A stretch of DNA of 64,000 nucleotides. It comes from Sphagnum magellanicum. Lineage: Eukaryota > Streptophyta > Sphagnopsida > Sphagnales > Sphagnaceae. The notes under the pieces were generated by a model that searched no databases, was not told the DNA's origin, and saw only the letters and a list, made by a program, of their open reading frames with translations. This document shows, in pieces, positions 1 through 64,000 of the stretch; position 1 is the first letter of the stretch; every line of letters begins with the position of its first letter. Made by a program: the position numbers and the translations under genes. The stretch lies in contig CM038907.1 of assembly GCA_021904315.1 (NCBI GenBank), forward strand, positions 21,893,223 through 21,957,222, in the 5' to 3' direction.

Positions 1-1182
1 AATAATTTGAAATATGGGGCAACCCTTATATTGTTAATCTTATACTAAATTCCTTGGGATTAGAATATCTATTTTCTCTCTTCAATAATAACATTGCAAC
101 CTTGTTAATGAACCATTGCTTGAGTTTCTTGAATGTGAGGTACTCGATGTTTCATTGGTTAGCAAATAGGGTTTTATTTCATAGACATTAGTTTCAACAT
201 GTTTTGGCAAAAAAATTGGGTTGATACTTGGGGAGCGAATATTTTTCACGATATCATAACTAATATACGACACAAAATTGATCAATTGATCTTTGTTCCC
301 GTGTTGAGCTTCTGATCTATTTTGTTCATCATCACACATTTTTCTCCATTTGGATGTGTATTTTGACAAAAAAATTTATACCAAAGTTCTTGGGATAATT
401 GGCCTCAAAAAGGGTTTTTTTAAGTTTCCAATGGGTTTCCATTACCGACAAAAATCACAAATAGGTTGTGATGCAAACCATTACCTAGCCATTACCAACA
501 AAATAATAGAATTTCACAAAGAAGCCTTGTTCACCTTCAACTTTTTATGTTTTTTCACATGACTAATCAATTTCCTTACATAATATTCATTGCATATTTC
601 ATGTCAATGCTTTTGTTATTGTTCTTGTTTTTGTGTGTGATTGAGAATGAACTTATTGTAGTGTCTTTTTTTTATAGTTGATTGCAATCTTCATGCCAAT
701 GACCATTTTAAAGAAATTCTTCATTAAGTTCACAATTATCAGTTTGTTTGTAAAAATTGTGCAGATCTCAGAAGAATGAATTAGTTGTTTCCATGGAAGA
801 AGGACATTATGGAAATCATTAAAATACTCATGAAATATATACCATCCATTAAATATGGGGAAACAATAAGTACATTCATAAGGCCAAAAGGCAACAAAGT
901 CTATTTGAAATTGCTATGATGAATTGAAAACCTCATCTTGCATTTTAAAACCTTCAATATACACACCAAGCTGTATACATAGTAGAAGCTCTTAAGGCAC
1001 ATCAACTTTGTTCAAAGATTTTTTTAAAAAAACCTAGACTTTTTCTCATCAACTTGTTCCACCCAAGACGTATTTTTTAGGTAATTGAAATGTATAATAT
1101 CCGCCTCCTTGTTTCAACATATTTTTCAAATTTATTTGTGAGAATCATGAATCCACATTGAATAAATAAACCTTTTCCCAAA

Positions 1183-1219
1183 AAATTATTTTGGGGGAGG
1201 TCACCCCCAAAATTATTTT
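1183..1219. repeat. Short palindrome
   Basis: An AAATTATTTTGGGGG arm is followed by a four- to five-base loop and the complementary arm CCCCCAAAATTATTT. It would fold into a stem of about 15 bp. Function is unknown; it may be the core of an old inverted-repeat element. Confidence 0.6.
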
Positions 1220-2084
1220 CAACTTTTGGTGATTAACACCACAATACATACATAGTACGGGTTCCAAGTTCTCCACGCTATCTAGGTCGCACCTACCTAG
1301 AAGTCGTATATAAGTTGGGGAATTGGGGCTATGGCTTCACACCGACTACAATACTAGTGCACAATGCAACATATTAATTTAATGTGTAACATTTTTTGGG
1401 GGGGTTTTTATATACACAATCTCTATTATATCTCCAATGATTGTCATGCCGCACACACCCCTCAACACCCAAACAATACATTATAGTGTTCAATCTAGAG
1501 CCAAAAAAAGGTGGAGAGCTGACCTTGGGGATGGTGATCACCACAACTCAACAACTCCAACAATCATCATATCTCTACAAAGCATCATCCCCATGTGGTG
1601 TGGCAATGCTATGAGAGTGTGTACCAAAGTAAAAGTAGGTCCAAGAAATGGGGTGGGGATATTGTGGGTGGTTGCATCCATCCCTCTTGAAAGAAGAGAA
1701 GACAAAGTTTTTCCTGAAGCCAAGAAGGTTGCAACCACTCAAGGGGTGAAATTATTATGTAGTGGAGTAGTGGGTCCTTGGGGGGGTTTGAAGAGAGCGC
1801 TTTTTTCAGTTGGCCCACATAGAGTTGTTGTTCATGCACATTAGGTGATTGCAATCCCACAAAACAAAAGGGGACTTGCATCCTACCAACCACACAAAGC
1901 ATCCTACTACTTTTGGGTTTTGGTGAGCATGTCAGTCTCTAGTAGAGGTAGATGCTGACAAAAAAAATTTCTAGCTTTTGCAAGAAAGCTAGCTAGCTCA
2001 TAGAGGCCCTACCATGAGGCCCTACAATGAGGCCCATCATCATTGCCAACCAAACCAATTGCTAGAGTCATCAAACACTTTGAA

Positions 2085-2560
2085 CAATTGTGACATTTGT
2101 ATGTATGGATCTCTCATAGGCTTTTAAGAGATGCATCAATCTTTATTTTGCAAACCCTATCCAAGTCCATGCAATTTTGGGAAAGGATGTCACGAGAGTC
2201 CTCAACTACTTACTTACTTACTTACACAAATGTGGCATTTGTATGTATGGGTCTTATTTGGATACGAGATTGATGAATCTTTATTTTCCAACCTCACCCA
2301 CGATACTCATACTAGTTTGGGAGAAGATGTGAGAGTGTATAACTTCAACTACTTACATGAATGTGGCAATTGTATGGATCTCATATGCTTCGAAGATTCA
2401 TTAATCTTAGTTTTGAAACCAACCCAAGACCATACAATTTTGAGAGAAGATGTGAAAGTCTTTCTACAACTTGCACAAATGTGGCATTTTATGGGTCTCA
2501 TGTGCTTAGAAGATTGACCGATCTTATTTTCCAAACGTATCCAAGACCATGAAATTTTGG
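2085..2560. repeat. Degenerate tandem repeat, period about 118-139 bp
   Basis: The phrase AATGTGGCATTTGTATG recurs with drift near 2088, 2227, 2360 and 2478. It is followed each time by a GGATCT/GGGTCT block, a TTTATTTTCCAAAC-like block and a CCAAGACCATGCAATTTTGG-like block. Four imperfect units are visible. The open frames crossing it are by-products of the repeat. Confidence 0.7.
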
Positions 2561-3123
2561 CATCCATCAAATAAGTAGTCTATTGCATGTTCAAGGGTTT
2601 AAATTTCATGGTTTGAGTAAATTTACAAACTTGCGTAAATGTGACCCCCGGCCCATGTCATTTTGAATGGCTCTAAATGATAGGGGAAAATCAATGAAAA
2701 CCTACCAACTCAAAGAGATGCCGTGTTGGTCCTAAGAGTTTATCCGTATTCTAGTTCATTCAATACAAGTATCTATAGTGATGGTTGTACCATTCCGAAT
2801 TGGGACAAGTCACACCTTCAACCCTTTAGAGCTACGGCAAGTGTGTGTGGGAACCAAGTGAGGGCCAATAACCAAGTGGTAGGGTCGGCCATGATTGACC
2901 TATTCAACTTCAAAAAAATTCATGTTTGTGCAAATGCACACCTTACCCTAAGGTCAGTTTTGTCATTAAATAATCCTAAAAAAAATGAAATTAAAATATG
3001 TGAAAATATGAAGTTTACATGTTGAAAATCATCATAATTATCATAGGCTACATATACTCTGAATAATTTTCACTACTCATATCACAATATTATAATAGAT
3101 GATAGAAAAAATAAAATAAAATA

Positions 3124-3128
<5 letters not shown>

Positions 3129-3174
<46 letters not shown>
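3129..3174. repeat. (TA)n microsatellite
   Basis: An uninterrupted run of TA dinucleotides about 46 bp long. Confidence 0.95.
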
Positions 3175-3178
<4 letters not shown>

Positions 3179-4184
3179 CAAAATTAGAAAACAAAATCAT
3201 TTTTTTGGAAAAAAATTTACTCATTTTGTTAATGTGGAAACTGACCCTAGGCTACGGGTAGTAACATAACCCAAGTTTTCTTTGAGCTGAAAACCTGGTG
3301 GTTATAATGTTGTTCTAAGTCAACTATTCATCCAATGCCGGAAAACGTGCCTCCTAGGACTTTGGATGAAAATGAGGGCAACCATGTTGCCTTTGAAAGC
3401 ATCTACTACCTTCAAAGTTGGTTACAAAGCTCGGAGAAACACATGATGACATACATATTGTGGTTAGACATATTCATATTCTTGCTTGTGGTCATGGGTG
3501 CGGTACTTTGTCTTTTGTCACTCGCATGTATTTCTTTGTGTACATATCTCTATTGGAAACCATTTACATATCTTTGGAAACCATGATCCTTTTGAGGTGG
3601 ACTACATTACTCATGAGAAAACATCGAACAAACTCTTTATACACAACAAGAGAAAAGGAATAAATAACCTTTACTCTAAAAGAATCCACAAATGGATCAT
3701 CATCATTGGGGATGGGGGGATGAGTTTTTCCATAGTATTATCCTTCTTTTTTTTTGCAAAAATCTGGGGTGGTTACATAGGTAGTGTTCTTTAGGGTTTG
3801 TGGGGTTTTGAATGTGCACAATTATTTGCCTTACTATTGTGAAAGAAAAATCCACTATGACCCATATTTTGGGATGGCAATATATCTATCGAATCTCTTG
3901 TTTCCAAGACATCCATTCCACAAATGTGACCATGGTTATCAAGGGCATCATTAGGCCGACCTTTATGGCCAAGACCGAAACCTAATGTTGCTATATAAAC
4001 CTAACATTGCTATAACTCGTCTCCCTTTGAGGTTCATAGTCTTGGGATTGGTTAAGTATGGTTTTTCTCCAGGTTACTAGAGCTGAACAAAGATGAAATA
4101 CACGGAGCTTACCTCAGAATATAGGCAATAGATACCATTGACATCAAGAGATAAATCCATAAAAATAAATAAAAAATTAAACGT

Positions 4185-4230
4185 AAAGGAAAAACACCGG
4201 GCAAGGGAACAAGAGAAGAAAAAAGAAATA
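4185..4230. repeat. Dispersed repeat fragment, second copy near 45521
   Basis: About 45 bp (AAAGGAAAAACACC, then GCAAGGGAACAAGAGAAG) recur at 45521-45565 with few differences, in the same orientation. It is probably a shared fragment of an interspersed element whose limits I cannot see. Confidence 0.5.
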
Positions 4231-4899
4231 ATTAATCCATAATTCTTATAAAGTCCAAAGCTCAGCTTCGGAGATCTTTTCTAAGATTAACTACCTCACT
4301 CTTTTCTCTACCCACTTATATGGATACTATGAAAAATAAATCAATCAATATATCATCAATTAACATGCGCCTTTTTCATGTCCATGTTATTTATATTAAA
4401 ATAATTTTATAATCTCCCCTTTTTCAAACCTATCTACTTTAAGTCTTTTCTTTTGCAAATTTCAAATTTTAGTATAAGCAATGATGAACTAGTGGTCCAA
4501 CCATATACGAACATAAGATAGGTGGTCATTCATGGTTATAAATATTTGCATTCATTGTTCATAAGAGGAGGTAAGGTATGATGATGGAACTAGATTAACC
4601 TATATATATAATAATAATCATTTAATTTTTTATTTATTTTTCCCCCATTTCTTCTCCTTCTTGGGGTACCAATAATTTGCATCGTGATTCATCATAGCAC
4701 AAATGAAGAAGACAAAAAAAAAAAAAAAAAAAGAAGAAGAAGAAGGAGAAGGAGAAGAGTTGTTGAGAGAAGTCATCTCTTTTCCCTTTCCATATACACA
4801 AAACACATGAGAGAAGAAGAATGAGAAGAAGCCCAAAAACTCATCACTTTTTCTCATTTTGGACTTCCAATTGTGGGATTCCAATTTGTGTGTGTGGCC

Positions 4900-5218
4900 T
4901 TTTGTTGGTGATTGTTTGTTTGTTATAGGCTAGTGGTGGTGTGGTGTTGAAGAAAAAATAAAAATCCTTCAGATTTTATTTTATTTTTTTTTGGGGGTTG
5001 GTTCTTGTTTGGTGATGAAGATGAACAACATTGATGTTTGAGAGATTGTTGGGATTCGGTATTGAAGATGAAGAACATTGATCTTTGAGAGATTGTTGTT
5101 GTTGTTTGGTGTTTTGAAGTTTGCATTCTTTGAAATCGAATTTGAACTTCTTTCTTAGAATTCTTCAAATTGTTTTTTTGTTGGGTTAACCGTTGAAGAA
5201 TCTTCAATCTTTGAGGCT

Positions 5219-5249
<31 letters not shown>

Positions 5250-5571
5250 TTCTTGGGTGTTGTTGAAGAATCTTCAATCCTTGAGGCTCTTGTTATTGTT
5301 ATTGTTGTTGGGTGTTTGAAGAGTAGACTTTGACAAGCTTTGAGGGACCTTGTTGTTGTTGTTGTTGTTGTGGGTTTGGAAATCGTAATCTGTGTGCAGA
5401 AGAAGAAGAAGAAGAAAAAGAAGAAGAACACACAAGCTAGTTCTTCGTCGCAGCAGCAATTTGAAGAGCTCAGAATTCCATTCCCTGCCCAATTTGTACA
5501 GAGAAGGAGGAGGAGGAGGAGGAAGAGGAGGAGAGGTTTAGCTGCAGCTGTGGAAAAAGAAGAAGCTGATC
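4900..5571 (+). other. Probable 5' leader/promoter region of the At1g16860-like gene, built of short repeats
   Basis: This stretch precedes the start codon at 5572. It contains two near-duplicate pairs of about 35-40 bp. One pair is GATGAAGAACATTGATCTTT-like, near 5014 and 5061. The other is GTTGAAGAATCTTCAATC-like, near 5191 and 5263. It also holds a CTG run (5228-5250), TTG runs and GAA/GGA runs (5400-5430, 5505-5535). The purine/pyrimidine asymmetry and lack of long coding frames fit a leader. The transcription start is not visible, so which part is transcribed is inference. Confidence 0.5.
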
Positions 5572-8500
5572 ATGGCACCTGCCGCGAGTAGTAGTAACAT
5601 TGGGAAAAGTTCTTCAGCGGGACGAGGAGTGGCAGCACACCAGCTGAGCAATGGGTTATATGTTTCCGGCACACCAGAACGCAACTCCAAAGACTCTAAA
5701 GCACATCGAATGGGAGTGTCGCAGATGCCATACACAGGAGGCAATATCTTGGACTCCGGCGAGATCGGCAAGATGTTGAACATCCAAGCAACAACTACTC
5801 CTACTACTCCTACTACCCACAACAACAATGCAGCTGGAAACAAGAAGACTAGATCATCATCATCATCATCATCATGTCAAGAGTCGAGATCATGTCCCGC
5901 ATCACCTTCAGCACAATCCAATCTCCGATCCAGTTCCTTCAATGCCGCTTACACATCACACATCAACAACCCATTCACCTCCCCGACCATCATCCACTCT
6001 AATAGCACCAACACCAACAGCCACAGCCGCAGCCACAGCCACAGCAGCAGGACCACGCCTTTCATTCCAGCTCGCGGCATGACAGGATCACAATCTCCAT
6101 CTCTTGCTGCCACTGGTCTTATCACAGGCTTAGCCGCTTCAGGAAGCGGCAGAAAAGCAAATGTAGTCGTATTGGGTAATGGTACAACTCAACTGCAAGA
6201 TGAGTCCCATAATCCTGCAACAACAACAACGACAGCAACAGCAGCTTCTCCATCTCCAGGGAACTCTTCTCGGACGCTCTTGAAGAGTCCTGGTGCAAGC
6301 TTAGATAGAACTCATGGGTTAGGGCAAAACCATGGTGCTGTTGCTGCTGGATCGGTACCTAACAACAACAACAGCAATGAATCTGTCAACAATTTGAGTC
6401 ATGTGAAGAGCTTTTCTTTTATGAAGAGCATTCCGAGGTTAATTCTGTGGAGCATTTTCTCGCTGTTTGTCATCTTATTTGCTATCGGAGCTTTTGTTCT
6501 GGAAGCTGCCAAGAGTGTGGTTGTTTTGGTGGTGGTGGGTGTCTTGCTGGGGCTTGTTTGTGCTCTCTTGGCTTGGAATTCCTGGTGGGGAAGGCAATCC
6601 CTGCTCAGCTTCGTGGGTCATCATCCTCAGTCTGATCTCAGAAATGCTAAAGATGGCCAGATGGTGTGCATCACTGGGGTGAGAGAGCTCTCTCTCAAAA
6701 ACACACTTCCCCTTTTTTTTTCCCTTCCTTCCTTCCTTTTCTTCTCTCTAGATCATCATCATCCACCAAAACCAGGTGTAATCTTCACATTTGGAACCAG
6801 AATCAAAACCTTTTTGAAGAAGAAGAAGAAGAAGAAGAATTGGAACTGGAATCGTTCTAATCTATTTTTTGCAACTGAAACCAGACCAGTGAAAACCAGT
6901 TCTCTGCAGTTCATACAGAATGCACATCATCATGATGTCTTTTTTGCATTTGAAGATGATGGGTTATGATCTGCAGGGCACTGGATTGCTGTAACCAGTT
7001 TGCTGCAAGCTACATGGCACATTTTAAGCTAATCAGAAAACCAGTTACAACTTTCTAACTATTATTGCAACTTTCTCCATTTCAGTGAGAATCAAATTAG
7101 CACTTTCAGTTAGTATTACGTTCTTCAATTAAACTCAAAAATTAGTGTCAATCGCCCACTGATCTGGGTTCATGTAGAAAAGCTCAAACTAGTACTGCAG
7201 GATGAAGAACAAAAAAGACAGTGTCACACAAAGGTACTCAACTAAGTCGGGCATGAGATGACTCGGGTGAACATTCCTGGACATAAGAATTTGAGTTCAG
7301 CAAATCAGTCATGGTGTTCTGCATAAGTTCCAGAACAAGAGATTTGCTGCTCCTAACATGGAATTTTTGAGCTGGTTCGTAATCTGATTTGCTTGGAATT
7401 GTATACTCTCTCTCTCTGGGTGTGATGAAACCTTGAACAATCTGTTTCTTTTAGATTAATGAAGAATAGTGATTTGATAAATTCTTGGCTGGGAGCATTA
7501 GATTGATGAAGTGTGTGATTGGATTTAATTCTTGACTGGGAACATTTTATTTTTTTCAGGTGGTGACATGCGGGAGTTTGCAGCTTGAATCATCATACCA
7601 AAGAGTGAAACGCTGTGCTTATATATCCACCAGCTTGTATGAGTACCGAAGCTATAATGGAAAGAAAGCTCGAGATAAACATCGTCATTACACTTGGGGA
7701 TTGCGGCATCTGGAGGTAAAATCATTTCATCTTTCTTTGCATTTCTGGAAGGTGGTTCATTCTTTTGTTCCAATAAGGTTTTTGGTTATTTGGGTGTTGT
7801 GCATATTTATTGGGGTGTGTTCAAAAAACTGCTAAGCTTCTTTACTTCCACATATTATTACATAGTGTAATATTCTTTTTTTCTTGTCGTGTTTTAATTT
7901 TGTTGTTCCAGAGATATGCTGTGGAATTTTACTTGTCGGATTGCGAAACGGGTTTGAGGGTGTTGGTGAAAGCTGGCCATAATGCTCATGTAATCCCAGA
8001 TGTGGAGGAGAACACCGTTCTTGACATTAATGCCAAACTCACAAGCCTGCCCATCGATTTTCTTAACTGGCTCAATGACCGAAACCTTTCAGCTGACGAC
8101 CGCATCATGCGCCTCAAAGAAGGGTACTACTACTAATGCCTTGCCTGATTCTTTGCATGAAAATGGGTTTCTATGCTAGCCAATGTTAGCACAACATTTT
8201 TTGTAGATTTTGATTCTACATGGACCTTCTCTTAGGGTAGATCCCAAGCAAATGTAAGCCTCCAAATCTGGCTTTCTTAATGCTTGAGAATCAACTACTG
8301 AGAGACAAGTAAAAACCCTGGATGATCTCCCCCTCAAAAGTCCACAGAAAAGAGAGAAAAGTCCCAAAACCTGATCACCAAAAAAAAACCGTATCTTTTT
8401 AACCTTCCGAACATCAAGAAGGATCAACATACTAAAAAATCCAAATTTTGGTAATTGCTTTGTGCATCACAGTCAACAGTCTAAAGGATAGAAAGTGAAA

Positions 8501-8782
8501 AGCCTTGTTGCTGCAACTACCCAACAATTTCTTGAGTATGCTTCTTCTTCTTCTTCTTCTTCGGTGATGCATTTTGCTTGTTAGTGCAGGTATGTGAAGG
8601 AAGGAAGCACGGTGAGAGTGATGGGTGTCCTTCAACGGCATGAAAATGTGTTGATGATTGTGCCACCAACTAGACCTGTGACCACTGGATGTCAATGGCT
8701 CAAAGTTTTGCTCCCTGCACCTATAGATGGAATCATCCTCAAGTGCACTGAATCTGAGAAAGCAACTGGAGTTCCTGTCTGA
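5572..8782 (+). CDS. At1g16860-like two-pass membrane protein, 4 coding exons, 555 aa
   Basis: Exons are 5572-6678, 7560-7715, 7912-8123 and 8590-8782, all with GT-AG introns and a continuous frame. The product resembles the plant family typified by Arabidopsis At1g16860/At1g78880. That family is often labelled ubiquitin-specific protease C19-related, but no protease catalytic motif is visible here, so the label should not be taken as function. Conserved parts include AAHQLSNGLYVSG and MPYTGGNILDSGEIGKM near the N-terminus. A long Ser/Thr/Asn-rich, poorly conserved middle follows, then two adjacent hydrophobic segments at about residues 290-308 and 314-332. A conserved C-terminal domain follows: VVTCG, CAYISTSLYEY, TWGLRHLE, DDRIMRLKEGY, and VMGVLQRHENVLMIVPP. 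The start codon heads the conserved N-terminus. At 555 aa it is longer than the Arabidopsis protein because of the low-complexity middle. It probably acts in an endomembrane; the biochemical role is unknown. Confidence 0.93.
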
Positions 8783-10253
8783 GAACTGTTGTGCAGGGAA
8801 AACTGAAACCTGGAAGAGCTTTCTGTGGACAGAAATTCTCTTTCCACTGAAAATCCTGGCTCATCAATGCCAACCAGCTTTTCTCTCTATCTGAATCCAT
8901 CTTTCCACCAAGTTGTGAGTCTGAAATCAAAGCAAAGAATTTTGGAAATCAAGATTTGTGTCAAAACCAAAAAAAAATTGTCATCAGAGAGAACCAACAC
9001 CAAAGAGAAATCCCACAAAGCCAATGATGAAACTTCCATTTTCTCGAAATGATTATTTATAACCCCATGTAGGTTTTCAGTCACAACTTTGTGCCACAGG
9101 ATGGAAACTGGGAAAAGCTTAAATTTAAGGTCCAAGTCAGGAAACATAATATATTGAATGTCTGCTATCTCACATGACAACAATCAAAGCTAATATGAGA
9201 CTAAAGTGATAGCAAACTTTTTTTCATTTGGATTACAGTTCAGATTTTCACTATGACATTGGTCTTTCTAATTTATGTTGAGGGATTCTTTCAGGCTCCA
9301 GTTCAAGGGGACTTCAGTGTAACAATACACCTTTTCAATCAAAATCAAATACTTTCAAAACACACAGTTTGTTTTCTGCTCCATTTCATTGCACCCATTT
9401 ACACCCGTGTATTCATTACTGGCATTGGAAGGGTATTATGCTAAACACCAATCTTTAAAGGACTGGTTACATGCAGAAGCAGGCTCTCTGTTCATGCAAC
9501 TTTCCTGTCACAACAACAATTGCACTCCTCATCAAATTGAATTCAAACACCAGTTGGCAACTTTTGTGAAAGCATTCTGATTCATATGCCATGTCAGTAT
9601 AAGAGCAAAGTTTAACAAGCACATCAAAGAACCTGAGTACACCCAATGCTTGATTCCACAGAGCTCTTAAAACTGGGGAAAAATATGCAAGCCTGTCATG
9701 CCCAATTTTGAATGAGAAGAACACAGCTCTCAGAATGGCACATCATACATCATAACCATGCACTTGTGTTCATATACTGCCAAGAGTCTACGGGAAAGCC
9801 TATAAATAGCTACCTAAAGGACAGCCCTCTACATTTCCCACATCATTTACAAGTTTGTCATCTGAATTTTAACAGGAATCTCCACACTCCCAACTGTTTC
9901 AATGGCACCATAGAATTTTACTTGCTAGAACTGTTATCCACTTGTTTGGGGAAGAGTTGAAACTTAGGACCCAAAAGTGTATGCAATGGATTAGCCATAC
10001 ACAACATGAAAAGGAGGATTAGGAGGTCCAGAGCAATTCAATTAAGAGGTTATAGACAATACAAAGGCAGATTGATCACAACAGCATGCAAAAGTGATGG
10101 CAAATACATATGTACAGATAATTGAAAGAGCACTCACCTTCCTGAGCATCTGTGACCAACTCCTGAAATTGTCCTCAAAACTAAGATTGTTGCTTAGTCC
10201 ATCCTTGTTCACATGACCATTGTTGCATGATGGACAATCTTTCAGACAAACCA
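8783..10253. other. Convergent intergenic region between two genes
   Basis: This gap of about 1.47 kb separates the stop of the At1g16860-like gene (+) from the stop of the BPC gene (-). No coding exon is recognisable. It should hold both 3' untranslated regions and polyadenylation signals, but no single signal stands out. Confidence 0.6.
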
Positions 10254-11192
10254 TTACCGTAACGTGACATAACGATTAGTACCATGTTTTGCCCAATGAT
10301 CTTTGAGGTCAACAGAATAGCTTATATCAACACCTTCTGATGCTAGCTTCTCTAGTAGTTTTTCAAAGGCTCCAGCACTCATCTTCCTCCCAGCTAATCG
10401 AGAACCCCTCTTTTTTGGGTTTGTTGGCAGCGGGTACAGTGAAATGAGGGTTGTGCAACAAGCAGATTGCCATCCACCATTACCCCATCGATAACACTGT
10501 TGATTCGTTCCAGTGCAAGAGCAGTATGGTATTGGGGTTGGAGCAGAAACTGGAACAGTAGTGTAATTTGTCCTACTTACATTCTGTGTTTCCCGTATTT
10601 GCCCTTTGCCTTCTTCCTCCCCTACTTGAGGTCCTCGCAACCGCCTCTGTGGTGTCAAAGGCTTCCGTGTCTTTTTCATTGCAGGCCGAAGCACCTTATC
10701 CCGGGCCTGAACACCAGCTGAGCCTCCAGGAGACTGTTTCCTTTGAAGTTCTGCCTGTGTCTCAGTCCTCTGAAAAGCTCTATGATCACCAGCACCATGA
10801 GCAGACTCAGCATCAAAGGTCATGACCGAATTCGGTTGACTGAAATCACCTGCCAATGAACACTGCTCAGCAACCCCAACTCGTTGCAGGAGTTTGGACC
10901 CATTTATACCTCCTGCAGAACTCAGGCGTTTGCGTCCCCGTGAGGACAAGGATTCCTTTTCCACTTTTGCAAGTGTAGAGATGGCAGCATCCCTTTCCCG
11001 GAGTGCAGCATCACGGTCAGCAAGGGCAACATCACGTTCCAAAAGTGCAGCATCACGTTCCGCACACGCCACCATCTTTTCAGCAATTGCTGTATTCTTC
11101 TCCAACAGGGCAGCATCCCGTTCAGCAATCACCGTAATAAGCTGCAGGACTACATGGTCTGATACATGATCCCCTCTCCCTGCACCATCCAT
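10254..11192 (-). CDS. BBR/BPC GAGA-binding transcription factor, 312 aa
   Basis: This single uninterrupted coding exon encodes a plant BARLEY B RECOMBINANT/BASIC PENTACYSTEINE protein, a nuclear factor that binds GA/CT dinucleotide repeats. Residues about 14-75 are a run of Ala-rich AERDAALLE-type heptads, the alanine-zipper coiled coil of class I BPCs used for dimerisation. Residues about 165-200 are basic ([18 protein letters not shown]) and likely hold the nuclear localisation signal. The conserved C-terminal domain from residue 224 holds five cysteines (CSC, QQC, ACC), [16 protein letters not shown], and the family terminus [13 protein letters not shown]. The first Met is followed by the coiled coil as in relatives, and the stop is a TAA at 10254. 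A 5' leader, perhaps with an intron, is expected upstream (11193-12560), because the region up to 12560 is rich in GA/CT tracts. Confidence 0.95.
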
Positions 11193-12575
11193 TGTGATGT
11201 ATAGGCTGATAGAGCATTCCCAAAATCACCTGCCCATTTTTCATTCTTAGTGTTGATGATCATCACTACCTAAACCTGAAGGACAAGCACATCTCAGAAT
11301 CTGTGCCACTAGCAATAGTGCAACATATCCTGACAATACCACCACTCCTGCGTACAGACTACAGCTCCACAACAAAGGCCTCAGTATCTGACTCTAAAAA
11401 CTCAAAGCACTCATCATTGGCATCAATCTGACATGCCAGACCATTGAAAAGCTCTCCAAAAGGCCTCAGCATCATCAAGACTTTTCTCAACTATTTTGAG
11501 CTGGATTCAGATCTCTAGGGTTAGACATACAAGTATGATGAGCTAAGCTGTAAAGCATCCTGAGGATGCATTCAAACAGATTTTTTGTTGAAAGACTCAC
11601 AGGAACTGTATACAATTGATGTTAAAACTGGCCCGTTGTACACTCAGCAGTCGATGATATGAGTCCACAAGCTCTTTAAACAGTTGCAAAGTAAATCAGA
11701 AAAATTTCAATTGCAGGGCTGAAAATTAGGGTTGCAAGCTGAAGAGGAATCAGCCAGCCCCACGGCACATTGCTCATCGTCATCCTTTATATTCCCCATT
11801 GCTGCTGGGAACGAATTCTCCACCATAGCAAGAGGGGAGCGAATATCATATGGCATAGTAATCATTAAAAAAACCCACTTCCTGCATACGAGCATATGCT
11901 AACTAAGCCCACACACTCAACGTCACCGCAACAACCACCCCGCCCCAGAAAAATTGAAGAGAATGTCAGAAAGTCTACTGTGCACAAGAATCGGAACTAG
12001 AAAAATTATACACACAACAGAACCTCCTCGACTTCAAGAAGTTGCGAATTCAGAGATGGGATGACTCTCAGACCACTGCCAAAAAGGCAAGGTGATAAGA
12101 CAGGGAGAGAACGAGGGAGGGAAGAGATTAGGTTGGGGGGGGGGGGGGGGGAAGGGAGAGGAAACACAAAAGAAGAACAAGAACAAGAAGCGACACTTTC
12201 AAAAATCTTCCTTCACGCAAGAGAACGCGGCAAAAAACAAAAGATAGATCACACACCCAAAGGTTTCAGAATAAGGGCATCAACGAAACAGAAAAAACAC
12301 AGAAACAATAGCACAAAAAAAGTGAATACCAAAGCGGTTAAATGGGACAGAGGGAAGTAGAGAAACAGAGAACAGAAGAGAAATTGCAGGCGATGGTGGT
12401 GGCAGTGGCAGAGAACAGAAGAGAACAACAACAGCAGCAGCGAAGGCAACCAGAGAGACAGAGATAGAGACAGAGAAAACCTAAAAAAGCTCCAAAAGGG
12501 CAAAAGCAAAGCGCAAACAAAGGCTCCACCAAACCCTAAAACATTAGCAAGGATGACTACATACACTCTTATTAT
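11193..12575 (-). promoter_or_regulatory. Upstream/leader region of the BPC gene with GA/CT tracts and a G17 run
   Basis: No coding exon is visible here. On the BPC sense strand the region has many CT-rich tracts, the densest at 12360-12480 (AGAGAGACAGAGATAGAGAC on the plus strand), and a run of 17 C (17 G on plus, 12135-12151). BPC proteins bind GA/CT repeats, so self-regulation is possible. It may include a 5' untranslated intron; I cannot place its ends with confidence. Confidence 0.5.
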
Positions 12576-12786
12576 GGTACATTCACACTTGATGTTAAGT
12601 CAGTGTTAAATGAAAATCTAGGTGGCATCCTAGGTGGCATCTTAGGTTAAATGGGTGATACCTTAATGTTAAGTGAATATTAGCTTAACATAACATTTTC
12701 ATGATACCTAGGTTTAAGTCCTAAATGGTTAGCCTCATGTTAAGGGACTCAACACTAGAGTCCCTAACATCAAGTGTGAACACACC
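12576..12786. mobile_element. MITE, copy 1 of a two-copy family
   Basis: The 211-bp element is bounded by inverted ends related to GGTGCATTCACACTTGATG. The left end reads GGTACATTCACACTTGATG and the right end complements to GGTGTGTTCACACTTGATG. It has no coding capacity. An internally similar element lies in opposite orientation at 55075-55229, including the AACACTAGAGTCCCTAACA block. A 3-bp TTA appears next to both ends, allowing one base of slack, which hints at a PIF/Harbinger-like origin. The superfamily is not proven. Confidence 0.8.
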
Positions 12787-14276
12787 TTAAAATAGTTGGT
12801 TCCCCCTTCCCCAGCCCCCTCTAAGGGAAGTTAACCTATCTACCCTAGTAATACAGGAGCAGCTTCAACACATGATAGTAGATTTATTAATTAATTAACT
12901 AATTTCCCAAGATTTCATGCTGAAAATTAAAATATTGTTTATTTTCCCTCATCAATTTTCGTTTTCTGCAAAACAGGTAAAATAAAAATAACTCAAATTT
13001 GCAACACTTTTTTAAATGATATAATATTATGATGATCAATGTTTTTTTATTTTGTGAAATTTTGCAACTTGGTGACAAAAAAAAGGCCCTTGCACATCGG
13101 CTTGAAGGAATTTGACCATTAGATTGGAGATAAGTCGCCAAGATGCAACAATTTGGCAACAAACTGGAACCATCCACCAGATCAACAATTTGGGTTTGGC
13201 ACCGCCTAAACTAACCAGCTTACATTGTTGAATGCTACAACCCTCCCCATCATGGGCCCCTTCTCACATCTCACCTCACTTAGTATGCACAACATTCACA
13301 AGCAGTTATGCGCACATTGAAACTAAGATCACCGCTAATAGTGAATGCCGATCTTTCTTGGTAGCACACTTAGTAGGATGGTTTCCGTTAAATTTTGGAT
13401 TGTGTTATTAAGGCTAAAAGCAAAGAATGCAACCAGAAAATTGGCATTATACTTTTGGATGAGTGCATTACTTTGTGTGAATGCATTCAAAGAAGATCAA
13501 GGTACAAAATAATATGCTCCTAATGCTAAAGGAGGAAATAGGAAACTAAAAAATATTATATTTTTGTCTTTAAGTTCATTCCAAGAAGATCACGATACAA
13601 ATCTTCCTTTTGAATCATTAATTTGATTTGATTTGGGGGTTCTTTGGTTAGGATTTGATCTTGTATGCTAGGATAGTCATAAATGCAGATCTTTTGAAGG
13701 ATGAGCTTAGGAGCAATGCTTACACACTGCTTGTGGCCCAAGGGATTTAGGAGGACCAAATTGAATGCAAAAAGGTACACAAGTTTTCAATTTAAAAACC
13801 CATTGAACGTTCAAGTGTTTTTTTGTTTTATATAGTTGTGCAAGGTTTGAAGGTCGTCAAAATCCCAAAAGTTGTAGGGTTTAAGGTTCAAGTTTGGCTT
13901 CCTAAAAATGCTTCATTGAGTTCGTGTCTTCTGCTTGAATGTTGATCAGCCTTTCTTTTGGTTTCTTACTAAAAAGTTCGTTGTGAGAGCTTTGCAACAC
14001 ATCCAAGGTCACTAATTTGTTTTCCTTGTCAAATTTGCAATCATTGTTGTGGAAATGGCGTCGATGAAACCTCCACAAAATTTCAAGTTTTATTTCTTCT
14101 TCTCAACCTTTGTAATACCTAATTCTGCTACAAACCACACACCTAGTGAGTCACCTAACACTTATACTATTTTAGCTCCCTCCTCATTGTCACCTACATT
14201 TGTTGCTACATTGAAAGGTAAAAGTTTGTTGGTTTTTAAATCTACACCCACATTTGAATCTATAGATTATATGTCA
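12787..14276. other. Spacer without recognised gene
   Basis: AT-rich sequence with short frames only. The last few hundred bases may belong to the 5' part of the hAT-type relic that follows (a frame at 14049-14327 runs into its first recognisable block), but homology upstream of 14277 is not clear to me. Confidence 0.5.
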
Positions 14277-15990
14277 AACTTTGGAAGTAGTGAACGAAAG
14301 AAGAAGAGGCCAAAGATATTTGAATAGGAAATAAATAGATTTTTTCAAGATCGATGGGTAGCTAGGTTTCCCTAGTTTGGGCCAATATGTGGACTAAATG
14401 GGAAAATGAAAATGGTCAAATGGAAAAAAAATACTAATTCCAAAACTAAATTCCCTCATCAAACATTCTAGAATGATGAAATGTAGAAGGCTAGACCAAG
14501 AATTATTCTAGGGCAATCTTCTCTTTGTCCTTCTAATGTTCGTGCGTGAAAAATGAAAAATTGCATGCCTCCAAAGGACATGATACAGTTGTGTAAATTA
14601 CAAATGGTGACAAAGCAAAAAAGAAAAAGAAATACCTGTAATTTGTTGCAATTTTCCATTTATTCCAATAAGGGCACCTGATGACAAATTTTGAAGTATT
14701 CAAAAGGCTTTTCTAGTTCTTGAAAGTGGAGCATTGTCCTCAAAAACATTGGTCAGCCACCACAAAGTAAACCATGGTTGAAGCAATGCATAGCCAAATG
14801 TTGCAAACCACAAAGGCTTTTGTCCAGAAAATATTATTCATTTTAATGAGTTGTGACGAAGTCACCACTATTGATAACCAAAGTTGGCTTTCAATTCATC
14901 TGTATGTGATTGATGGGTGGAAGTGGGTCCCAATTTTATTTAACCTACAAAGGGTTTTGGATGGTGCAACTTCTACCAATTTGACTAAGTTTATTATGCA
15001 AAATCTTGTTGAGTTTGGAAGCATGATTGAAATAGATCTAGCAAACAAGTTGGTTTGCTTCGGAGCAGATGGAATGATAGTTTTTCAGGGCCTCAAAAAT
15101 GGTGTCACCACAAAGCTGATGCAAAACCATGCTCCATTTGTGAGTGGTGTGCATTGTATGGCACATTGCACAAACTTAGCTGTCCAAACTTTGAACAATT
15201 TTAGTTTGGTGGGAAAAATCGAAATTTTTTTTGCATCTATGCACAATTATTTTGCCCACAATCCCAAGCGCCATCTTGAGGCAAATAAGTTGGCCGAACT
15301 CTTTGAATGCAAAGGCAATAATTGTCAAAAACATCAAGACACATTAGATCTCAATGTTATCACCTTCCAAAAGAACGCTTAATGAATACAAAGTTTTGGT
15401 TGTAGAAATGGTTAAGGACAGTGTAACTATTGACACTACCAAGACCAATTATGAACTCATGTGTGATCCAAAGATGATGATGGGTCTTTCTTGCATCATT
15501 CTTTTGTTGGAATTGGTGTAAGGATTGTTAAAAATTTCCCAAAGCCAACAGACATTCATTTGTGATTTTATCTATGTTTTAAAGCTTTGTGAAACAAATA
15601 TTTTCACAATGTATTGTGAAGTTGGAAAAAGGTTTTCTTCACAACACTTTAATCATTTCTAAATCCTTGTGAACACATCCATGAACACTTGTGCTTGACA
15701 TGGTGGAAAGAACCCAGCACATGCATTGGACATGTTGCCTTTTTTTTGGGAGGCAAACTCTATATGTTGCATACCCACGATTTGATTACTAAGGAGACAA
15801 TGGGCCTCATAACCAAACAAGTTTAGGTTGAATGTGTGGAATCTGTGAAATAGTAGTGTTTTGAAGCTACTACAAATTTCATCTCTGAATTAAAAAATAT
15901 TTTCCAACACATAAGAGTTGTTAAATGCCACTAAGGTGAATCTTGTAGTTCTAGCTTGTTCCCTAAGGCTAAAACAACATGTTCAAGTGA
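14277..15990 (+). pseudogene. Decayed hAT-type transposase (DUF4371 family)
   Basis: The best preserved piece is the 202-codon open frame 14774-15382. It contains DEVTTIDNQSWLSIHLYVID, FGADGMIVFQG, and HAPFVSGVHCMAHCTNLAVQ, the characteristic blocks of zinc-finger/DUF4371 proteins derived from hAT transposons. Upstream (14277-14700) are traces of the TTF/BED-like N-terminal part, near FQDRWVARFP, interrupted by in-frame stops. Downstream (15383-15990) the sequence still resembles the middle and C-terminal region but is shifted between frames and stopped repeatedly. Terminal inverted repeats were not found. Three- to fourfold degradation relative to an intact protein of roughly 700-800 aa suggests an old, non-autonomous fossil of a plain DNA transposon. 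A solo LTR lies 190 bp downstream. Confidence 0.8.
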
Positions 15991-16175
15991 ATCTTGATGA
16001 ATAATCAATTTTTTTCAAATTGATGATGCAAAACCATGCCCAATCTACCATGCTACCTCCCCATGATTGTAATCCAATTACCTGTTTATGGGAAAGGCTT
16101 GGGTTTAATGTGATTCTAAACCACCATCTTTCCAAGTGGTTTAAACTAATCAAGTTATGTATGGTGATGGTGTTG

Positions 16176-17089
16176 GGCAATGTCACAACTTTAGCCTTGG
16201 GTTTGCGACCAAGGCAAGGGCTTGCAAGGTTGCGAGCCAAAAGGGAATCCTAGGGGCCACATCTCATGCTCATGGGAGTGCAAAAGAGTGTGAGGGAATA
16301 AACCCTCACACTCCCAAGTGAACTCCCATTTTGGGAATTAGAGTCCCAATGGATTCCCAAATTTTCAAAGGGCAAATGTAGGGGTCAAAATGCATTGGAT
16401 TGAAAAGTTTTTTATATCATTGGAAAGTTATTGAAACTTAGATGTCTAAAATGGGCTCGCATGACCCATTTGGACATCTGAAACACAAGTTATGACTAAA
16501 AGAAAAGTCGGGAATCAAATTGGCAGTTTGACCCCTGACCACTAAAAGTGAGGAATCAACCTAATTTCCTTGTGTGCAGGTGGCATGCGACATATCGTTG
16601 GAAAGCTCTTGACAAGGGCTACAACTTTGCTTCAGACCTCAGAGGTCTACACACAAAGTTATGGGGTCCCAAAGTTGTGAGAATTCCAACTTTGTGAATT
16701 TTGGAACTCCCATTTGAGAGTCCCAGGACAAAATACCATTTGGATGTGGGCCTCATGGAGAGGCACAAAGCATACTATAAGGGGGAAGGTGGTGGCTTCC
16801 CCCAAGTCCGGGCCGTGGTGAATCTTGTGAGTCCGAGGTTGCCCGTGGCTCTTCTTAGCACCAAAAGTGCTCCAACTATGCACTAACCAACTTGTTTGGT
16901 TTTGTGCAGGTCTATGTGAGTGATTAGTTGCTTGTCATTCTTCCTAGTCCCATCCCGGAGCTCCAACACGCCCCTCTACCCCCAAAATGCTGCGAACCAG
17001 GGAGCGTGCCCCAACTCCTCGCTCTTCCGTTGTTTTCACTTCAGACTCACATTCGAGTCTATCAAGGAGCTTGAAGGCACATCAGGCAA
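16176..17089. mobile_element. Solo LTR (16181-17084) with 5-bp target-site duplication
   Basis: A 904-bp segment starts TGTCACAACTTTAG and ends GGCACATCA, so it has the TG...CA ends of an LTR. It is flanked on both sides by GGCAA (16176-16180 and 17085-17089), a perfect 5-bp target duplication. No internal retroelement coding region adjoins it. A diverged second copy is at 40421-41329. Together these support a solo LTR left by recombination between the two ends of an LTR retrotransposon, most likely Ty3/gypsy by length and duplication size. The family assignment is inference. Confidence 0.85.
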
Positions 17090-20000
17090 CATGAAAAATG
17101 AGCGCACTTAACCTTCATCAAAACAAAGCTCCGAAATCATTTTACTACACATCTGGACCTTGTTGTTTAAATGTATGTGTAGAGAACTCTCCTTTTTATT
17201 CAAAGTTATTCATAATTGGAATAACATTAGTTACGATATGACATTGATGCATAGCTCTCATGTGGCATTGCATTATTGTTTTGCAAGTTACTAGTTTATT
17301 AATTCTTGTCGAAAGTTAATTGTTAGTTGGATACCAGTTCTATATTCTGGTTTCTATTCAACCTATGGCAATAATCAATGAAAACGCACACCTTTGATTG
17401 CATGTTTTTTTCTCAATGGTGGTGACATGGTTACAACTTACAAACTTTCTATGTTTAATTATACCCCAAATTCATTCAGGTTTATTCTTGCCTCTTAATC
17501 TTGTTTCTAATTGGGTTTTGGGTGCAGATAGGGCTTGAGTTGCAATGAGCAACACCTTTATAGGGTTGGGGTTCGAATCCCCTTCAAGCTATTTAAGGTT
17601 TAGTGTTCTCAATTAATAATTTTTAATGTGAGTTTATTTGAGGAATTTGACATCAATATTGAGATTACAAGATAAGTGCACATGGATTCTGGATTAACAA
17701 TTAGTTAATATAAAACCTCAATTGGAAGCATCGTGACATAATAAAGAGGATCAAATTAAGTAGTTTTTGGAACTGAAAAGGTAAATAATAAACATTTCTG
17801 GGCAAATTGCAACAACACAAGCTATAGACTTTTACCTAAGTGGAGGAGATTAGCATTTGACATTAACGAGGCTAGAAGAGTATAATGTTTAACTTCAAAA
17901 GCTTCAAAGGGAAAAGGTAAATAAACCTTCATTTTGGGAAATAAACATTTAATGCAACTAACAAGTGAATAGATTGCAAGGACTTTTGTGGTGAATAATC
18001 CTTTGTTAATCACCTCAATGAAAACGTCTTAGTTTTGAGTTTTTGTAGACAAGCAAATGCGCACATGTTGTACCCATGATGGGCTAGAAAGTTAACAAGG
18101 CTTTTATCAAAATATACGCCCAACTCAAATGGGCTTGTCCCTCAACATTGGTAGGAGCCATCGTGTTCAACACCCCTTTCTTCAATTTGGGTTTAATTAT
18201 TCATGCATGCTAAATGTGTGTGACTAACTACTGATAAGTTCCATACTACTATGAAGAGTGACATGTTGTCACATATTACTCTTTCATATTAACACCTGAA
18301 AAACAATTTGGATTATCCATTCTCATGTTCTGTGGGTTTTTTTAGACATGTCAACAACTACATTCATCGGGTCAAAGGCTTGTTTTAAATTTTGTTCAAA
18401 CTTTGTTCAACATGCATGTACTTGGCCCCCTATTTGATTTTGATCGAAACAAGGTATGTTCTTGGTGTGGAAGCTTATCAAATTATTCTTGTTGTGACCT
18501 TTGTACAATGGTCACACTAGATACTTGCTTATCAAAACCTTAAAATTAAGCACCCTAAAGCATACATCACCCTAGGCTGAAAATGGTCTTGGGACGGGTG
18601 ATTCCAAAAATAACACATTGCCTAGATGCATAATATACTTATGTAAAAGCTACATGTGGTTGTAGGGGAAAATATTCTCTGTCATGTTGGTTAGATATCG
18701 AGTTGAATTGTTGAAGCTTTCCTTTTTTTTCAAGTTGTTGCCTCAATGTTTTTTGCATTGTAAATTATTGCTTATGTAATGTTTGTATGCCATAGTTTGA
18801 ATTATATATGACTATTCATGAAGTTTAAACAAGTGTATTTGGTGTGGTGAACTATTGTTTGTGTCATTTTGTGATTTAGTGTAAATCAAGAAAGCATTAT
18901 GTGGTTTGAAGGTTGAAGTGACCCATTGTGGAACCATGTGATGAAAATACCATATTACAAATATTACCAAGCAGCCAATCGAGGAATTGTAGTATGAATC
19001 TTCTCTTTGTTCTAATGATGTCTTTTGTTGTTGATTTGTAGTTCTATTGGGTACTACTTCTGGGTTGTGAACCCATAAATCCTTGTGTAATAACATATCT
19101 TTTACCTTTGTATGTAAATTCCATGTTGATGACAAGGACACTATGACGTTTGTGGTTGATTACTTTAAGGAGATTTATAAGTTCGTTATTCGATACTCGA
19201 AGTAAATGCAACAGAAATTTAGGATGACACATATTTTATACAATGGTTTTGCTTTGATTTCAAGTAGGTTTGTTATATAGTAATCTACACCCATCATTTG
19301 TCATTGGGAGCTACTAATGAAGTCAGTGGCTAATTATGGTAACATGTTTCCACTACTACTCATGATGAAGATGATGGTTTAGTACTTTGTGAACAACCTC
19401 ATAAGGGTTATGACTATAGTCATTATTGTGGAGATTTCTTTACTTTTCATAGATATGAATAATGAGGTTTGGTTTCTGCTTTATGGTTATCTTGAAGGTG
19501 TGACTACCAAGCATAATTGGGAGCAACTCAAAACATTGTTTTCATTCCGTCTTAAGCAAGTGAGGACCCCTGCCTATTGTTTAAATCACATATGTTATTT
19601 CCTATATTGTGTTTCCTCTCACCATGTTCCCAACCAAAACTCATTTGGAAGCTAAATCCGGGAGAGTGTTTTGAAACCACAATTGTGTTCTTGTTGAAAT
19701 TTCTCTAGAATTTCATAAATATGTTTTATCATTACTTCATGGTATAAGTGTTGTAGGATTACTACAAAAGCCATGTTGATGCAGCAATTGGACACCAAGG
19801 CCTCTCATCACTAGTGAAACCTTTCAACAATTGCAAGACAAATTTGACTTTGGTATTTGAAAAAAATTCACCAACCTTACTTTGATTTGTCAAAGAAGAA
19901 TGTGTTCACTGTTCTTTTGATTTAATAAAAATTTTGTTTTTCCATTGTTTAATGGTATGATATGTGGTTCTATGGAAGATGCAAAAACTAATTTCTTCCA

Positions 20001-20231
20001 TTATGTTCTTTCTCACAATTGTTGGAAATATTCAAATTGGGGCTATTAGACCCTTTTTTAACATGTTAGGTTTAACACCTTCTACAACAAATTGTTATAT
20101 CACATTGAACCAATGTTTATTGCCTCTATAAATCTTACTTGTATGCATAAAAGTGAGTGAACACTAGGGAAAATCTTTCTCGCATTGTAGTTTTAAAGCA
20201 TATTTTCATGTAACACCAACAAACATTATTG
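17090..20231. other. Spacer without recognised gene
   Basis: AT-rich sequence with scattered short frames. I see no conserved domain, splice pattern or RNA gene. It may contain eroded transposon sequence, since it lies between the solo LTR and the gypsy element. Confidence 0.5.
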
Positions 20232-20544
20232 TGTCATGCCCATACATGGCCTCATACATGATGGCCAGTTACGGGCATGCCCACCATGCCTTTTAGGGTT
20301 AATGTACGCTTTTAATGTTAATGTACGCTTTTAGGTGATTGTACGTTATTAGGTGCTTAAGGTTTCAGCTTGTTAGTAGCTGTATAAAAGGCTAAACCCT
20401 TCCCTTCTCCTTTTAGTTTTTTTAGAATTCCTTTGTCAGGAGAGTTTCCTCCATAGTCAAATTGGATTTCTAGATGTTCACGGTGATTATTACATGGCTA
20501 CCGTCTACATACACTACATGTTCTTTCTTTTTTTGCAATTCAAT
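20232..20544 (+). repeat. Left LTR segment of the gypsy element
   Basis: It starts TGTCATGCCCATACATGG and matches 31733-32013 until AATTCAAT, where similarity stops. Both copies carry the CTGTATAAAAGG TATA-like box of an LTR promoter. An 18-bp block around AATGTACGCTTTTA is duplicated in this copy only. Confidence 0.8.
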
Positions 20545-21759
20545 CCTAAAATTAATTCCTTTCTTTTACTTAATGTTGAAAGCGGCAAATTTCTTTTGGC
20601 TTTGAGTTCTTGAATTTATTTTACTGGTGTTGTTGCTGCTGCTATTGCTGTTACTGGAGGCTAGTGTTGTTGTTGCTACTGCTGGAAGGAGCTTGTGCTA
20701 TTACACCTTTGCCAACTAATAGAGCATGGATCCTGGAGCAAGTTTCAAATCTCTTTTTCTCTCTTTTTTTTTCTCTTGCACATAGAAGAACACAAGAGGA
20801 GTCGTGAAGACTTTTGAAGCTGCTAGAAGCGAGAATTTTTTTAAAAATATATATATATTTTTTTTATTTTGCGACATTGCAAGTTGTAACGCTACCCGCA
20901 AGCTACAACATCGTGAGTTACGAGCTTGTAGCATCATGAGCTTATAGCGCTGCGAGCTTACAACGCCGCGAATTACAACATTTACAACACCACATTGTTG
21001 TCAGCCATCACTGCGGAGCTCATGGGCGCTCTACAACATTATGACCTCCGACATCATGTCACTGATTTCCATCCGTCCACGGACATTTGTCTAAGGACGT
21101 CCATCGGACTTCATCCATGGTTCCATTCCATCCACCAACATTTTTTTTTAATTTGAAAAATAATATTATTATTAATTAATATGTACATCTACATACTCTC
21201 GTATTAATACATACATGTATGTATTTAATATTAATACATATATTTATGTTATTTTTATATTAATACATACATTTACATTATTTTATTAATACATAAATAT
21301 ACAATTATTTCTTCCTTTGCTTCATCATGTAGCATTGGGTGATTACTGAAACTAAAAATTGCATAGGGTATGTTCTCTTAAGCACTTCACATTTTGTTTC
21401 CATTACAGTTGCATTTAATTTCATGGTTGTGTTAGAATTTTGTAGTTAGTGCTTTATATTGCTACCAAATTTTTGGGCATGGGACAACACCATGTCTTCG
21501 GATGATGAAAGCACTACCGCTCAGCCAGAGCCTAGGTATCAACTATGAAGTAACACACAACCATTTGAGCCGATTTCTTTGAGCTCACGATCTTCACAAT
21601 AGTACCATCAAACGTCTACAGCACCATTGTCATCGAACATAATTCCTTCCAAGAATTCAGGTTCAGGTTACACTACATCAACGGTACATTAGAGTCCATT
21701 TGGAAGGGTTAATTAGTGGGGTACGCCTATTGTCGCATTTGCTTTCACACCATCACCAT

Positions 21760-23040
21760 ATATTCTATTGCAAGCTGTGACTTCTACACCCATATACACC
21801 ATGGAGGTCAACAATTCCTCTAGGATAATTAAGAAGCTCAGCAGAAGGCCAAGTACCATTTTTTTGAAAAAGTTCAAAACAACTTTCTCAACTATGGTTT
21901 GTGAATTAAAGCTCAAATATGGTGCTAATTACACCGAGGCGTTCACATTCAAACAATTGGCCCATTATGTGCACTATGAGGCATTGGATGTTTACAAACA
22001 ACATTTTTCGAGGATTTTAGGCATCACCCAAATCCCCAATCTAACTTATGCCATAGCCATCACCACCACTTCTCAAACTGCCATTACACATCATGGGACT
22101 ATGCCCAATAATCCAGATTCGGTACCTGCTTCAATAAACCTTTCTCCTCAACAACTCATTATTGTTACCATAAACATTCCTCCCACCATCGATGCACTAG
22201 CTTTTACTGATCCATTGGGGGAATTCTTTTGAGTTCTTGAATTGGAATTTCTAGTGAAAAGTTCTGAAAAAATTCTACAACATGCCACCTTCTCTCGACA
22301 AAATGATGAAACCCTCAAGATGCTCTATAAGAAGCTTCTCAAGCTTAAAGAGGATACTTAGAGCATCATAGACCTGGAAGCTGCCCATTGGTATTTTTGT
22401 TCATTGGAAGGTACTTCGACACTCCATGCGCAAGTTTTGCAATGGGTTTTTACAGAATTTGGAGACTCGTACATTTTGTTGTATGTGTATAACATTTTTA
22501 AAAAGTAGGAATTGGTTCATGCACACTATGAAGCCTCCATCACATTCAAGGCCTTAGCCTCCACCAACTGCGCCAACCAGATCATCACATTCTTTTTCAA
22601 GGGCTAAAGCAATGCACTTGGCTACACCCATCCTACCTTCTTACAACTACCATGGCAATCCTACCCACAAAGCTAATGAATGCAACATTCCTTCTGAAGA
22701 TTTCTTTTGTGATTATTGTGGGAAAGAGGGACATCATGAAGTTGTTTATTTTGCCAAATTCTTGGAACAGAAGTAACTTCGATTACCATGGCAAAATCTG
22801 CTAGCATCTTCCGCTACCCCTCAACCAAAAGCCAAAGCACCTCAGCCTTCCACTCAGGTTTTCCCCACCAAGGGTAATTCCAGTAAAAATGTTAAGAAGA
22901 CGGAACACAATGCTGACAAGAGGGAAATGCTCCAAGCCCATGCCACTCAAATTCAAACTTTGCAAAATGAACTTGAATCATTAAATGCCCAACTTGCTAA
23001 TCTAAAAGGCAAGTCTTCCCAACTAGCTAGTCATGCCCAA
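21760..23040 (+). pseudogene. gag region of the gypsy element (fossil)
   Basis: A gag-like frame (21768-22232) contains RRPSTIFLKKFKTTFSTMV and YTEAFTFKQLAHYVHYEALD. A zinc-knuckle-like stretch lies near 22690-22760 (FCDYCGKEGHHE). A coiled-coil-like stretch (TQIQTLQNELESLNAQLANL) lies near 22950-23010. The region is broken. In the family it would encode the capsid/nucleocapsid part. Assignment rests on position and motif order, not on a database match. Confidence 0.65.
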
Positions 23041-23899
23041 CATGTATAGGGTTCAAGATCACAGGAGGGACCTCCTAGGTTGTTTTATGGCCTCCCACAC
23101 AATGCCATGGTGCGGGAGTATGTTTTTTCTAGTGCACACAATTTTAGTTTCACACCAGAATTTGCCACTTCTTTTTTCCCTTCCCACTTTGCGGCATAAG
23201 AACCTAGTGTGGCACCCAGAGTTTTTGCCACTAGGCAAGTAATTTAGACTGATGGACTCGCATCTAGTTCAAGTCCTATTACTAGGGCTAGAGGAGCTCA
23301 AACAATCATGCCACAATCTTTTCGTCTTTTCAACACGGAAGAATAATGCACCTTATTGGCAAGGGGGGAGGAGACTACTACACCACAAGCTGTTAGGGCA
23401 TTAAATTTTCGTGTCCCAAGAGTACATGTACATCATGAAAACACACAATTTTCCACTGATCTGCTTATGGAATGCCAACTTCAAATGCATGGAGTGGCTC
23501 AAAAGGTTGTGAGTACATCATTGTTTAGTTTTCAAGATTTGAAGCTAAACACTAGGGACATAATTGTAGTATTAAAGGATACCCTGAACACTACATCAAG
23601 TCTTTTACCAATCCCTAATCCACATGCTACAGGGGTCCCATCTAAGACCTTGGAGAGACACTCAATTGGCTCACGTGTTGCAAATGGCGTTCATAATCTA
23701 ATCACTAGTTCTAGCATGGTTAAACTAATGGGCTCTCTTACTTTTGATTCTACATTCACATATCAAAAGGGAGTTAAGAACAGTTCACTTGTGGATTTGT
23801 TACTTAGCAAAGGCATTGTGGATAACCATTCTCTTCACAAAATCTCTCACTCATTTTCGAAGGTGGTGCCTAGTGAAAGAACTTCCATTGCCACCGAAG

Positions 23900-24110
23900 T
23901 TGCCATTGTCAACAATATTGAGTCAACAATCGAGGTGGGAGGACATACACCCAGAGTGGTACTTCTTGATACATGTGCCCAACTAGTGATTCTTGGAGTT
24001 CAATTTGCCAAGAAGATGGGCATGCTCGACTTTAAACTATGGAAATCTATGTGGCAAATTCGCATCGCTGGTGGGAACGTAAAGGAGGTACTTAGGGAGA
24101 TTTGGATTTG
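23900..24110 (+). pseudogene. Retropepsin-like protease region (fossil)
   Basis: Within the frame 23356-24111, the C-terminal part (EVGGHTPRVVLLDT, then ILGVQFAKKMGM) resembles the active-site strand and following helix of retroviral-type aspartic proteases. It lies between gag and the methyltransferase region, as expected for the protease of a gypsy element. It is part of a broken element. Confidence 0.6.
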
Positions 24111-24619
24111 ATTGCATTTAGTTTCAATGAAGGTACAAATCAAGATATTGGCCTATAGGTCAGATGTTTAGTCACCAATGCCACTAGTTACGATGTGTTC
24201 ATTGGGCAAGAAACCCTGTTTCCACTAAAATTCATAATTGACGACTAGTTCGAACATGCATACTATTGAATGGATTGGGAAACTAATGGCCACTACTTAG
24301 GATACATACCCTTTGATTTACATGGGAACCATAATCCTATGGTTCACCACTATATGCTCAAAGATGCACACACCATTTCCTACATCCAACAAGCTAACCA
24401 CAAGTGGATAAAGGGAGAAGAGGAAGAGACAACTTATACCCAAGCTACTAAAAGCTTGAAGCTGGTTCCTATGGACATTCAACATGGACCAGAGGTCTTA
24501 CAGAAGTTCAAAGCAGCCCACAAGCCTTTGGTCAAAGCTCTATTTAGTTTTGAAAACATGGAGAGCCATGGCAAACCGATTAAACCAGTAATTTGTCAAC
24601 TAATCACCCGGACACCGCC

Positions 24620-25600
24620 TAAAGAGGGGATTACATTATCAAAGTTTTTTGGTGGTATTGGTACAGGTCTCAAAGCCCTACTATAGTCAGGGATGGTGGT
24701 TCGGAAGTATTTCTACGTAAACATTGATCCTATTGCAAGGCAAGTGGCGGCATCGAAAATGAGGGAGCTCATAGCCAGATTTCCACAATAGTTTACAACC
24801 ACCGCATGGAAGGTTAGTTTCACGTTTTTGCCCTCTGACATACAACTAATTCAGAAGAAACATATGGAATTACTTGGCCCCGTGGACCTCATCATTTCAG
24901 GTTGGGAGTGTCAAGGATTTTCAATGGCTAGATTTGGAGAAGGCTTGAATGACACAAGATCTAATATCTTCATTAACATGGTACAATTGATCACTTGGGC
25001 TCAATCCATTTCTCCTACGCTTAGTTATGTAATTGAGAACACCCCTTCTTAGCTTGACCAAAGGGAAAAAGTCCATGAGCATTACATGTTAGTCAAGCAT
25101 TACCTTGGAGAGCCACTCCAACTTGATGCGACATAATGCAATTCCTATGCGCACCAGTTGCGCAACTAGTGGACCAACCTTGCACCACTATCAGTTTTGC
25201 AATTAGCTCTAAGATACACCATCAGAGACCCCAACTTACAGGTTTCTCACATATTAAATGATGAAAGCTTTTGCCAACCAATTATAAGGCAAGAGAAACC
25301 TCCTTGGTTTCCTGTGAACACAATAGGAAAACCAAGAGGTGTTTGGCCCACCTTTATCTCCTTCCTAGGAACAGATGCCTTTTAGGGAGATGCACCAAGC
25401 TTGGTGTATCGTCATGCTTTAGCCACTTGGGATGAACCAAACCTAGAAGAAATAAAAAGGGCTATGGGGTTCTAAACTAGCATTACTAGTCACACTAAGG
25501 TGACTAGATTGGAATGTAACGTTCTATTGGGGAAAGGCATGGACCTAAATTCCCTTACATGGTTATTAGTAATTAGTGTACTCTTTCAAATGTACACAAC
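24620..25600 (+). pseudogene. DNMT3-like C5-cytosine methyltransferase region inside the gypsy element (fossil)
   Basis: Motifs occur in the order of C5-cytosine methyltransferases: motif I-like FFGGIGTGLKALL (about 24640-24684), motif IV-like DLIISGWECQGFSMA (about 24880-24930), and motif VI-like VIENTP (about 25028-25048). A spacer follows, then the C-terminal blocks EEIKRAMGF (about 25447-25473) and LLGKGMDLNSLTWLL (about 25526-25570). The last two resemble the ELERIMGF and LLGRSWSVPVIRHL blocks of DNMT3 enzymes. The region sits between protease and reverse transcriptase, so it belongs to the element and is not a separate host gene. It is broken like the rest. In an active relative it could methylate the element or its surroundings; that role is inference. 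Confidence 0.8.
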
Positions 25601-26039
25601 ACCAACACTAATTCAATCAGCTTGCAGTTTTGGCGATGTGACCACATGGCACCCCAACCAAGTACATTTGCCTATCTTCAACACTTTACATTTCACTCTC
25701 AGTGTTGGGGGGAAAAGGTACCATGTAATTTGACTCAAGTCGTTTTTGATACACATGGAGGTACATCAACTTCTGGATAAATAATTATAACCTTCTACAA
25801 ATCTACATAGTTGGATATTGGAAAACCTAGTACACCAGGCTCTTCAAACACACTTTCTAACTCCATTCCATGTGTTTCCAACTACCCTTTCGTTATGGGG
25901 AACTAGCTCACTAAGAAGGAGAAAAACCAGGTCACAAATTTGTTAATTAAATATGTGAATGTGTTCGCATTCTCAATGAAAGACTTAGGTAGGTGTAAGA
26001 CCATGTAGTTCTCTATACACTTTACAGATGAAACACTTG

Positions 26040-27300
26040 TCTATCGGAAGAAACATAGGTTGAGCAAGCATGAGTGGGAACTGGTAGATGAAAGATGTAA
26101 AGAGTTCCATGAGGCTGGTCTCATTCAGTCATCAAGTTATGGTTTTGCAGCCACTATAGTAATGCTAACAAAAAATGATTCAATTGGATTATGGACTGAA
26201 AAAAAGATGTGCAGGGATTATAGGTCTTTGAACCTAGTTACACCTTAGGACAGGTACCCCATGCCCATCCTTGAAGAATTGTTTGATAACATTGGAGATT
26301 TAAACATCTTCACAATTATGGATCTGAGGCAAGGCTTCAATCAGATTGTGCTTCCTACAAAGGATCGCAAAAAACAACATTCCATGGAAACAACAAGTTG
26401 TGGGAATGGCTTGTGATGCCTTTTGGATTCAAGAATGCACCTGTCTTCTTTTAGCAAATCATGGACTAGGTTTTTGAAGGGGCATATTTCCTGAAGTGCT
26501 ACATAGATGATGTCCTAGTGCATAGCAAGGGACTCTTGCAGCATTTGGCTCATCTTGAAGAGTTATTCAAGAGGCTCCACAAAGTCAATATGAAGATCCA
26601 TCCTAAAAAGTGTGAATTTGTTGTCACCTCAGTAGTCTACCTTGGACACAAAATTTTGCCAATTGGTCTTATGGTTCATTGGGCCAAAATAGTAGCCATC
26701 TTAGAAATGCCCAATCCTATTGATGTTCACACTTTGAAGAGCTTCATCGGACTATGTAATTACTTACAAAATTTATGTCCAAGACTTTAGTACTATTGCT
26801 CATCCTCTCTATGCATTGTTAAATAAGGATGTTGTTTGGAGATGGAGTGATGAAGCTTAGGAAACTTTCAACACACTCAAGGAAAAGCTTTCAAAGTTCG
26901 TCATTATGAGAAGACCTGATTTCAGCAAGGTCTTCATTCTACACACTGATTGGAATGCTCTTGGTATTAGAATTATTCTTGGCCAACTTGATGAGGAGGG
27001 TAAGGAATATGTTATCGCCTATGCATCCCGAAGCAACAACTAGGTTGAAAACAACTACTCTTCATACGAGGGGGAGAGCCTTGCTGTTGTATGGGTCGTC
27101 ATACATTTCAGGCCTTATCCTTATGGCACCAATTTCACTTTGTATACCGACCACTAATCTATCAAGTGGTTGATGACCAACGATAAATTTACTAATAAGT
27201 TAGCTCGTTGGGCGCTTATATTTTAGGAGTATGAGTTCAAGGTTATTCACCAACCTGGTATTACACATTAGAACATGGATACCATGTCGCAAAAACCCCT
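26040..27300 (+). pseudogene. Reverse transcriptase and RNase H region (fossil)
   Basis: RT blocks are visible: an RLSKHEWE-type start, MCRDYRSLNLVTP, the catalytic box YIDDVLVHS (about 26500-26526), and HPKKCEFVVTSVVYLGHKI. RNase H blocks follow: RRPDFSKVFILHTDWNALG and a later YTDH with IKWL (about 27130-27170). The order and wording are those of Ty3/gypsy pol. The region is broken. Confidence 0.85.
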
Positions 27301-27499
27301 CATTACCTTTGAAAATTTATAAAAACCAGGTAAAACTTCAACCAAATTCCAATAGTACATGTATATGATGCATCTAGTTATCTTGCACTACTGCAATGTA
27401 ACCTAGTTGAGCATCCCATTGTGGATATATGGGAGGATTTGGACACTTTGAAATTTCTTCAGCATGGTGTGAGGAATTCTTGCACACCTTCACCATTAA

Positions 27500-30110
27500 G
27501 ATATGCACTCACAAAAAAACCGGTTGAAAGTGGAACTACTATGTAGTTGTAGTCTAACAAGTAAGGTGGTTCAAGGTAAGTAATGAAATTCATTAAAGAT
27601 CTAATGCGTTGTGTTCAATTTGAAGATACAAAGACATTGTGAGATAATCGTAACTCACCATGATGGAATATGAAGGAGCCGTATGTTGATGTTCAATCCA
27701 ATGTCACGCTTGATGGTTGGAACCTTTCCGTTCCATTTGTCATAACATCTACATATAACCTCTTAATCTAACATGCATTGAAATTTTGGAAAAACTAATA
27801 TAAAAGGAGCCATATTACAAAATCTCATAAGTTTTTATTTTTATTTTATTTTTTGATCAAGAGTTAAGCCTTGAATTAGAAACCACTTTGCTTAGATTGA
27901 AGGAAAAAAACAGACAATTCAACCCCCTCTACTTTCAACAAGTGTAGCTCCCTTACAACAACTCCAATGATGCTGAAATTTGAGGAAAACCTTCTACACC
28001 TCTCAAACTAAGACTGATTTAAATTTGACATAAATCCAACGGTGGATTTGGGAGGAACAATTAATTGAAATAAAAATCCAGAGGCTTTGTCATGGAAATC
28101 CTTCCATGAACTCCACTACAACACCCTCTACTTCTAACCAATGTAGCTCCCTGACGGCAAAACCGATGATGCTAAAATTTGGGGAGAACCTTCTACACCT
28201 TCCAAACTAAAACTGATTTCATTTTGACACAAATCCAACGGTGGATTTGGGACAAACAACTAATTGAACCAAAACTCCAGAGGCTTTGCTACAAGTACTT
28301 GTTACACACAACTTCCTTCCATGTTTGATTCTTGCACACACCTTTTCCATGAACACCTCTCCACACATAAGAACTAAAAATTCTTCCTCACACCTCTTCC
28401 TCCTTTTTCTTCTTTTTCACATACACACCATACCCTTTTCCTTGGTAAGCCTCCATGACCTTCCTTGAGCTTGTTCCCTTTGTCCAATGAAAGATTTGAA
28501 ATCCTTTGCTCTAATCAATGGCCTCCTCATCTTTCTAGAGCCAATGAGAATTGAGAATAAATTGCCATCCAATTGAGTTTATGATGAAAATTCTTGGGCC
28601 CAATGAGACACAAGAAATATTCCATCCTCCAATCAAATAGGATGACAATCCTCATGACTAATGGGATTAGAGGATTCATCCCTTCCCTTATCTTGGATAT
28701 TTTGATGAGGTCTTTTGAGCTTGATCCTTATCCTTTTCATCCGTTCACCTTCACATCCTACTTTTTCATCCTAATTATTTCAAGTAACTAACTACTAGGA
28801 TAGTTTATCGGTAGTAACAGTAACGTCCTTGAATTCGTACTTGAGTAATTCAATGGTGGAACTAACATCCCCGTGTACCATTTACTCTTTTGATATCCCT
28901 TACCTATTTATTTTACCATGCACTAGTTAACTATGTAGTACATAGTAAATTTGAAGTAAATTTGCATCACAAAAAACCCCCACATCACATACTTCTAGAT
29001 CCGCCGTCGAAATTAAGGTTTGATGAGTCCATTAGATCTAGGATGTTCGAGTTTTCATGAGGTTCCGCCGTCACTCCCACACCTTACGCTTACCTTAATT
29101 TGTTAATTAAAAAGGCCTCGACCCCTTCTGAACGCAAGTACCACATTGTTTGTACTACCTTTTGGTTTTTGTTGATGCAGGTGAGAACTTAGTCATGGCG
29201 GATGATGTCGCTACGCCTTCGAATCCTCCAGTTGCATTAGTAGAACAGGAAGAGCTTGAAAAAGCATCGCTCGACGTGATTGTTTCTCAACGGCCGTGTG
29301 AAGAAGAACTGCCAAGGCGAGTGGTGCGCACTGGAGTCGATCGTTCGGCATGGGATCGTCGATTGTCTCCTAACCCACATGCTTTAGCAATCTATTTAGA
29401 ATTTGTTCCTGCTCGTGGAACCGCGCCAGAAAGGTTTGAAGAGTGTCAATGCGAAGATGATGATGTCCATTTCCATTGTTGAACATGAGTTCCCGGTGAT
29501 GGCCATTATCGTTGGCTACGAGGGCCAATCAACCCCCTTCCCATGGAGCATCGAGCCGAGTACCTCGCTCGCACCATTCGTCGCATTCTAGATTTTTTGC
29601 AATTGTGATCTATGCTTTAAGTCGGTTATAAAGTTGTAATTCATTTGAAGTTACTCAGGCGGAAATGTTAATACTTAAGTTTGATTTGATTCTATTTAAA
29701 AGTTGATAGAAGTGAAACTAAATAAAGATGTATTAAGACTACATCCTAAAAATCTTACAAGTACATCATTAGTGCTTGAAGATTCTTTTACAGACTAACT
29801 TAACCTTGTCATGGCGAAATGTTATTGTTAATTATGGGCTTATATTCCCTATATATCAATAAATCACATCTAATTCTACATCCCCTTTCCCTTTTCTACA
29901 ACATAAAAGGGATAATGTACTTTAAAAGGTTTACTAGGTGCTTAACTGATTAAGCGCTACATCAACTGAAATAAAGAAGTACTATATGCCTAGAAATATC
30001 ACAAAAGTCGATTCAACTATTAATAATCACTACTTGAAGGCTTATAAGCATTCAAATCATTAGTATTAAGGAAAATTACGAAACTAAAACTTAACTAGTT
30101 GTTGAACTAT
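27500..30110. mobile_element. Probable nested insertion inside the gypsy element
   Basis: Between RNase H and integrase there are about 2.6 kb that do not look like gypsy pol. The stretch starts with a two-unit tandem repeat (27918-28293) and continues through AT-rich sequence. It ends with a higher-GC segment (29000-29590) holding a 110-codon frame (29150-29482) that I cannot assign. The insertion boundaries are approximate and no target duplication was identified. It may be one or more other retroelement fragments. Confidence 0.5.
27918..28293. repeat. Two-unit tandem repeat, period about 190 bp
   Basis: Two units share CCCTCTAC, GTAGCTCCCT, GATGATGCTGAAAT/GATGATGCTAAAAT, CCTTCTACAC, AAATCCAACGGTGGATTTGG and CCAGAGGCTTTG in the same order. 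They begin near 27918 and 28112. They are non-coding. Confidence 0.85.
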
Positions 30111-30239
30111 AATCCATGGCTTACATGGGGAATACCCTCCTCAAGTTACATCAAGTCATCGGGATTGCATACAACAACAGTCCAAATGTTACTCATGGAA
30201 GGACAATCACCTTGTTCAATGTTTACCACAAGGTGACAA

Positions 30240-31130
30240 AGTGGTTCCTCCACCACATGAACACCTTGGTGTTATTCAGAAGGTACACTCGGAGCTTGGA
30301 CACTTTAGAGTTAAGTGTACTTATAACCTTCTCACTCCTCATTACCATTGGAGAGGTATGTATGTTCAAGTCCGAGACGTCATTGCTAGGTGTGAACAAT
30401 GTGATAGAGTGATAACTTCTTTCTCCTCTCGACAACTCACGCTTTCTCCACTCCTTATTCAGGGCATGTTCTATCGTTAGTCATGTGATTTAGTTGGAAA
30501 ATTACCATAGACCTCCAAGGGTAATATCTACATCAAAGTGGGTCGAACTTGTTACATTGCCGGACAAGTCATCACACAGCACCAGCTAATTCTTACAATA
30601 GGTCCTAAATAGGTTTGGGGCTTGTGTTGAGTGCCTTATTGATCAAGGATAAGAATTCAGGGGTGAATTCCAAGACCTACTTGACCATGCTTTTATTGAC
30701 CATCGTCGAACTTCAAGAGATCATCCCCAAGCTTATGACCTTGCAGAAAGGATAATTCAAACATGTAAAAAGGGACTTTAAAAGATTTGCCTCATTAAGA
30801 ACAAAGAAGATTGGGACCTGGCCCTACCTTACATCAGCATGGGTTACAAGATGTCCAAACATGTTTCTTTGTCTCGTTTCTCTTCTTACTTTCTACTTTT
30901 TGGGAAACATCCCATTCCACCCTCTTCCATTGTTACTCAAATGGACCAAATTGTGGACTTGGACTCTTCAGCCATTTGGGCTAGGGTCATTGCAAAGAGG
31001 GTTGCTCTATTCAAGAGGGTTATGCCCATGGCCATGGAGAACTTGTCCATCGCACAACATTGAGACACCTTATGGTATGCACACACACGAGGTGGCAGTT
31101 ACAAACCTAAGGTGAAACAATTTGATGCTG
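30240..31130 (+). pseudogene. Integrase region (fossil)
   Basis: The HHCC zinc-binding N-terminus is seen near 30245-30405 (EHLGVIQKVHSELGHF, CEQC), followed by traces of the catalytic core (about 30520-30790) and the C-terminal part (about 30840-31130). Position after RNase H fits Ty3/gypsy. The region is broken. Confidence 0.8.
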
Positions 31131-31334
31131 GTGATTTCGTGTATATCTAGTGGTAACTTAATGATACTTTAGACATTGTTTTCGGTCGCACTATCTTGAA
31201 GATTAAGGCGATTAGGCCTTCAAGTGTGTTGGAGTTACAAGGAGTTAATATACACATAATTTGGGATCACTCCAAAAATTGTGCACCTTGCCATCTACCA
31301 AACTTAAATCCTACCATCATCATGTTGACTTGGA

Positions 31335-31510
31335 TTCCTCCATTTGATTATCCATGTCAGGTATGTCAAAGGATAAACGATGCTAATTAGATGTTATTTT
31401 GCGATAATTGTAATGGTGGACACCATCTATTATGCTTCAAGCCAAAGCTCACTCAAGTTCTCGCTAGCATTTGGTACTGTTCATCATGTTCTCCTGTAGC
31501 ACCTTGATTT
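31335..31510 (+). pseudogene. PHD-like zinc finger at the end of pol (fossil)
   Basis: After the integrase a cysteine/histidine cluster appears: PCQVCQ, FCDNCNGGHHLLC, then IWYCSSC. The spacing Cys2-Cys2-His-Cys-(W)-Cys2 and the Trp two residues before the last Cys pair are those of a PHD finger. This module usually reads the histone H3 tail. Many plant gypsy elements carry a chromodomain at this position instead, so a PHD-like finger is unusual. It is part of a broken element. Confidence 0.7.
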
Positions 31511-31558
31511 CTATTCAGACCATGCCACGCTTTTCCTAACTCGGATCTGGGGGGGGAT

Positions 31559-32188
31559 ACATGAGAATTTCATCTCAACCTCCTCTTATGCATGGTATAT
31601 GCATGTGGGTGCATCTCTTTTTGGTTGATTAGTTTCTACCTTTGACTAGTTTTAGTCTTTTTGTTTAGTAGAATTTATTATGGATTTACACCCTATAACA
31701 CCATACGTCACGGCACTACACATCACGACAACTGTCATGCCTGTACATGGAGGCTGATTACGAGCATGCCCATCATGCCTTTTAGGGTTAATGTATGTTC
31801 TTAGGTGATTGTATGCTATTAAGTGCTTAGGGTTTTAGCTTGTTGGTGACTGTATAAAAGGCCAAACCCCTCCCTTTTCTTTTTAGTTTTTCTAGAATTC
31901 TTTATCAGGAAAGTTTCCTTGATAGTCAGATTGGATTTTTAAATGCTCATGATGGCTATTACACGGCTATCGTCTACAAACACTACATGTTCTTTCCTTC
32001 TTTGTAATTCAATACATGAGAATTTCATCTCAGCCTCCTCTTATGCATTGTATATATATGTGTATGCATATCTTTTTGGTTGATTAGTTTCTACCTTTGA
32101 TTGGTTTTAGTCTTTTTGTTTAATAGAGTTTATTATGGATTTACACCCTTACGACACTGTACATCATGACACTACACGTCACAACAAT
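31559..32188 (+). repeat. Right terminal repeats of the gypsy element, arranged Y-X-Y'
   Basis: Block X (31733-32013) matches the left LTR segment. Block Y (31559-31732, starting ACATGAGAATTTCATCTC) lies between the polypurine tract and X. A second version Y' (32014-32188) directly follows X, about 88 percent alike by eye. Either the LTR is Y+X and a second partial LTR follows, or Y is sub-terminal and was duplicated. The sequence does not decide this. Confidence 0.7.
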
Positions 32189-35100
32189 TGTTTTGTTCTC
32201 TTGCACATGAAATGGTTTTGGCAAGTTGTGTTTCTTGAGTGGTAAAATGTAGGGCCCCACTTGGTTCAAAAGTTAGTCAATATTTGATACTGGAGGATTT
32301 ATTTATTTTGCAATATGTAATATATATTTTGCAACAAGATTTTTTAAACATCTAGTGTAAGTTGGTTATGATTTATTATAATTGTTGTCTTGAAATGTTG
32401 GTCCTAGAAAAAATTCTAATAGATTATACAAATATCTGCTTACATGGTGAAAAAATTGAATTAATATATGCGTTTGCATATGATTTTCATAAAATTCGAC
32501 TATGCTACTTATGGGCTTAATGGAAATTATAAGCCCTCGTCTCATTTTTCTTGCATGTTCTTTACACATGTTCTAGCAAAAGAAATTACTATATTGGGGT
32601 CATGCTCAACTTTGCCTTCCACTGCCCTTCTTCTAGAAAATCCCTAAACCCTTCCACATGAACCCATGAAGACATTCCCATTCCTTACACAAACTTAATG
32701 GTTTGATTTTTCAAGGTTTTTATTTATTAATTTTTGTGAGATCCAAAAACTTTCTCCTTAGCAAAATTAGCTGAATTTAAAGAAAGAAATAAAATTCTCC
32801 AAAAAAACATATTTGGTACCAATATATTATCTTTTGTCTTTTGAAAAACATATGAAGGGTTTGACAAAAAAAAGTATACATTAACAACTCTTCAGAATCA
32901 ATAGCCAATAAAACCTACCATATTGAAGCATTTGTCACCACAATTCTACAATGTTAAAAATACAATAGCCAATAAAACTTAAATATTGAAATAATTTTTA
33001 ACCACTCGAACTACGACACTTTGCAATTTGTCACTAGCAAGTTATGAACATACTCAAATTATGATAGCCATATCTAGAGAAAAATATTTTCTCTATAGCC
33101 AATTGGATCCACCTACCCCAAAAGAAATAACCACATGAACATACAAGCATTGACAATTTGTACCCAATCAACCTACCTCACAAATTTGGAAAAAAAAAAC
33201 ATTAATGATGATATTATACTAATTTTAATTTCTTTTTTTATAATGGAAGTAGAATAATAGGTAGAATTTCAATCGATTTTTCAGGTTTATCAAATATGTT
33301 TTAGTAATTTTACCTATTACTAGGAAAATTTCAGTGTTTCATTTGGTGTAAAATGAATAGATTGCCTTCCCTTATTGCTTAAAAAAAATAAAGAGATTTA
33401 TGTATGAATCACCCAATTTTCCTTCACGATTTTTTTGTGTTTTTTGTGTGTTTTTTTTTTTTGAAAAATTCAATGTCTTTTCAAATATATAATTAGTGTG
33501 GAATTTGTCAAAGTATTAAAGGAAGGTAGGTTGTTGTTTTTACACATAGTGAAGAACATGTTTCTTTTAAGGATTTTGTGATGTAGTCAAAGTGGTGATC
33601 ACCCAAAAATGATTTAGCCAAATTTTGTTACAAACTAGATATGAAAATAGAAAAATATATATATATATATTTTTAACCTTCTTGGGTATTTATGGAACTT
33701 ATCATGAAAATATGACAATTTGCACAAAAAAAATATAAATATAATAAATTTGGGCAATTTTTTCCCATGAAGAATCCTTTCTATAAATTGAAATCATATT
33801 TTCTAGGTCAACATTTGGTAAAAATTTGGCAATGAAACAAACACTAGGAAGAGCTGCTTGAGCATTGGTGTAGGGCTTGGGCTTGAAATTTTCAATCACA
33901 CTTGACTTAATTTGTGGGTGACTTTTGGAACATTATGTGTGCATATGATGAAAGGGCATGTTTGATAGAAGTTCATGCTTCTCGAGGAGAAGTTTTTAAT
34001 CTTGTAAAAATTTCTTAGAATTTGTGTAGTGTAATTTGAAGACACATTATAATGCACAGTTATCCTTTATCTATCACATGAATGAGTGGTTTTTTTTTAT
34101 GACATGCATTACAAAAAACATAGAAATTCATTTTTTGAAGGTTGCATCAATTTTTACACAACCCACAAACAAGAACATTACCAAAATCAAATGTACACTT
34201 GATTCTTGCATTGCACAACTTAATTATTTTGGTAATGCTTTCACCCTTGAGTTTTATTATATGAGGAAGGGAAGGTTTCAAATTGGAGGTTTGAATCTAG
34301 CATAATGAATAAAATCATTATGTGATGAATTATTTGTTTGTCCCATTGAAATCTCCCAAACCACAACACTTCCCATTACACAATTGTTAACATTGGAAAG
34401 TCATTGATGAATATGCGTGCACCAAGGTGTTTTGTAATGTCTAGACCTATAATGTAAAAGTTATCAAATATTGAACAGTTTTATCATTGAAAATTCAATT
34501 AAGTCAAAACAAAAAAATTTAAGGAAATTGGGGTGTGTCTTTGGTATTGTTGGAAAGCCCTCAATTGGATTTCATGATTTTAATTCCTAAGGTGCAAAAG
34601 CTATTGAATTTTGAGTAATTTTTGTCAATGGAAATTAAATCAATTTTGACATTCAAAATTTAAGGAAATTTGATTTCAAATTTAGGTTGAAAAATTTGAA
34701 CATGTTTAAATGTGGTAGCACTTCTAGTTTAATTTTGAAAAAAATGAAATACTTTGTTAAGTTCCCAACTTACGATTCCAACAAAACTCATAACCTCCAA
34801 TTCAAGGACCCTAGAACATGACCTATAACTTACACTTGAACCTCCTTAAATCCTAGAACCTAATTTATGAATATTGCACAATTTTGTCCCAAAATATCAA
34901 CACAATAATAAATTAAAAAATTTAATGAAATTTGTGCAAGTTCCTAGTATTATCAAAAAGCCCTTATAAGTGGGATTTCTTATAGATGCTTTCATAAAAT
35001 TTGGACATAAGATGGAAAAAATATTGAATTTTTTCACAATATGGCCTTATCATTTAAATCCTATTCACACTTGGAGTAATTGCACTGAAACAATATGACT

Positions 35101-38100
35101 AAACACCATGATGAATTCAAATTGGCATCCCTTCATAAACTTGCACATTGTGGCACTAGTTATTCAAAAAAAATAATTATAGAAGTTTAAAATTTGGTCC
35201 ACAACTAAAAAAACATGAAATCTTGTTGATGCAACATTCACTAAAATGGGTTTCCTTAACTAAAGATGAACTAGTTGCCATGCCATTAAAATGTAGAGGA
35301 ATGATTGCAAGTATCGAAACAAAATAAATGGTCATATTTTTTTGATACCTTGATGACCATTAGATTTGATCTTGAACTCCTTATTTTCAAAAATCATCAA
35401 CAACTTAAGGCTTATATTGTCATATTACTATAACTACATTCATATATACAAATTTTATGCTACTTTGACAATTTACTTGTCAAATCGATAACAACAAAAC
35501 TAATCATCAAAATTGTTATACAAATGTTCAATGTTTTCACTTGAATTATCAAATATAATATATATTTTTTCATTAGTGTGAATTGATTTTCAATTTCCAC
35601 ATTGGAAAAGTTGATTTCAAGTAGATTTTTCTAAGTGCTAGTAGCTTTTGATGTTTATTCTTGTAGTGTAACATTTCAAGTATTTGTTCAATATGTTTAA
35701 CAAATAGAAAATACAATTTTTTAACAATGTATTTGAATATACAATGAATTTTATATCCTAGCTTAATACAAATCTCTTTCATTAAAAAATTTAATGAAAA
35801 TTTATTTTTCTTATTTTAAAAGTTTCTCAAATTTTGTATTCAATGTATCATAAATTCAATGGAATGCACAATGATTTCATTTAATGAAACTTCAATAGAT
35901 TTTGAATTTACTTTCTTGTGTTTGTGTCAAAAGTTGTCTTTATTCTTAAACTCAATTTAATTCTTCAACATTTTTGTATATTTTACGATTCTTTCACCCT
36001 ATTGGGTCCATTCATGTGGATTAACTAGAATCAAGTAAACACATGGCATAACATAGGTAGTGATTCAAGGAAAATATTATTAATTACAAAATTTTAAAAC
36101 AAATTTCTTAATTCTTATTACCCAAAAAGATGTTGGATTATATTATTATGTAAATGTGTATAATTTAAGAAAAATCCCATAAATATGTCATTTTCAAATG
36201 ATTTCATAAGGTTTTATAAATTCATTAAGTAATGAAAATAGTAATTACAAATTCATTTTTATGCCTTTGCATCCCATGCATTTTTGTTGTCATCATTTCT
36301 TACTTTGGATTTTAACAAAATAATACATAACAAATATGCAAATGCAAAATTCTTACAATGTTTTATCAATGCATAAAATTTGAAGCCATATTATCTACAA
36401 ATTTGCATAAGAGTTACAAAAAAATGGCTCCTAAAAGAAAGAATGGACATGTTGCATTGGTGTTTGTCATTTTGTTTAAATGATCATCCCCCATCCCTTC
36501 TCCCCCACCCTACGTAAGCAACCCATGGTCTTGTTCCTTTTCATCATGAATTGTTGATGTGTTTATGGTCACTTGCTTGTTGTTTAAAATTATGGTTTTG
36601 CTCCCCTTGGCAATTTTTCTCCCATTCAAGAAAAGGAGTCGCAATAAAAGAGTTCCAACATGAACACACATCCCCACAACTATAACAACTAACTTCTTAC
36701 AATAGTAAACTCCAACCAAAAATTGTGGCATGTGAACTTTATTTTCCTTCACTATGAGAAATTGTGTCCACATAAACCCCACTTTGCAACTAGAGTTTTG
36801 AAGTAACTCATTTGCAACTATCCCATGGGAATATGAGGAATTTTTAAAAAAAAATACTACATAAAAAATTCATGGAGCTTTGTTATAATTACATATTATT
36901 TCCAAGATGAACCTATATAAAAATGAATGTATGCACCATATATACAATTTTGGTCAACCATGTTTGACTTAGCAAGTTGCACGAAAATCACGTATGACAA
37001 CTATAATATAATTATAATACATTAAGCATTTATTAACAACTTGTTTGCAACTACTTTGCAACTATTATATTGGATCTTTGTGCAACTATCCAACTACCCA
37101 ACTATTAGTTACAATAATAATAATATTGTTATTTTTATCATTACTATTATAATTAATATCTAAATTCTAGATTAATAGTTATTATTAATTATTAATTATT
37201 ATGAATTATATTAATTACTATGTACCTAGTAGATAAATTATGTTTGGGCAAAACCGTTAATTGACTATTGTTGGCTAGTGATTAAATAATTTGGATTATT
37301 ATTATTATTATTATTATTATTTTGTGATGTAAAACATCATGGGAATGCCAAGGTAATCTTTACATTAATATATGTTTCAACTTTAGAGGCAAAGATACAA
37401 CATTGAAGAAACACAAAGCATGTTGAAATCACATAGTGTGTATTTTTTAAATGATCTTTTATTTTTAAACTTCATATCTTCATTGTTTTTTGTCCTTTTT
37501 TGAGTAATCTAAAATGTTATGGGTACGTTAAATTAGATGTAAATTAACCATTTGAGCTCCAAAGGTAAAAGAACAACACAAAAGAACCCTACAGAAGATG
37601 AATATGTTGAATTTTAAAATGTGATATAGGCCAATAACCAAACATTGACCTTGCTTACTTTTCACATCCATGTTTTTCTCATTTTGTGTCATTTTTTAAC
37701 AAACTAAACTACCATGGGTGTGCCAAATCAAGGTCTAGAAAAACCTTTTACACTTTAAAAAGTAAAAGGACAATGTATTGGGATTTAAACGTTTTAAAAA
37801 GCTTAAATGTTTGTTCATTTGCAATTGTAATAGTTGCAAGACTTAAGTTATGAGTGGGTCGCAACTAAGATATCCAATATTGTTTGTCCTACCTTTCAAA
37901 TTTATAAAATATATAAATAAGTGCATTAGGAATATTAAACAAATGACATTTGGAATAAATCAATAAAAGAAGGTTTGGCCATAAATGTTAAACCCAAGTA
38001 AAATAAGCTTATTGCAAATGTCTTATCTACCTATCTACCTAGGTCTAACTACCTACCTACTTACATTAGTAGAAATTGGCCAAAATGTAACTAGTCTATT

Positions 38101-40420
38101 TGCGACTACATGCGACAATTAGTCATTTGTGACTATGTTTGGTTTTCATCCTTCCATGTGAATAAGATTTAGTTTGGTTTTCATTCAAAAATAACAACTT
38201 ATGTTCCATTAGTTGCAAACGTGACAAATTTAGTCACAATCCTTTAAGTATACAAAGGTGTATTTTGCGTATTCTAAGGGGTATAATTAAATATATTAAG
38301 ATTTTAAAATGTATGTTTTGGATATATATGAACAACCATATTACAAGTGTATTCAAGGATTATTATTAACATTCAATGGCATTGATATTATGATTACATT
38401 AAAAGTACATTTTGAGTTTATTAAAATTATATGTAAGATATTTATTAAATATATTGCGACCATATTATAAGTTTATCCAAGCCATCTATAATATTTTTAA
38501 AAATTATTACAAATGACATTTATTATTTTTATTATTAAGATATTATATTATAAATTATATTATAATAAAAATTAATCTTCAACATTGTATTTGATTAAAA
38601 TTTTAAAATAACATTATTTTATGACATAATGATGATGATGATGATGATAATGACATCAATAAGATAGAAAAATATATATACATAATTACTAAAATTAAAA
38701 CCATTGTGCCTAACGATATTATTAAATTCTGATATTTATAATTTTACAAGAGCTATAAAAATCGACATAATAATAAAAGTACCAATAAAAAAATAGTTAA
38801 CTTAAGTAAGTTAATACTTCCAATAATAATTTTATTATATTTCTATTTTCAATATTTGTGTATTTATTTATACTCATTATTCAAATCAAAACTAAATAAA
38901 TCTAAAAAATTATTATATAATTACTGAAATTATTTTCAAAGGACTAATGCCCTTATTAGAAATTATTATTACTATGTACTTAAAATATATATTATAATAA
39001 ATCATAATAGCCATAACAAGTGACATAATATTGTATATAATAATATACAATAACTAACTTAGGTTAGCCACAAATGATATTATCATTATTATTATCATTA
39101 CTATAAGTAATAAATTATTAAGTATTATTAAATTATATTCGAGTACTAAATTAATTTAATAAAATTTTAAATAATTACTATTGTAATTAGAAAGGAAATC
39201 TAGTGAATTATTATATAAATTTAAAAATTATTTTCAAAGGAAAAATATAATTAATTAGAATGTGGATTTTTTTAAATTAAAAATATTAAAATTTATAATA
39301 TAATAGTTCATAAATAGTTATTATAATAATATGAATAATAAAAATAAAATAACTAGCTTTGGCTACCAACTAGCTATAATAATAACATTATTATTTTTAA
39401 ATAATTATTTTCATATTTATCATTAACTTTAAAAAGTAAAAAATAATGGAAATAATTCTAATAATGTAGTTAACCTAGGCTAGCTACTAGTTATAGTTGT
39501 AAATTTTAATACTTAAGATTTATAATTAATTTTCAATAATTATAGATTGGTTAATGTTTCAATTATGATTTTTTGTAATGAACTATTTATTGATAAGTTA
39601 TTAGTAAATATTTATTTATTTCAATATTCACCAATTATTAGTTAATTAAATTAGTTCAAAAATAATTATAGTTCGTATTTAATTTTAAATATTTATTTAA
39701 CTAGTAGATTTAGTCATATTTAATAATAAATAAGTAATGAATTAATTAAAAATTATTGATGATTAATATTATTAATAATTAGTTAATTGGTCAATTTATT
39801 AGTTGATTAATTATATTTTAGTTTTTTAATTATTTAATTATCATGTTAATTAATTAACTAATTAATTTATAATTTACTCAGTTATGAATTAGTATTATTA
39901 TTATTTAATTATTTTACTTATTAGTTGACTAATTAACTAGTTAAGTGGTCATTCATCTACTTAATTACATATTCACAAATGAAGAGGTTAATAATGGGAT
40001 AAATTTTTTAGTTGCAAGTAACTTGCAATTAAAAAAATTTAGTTACAAACTTTTTGGAACTAAAAAATTTATCCCATATGTTTTGGCTTTCATTCTCATC
40101 TTGAAAAATATATAAACAAGGTGTTTTTTCTTACATTTTCATATTAAAAATCATGGGCATATGGGATGAGTCAATAAAAAAAACTTAACCCAATTTTCAA
40201 AACAAATTCATGTATTTACACCTAATTTACCTACCTCCCTAACTAACAAGGTAATTAAGATAAGGACTAATCAGGGAACTTTGTTAGTTTGAATTTTGAA
40301 TTCTTGTTGTTTGAATCATGATGATGTGACTTGGGATAGTTCAAAAAGGGAGAGTTTTGGAAAACAAAAGGAGAAAGAGGAGAAGATGAGACAAGGAAGT
40401 TTTAAAGAAGAGTAAGAAGA
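32189..40420. other. Very AT-rich spacer without recognised gene
   Basis: Short frames only. From about 38500 to 40000 the sequence is almost entirely A and T with long TAATTAATTAA-like stretches. An (ATT)n microsatellite lies near 37297-37321. Segments near 34420-35000 read like eroded retroelement sequence but match nothing identifiable here. No RNA gene was recognised. Confidence 0.6.
37297..37321. repeat. (ATT)n microsatellite
   Basis: About eight consecutive ATT units in an AT-rich spacer. Confidence 0.9.
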
Positions 40421-41329
40421 TGTTGCGACCCTAACCTTGGGCTCATGACCAAGGCTATGGTTTGAAAAGGTGCAGGATGAGAGTGCAACTTAGGAGTCAC
40501 ATTTGCACTCTTGAAAGTGTAGGAAAATGTGAGGGAATGAGCCCACACACTCCCAAATGGGCTCCCATTTTGGGAATTGGAGTTTCGATGGATTTTCAAA
40601 TATTCAAAGAGCAATTTTAGAGGTCAAAATTCATTGGATTGAAAAGTTCTTTATATACCATGGGAAATCTCTTCAAATGTAGATGTCTAAATTGGGTTCA
40701 CATGACCTATTTGAATATTTAAAACACAAGTTATGCCTGAAAGAAGGGCCAGGGGTCAAAGTGTCAATTTGACTCCTAACTAAAAGTCGGGAATCGCCCT
40801 GATTTACTTGCATGTAGGTGATGTGACACATATCGTTAGAAAGCTCTCAACAAGGGTTATAACTTTTTTGTAAGCTTCACTTTAATCAAAGGTTTGCACA
40901 AAAAGTTATGCGTTTCCATAGTCGCGAAAGTCCCAATTTCAAGATTCTTGACTTGGGAGTCTCGAGACAAAATGACATTTAGGTGTAGCCCTTGTGGCCA
41001 GGCATAGAGAATACTATAAGAGGGAAGGAGGTGGCTTCCCCCAAGTCCGAGTCGTGATGAATCTTGTGAGTTTGTGTATGCCCATGGTTTGTCCGTGCAT
41101 CAAAAGTGCTCCAATTACGCATTAACCAACTTGTTATTTGGTTTGTTTGGTTTGTGTGAATAGTTGACTTGCTTGTCATTTGTCCTAGTCCCCATCTTGA
41201 AGTTCCAGCACGCCCCTTTTACCCTTGAAGTGTTGTAAGTTAGGGAGTGCATCCCAATTCCTTCTTCTTCCGTTGTTTTTCACCTTTAGATTCACATTTG
41301 AGTCTTTTGAGGAGTTTGGGGGTGCGTTA
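40421..41329. mobile_element. Second diverged LTR copy, family of the 16181 solo LTR
   Basis: It starts TGTTGCGACCCTAACCTTGG and aligns along its whole length with 16181-17084. Shared blocks include CTCCCATTTTGGGAATT, GGTGGCTTCCCCCAAGTCCG and TCTTGTGAGT. Unlike the other copy, no matching 5-bp duplication flanks it, and no internal region or primer-binding site is clear. It is therefore a decayed solo LTR or a fragment. Confidence 0.75.
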
Positions 41330-42500
41330 GCTGGAGGTACTTGGGGTAGAAAACCACATATTTTGTTTTGATATAACACATATTTTAAGTTTTGTTTTGG
41401 ATTTTTTTCAACAAAACATGGGATTATGTTATAATTTGGATTCATGTTTTCAGTAATACAAATAAGCATAAACTTCTACAATGAATTTTATGTTAATCTT
41501 TTGTGTGAATATTTTGAAGTGTTAGATTATGATGAAATGAACTGTAATATTGTTTCTGGAGTTTTTTATAATGTATTTTGAAGTGCAATTTTTGGTTATA
41601 TGCAATAACCATGAATCTGATGTTGGAATTAATGGTAATGTTAAGTTTGTTGAGACTTAAGACATAAATAGTCAACATATGTATGTGAAATGCAAATATG
41701 TTGTTATAGTAGTGTGAAATATTCTATAGGAATTTAAATTTCAAATCTATTATTTGGCGACCATCTTGTGGGGAATTTTTTTTTCTAATCTTTCTTTTAG
41801 TAATGGGAAGGTTTTCTACAAATTTTGTTGTATGTTGTAAATGAAAGTGTTCCAATGAGTAGCGTTGTTTTTTTTTCAATTCAGAATTTTAAGGGGTATG
41901 TTAGAAAATATAAAAGGTTTACGCAGTTGACACCATAAGGACTGTAGAACAATCTACAAATTCTGAAGATGAAAAATTGTGAAACAAGATGAATTGGATG
42001 GTGATTCGGACTTTACAGTGACAATTGGACTTGGAGGCAAATCGATAAATTATTAAAAATCAAACAATAGATAATCCTAAACATGGAGAGGAGTATGTAG
42101 GGCTTATAGAAAGCCCATATTAGAATTTGATGTTGGATAGACGAGTGTTGAGAATAGAGAAAAAGCCTATGGGGTACAAGTCGTTTCTACCACAAAAAGT
42201 TGTATGGCGAGATGTATGGATTGGGGGTTTCAGAAAAGGCATAATTTTAGATGACGATCTCCATGGAGAGAGATGTAATTTACTACTCGTTTGGATGAAC
42301 GAATGCAATATACTTCTCAACTGTAATATATGGTTTAGAGTTGTAGAGATCAAGACGGCGCAAGTACTTTTGTAGTACTTGAAAAATTGTAGGAAATTTC
42401 AAGTTTAGAATCGGTGACTAAGTAAGGAAGGGTTGTTATAAGAGGTATACAACCCAAGTTTGTGTATCAATCTGCATCTCCAAATTATTATGAACCAATG

Positions 42501-42655
42501 AAAAAAATTAAAATAAAGAAGTTTGCTATGGTTGATGACTCAGGTAGAATCATAATTAAAAATAATTTTTATTTTACTGACATAAATGAGAATGCAAAAA
42601 ACTAAAATAAAGAGGTTTGTTATGGTTGATGACTTGTAGAATCATAATTAAAAGT
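42501..42655. repeat. Two-unit tandem duplication, period about 95 bp
   Basis: The sentence TAAAATAAAGA(A/G)GTTTG, GGTTGATGACT and AGAATCATAATTAAAA occurs twice in direct orientation. Confidence 0.8.
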
Positions 42656-43183
42656 TGATGAAATAAAACAAGATATGCTAGGGTACATCAAATAACTTTG
42701 CAACTATGGTCAAGGAGTTTGTTCCAAGTATCTTATGTTCCTATGGCTATTGATCTTCACATCATTTGGTAGCCACAAAAGTTGTCATGTTCAAGCTTTT
42801 GTCACCCCTTCTTTTACCTTGCCTCGCTTGTAGTAGCCTCACATATTGAAGCATAAAATTTTATGTAAACACATGAACCTATAATAGTCATCGAGTTCTT
42901 GCCACCAAATTATGAGAAAAGACTAATTCATCTAGCCACTTAAAAAAAAAAAAAAAGTATTTGCATAATCAATTGGATTCACTAGCCCTAAAACAAATAT
43001 GCGCCATTAACACACCACTAGAAGCACATGGTAGCCATTCACTTTATTTGGACAAATTGAATAAAAAACACCACGAAGGACAAAGCCAAAGACAAGTTAC
43101 AACAACCCCACCAAAAGAAAGAAAAGAAAAGAATAATAACACAACACATACTACATCCAAAACATGAAAAGGAATCAAACAAT

Positions 43184-43385
43184 ATGCACCTTGTTTTGTA
43201 ACTTGTTTTGCAACTATAGAGTTTTATACTATGACTTTATCCAAAATTTGTATGATAGGTATGAAATGCACCTTGTTTTGTAACTTGTTTTGCAACTATA
43301 AAAATTTATACTATGACTTTTATCCAGAATTTATATGATAGGTAGGGTAATGCACCTTGTTTTGTAACTTGTTTTGGCACCATAA
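43184..43385. repeat. Tandem repeat, period about 83 bp, two and a half units
   Basis: ATGCACCTTGTTTTGTAACT recurs near 43184, 43266 and 43350. The first two units are complete through TATGATAGGTA. Confidence 0.9.
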
Positions 43386-44052
43386 AAGACACTAGTATGA
43401 TTGAAACATGCTGTGAGTTCCACATGAGTGTGATGTCATGACCCAAATAATTGAGACTAGGGGGTGCAAAGTTCTGACACCCCAATTTCCTCTTATTGGT
43501 TTTTGTTCAACATGTTATTGGCCTATTGTCAGTGGTAGGTATTAATTAGTTGTAGGGATGTCCAACATATCAAATCTGTTAATAAAAATACTTAAGCGCC
43601 TCAATTGTAATATCCCTGCCATTAGCCTAGATCTAAAATAGTGACAAACAAATGTAGTAATATAAATTTTGCCCAGGCAATGAGGCAATGCAGCAATCCA
43701 CTGAAGAGGCCTAGATTTTTATTTTTTATTTTTTCTTTTTGGGAGAGGGGGTGAGGAGAGTTGGATTGTTTGGGGCTTTGTTGTTCCCAATGTGTTCCCC
43801 AAAAGTTCTCAAAGGACTTGTAAAGTATTGAATGTGTTCCCAAAGATGTTTCCAATGGCATGTCACTTTTGTCCCATATGGTCTGCCCAAAGCTGTACTC
43901 TTTTCACCTATATATTTAGGTGGGCCAAAGGGGGAGAAGGCACTCAATATTTTCACCTTGAGAATAGAGACTTGTATTGTGGAAAGCCTCCATAATTTCA
44001 GTATTATTTTTTGTGGATGGGCTAATCAAAATGGCTCATCTGCAACCAAAAC

Positions 44053-44130
44053 AAAATTGCTGAACTTGGGAACCCTAAACCCTAAATTGCTGAACTTGGG
44101 AACCCTAAAACCTAAATTGCTGAACTCTCC
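44053..44130. repeat. Short tandem repeat carrying telomere-type CCCTAAA motifs
   Basis: AATTGCTGAACTTGGGAACC followed by CTAAACCCTAAA is repeated with small changes about every 36 bp, ending in AATTGCTGAACTC. The AAACCCTAA-type motif resembles an interstitial telo-box. Its significance is unclear because no gene follows nearby. Confidence 0.75.
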
Positions 44131-46861
44131 ATTTAATTAATTCATCACACATGGAATAAAAACCCCTCCTCAATGGATTGTACTCTGGAAACTCTTTTTA
44201 AGATTTCATTTTGTTGCATGGCTATTAGGTAGACACTCTGGTGTGACTGACATAGACAAGCATAGGCAGCATGGCCACATTTGATACTGTCTCAGAAACT
44301 GGGATTCAAACACCAGACATGACAGCAGTTGGGAAGTTCACATTGGACACCAGTTCCATACAATGACCAGCAGCTAAGTTAAGTTAACGTTTTTTATGTG
44401 TATTTGTGAGGTCCACCCATCCATCATCCACCAAAACTACCTAATTTTTTATTAGCCTATGTGTTTTTAAATGTCTATATACAGACAAGGGTTAAAGTAT
44501 TATTACAGAAAATATGCACCAATATATAGAGTATAATGGAATAAGAGGCTAGCACAAATTTTTGCAAATGATCAAATATGGATTTTTTTTTTCTTGACCC
44601 CTTCTTCTTCCCATTATAACTAACCATGACAAAAGTGCACCCAATATAATTTATTGGGCCATTCCTTTGAACAAAAGGCTTTTGCATTCACTTGGGTTTC
44701 CAACACCTTAATGCTAAAAGTAAGTAGCTTGGACCTCAGGTTGAGAAATATGCCATCTTCTTCAAGCACATCCATAAAGAAATGATTTAGTAAAATAAAA
44801 TAAAATTGAAAGTCTAGAACTTAAAAGCTTTGAAAGTCAATTAGAGGAGATGATCAATTTGGAAACCTCATTTATTTGAAGAATTCATTCTAATTAATTT
44901 GTTTAGTATCTCATTTTATTTATTTATCTTGTGTCAGTTTTGGTTTATTTGGAATGATTGAAGCTGCTTACATTGAGCAACTTTAGCTTTCATAAGTCAT
45001 TTTTTTGGATGATAATTTCAAATTAGAATATGTTTTGTTGATTCCTCAATAAAGAGCAATAGAAAAATGTCTTTTCAAATTTATGTTTTTCATTCTTTTC
45101 AAAAAAAACACCATAGTCATGAGCAAATTTTCAATACTTTCGCGCCAATTTGCATCCCATCTCTCTTCAACTGAGTTTGAATCCAATTGAATAAAATTTG
45201 AATGAAACATACAAATCTGAATTTCAATAAATGTATTTGAATTAAATGTAAGGATTTGAATTCAACAAGTGTAATGCTTTTGCCCAAAGGGCAATATTAC
45301 AAAGTGAACATAATCTTGTCCCCCTTTCTTTGTTTTTTCTTTTATGAACTCATAAGGTTCCAAATAGTTCATTATTATTTATGTTAAACTCAAATTTGAT
45401 TAAATATCATAAATACCATGGACATGAGAAAAACATATGTTAATTTTTCTTTTCCTATCCACCTACATGGATAGGGGAAGGAGTGGGGTGGTTGAGCTTC
45501 AAAGAAAGAAAGAAATAATTAAAGGAAAAACACCCAGCAAGGGAACAAGAGAAGGAAAAATAAAGGACGGAAGTCCAAACAAAATACATCACTCAAAAGT
45601 GCAAAACACACAATGCAAAGCCCCCAAGACAAGAAACCAAGTAACCTAGGACCTAAACCCATCACTAGATTAAAGAATTTGAATTGAAATGAATTCAAGT
45701 CGCATATGTCATTCAATATTTTCATTCAAATGAAACTTAGTTTTCTCAAAATCAATTCAATTTTTGCACAAGTTGATCATCATTGATAGTGCACAAGAGT
45801 GCTGCTTAAGTGCAGGTTTATGAAGCATCTCATTTTATTTCTTTCTTGTGCCATTTTTGGTTTAGTTGGAAATTTTAATGTTCTGTTAAAGTAACATGGG
45901 TTAAAATCCATTTAAAAGTATTGTAATCTGAATTGTAATTTATAATTAAAAAAAACTAAATAATGAAGCAAAATATCATGGCCTATGTGTCAGCCTCTGC
46001 CAGGATTTGACTCATTGCCTTGAGTGAAACAGCACCTACACTGGTGCCATGGAAAAAGCCCAAAATGTGATTAGTTCTAAACATTTAAAAATTTCATGTC
46101 AGTACACTAATTTTAAGGTTTCAAAGTCCAAATTTAACATTTCCTGAGTTGAATAGCCCTCTAAGGGGCCTCAACTGAAGAAGGTGAAAGCGTATTTTAC
46201 ACCTGTATTTTGATTTGAACACAAAACGATACTTGCACCTCTCTTCATCCACCTAATTTTCCATCCATCTATCCCATCCTTATTTGCCAATCTTCAATTT
46301 CATCCATCTTCCTCAATCTTTTCCTAAGTAAAGTATCCCAGAAAAGGGAAAATGAGGGGGCAAAAAAAAACCACCAAACTTCTCTTTTTTTGTTTTGTTT
46401 GTGTGTGTGTGTGTAAAAGACACTTTCAATTAAAAGTACCCTTTCTTTTGGTGCGAAATTTTGCACAAACACTAAAAATAAAAATTAATATACAACATTC
46501 TATCACAAATTTTCTGTTTCTTTAGAGAAAAAGGGTCAAATTTAAAATTTAGAGGGGTGGCATGAGAGAGAGAGAGAGTGTGTGTGTTTGTTTTTTGAAT
46601 TTTTGCACTGATATGACAAATGTTTTTGGAAAAAATTGGAAATCTTTCTTTTGTGTAGATTCCAAAAAACTTGCTAAATTAAAAAAAAAATTCACCAAAT
46701 TTTAGAAACCACAAAATTCGAGGAAAAAAAAAAAAAAACCAGCTGGGTGGGTGACGACAACAGATTTTTTGAATGAGCTCTTGAAATTTTTTGGACAGGT
46801 TCTAAAAAATTTGTCACCATGTAATACTAAATCTCTCTTGACAAGATGCTAAATATATCTC

Positions 46862-47427
46862 GGCCACAGTGAACTAGCACCCACCAGCACACCATCCACT
46901 GGATGTCCGTTACTACTCAGCTGTGGATGAACCTCAACTAAGTTAATATTTGGTTTCATCTAGGTAACCAATTCTGTAGGAAAAACCTAGGTCTCATATA
47001 TAGTAGGCAGATAGGTAGGAAAATAGGCAACTTCTAGGTGAACAAGCACCCACCAGTGCACCACGAAGGATGAATGATAAGTGGTCAGGAAACTGTTTTC
47101 TGTTGGGTTCCAGTTCCCTAGTTAACTATGGTGGTTAGCTTGTTGCTTTTTTTTTCCTACCTACCTATGTACAACCCACAAGCAACCCACAAGCAGGTTG
47201 TTAGTAGGTAGGTAGTAGAAACAGCCCTTAGCTATGTATAAACCATCTACTTACCTAGAAGTTGCCTATTTTCCTACCTATCTGCCTATATATGAGACCT
47301 AGGTATTTCCTACAGAATTGGTTACCAAGATGAAACCAAATATTAACTCAGTTGAGGTTCATCCACAGCTGAGTAGTAACGGACATCCAGTGGATGGTGC
47401 GCTGGTGGGTGCTAGTTTACTGTGGCC
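46862..47427. mobile_element. Large foldback element: 178/175-bp inverted arms around a 213-bp loop
   Basis: The left arm 46862-47039 (starting GGCCACAGTGAACTAGCACC) is the reverse complement of the right arm 47253-47427, with only a handful of mismatches and two or three small gaps by eye. The loop (47040-47252) contains another copy of the terminal motif (GGTGAACAAGCACCCACCAG) and GGTAGGTAG-type runs. It has no coding capacity. The element ends where the GC-rich region upstream of the OSCA-type gene begins. A transcript would form a long hairpin, a possible source of small RNAs. The terminal motif resembles the MITE at 55465-55692. Confidence 0.9.
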
Positions 47428-48079
47428 CCTTGGCGCTACTTGCGTCGCTCGATCCTGTTTGGCGTTTGGCGTATGCAGGCGTGCGAGACCCGTCGCGCGC
47501 GCGGTTGTCGAGGCGCTGCTGGATCTCTTGGGGTGGCGGCTATCTTGTCTGTCCATCACCTTCCTCGCATAATAACTTCCTTCAATTCGCTGTGCACTAA
47601 TCTCCAGTCGCTGTGTTTGTGGGTGAGTGAGTGTGTGTGTGTGTGGGGCTCTTCTCTCGGTGTTTGTGTACGTGTTTTTGTTTTCTTCTGCTTCCAATAG
47701 CTCTTGTCATAGAGTTTTGTCAGTGACCGTTGTTTGTATAAAACAGCTTGAGGTGGGATTTGGGAGCTTTCCGGAAGTTTGTTCAGCATTTGCATCTTGG
47801 CAATGTTGCTGTTTTCTAGTTCTTCTCTCTGGAGAGAATTTTGATGGTTAAAAATGGGCAGGAAGAAGCTCCTCAACGTTGGCTGGTGCTGCTGCCGCAA
47901 TATGTACTGTTGTTGGCGACAACATCAGATGCTGCAGCTTCTGTCTCACCAAACAACAGCGATACCGGCGCTCTACTGAAGCTCAAGCTAGTTTATCGAC
48001 CCGTTTCTAGCAGCGATTCCGTTACGGATCACCCAGAAGCCGAAGAAGCCGAAGCAGAAGAACAAGAACAAGAAAGAAA
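47428..48079 (+). promoter_or_regulatory. Promoter/leader region of the OSCA3/ERD4-like gene, with an overlapping uORF
   Basis: This relatively GC-rich region follows the foldback. An upstream ATG at 47841 opens a 91-codon frame ending at 48116. It runs past and out of frame with the main ATG at 48080, so if it lies in the transcript it would compete for initiation. The main ATG context (AAGAAAATGGTG; A at -3, G at +4) is strong. The transcription start and any leader intron are not determinable here. Confidence 0.5.
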
Positions 48080-51000
48080 ATGGTGGCCACAGGCGCATTC
48101 ATCACCTCGCTCCTGACATCGTTTGCCATTTTCTGCTTGTTGGTGCTGGTTTACACAGTTCTTTCTCGATGGCCGATGAACTACAATATCTACTACTGTA
48201 GTCGAATACTTTCTGGGTCGGGCCCTCCGCCGCTGCCGCCCAGATCACGGTTTGTCTGGAACCCATGTGCCTGGATCAAAGAAGCTTTCATTGCCACTGA
48301 TGTCCAGCTTGCGGAAACTGCGGGATTGGATGCCACCGTCTACATCAACTTCTTCTCCACTGGTGAGCTCCAAAGCCTCTAGACCTAAGAATCTCTTCTG
48401 CTCCCCATTGTCCTTACTGCACGTGTCTTTCTGCAAGAGTATGAATCTCAGCCAATAGTGGTCAAAGAATGGATCCAGAGAGAGACACAGAAGCAGAGAA
48501 TGGGTCTTGTCTTCTTCTTCTTCTTCCTCATCAGTTCCCATTTTGCTCAGACTCTTTTGGATCCATTTCTTGCTCTAAACATCCTGATCACTTTCCTTGC
48601 AAATCTGCGTCTGAGCTTACAACGTGCAAACAAAACTCAAGCAGCAGCAAATTGCCACGAAATTCTTGAGAAAAGAAAATCTTTGACAGCCATTGGGTAC
48701 CAGGATTTTGGTACCTTGTGCGAGAAGCTATGGGACTTTGGGTATGTATATTGGGACTGTGGAGAAGCTCTTCTGCACTGCACTTTATGGCCATGGCAAG
48801 CGAGATGCAAGAAATGCAAAAGCCCTTTTGAAATGTGGGATGTGGAAAAATCTCAAGCATGGCACAAGTTTTGATGGGTCTTTTTTTCTTTTCTTTTCTT
48901 TTCTCTCTTCAAGTGTGAAAAAATGCAAGCATGCACTTGTTGATGGTGGTGGATATGTTGTGCATGCGGATTTTTTTGACAGCATTGGAAATTTTTGGCT
49001 ACTCTGCTTTGTTTTGTATACCGGTGCTCATACCGATTGCTGTAACGAGTCACCAAAATGAGCTGGAGCTCCAGATAAATCCAAATAACACATATGAACC
49101 AATTGACAACTTGGCCATTGGCAATGTTGAAGTAAGTGGGCAGCACCTGCAAAATCCCATTCCACTCATTTTCCAATTGTGCTTTCAAAAATGCCTTTTT
49201 GAATTGGAAATTCTGGAGTTGCCAATTGGTTTGATTCTGGAATTGGCAATACATTGATTTATTCTTTCACCTTGGCATGTGACAGCCGGGTAGCTCAAAG
49301 CTCTGGGCATTTCTGATTGGCGTCTATTGGGTGTCATTTGTGACATACTATGTGCTGGTGAAGAACTACAAACACATGATTGATCTTCGCACTTCGGAGC
49401 AAGCGCATGAGAAAGCCTATCCCCAGCAATTCTCGTGTCTAGTTCGTGACATCCCAAAACCTCCAAGGGGAATGACTCGTGTCCAACAAGTTGATACTTT
49501 CTTTAAGAAATTGCACCCTGACAGCTATGAGAAGTGCATGGTTGTTACCAACCACAAAAAGGTAAAAGCCTTGATTGGTGATGACCTATCCTATGCCACT
49601 TTTCTGAAGAATCTGGTGACAAAGTAATGCTGTTAGAAGCTGCATTTTGGTTTGAATTGAAAGTACTAGCCACATGGTGTTTTTTGCAGCTTTCAGAGAT
49701 GTGGTCAAAGCTGGAGAGTGCCAAGAAGAGTTTAGCACACGTGGAATCTCAGTTTGATTTGTCGAAGAGTCCAACATTTCCAGAAGGAAACAGGCCCACA
49801 CACAAGACAGGTCTCTTTGGACTGTGGGGACAAAAGGTGGACTCCATTGACTTCTACAATGAACAGATCAAGGAGCTTGCTCCCCAAGTTGCCACAGAGC
49901 AGTGCAGAACTCTGGAGGAAGAACAGAAAGCAGCTGCCTTCGTGTTCTTCAACAACCGCCGTGCTGCTGCTGAGGCTTCCCAGGTAAGGCAGATCTTCAA
50001 CTACCCACTGACACGGGGGAGTTTGTTTGTTTTTTGGCTCACTTGAATTTAGTCCTCTATTCCCAAACTGCAAACTGGGTGAATAGATCTAGGAAAGTCT
50101 TCTCTGATGAATTACAGGGAAATAATAGACTTGATACTACCTAAGACCTGGGTTATATGTTTGCAGGTGGTGCATGCACCTTATGCAATGCAATGGCAGG
50201 TGTTTCCTGCACCAGAACCTCGAGAAGTGGTGTGGGAAAATCTTGCAAAACCATTATATGAGCGTATGGTTCGGGAGACGATAATCTACATTGTTGTGTT
50301 TTTCACAGTTGTATTCTACATGATACCTATTGCATTCATCTCTTCTCTCACTACGCTCAACAACCTTGTAAAGCTGGTCCCCTTCATCAAAGCCATTGTT
50401 GACTATCCACCCCTGAACACCGTGTTGCAAGTAAGCTCTTCCTGCAAGTGGCAAATGCACTTCTATATCTCATGCACCTTGCTGGGTTTGCTTGCACTAG
50501 TGGAATGTATGTACCATTTTCTTCTCACTCCTAGACAATGATATATTATCCTTACAGAGGCTTGTGATGCAGTTGCACAGAGAGCTTCCAGTTGCTGTCA
50601 CCCTCAGAGAGTCTTTGTTGGAGCTAGTAGAACCTGACAGGCTTTGCGTGGGTTTATGTTGTTTTTTTTTGGTGCATTGGAGTGTAGGCTTATTTGCCAC
50701 AGCTTGCCCTCATCATTTTTCTTGCACTTCTGCCTGGGCTTTTGATGCTCTTGTCAAGGCACGAAGGAATCCCTTCACAAAGTCTAATGGTGAGAGCTAC
50801 CTCTGGGAAGTACTTCTACTTTGTTGTGTTCAATGTGTTCATTGGTGTCACACTTTTCGGGACCATCTTTTCGTCACTTGATGGATTCAAGGAGCTTCTC
50901 AATTCCCGCAAGCTTTCAGTAAGCAATGTGGTTACCCTGTTTGGAAACAAGCTCCCACCCAATGCTACATACTTCATCACTTTTGTTGCACTTCAGTGAG

Positions 51001-52041
51001 TTTTAGCTTCACACAAAGACCCCTCCTTTTATTTGTACTGTGTTCTGTTAGTACACATAGTAATGACTGCCTGAGAACAAGTCAATTTGTATTGAGAATT
51101 TGATCTATCAGAAGCTTCTTTCTTCTGTTTGGAGCCCAATTTTTTTTTTTTCCTGGCAGGTTTTTTGTTGGCTATGGTTTAGAACTGTCACGGTTGGTGC
51201 CATTGACAATTTACCACTTGAAGCGGAAGTACCTTTGCAAAACAGAGGAGGAGGTTGAGGAGGCATGGGCTCCAGGACCCCTCACTTATGAAACTCTAGT
51301 GCCCAACGACATGCTCATAGTGACCATCACCTTATGTTATTCAGTGATTTCGCCAATTATCTTGATATTCGGACTTCTCTATTTTGGCATAGGCTGGTTG
51401 GTTCTACGCAACCAGGTCTGATCTGTCTTCCCTTCTTGTGCAGTTTTGGTCTTTACTTGCCCCATCATCTTTTGAGGATAAAACCTAAACTGTACTAGAA
51501 TTGCTTCTCAAGGTGAAATCATTGTGTTTTTCTAGCTTCTACAGTCAGGGGTTGGAGACTGTTGGATCCAGTTGTTTCTGATGGGGGAAAGGAAAACAAA
51601 AAAATTTCTTTGCAGGCTTTGAAGGTTTATGTGCCAAGCTTTGAGAGTGGTGGGCGGATGTGGCCACATATACACTCACGGATTCTGGCATCACTATTTG
51701 TGGCACAGATAACTATGATTGGCTACTTTGGAATCAAAAAGTTCCCATATACAGTCCTTGTCATTTTTCTTCCCTTCATCACCATTGGGTTCACCCTGAT
51801 CTGCAAGATGAATTACTACCCATCGTTCCAAGTGACCTCACTTGCAATTGCCAGTGAGGTTGTGACACAGTCACCATCTCTTTCTGCTATTATCAATGCC
51901 TATACGCCAGCTTGTCTCCAATCTGAAGCTGACAAGTCTGAAGATAATGACCGTTTTGAGGATGCTAGATCCAATGTAAGTTCCAGAACAGATTCTGGAA
52001 TCAATTTTCCCCCTGGGGGATCAGGTCAGGAATCTGCATGA
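48080..52041 (+). CDS. OSCA3/ERD4-like mechanosensitive calcium-permeable channel, 8 coding exons, 751 aa
   Basis: Exons are 48080-48362, 48983-49131, 49286-49561, 49690-49983, 50167-50430, 50688-50995, 51160-51415 and 51616-52041. All introns are GT-AG and the frame is continuous. The protein matches Arabidopsis ERD4 (OSCA3.1) along its length. Examples are an N-terminal membrane helix (SLLTSFAIFCLLVLVYTVLS, from about residue 9) and VRDIPKPPRGMTRVQQVD. Also matched are FVFFNNRRAAAEASQ, VFYMIPIAFISSLTTLNNL, GIPSQSLMVRATSGKYFYF, SRLVPLTIYHLKRKYLCKT and YFGIGWLVLRNQALKVYVPS. Domain order is the OSCA one: N-terminal helices, a cytosolic PHM7-type loop (roughly residues 175-355), then the membrane pore bundle (roughly 360-650). 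The C-terminus is an acidic/Ser-rich tail. Members form dimeric osmo-/mechanosensitive cation channels in plant membranes. ERD4 is dehydration-induced in Arabidopsis; regulation here is unknown. Confidence 0.95.
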
Positions 52042-53174
52042 AGAGAGTACATAATTTTGACCTTGTTACATCTTGCTGGATTTTTAGCAACAGGATATTC
52101 CGGGTTTTTGTTGAACACAAAAACTGTTTAGTGTCTACTGAAATATTAGAGGGGATGGGTTTTTTTGGTTGTGTTTATTGACACAAACAGAAAGTAGCAT
52201 ATGTTAGGTTGCATTTTTGTTGTAGAGGATGGGTGTTTGAAAATAACATACATTAGGTCCAACCTGCAGTCAATTGGCACTTACAAGCTTTTTTCTCCCC
52301 TCTTGGACCCTGCTTTGATGTAAAATTCATAATACACTTTTTCTGGTTTATGCGGCATTTCCACAGAAATTTTTAGGTATCAGTTTTTTTTGTTACAAAT
52401 ATATAATAAAGTGTACTGATCTATTTTCTGCAAAATGAAATTACAATTTATTTTTCTTCTACTTTTGTATAGTTAAAAGTTGTTTAAGTTAAATGTGTTC
52501 TTTAACATATTGCACTATTTCATGTAAATAGGTGGAGACATTGTAATTGGTTCGGTTGTGGTGGGAATTGAAAATTATGAATGTTATTGTGTAGGTTAAG
52601 GATATGTTTTATACAATCTATACAAATTGCTAATTAGTAAAGTAATTAATTGAGAGGTTGCAGTAAGGATCATTTCCTTTTCTTGTATGTAAGATGTGGC
52701 AGTTTGATATGTACTTTTAAAAGAAAGAGGAAAACACCATGTGAATGCAGTTTGTATATCACACTCATCAATACATGTGTGCATTGGACAAATTTTTTGG
52801 AAGAGTGAGAGTAAAAACAAATAATTTTTTTTGCAGACGTGTGCTTGAAATCTGTGTACTGTACTTACATCCAGAACTGAAAAGATTAGAAGCAGCAAAG
52901 TGCAGCAGCAGCAGGCTATGACATTCAGTGATGACACGCAAATGGCAACGTTTTTGGAAAAAGTAAGTGCAGTATTTCAGCTTCTTCGTTCGCTCATAAT
53001 TGTACAAAACAGGCAGTGTGTCGTGCTATACATTTTCCGAAACCAATACAACAACACCAACAACAACTACCGCACCAAGCTCTTGTTCATCACGAGACAA
53101 ACGTCGAAGCCTGGGAACAACACAGAGGATAATGGGTCAGAAAGGAGATCGATGACTAGCTGGGACCAGCTAGT
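52042..53174. other. Convergent intergenic region
   Basis: This gap of 1.13 kb lies between the OSCA-type stop (+) and the LHCB stop (-), and should contain both 3' untranslated regions. No coding exon is recognised; the small frames on either strand lack conserved motifs. Confidence 0.6.
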
Positions 53175-54333
53175 CTAAGATCCGGGGGTGAAGTTGGTGG
53201 CATAAGCCCAAGCATTGTTGGTAACTGGGTCGGCCAAATGATCGCTCAAATTGGCCAATGGGCCCTTGCCAGTGACGATGGCCTGCACGAAGAATCCAAA
53301 CATGGAGAACATGGCCAGTCTTCCGTTCTTCAACTCCTTCACCTTCAGCTCAGCGAAAGTGTCGGGGTCGTCAGCCAGGCCCAAGGGATCGAAGGAGCCG
53401 CCTGGGTAGATTGGATCAGTAACTTCACCCAATGGTCCTCCTGCAACGCGATAGGCCTCGACCGCGCCCATGAGCACCACCTGAGAGGCCCAAATGGCAA
53501 GAATGCTCTGGGCATGGACCAAGGACGGGTTGCCCAAGTAGTCAAGGCCGCCGTCCGCGAAGATCTGAGAACCGGCCTTGAACCATACTGACTCTCCGAA
53601 TGGGACGCCGTTCTTGGCCAGAAGCTCCGGTGTAACGCAGCCCAAAGCTCCGAGCATGGCCCAGCGTGAGTGAATCACCTCCAGCTCCCTGTTCTTGGCG
53701 AAAGTCTCGGGGTCCGCTGACAATCCTGCGGTGTCCCAGCCGTAGTCACCGGCGAACTCTCCAGTCAAGTATGAAGGGGTATCTCCAGAGAACGGGCCCA
53801 AGTACTTGGGACGATCAGGTCCATACCTGAAAAGAGAAAGAAAAAAAGAATAACATCCCCCCCAAAAACAGCTCTCAGACCAACAATGATGAAGCAAAAA
53901 CATGATCATCATATGCAGCACGAATCCTAAAAATCTCTTCAGCAGCTCTATCAGAATTCCTCAACAGACACTTGAATGTAAGTTCTCAAGCTATCGATGC
54001 AAACAAATGGAAATGACAAAAAAGGAGCTTGATTCAAGTCTAACAGGATCCACAGCTGAAATTGTAAACCCAAAAACCAACAATTCCTTGACAACAACTT
54101 CAGAATTCAGACTGCAACAGAGAGGGAAACAAAGCAGAATAAGAGGTTGAACATATATGAGAGATCAGTAGTTGAGAGAGATCAAACCAGATGCTAGAAC
54201 TAGAACTTGACTTGCTCCCGCGCATTTGAACACGAGCCTCATTGCTGCCAACTTTGCGCGACAGCTCGCTGCTCTGCTTCAACAATGTCTGGCCTGCAAA
54301 GGCAGTGGATGCACAGGCAGTAGCTGAAGCCAT
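53175..54333 (-). CDS. LHCB1/2-type LHCII chlorophyll a/b-binding protein, 265 aa, 2 exons
   Basis: Exon 1 is 54333-54188 and exon 2 is 53826-53175. The 361-bp GT-AG intron splits the Trp-49 codon. The chloroplast-targeted precursor starts [15 protein letters not shown], with a transit peptide of about 35 residues and a Ser-rich mature N-terminus. The WYGPDR trimerisation motif (49-54) follows. Three membrane helices are marked by [17 protein letters not shown] (helix B, 96-112), the segment around 150-175, and [20 protein letters not shown] (helix C/A, about 213-232) with its chlorophyll-binding Glu-Asn-Arg. The C-terminus is [14 protein letters not shown]. It binds chlorophyll a/b and xanthophylls in trimeric LHCII of thylakoids and feeds photosystem II (and PSI in state transitions). 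Length and motifs are fully canonical. It is the first of a local cluster with a decayed copy (56450-57505) and a second gene (63384-64000). Confidence 0.98.
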
Positions 54334-54470
54334 TGCTACACCAAGAAACACAAGCTCCACAACACACAGAGACTTGGAGAGCAAAGGCAGAGAGAGGATG
54401 CGAGCGGAAAGAAAGACGCAGACGCAGACGAAGAAGACTGCAGGGCGAATAAGGCGAAGGGCAGGTGGCT

Positions 54471-54580
54471 GTTTTTATCCAGGATCGACCTCGGGATCGA
54501 TCCGATGACGGAAATCCTTCTCCACCAATGGCGTACAACGGAAAGCGGATATGATACCGTTACGCCGCTAAGATAAAAAC
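54471..54580 (-). promoter_or_regulatory. Putative light-responsive promoter of the LHCB gene
   Basis: Reading away from the gene, there is a TATA-like GGATAAAAAC (54471-54480), about 140 bp from the start codon. A CCAAT box follows (54525-54529, plus orientation), and then GATA-type motifs (ATATGATACC near 54550, AGATAAAAAC at 54571-54580). LHCB promoters of flowering plants use TATA, CCAAT and GATA/I-box elements. The spacing here differs in that the GATA motifs are upstream of CCAAT. Function is inferred from motifs only. Confidence 0.55.
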
Positions 54581-55074
54581 TTACCCGGATTGCCGCAAAA
54601 TAGTGAATTCCATTTTCACGTTTTGTTTTCTCGGTGATAAAATGGAACTCGCTAGCAACTACAAAGTAAAGTTACCAAACCAACCATCAGCACCACCAAA
54701 ATGAGAATTTAAAACAAGGGGTGTCACACTCTGGCCTTGCCATTTACATCAAAAGGTATCTTAAGGCACAAGAAGAAATACAAAAACGCAAATATTTCAC
54801 CACGCAATAATATAATCTTCAAAAAATCCTCTAAAAGAAACCAAAATCCTTCAAGGCATTATAACTCTGTAACGAATCTCAAGTTTAAACACAAGCCAAA
54901 AGATCATCTTTCAAAAATCCTCATATAAAAATAGACCTATTATTACCTGGGGGCCAAAATCCCTTAAGCTACTATACTGTATAATGAATCTAAACACAAT
55001 ATCCTTGCCTCGGTAGGCAAGGTCAAAAACTAAAGAAAATTAAAAATAAATGAATAAAAATAAGAGTGTGCAAA
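54581..55074. other. Spacer upstream of the LHCB gene
   Basis: AT-rich, with no gene recognised. It probably contains distal promoter sequence of the LHCB gene. Confidence 0.5.
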
Positions 55075-55229
55075 GGTGCATTCACACTTGGTGTTAGGGA
55101 CTCTAGTGTTGAATCCAAGTTAGTAGTCATTTGGGACATTGAGCTAGCACCCATTTAACATTGGGTGCCACCTAGGACAGCACCTATATTTTCATTTAAC
55201 ACTAACTTAACATCAAGTGTGAATGCACC
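55075..55229. mobile_element. MITE, copy 2 (inverted relative to 12576-12786)
   Basis: A 155-bp element ends in GGTGCATTCACACTTGGTG and, on the other strand, GGTGCATTCACACTTGATG. It shares interior blocks with the copy at 12576 in opposite orientation. A CAA triplet borders both sides, allowing one base of slack. It is non-coding and shorter than copy 1. Confidence 0.8.
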
Positions 55230-55464
55230 ACAAGTAATGTGTAAGAACCCTGTCTCTAAATAAATAGCTATTACACATTGAATGGTTAACTTAGTTCACT
55301 CAAGATAACTAAGAAAACAAATGCAGATTATGGAATGGAGTAATCCCATTATTGGCTTGAAAAAATTAACACTTTCAGACTTTGCATACAACCCTATTCT
55401 GCTGAATTTTGAAAATAATGGTCCCTTTCTACCATTTTCCATTGATGGTGAGATCTAATGGCCA

Positions 55465-55692
55465 GGGTGAACCAGCACCCGAGTTGGTTCCTTCACCTTT
55501 CTGAGTGAGTGAGTGAGTGAGGTCTCTCTCTCTTAATGACCATTCTTGAGCCCCAAAAAAAAAATGTTAGATTTGAACTCAAAGACCCCTGATTTAGTCT
55601 AAGCATGGGATATAATTGTAATATTTACAAATAATTTAAATGAATTTTGGGATTTTAAACCATGGTACCAACATGTGGGTGCTGGTTCACCC
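55465..55692. mobile_element. MITE with perfect 16-bp terminal inverted repeats
   Basis: GGGTGAACCAGCACCC at 55465-55480 is exactly complementary to 55677-55692, and imperfect pairing (GTTGGT with ACCAAC) continues inward. The interior is 196 bp of AT-rich, non-coding DNA including a GTGA run. The terminal motif resembles the ends of the foldback at 46862-47427, so the two are likely related families. No clear target duplication was found. Confidence 0.8.
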
Positions 55693-55840
55693 AAGGTGTT
55701 TCTCAAACCCTATTGGGTACACATTTAGCCATTAGTTACTCATGATAATTAAAAAAATAAAATAAAAATCTAGACCACAAAATCTAGCAATTTCCATTTT
55801 CCCAGGCCACTAATACATAATTGTACTGTTACTTCTGTAA

Positions 55841-56240
55841 TTTGGATAATTATACTCTGTGATTTATGTATTTCGTACTTGAAAGCGTAGATTTCATGCA
55901 TACGGAATGCATACTTGTCACTTCAATTGGCTAAAATGAGTAATATACGTGTATTTGTACTATTACGTACCTATACGGGGTGCATACCTGTCACTTCAAT
56001 TGGCCAAAATGAGTAATATACGTGTATTTGTAATGTTATGTACCTTATTTGTATTGTACTCTGTCATATACGTATTTTATACCATAACGGAAACCTAAGA
56101 GTTCATGCATACGGAGATCATGCGTACCTAGTAAGTAGTAACTACCTGTCACGTCAAAGTCTGGCTAAAATGAGTAATATACGAGTATTATACTGATTTC
56201 TGTACTCTGTCTTTTTACGTATTTCGTATAGAAGGCCAGG
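55841..56240. repeat. Degenerate tandem repeat around AAAATGAGTAATATACG
   Basis: The phrase CTAAAATGAGTAATATACG (or CCAAAATG...) recurs near 55932, 55998 and 56166. It is preceded by CCTGTCAC(T/G)TCAA-like and CATGCATACGG-like blocks and followed by GTATTTGTA and ACGTATTTCGTA-like blocks. Three drifted units of unequal length are visible. There is no coding. Confidence 0.75.
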
Positions 56241-56408
56241 AGTGCATAGGGGACCAGCTGCGTACCTGATTCACAGCTGCAACTGCCTCTGTTGCGTGCG
56301 GGAGCTCAGATTCTTGGCAGGAAGAAATCAGAGTTCGAACTTCGGTTATGATGCGAATCCGCGTAGCTGGAACGGAGCAGGTCGTTTTCAAACGAGATCT
56401 AGATCCCA

Positions 56409-56430
56409 ATTTTTTTTTTTTTTTTTTTTT
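56409..56430. repeat. T22 homopolymer
   Basis: An uninterrupted poly-T run (poly-A on the minus strand) lies just past the recognisable LHCB-like exon 2 remnant. Confidence 0.9.
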
Positions 56431-56449
56431 CAGGAAAATTTTGCAGCTG

Positions 56450-57505
56450 CAACGAAGCGATGATGTATTGGAACTCCGGAGAATCATGGGCCCAAGAACT
56501 TATAATTAGGACGATGATCCGGTCCATTATACCTGCAGGAAAGAAAAAACACATATCATGATTCATGACATTCAAGCTGGAACTCCCAAACATTTCCACC
56601 CCATGTCGAGAGACAATGTGGATCAGTGAACTACGTACAAGCTGCTGCACTAGCACAGCTAGCTAGAAATCGGAAGTGATCAGACGATGATGCAGATCCT
56701 AAGGAATTAGTATATAACGCATTCTTTCAATGCGATGTAGTACACTTAGCGTCTCCTCTATATAAGCGCTGAGGATCCATCTTCACACATTGCGCATTAC
56801 TCTTCAATTCATCGTATAAGCTGGTCCAGCAACCAGCTAGGGTTGGAATTCCGCAAATTAGCTAAATGGAAGCAGCTTGATCACGAAAAAAAAACGAAAA
56901 AAACGAACATCCGATCAGAATATAATAAAAATAGCTCATGATCTATTTAACAAGATAATCTAAATTATAAAGACATGCTAGAAAATTCGGCGTCGGCCTA
57001 ATTCAAACAAACTTATATATGTATCCCCGAAGAATCGAAAAGGAAAGAAAAGAAAAGAAAAAACAAAATCGACAGCCAACGACAACGACAAATATTATAT
57101 GAGAGCTCCTGGAAGCTGAAGAGTTAAAGCTATGAAAGAAACTTTGAAGCTGGCTGCAGCTAGCTGCACATGAAGACTAGATCAAATTGTACTATATCCC
57201 AAGAGAATGGTTTTCAGCGCCGCCCACGGTCACAATATAGCCGCAGACCGTAAAAGACAGTTTTTGGAGCTCTGAGAATATGGTTCTTCTTGAGATGAAA
57301 TCACATACCAGATGCTAGCGGAGCTGGTGCTGGACTGATCGCTGCGCGCTTGAACACATGAAGAGGGCTTGAGTACTGCATAATTTTTGCCGAGGTTAAC
57401 GGCCGGAATATCACAACTCATGAAATATTGTTTCAGCAATGAGTTGTACTGATCTGCAAAGGTGGGTGACGAGCTGCAGTCAACAACAGCTGCTGATGCT
57501 ACTGC
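56450..57505 (-). pseudogene. Decayed LHCB gene copy between the two intact LHCB genes
   Basis: The exon 1 remnant (about 57505-57309) still reads VASAAVV, FADQYNSLLKQ and CVQARSDQSSTSSASIW, paralleling [16 protein letters not shown] and [16 protein letters not shown] of the intact gene. It ends in a usable donor inside the Trp codon. The exon 2 remnant starts at 56532 after a good acceptor (TTTCCTGCAG). It keeps the outline of [12 protein letters not shown] with insertions, then meets a stop. Similarity ends before the poly-T run at 56409-56430. The start codon is gone (GTA in place of ATG, with TAA just upstream). The rest of exon 2, including all chlorophyll-binding helices, is missing. 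The intron is 776 bp against 361 bp. It is a host gene relic in the same orientation as its neighbours. Confidence 0.8.
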
Positions 57506-57748
57506 AGCTTACGAGAGATCGATCGAAACCAAGCAAGTGGAATCCTCTTCTACAACGAAGGATGAGGGAGGAGGAGCTCGGGAAGAGTCTGTGAGAGAAC
57601 TGTGTTCAAGAACTGCTCGGCAGGCCGAATGCGAGCTACAAGAAGGGAAGCCCAGTGCATGCACCAGGATGGAATTCCGTCCAAGTCCCGATCATCCGCC
57701 CCTCGATTGGCACCTCGACTGGCCACCAAATTTTATGGTCACTGACCA

Positions 57749-58930
57749 GGTTGCTGAGGATTGAATTACGTTATTGTAATTTAATTAAATAATAAAAGAG
57801 TGAAAATGTAATGGTGCATAAAACACAGGACTAGGGCATGCTTTAAAATCAATTTTGTATATGTGCTATAATTATATGTGTAATTCCCTTTTCCCTGCTT
57901 TTAGTCAGTGTGTGTTTTGAGTGAAATTTCCCCCAAAAGGAAAAAATATAAATTAAAAAGGAATATTCTTCTGTATTAACATTTTTCCTTTTTTTGGGAA
58001 AACATCACCAATTATTTCAAAAAACATTTTTTTAAACAAATGTTTTCACCACATTTGGACTTCAGTATGGTAGCATTTTGTTTAACTAGTTTTTTTTACT
58101 ATTTAGGCAAGCTCTAGAAACCCTTTTGCCATGTATTGCTAAGTCCCTCTTGGGATGCTAGCCAATGATGCAACATCAGAAAATGGAAAAAAAATATCAT
58201 TGCTTTGAGTAGGTCAAAATGGGATTTGCTATTTTTCACAAGCCCATTTTTAAAATTTTTTAATTTAATTTTCCAATCTTGTCATGTAGCCAAAAGCCAA
58301 GCCAAAGTGATGAATATCCATAAGAAGATTCAGCCAAATTGGGCACTGAAAAGGTTGCTGAGGAGTGAATTACATTACTCTAATTTAATTATTATAAGAT
58401 TGAAATATAATCTGCATAAATATAGGACTAGGGCAGGGTTTTTTTTTCAAATTCCTCAAGTAGGTGCACTGGCTAGGATCTTCAGCATTAATTAGCACTA
58501 AATGGCGACTGTCCTGGAGGACAAGTAGATCTTTTTTGGAATCCTGCCTAGTTCTGACGACCTACAGTAACACGCTGTCTAAATCTGACGACTTCTAGCC
58601 TTTTTTCCTCTAGATATGGCGATTTGTTTTTAAAAATTCCTAAAATTCCCTTTGTTAGATTCGCCAGCCCTTTGTTTTTTTGTCGTCAAGTGGCGAAAAT
58701 TCGCCACACAAAAAAACGCTGGACTAGGCCACATGTTGTAGACCATAGGAAAAACTTAAAATGAATAGTTTTATTTGTGCTGTAATATGTATAATTATCT
58801 TTTGCCTATTTTGAGTATATTAAAATAGGCTTTATGGTAGAATCATTAAAAAAAAAATTTCGAATCTTGTGATGTAGCCAAGGTGATGGTCATCCATAAG
58901 AAAATTCAGCCAAATTAGGCTAATATATAT
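57749..58930. repeat. Degenerate tandem duplication of about 600 bp
   Basis: GGTTGCTGAGGA(T/G)TGAATTAC followed by TAATTTAATTA occurs at about 57749 and 58352. Likewise CATAAGAA(G/A)ATTCAGCCAAATT after TGTAGCCAA occurs near 58280-58340 and 58870-58917, and GGACTAGG recurs in both. The units have drifted and gained insertions, one of them a TGGCGA-rich block at about 58500-58740. Confidence 0.65.
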
Positions 58931-59444
58931 GAGATAAATGAAAGTTACAAATTTAAGCATCCTTCTATATATATTGTTGGGCACCTACTAGAAAGAAATA
59001 CAGAAATCCTATTGTAGAAAATTCTAGCTACTGTATCTTGAATACAATGGACTTTTCATTAAAAATGGCCAAATTTCACTGCATTTCATGATGAAATGAA
59101 ATGCAGTGAAATTTGGCCATTTTTAATGCAAAGTCCATTGAATATATATAGGTGGAAATCAAACTTTTGAGGTCAAGTTTAATTGAATATTTTTCCCCAA
59201 AAATATCACAGCAAGACATAGCTTATGTTCCCTAAAGTATAACCCTAAAAATGATGTGTTGAAAACAACTCTTCCTTTAGTACTGCTTAGATGCATATAT
59301 GAAATGGTGGTAAACCATTTATGGAGGAGCATTGGTAGACTTGTTACAATTGAGAGGTATTAGATTTGTGAGGTTTGTGGTGTCTAGATTTTTCAGTAAA
59401 GCTTTCCTTTAATTTGGGCTTTGGCTTTGTGAGGTCCAAAATCT
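58931..59444. other. Spacer with a short perfect hairpin
   Basis: No gene is seen. The only structure is the hairpin at 59045-59140, listed separately. Confidence 0.5.
59045..59140. repeat. 96-bp near-perfect hairpin
   Basis: CAATGGACTTT, AAAAATGGCC, AAATTTCACTGCATTTCAT and their complements face each other around a six- to seven-base centre. Arms are about 44 bp with very few mismatches. TTGAATA appears at both borders (59038-59044 and 59138-59144), compatible with a target duplication of a tiny foldback element. It could equally serve as a small-RNA precursor if transcribed. Confidence 0.85.
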
Positions 59445-59514
59445 ACTTATATAAAAGAATCGGTGTGTGTCCGTCCGTCCGTCCGATATCTATTGGCTGG
59501 AACTCAGTCCAATG

Positions 59515-59825
59515 GGTATCACTCAGTGTGAGGAAAAATCACTCAGTGTGATGGGTATCACTCAGTGTCTGGGTTGTTTGTGAGGAAAACAGGGTCCCTC
59601 AGTGCAATGGGTAAACTCTTGGGTGGGTTGTGAGAACCTTCGGTGAGAGGAAAAGTCACTCAGGGTATCAGTATCACTCAGTGTAATGGGTATCACTTAG
59701 TGTCAGGGTGTCACTAAGTGTAATGGGTATCCTCTTGGGTGTGTCCGTAATGGGTATCACTCAGTGTAATGGGTATCCCTCAGTGTCAGGGTATCACTCA
59801 GTGTAATGGGTATCCTCTTGGGTGT
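59515..59825. repeat. Minisatellite of TATCACTCAGTGTAATGGG units
   Basis: Many imperfect copies of TATCACTCAGTGTAATGGG and longer units including CCTCTTGGGTGTGTC are arrayed head to tail. Confidence 0.85.
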
Positions 59826-60107
59826 GTCTGGGTTTAGGGTTTTCCTTTTTCCGGGAGATTTTCCTTTTTTCTTTCATTTGTTTTCTTTCTACCTCCTGAT
59901 AAAACTTTTCCCCTGATCATTTTGCTTGCAAAATGGGTTTACCAACTAGTCTTATATATAAAAGCAAACATGGTGTCCATCTGTCTGTGGCGACAAAAAC
60001 AAGATGAGATCCTGAAACGAGCGAGATCCTCAAAACCTTCGAGGACCTGAACCGAGGTGTCTGTCTGTCTGTCACGACAAACAGCGCAGGGCAGGGGCAG
60101 GGCAGGG

Positions 60108-60650
60108 CAGGACAGCCCAGAATCTTTTTTTTTTTTTTTTTTGTATTGACCAAGACGACCTTTTTTTTCTTTTAGCTACTGTCCGTCCCGATTAAGGGGA
60201 CGGATGAAATGTCCGTCCGGCTTGATGACGGGACGAATTTAGGGGAAGACCAGAAAAAAATTATTTAGGCCTTGGACAGCCCAGAATCAGTTTTTTTTTT
60301 TTTTTTTTGTATTGACCAAGACGACCTTTTTTTTCTTTTAGCTACTGTCCGTCCCAATAAAGGGGATGGATGAAATGTTCGTCCGGCTTGATGACGAGAC
60401 GGATTTAGGGGAAGACCAGAAAAAAAATATTTAGGCCTTGGACAGCTCAGAATCAATTTTTTTCTTTTTTTGTATTGACCAAGACTACCTTTTTTTACTT
60501 TTAGCTACTGTCTGTCCCAATTAAGGGGATGGATGAAATGTCCGTCCGGCTTGATGACGGGACGAATTTTGGGGAAACTTTTTTTCTTTTAGCTACTGTC
60601 CATCCCGATTAAGGGAATGGATGAAATGTCCGTCCAGCTGGATGATCACA
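60108..60650. repeat. Tandem repeat, period about 165 bp, more than three units
   Basis: Units start with GGACAGCCCAGAATC near 60110, 60274 and 60440 (as GACAGCTCAG). Each contains a poly-T tract, TATTGACCAAGACGACC, TTTTAGCTACTGTCCGTCCC, GGATGAAATGTCCGTCCGGC and TTAGGGGAAGACCAG. A fourth partial unit runs from about 60577. It lies inside the Helitron-like element. Confidence 0.9.
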
Positions 60651-60795
60651 AAATAATAATAAAAATAGAAAACACATAAAAATAAAAAAATAAAAAAGTT
60701 AAAAGTTTCTAAAAAAAACTAAAACGCGAATCAAGTTTAAAGAAACCGGGGGACTTCACAGTGGCCGAAGGTCACGGGCACCCACTCGTATAATA

Positions 60796-63383
60796 AGTTG
60801 TTACATATACCCTCAGGTCCTATAAGTTTATAGGAGAAAGCTGTTGTTGGTGGCCCACTGTGGTTTTCACCATGACAAAAAAATTGCATGATTCAAATGT
60901 TGTCAAAAACATGTTTTCCAGGACAAGTGTTTTTGTTCATCGCGGAAGACATTAAATCATGAGAAAAGAATTAAAACTGAAAGTGAACTTGTGTTCATGG
61001 TAGAAGACATTAAATCATGAAAAAAAATTAAAACTGAAAGTTGTCATGGATACCATGAGGTTACATAAATTTACCATGATGTTATTGGTGTCCCAATATG
61101 GTTTTCACCATGGCAACAAAATTCATGATCCAATTATACACACAATCAGGTCAAAATTGTGTACACACCATAGTACCTTGGCAACTTTCACTAATTATAT
61201 TGTTTTCAGAAAATTTGAAATTCTCAAAAAAAAATTCAATCAGCAAAATTTTGTGAAGGGGAAATCTTGAATCCTCAGGAATATTTTATTTTGTTAAAAT
61301 GAAAATTTCACGATTAATTAATAAATTATCCAAGAGACAAAGTATGCGTAGAAGTTGTTGCCAAGGTCCTACAGTATACGAAATCTGTAGAACATGGGTC
61401 CCTCTATAATACAAGACTTTGTATTTTTGTAAATTTTTGTAAAGTTTTTGATTTTTCAACAGTGGTAATTTTTTGGTTGAAAAATCACTGTGACCCTTCC
61501 AATTGTGTCCCTTATGACAGTTGACTACTAGTGTAGTAGCATCTAGGTGGAATGTGCACTCTGGATCTATATTCTAGGATTATTTGTCATGGCTTTGTAG
61601 AATATAATATGATTTATGTATTCCACTTTAGAGAAAAAAAAAGGATAATAATTTTGCAAGAACATCTAGGGATCTTCTGTACTATCTCCTCATTGGGTTT
61701 TGAGGATTTTGTCTTATCCTGTTTGCAGGTGATTTCTTGGCTGGGATTTGTGTGCATGATGGCAGATCTTCATGTCCAAAAAAGGAAAGAAAAAAATACA
61801 TTGATATTCATAGTCTTGTAAATTAGGTTATTGGGCAGCAAGGTAGTGTTAAAGTGTCCTCAGGACTCCTGAATTCCCACCATGGTGTAAAATTTAACCG
61901 TGTCAAAAACCAAATTTTGCCTGAAGAAAAAGGCAAGTGAAAACATCACGTGGTGGTTGAACATCAATGGTTAATATATAACTATACCTATGGTGAACCC
62001 ACAAGGGTCCCAAACCAAAAAAGACCCATTTCTTATTTGTGACAAATAAGAAATTGAAGGCCTGCAAAATGTTTAGTCACCATGGATGCAAGATGGATGG
62101 AAGGTGGACAAGGGTTTGAGGTTTAAGACACTTCTCTTTTTTGGGTCCAAACTTATATTAACTTGTTTCACTTTGGGGATGGTCTATGAGCTTAACTGCA
62201 TGTGACTTCCTCTTATCACTACTAGACTTATATTCATAGGTCTTAATAAACAGGGACTAGTTGAAAAATAGTGAATTCATTTATCTGTTGAATGAGAACC
62301 AGTAAGTTGCATCCATATTTTATAATAATGATTGTTCACAACACTATGATTTCCTCCCAACAACATATGTTGAACATATGTGTGTAACTTAAAAAATAAC
62401 CACACTTGACTTCCACCCAACACCATGTGTTGGCCACCACAAGTGCCTAGTGATTACCATGCTTGCCCAGGCTGGTGGGAGGGGGCAAAAAGATAGGTCC
62501 AGTAGATTGTTCAAAGACCTTTTAATATGAATGCGCATGGATAATCAACAATTGTCCATTAGATAGTCCTATTTGAGTTGGGTAGTTAGACCAAAAAATT
62601 GAGCTAGTTGGGTGATGTCTTCCATTACTTTTTGCTTTAATGAGCAAAAAGCCTCATACCTTCCTTATTGAGCAAGTCTTCAAGTTGTCTTACAGTTAGA
62701 ATGATTAGCTCTATAATGCAACTGGCTGAATGGGCTGCTATTGCCAATTCTACTCTTTTCTACCTTCCTACCACCTATCTACCTACTACCTACCTATTAT
62801 GCTAGGTAGAAATGTTGTGAGTAGTTTTCAGCCAAGACAAATCTTGAAGAAGATTGTCTGAAATTCAATTTTTGACAAATCTCCACTTGTAAAGAATGGA
62901 ATTTTCAGAGAAAAGAATTGCCTAGATCTGCAACATAATCATACATCTTTACAAACATGTTTAGATCCAACTAGATTGATCATATAATAAGCGCCATGCA
63001 TGCATGCGTGCTGCATTGAGACAGTAGACCAGCAGGTGTTTAGAGATTTCGTAGATCCTGTAATTTTACAACAAATTTGCTATTGCTGCTGCTGCAAGTA
63101 GCTACTCATGAGTTCGAGTAGTACATGATCTCATTGCAGCAGCAGACTCATGGTCATGTGTATTATAGCCTGTTGCAAAGTACTTATTACAAGCTGGTAG
63201 CAACCACGATAGCTGCATCGAACTATTGATTTATCCAGAGACATCAATTGAGCAGAGGTCTAAATGGAAATATTTGAAGTGTGATCTGCAAGCCATGTTG
63301 ATGGACCTTTATTAACAAACAAGCCTGGGAAATTTCAGGTCACATAATTAGAATGGGGAAGAGACTAGACTCTAGGATCTAGT
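60796..63383. other. Spacer without recognised gene
   Basis: AT-rich with short frames only. A 67-bp direct duplication (ATTAAATCATGA, TTAAAACTGAAAGT) lies at about 60950-61045. The last few hundred bases should be the 3' flank of the LHCB copy that starts at 63384. Confidence 0.55.
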
Positions 63384-64000
63384 CTAAGATCCGGGGGTGA
63401 AGTTGGTGGCATAAGCCCAGGCGTTGTTGGTAACTGGGTCGGCCAAATGGTCGCTCAAATTGGCCAATGGGCCCTTGCCAGTGACGATGGCCTGCACGAA
63501 GAATCCAAACATGGAGAACATGGCCAGTCTTCCGTTCTTCAACTCCTTCACCTTCAGCTCAGCGAAAGTGTCGGGGTCGTCAGCCAAGCCCAAGGGATCG
63601 AAGGAGCCGCCTGGGTAGATTGGATCAGTAACTTCACCCAATGGTCCTCCTGCAACGCGATAGGCCTCGACCGCACCCATGAGCACCACCTGAGACGCCC
63701 AAATGGCAAGAATGCTCTGAGCATGGACCAAGGACGGGTTGCCCAAGTAGTCAAGGCCGCCGTCCGCGAAGATCTGAGAACCGGCCTTGAACCATACTGA
63801 CTCTCCGAATGGGACGCCGTTCTTGGCCAGAAGCTCGGGTGTAACGCAGCCCAAAGCTCCGAGCATGGCCCAGCGTGAGTGAATCACCTCCAGCTCCCTG
63901 TTCTTGGCGAAAGTCTCGGGGTCCGCCGACAATCCTGCGGTGTCCCAGCCGTAGTCACCCGCAAACTCTCCAGTCAAGTATGAAGGGGTATCTCCAGAGA
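63384..64000 (-). CDS. Second LHCB1/2-type gene, partial (C-terminal 204 residues), cut by the window edge
   Basis: The visible part aligns without gaps to 53175-53791 of the first LHCB gene and ends at the same TAG. It covers residues 62-265: helix B ([17 protein letters not shown]), the middle helix, helix C/A ([13 protein letters not shown]) and the terminus [14 protein letters not shown]. By direct comparison the two differ at 11 of 617 positions, all silent, so the proteins are identical over this part. The start, exon 1 and intron lie outside the window. Role: LHCII antenna apoprotein, as for the first gene. Orientation is the same as the first copy and the decayed copy, as in a tandem array. 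Confidence 0.97.

Follow-up and report, generated by a model that had tools for sequence, protein, structure and literature searches.

A DNMT3-type cytosine methyltransferase is a standing part of a Ty3/gypsy-type retroelement in Sphagnum

Because plants use DNA methylation to silence retroelements, it is paradoxical that an element should carry a methyltransferase itself. Retroelement-borne DNA methyltransferases have been published for algae and dinoflagellates (PMC5890265); a 2025 survey refers to DNMT3 in streptophyte and dinoflagellate retrotransposons as an earlier report (PMC12344493), and methylase-bearing gypsy elements of green algae are already in print (Morozov et al.). KnitGypsy-Dnmt3, from the streptophyte alga Klebsormidium nitens, is described as carrying an unpermuted Dnmt3-type domain within a gypsy Pol and as having a DIRS-like repeat order despite its gypsy-like domains (PMC5890265). 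The same paper treats this gypsy capture as independent of the dinoflagellate cases, SymbioDIRS-Dnmt3 (likewise Dnmt3-type) and SymbioLINE-Dnmt, which are retroelement-borne C5 methyltransferases of other retroelement classes (tyrosine-recombinase DIRS and LINE) and other hosts, and a 2019 paper builds an argument on absence from land plants (PMC6338049).

Here we analyse a 64,000-nucleotide stretch of Sphagnum magellanicum DNA (the window), which contains an old, broken Ty3/gypsy-type element with the order gag, protease (PR), DNMT3-type methyltransferase (DNMT), reverse transcriptase (RT), RNase H (RNH), integrase (INT) and PHD finger (Table 1). The initial annotation had placed the methyltransferase between protease and RT in a Ty3/gypsy Pol, and both points hold: RT, RNase H and integrase have Pfam matches and are collinear with relatives, the order PR-RT-RNH-INT is found in the window and in those relatives, and the window is collinear with P0125 (gag-PR-DNMT) and P0124 (DNMT-RT-RNH). 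Decay is uneven. Two degenerate zinc-knuckle motifs can be made out by eye in the gag remnant; the protease remnant matches Pfam Asp_protease_2 at E 0.003, below the family cut-off, and is kept by collinearity; and the integrase core gave no Pfam match in 30533-31300. The PHD finger, the direct repeats (20232-20544 and 31557-32188) and the insertion extend the element beyond what was first annotated. A TATAAAA sequence lies within repeat B1 (20383-20389). The insertion holds a 175-nt tandem duplication (27915-28089 and 28114-28288) and, at 29132-29479, an open frame of 116 aa that matches no Pfam family.

Table 1. Features of the element and of its surroundings in the window
Feature	Position	Strand	Remarks
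Plant GAGA-binding protein	10257-11225	-	
Left repeat B1	20232-20544	+	79.7% to B2 across 20255-20544; start set at 20232 by eye
gag remnant	21801-23043	+	collinear with N-terminal part of P0125; 66.8% identity over 21801-22538
Aspartic protease remnant	23716-24225	+	76.6% to P0077 over 23716-24099
DNMT3-type C5-cytosine methyltransferase domain, decayed	24630-25580	+	7 in-frame stops, no frameshift; motif IV GWECQGFS
Reverse transcriptase remnant, frameshifted	25859-26784	+	RVT_1 E 8.8e-13 on 26470-26790
RNase H remnant	26765-27316	+	RT_RNaseH_2 E 3e-12 on 26861-27043
Insertion between RNase H and integrase, foreign to the element	about 27469-30126		breaks collinearity with P0220
Integrase remnant	30127-31350	+	Integrase_H2C2 E 2e-13 on 30106-30480; rest by collinearity with P0220, 41-48%
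C-terminal PHD finger	31355-31489	+	PF00628 E 9.3e-10
G8 run, polypurine-tract-like, directly 5' of A1	31549-31556	+	
Repeat A1	31557-31732	+	87.8% to A2
Repeat B2	31733-32011	+	
Repeat A2, right end of the element	32012-32188	+	
OSCA/RSN1-type channel, pieces	49283-52038	+	
Chlorophyll a/b-binding reading frames, two	53178-53960 and 63387-63998	-	

The methyltransferase motifs first reported (FFGGIGTG, GWECQGFS, VIENTP, EEIKRAMGF and LLGKGMDLNSLTWLL) are all in place, in order and in a single frame that stays constant over 24105-25715 when relatives are aligned to the window; their order, I-IV-VI-VIII-X, is unpermuted, and the catalytic cysteine of motif IV is kept. A match to a C5-methyltransferase profile, on which the identification had been made to depend beforehand, is significant: the stop-free piece 24792-25052 reaches E 4.4e-7 against PF00145 and the protein with its stops written as X reaches E 2.6e-6, both above the Pfam cut-off, and DNMT3C, 3A and 3B rank first in a search of PDB sequences (best E 1.3e-4). 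With its in-frame stops here and frame changes elsewhere in the element, the copy is broken, as had been proposed, and makes no working enzyme.

A protein search with the window domain returned 252 relatives at E <=0.001 (of 886 candidates), the best covering the whole query at 77% identity (E 5e-163); the relatives listed are the best 120 of the 252, and the organisms named among the matches listed are Sphagnum compactum, S. magellanicum and S. balticum (P0048, P0086, P0104). P0125 (1214 aa), 57-67% identical to the window, runs in one open frame through gag and protease to the C-terminal end of the methyltransferase, while P0124 (820 aa) carries RT and RNase H after a methyltransferase lacking motif I. 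P0220 (2358 aa) encodes PR-DNMT-RT-RNH-INT-PHD after a gag-like start with a zinc knuckle seen by eye; aligned to the window it is 31-50% identical from the methyltransferase onward, and the gag and protease of the window are not matched. Among 122 moss-type reading frames (P0004-P0125, grouped by likeness from the matches listed), the spacer between protease and methyltransferase occurs in 40, the linker between methyltransferase and RT in 45, and either in 83, counted on slices cut clear of the domain and with the reference proteins P0077 and P0124 included; a looser cut gives 40, 48 and 86. At least 280 domain residues are present in only 4 of the 122, and the motif VIII arginine is changed in 17/59 and 23/60 moss-type rows, indicating that most of the listed moss-type copies are decayed. 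Comparison among relatives cuts both ways at the level of sequence: the likeness of P0125 to P0124 in the methyltransferase (82.0%) keeps step with its likeness to P0077 in protease (80.0%) and spacer (77.9%), which would count for a standing part of the element, whereas the lower likeness of P0124 to P0220 in the methyltransferase (42.7%) than in RT-RNH (54.9%) would count against it. Trees of RT-RNH and of the methyltransferase, built from the same 26 hand-picked rows, share the same main split (100/99; 99/94). Searches of viral contigs with P0004 and P0005 found no element DNA, and a scan of species genomes with P0124 found none.

A further search with P0126, itself found with the window domain and 34-38% identical to three moss-type sequences, yielded 113 proteins, counting P0126 and P0125, out of 4338 candidates, among them proteins named from Haematococcus lacustris (P0148, P0150, P0177), Chlamydomonas eustigma (P0219) and Closterium sp. 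NIES-53/54 (P0231, P0232, P0234, P0236, P0237). The domain belongs to a green-lineage family that includes chlorophytes. Gypsy polyproteins of chlorophytes (Haematococcus lacustris, Chlamydomonas eustigma and metagenomes) share with the moss element a homologous methyltransferase, a PHD finger after the integrase and, in most, the Glu-Cys loop of motif IV, but they are arranged RT-RNH-DNMT-INT-PHD, with the methyltransferase between RNase H and integrase rather than between protease and RT. Across the 114 long proteins P0124-P0237 the placement between RNase H and integrase is found in 102, including fragments that bear methyltransferase and integrase alone, and that between protease and RT in 11; the one in neither group, P0168 (1440 aa), has a methyltransferase that groups with the RNH-DNMT-INT type yet precedes an RT-start-like stretch, and is perhaps a third placement. 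The Closterium methyltransferase matches each come in two pieces, from which we take these models to be damaged or mis-predicted. Of the 85 proteins with at least 240 residues past the integrase match, 83 have a PHD match there; it is absent from P0192 and P0223, the latter ending in a Cys-rich stretch, perhaps a diverged finger, and from Closterium P0232, whose tail is shorter. Past the PHD finger of P0126, residues about 1690-1848 show a DPWCGTGG... and ...SPWF pattern, which we take to resemble a second, adenine-type methyltransferase and which gave no Pfam match.

These relatives bear directly on whether the domain might be a fragment of a host DNMT3 gene that came by chance to lie inside one retroelement copy. 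The window copy is broken, and a single such copy would look alike; but the same segment sits at the same place in other copies, joined to the protease or to the RT within their reading frames, and the trees show an old family, which refutes this reading and leaves it a vanishingly small chance. We conclude that the element has long carried the methyltransferase as a standing component, with the catalytic cysteine of the enzyme kept, and that the domain is a member of a green-lineage family. A separate matter is whether the source of the enzyme was viral or bacterial instead of a eukaryotic DNMT3 gene. Matches do exist among C5 methyltransferases from viral contigs and among predicted viral structures, and the GWxCQ loop recalls some viral C5 methyltransferases, which we counted in favour of such a source. 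The profile search, however, places DNMT3A (3e-25) far above HhaI (1e-10), with DRM as second-best group, and structural comparison aligns DNMT3A/B at 2.7 A over 270 residues (about 23% identity), against TM values to the query of <=0.49 among the 50 viral model matches listed. The family also joins DNMT3A/C against nine viral-contig rows at 100/100, in a tree where long branches meet at that point and whose rows are DNMT3A/C fragments and viral-contig sequences, with CMT, MET1, DRM and plant and algal DNMT3 missing; the viral rows derive from 51 loci with partial matches to a broad profile, taken for viral C5 methyltransferases for outgroup use only, from which ten reading frames were extracted and one dropped for length. 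Profile ranks, tree and viral models together disfavour a viral origin, and we hold capture from a virus or bacterium to be very unlikely. DNMT3 is the best match by profile and by fold, and the tree agrees, so the DNMT3-like identity first proposed stands. In fold, in the order of its motifs, in motif VIII (AHR.R..W.NL) and in the motif X block the domain resembles cellular DNMT3A/3B; it differs in its low identity, in having Glu for Pro in motif IV and in being embedded in Pol; neither ADD nor PWWP was matched in P0004, P0086, P0124, P0125 or P0126. Plant DRM is likewise DNMT3-related, but its motifs are permuted; its absence from the best 50 PDB structure rows is no evidence against it.

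A Pro-Cys dipeptide in motif IV is typical of C5 methyltransferases, and because Glu-Cys replaces it here we use the name DNMT3-type rather than plain DNMT3. Counting the rows that cover each site, Glu precedes the cysteine in 163 of 184 (Pro in 15, other residues in 6), the window copy and both architectures included. This substitution in most rows would favour a domain carried without catalytic use, for example as a structural or DNA-binding part of Pol, as would the reported lack of activity of the Klebsormidium gypsy-borne enzyme in a yeast assay, in which DNMT3B failed too (PMC5890265). Against that reading, the remaining residues keep the pattern of an active enzyme: the motif IV cysteine is present in 183/184 rows (moss type 72/73; other PR-DNMT-RT with P0168 9/9; RNH-DNMT-INT 102/102), the following Gln in 177/184, and the motif VI Glu and Asn in 172/178 and 176/179, so that we find a non-catalytic role distinctly unlikely. 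The motif VIII arginine is kept in 42/59 and 37/60 moss-type rows and in 105/106 and 106/106 of the others; judged from sequence, the moss-type substitutes are consistent with decay by C-to-T change. The SymbioDIRS-Dnmt3 enzymes of dinoflagellates are reported to perform de novo CG methylation in yeast (PMC5890265). In this one decayed copy the repeats run B-coding-A-B-A (B1 ... A1 B2 A2, the outer edge of B being set by eye) and not AB ... AB, which suggests a circular, DIRS-like intermediate; the published DIRS pattern is A-coding-B-A-B (PMC5890265). An ordinary LTR pair, with a truncated left LTR and a tandem partial copy in the right one, would account for a single decayed copy, tandem LTR structures being described as common in plants (PMC11899658), and the G-run 5' of A1 stands as it would before a normal 3' LTR. 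Yet left and right ends break off at the same A/B boundary, and the arrangement agrees strikingly with the one published for KnitGypsy-Dnmt3 (PMC5890265); we regard the ordinary pair as a serious possibility, though a somewhat doubtful one. If the element runs TG...CA, ATTG lies outside both ends (20228-20231 and 32187-32190), a possible 4-bp target-site duplication that is too short to claim.

The explanation that we consider probable as a whole is a Sphagnum-type gypsy element in which a standing DNMT3-type enzyme serves self-methylation, with PHD targeting and a circular route of replication. The enzyme would be made as part of Pol and stay with the replication complex, methylating DNA newly made by the element, in the course of reverse transcription or afterwards, or the chromatin that the element enters. 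The PHD finger at the integrase end may read histone state and help to choose the target, and replication might involve a DIRS-like circle as intermediate, even with an integrase of gypsy (DDE) type. A new copy would then land already marked; the mark might shield the cDNA or, alternatively, place the copy in methylated chromatin, where it would do little harm and be tolerated. A broader proposal, which we think unlikely in full, is that an ancient green-lineage family, with a DNMT3-type writer (Glu-Cys loop) and a PHD reader in one polyprotein, writes its own chromatin address, each new copy being methylated at the cDNA stage and directed to matching chromatin. On this view the family would have accompanied green plants from chlorophytes by way of streptophyte algae to mosses; the enzyme would have changed its position in Pol once, some algae would have lost the reader, and replication would combine a DIRS-like circle with a DDE integrase.

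Base composition carries a trace that fits methylation of repeats by the host. CAG/CTG stand at 0.46/0.40 of first-order expectation in the coding part of the element and at 0.48/0.19 in its integrase part; the flanks have 0.68/0.65 and 0.90/0.84, and the control triplets GAC/GTC in the coding part 0.69/0.81. The later insertion is likewise depleted (0.37/0.28), which points to host CHG silencing, and we rejected this loss as a sign of self-methylation.

With a land plant rather than an alga as its host, the element departs from KnitGypsy-Dnmt3, to which it is likened by published description; no Klebsormidium protein is among the named matches listed. What we record for the present element also includes the PHD finger and a motif IV with Glu-Cys. 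The open-licence literature, covered in part and without subscription journals, names no methyltransferase-bearing element in a land plant, and within the same partial coverage we found no account of a PHD finger with the methyltransferase, of the Glu-Cys loop or of the two placements. The Sphagnum copies, some with the whole domain open, contradict absence from land plants as far as mosses are concerned, and the premise falls for that group; for other land plants we make no claim of absence, because the relatives listed are the best 120 of 252 and annotations often omit transposons. Mosses offer a host for testing self-methylation, target choice and tolerance, and the two architectures with the PHD finger make the family datable and comparable across green plants. 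That the host is a land plant, as first read, is supported by the chlorophyll a/b-binding, GAGA-binding and OSCA-type genes in the window, which mark a green plant, and by the Sphagnum names among the listed relatives. The two chlorophyll a/b-binding frames are very similar and about 10 kb apart, the second lying near the window end.
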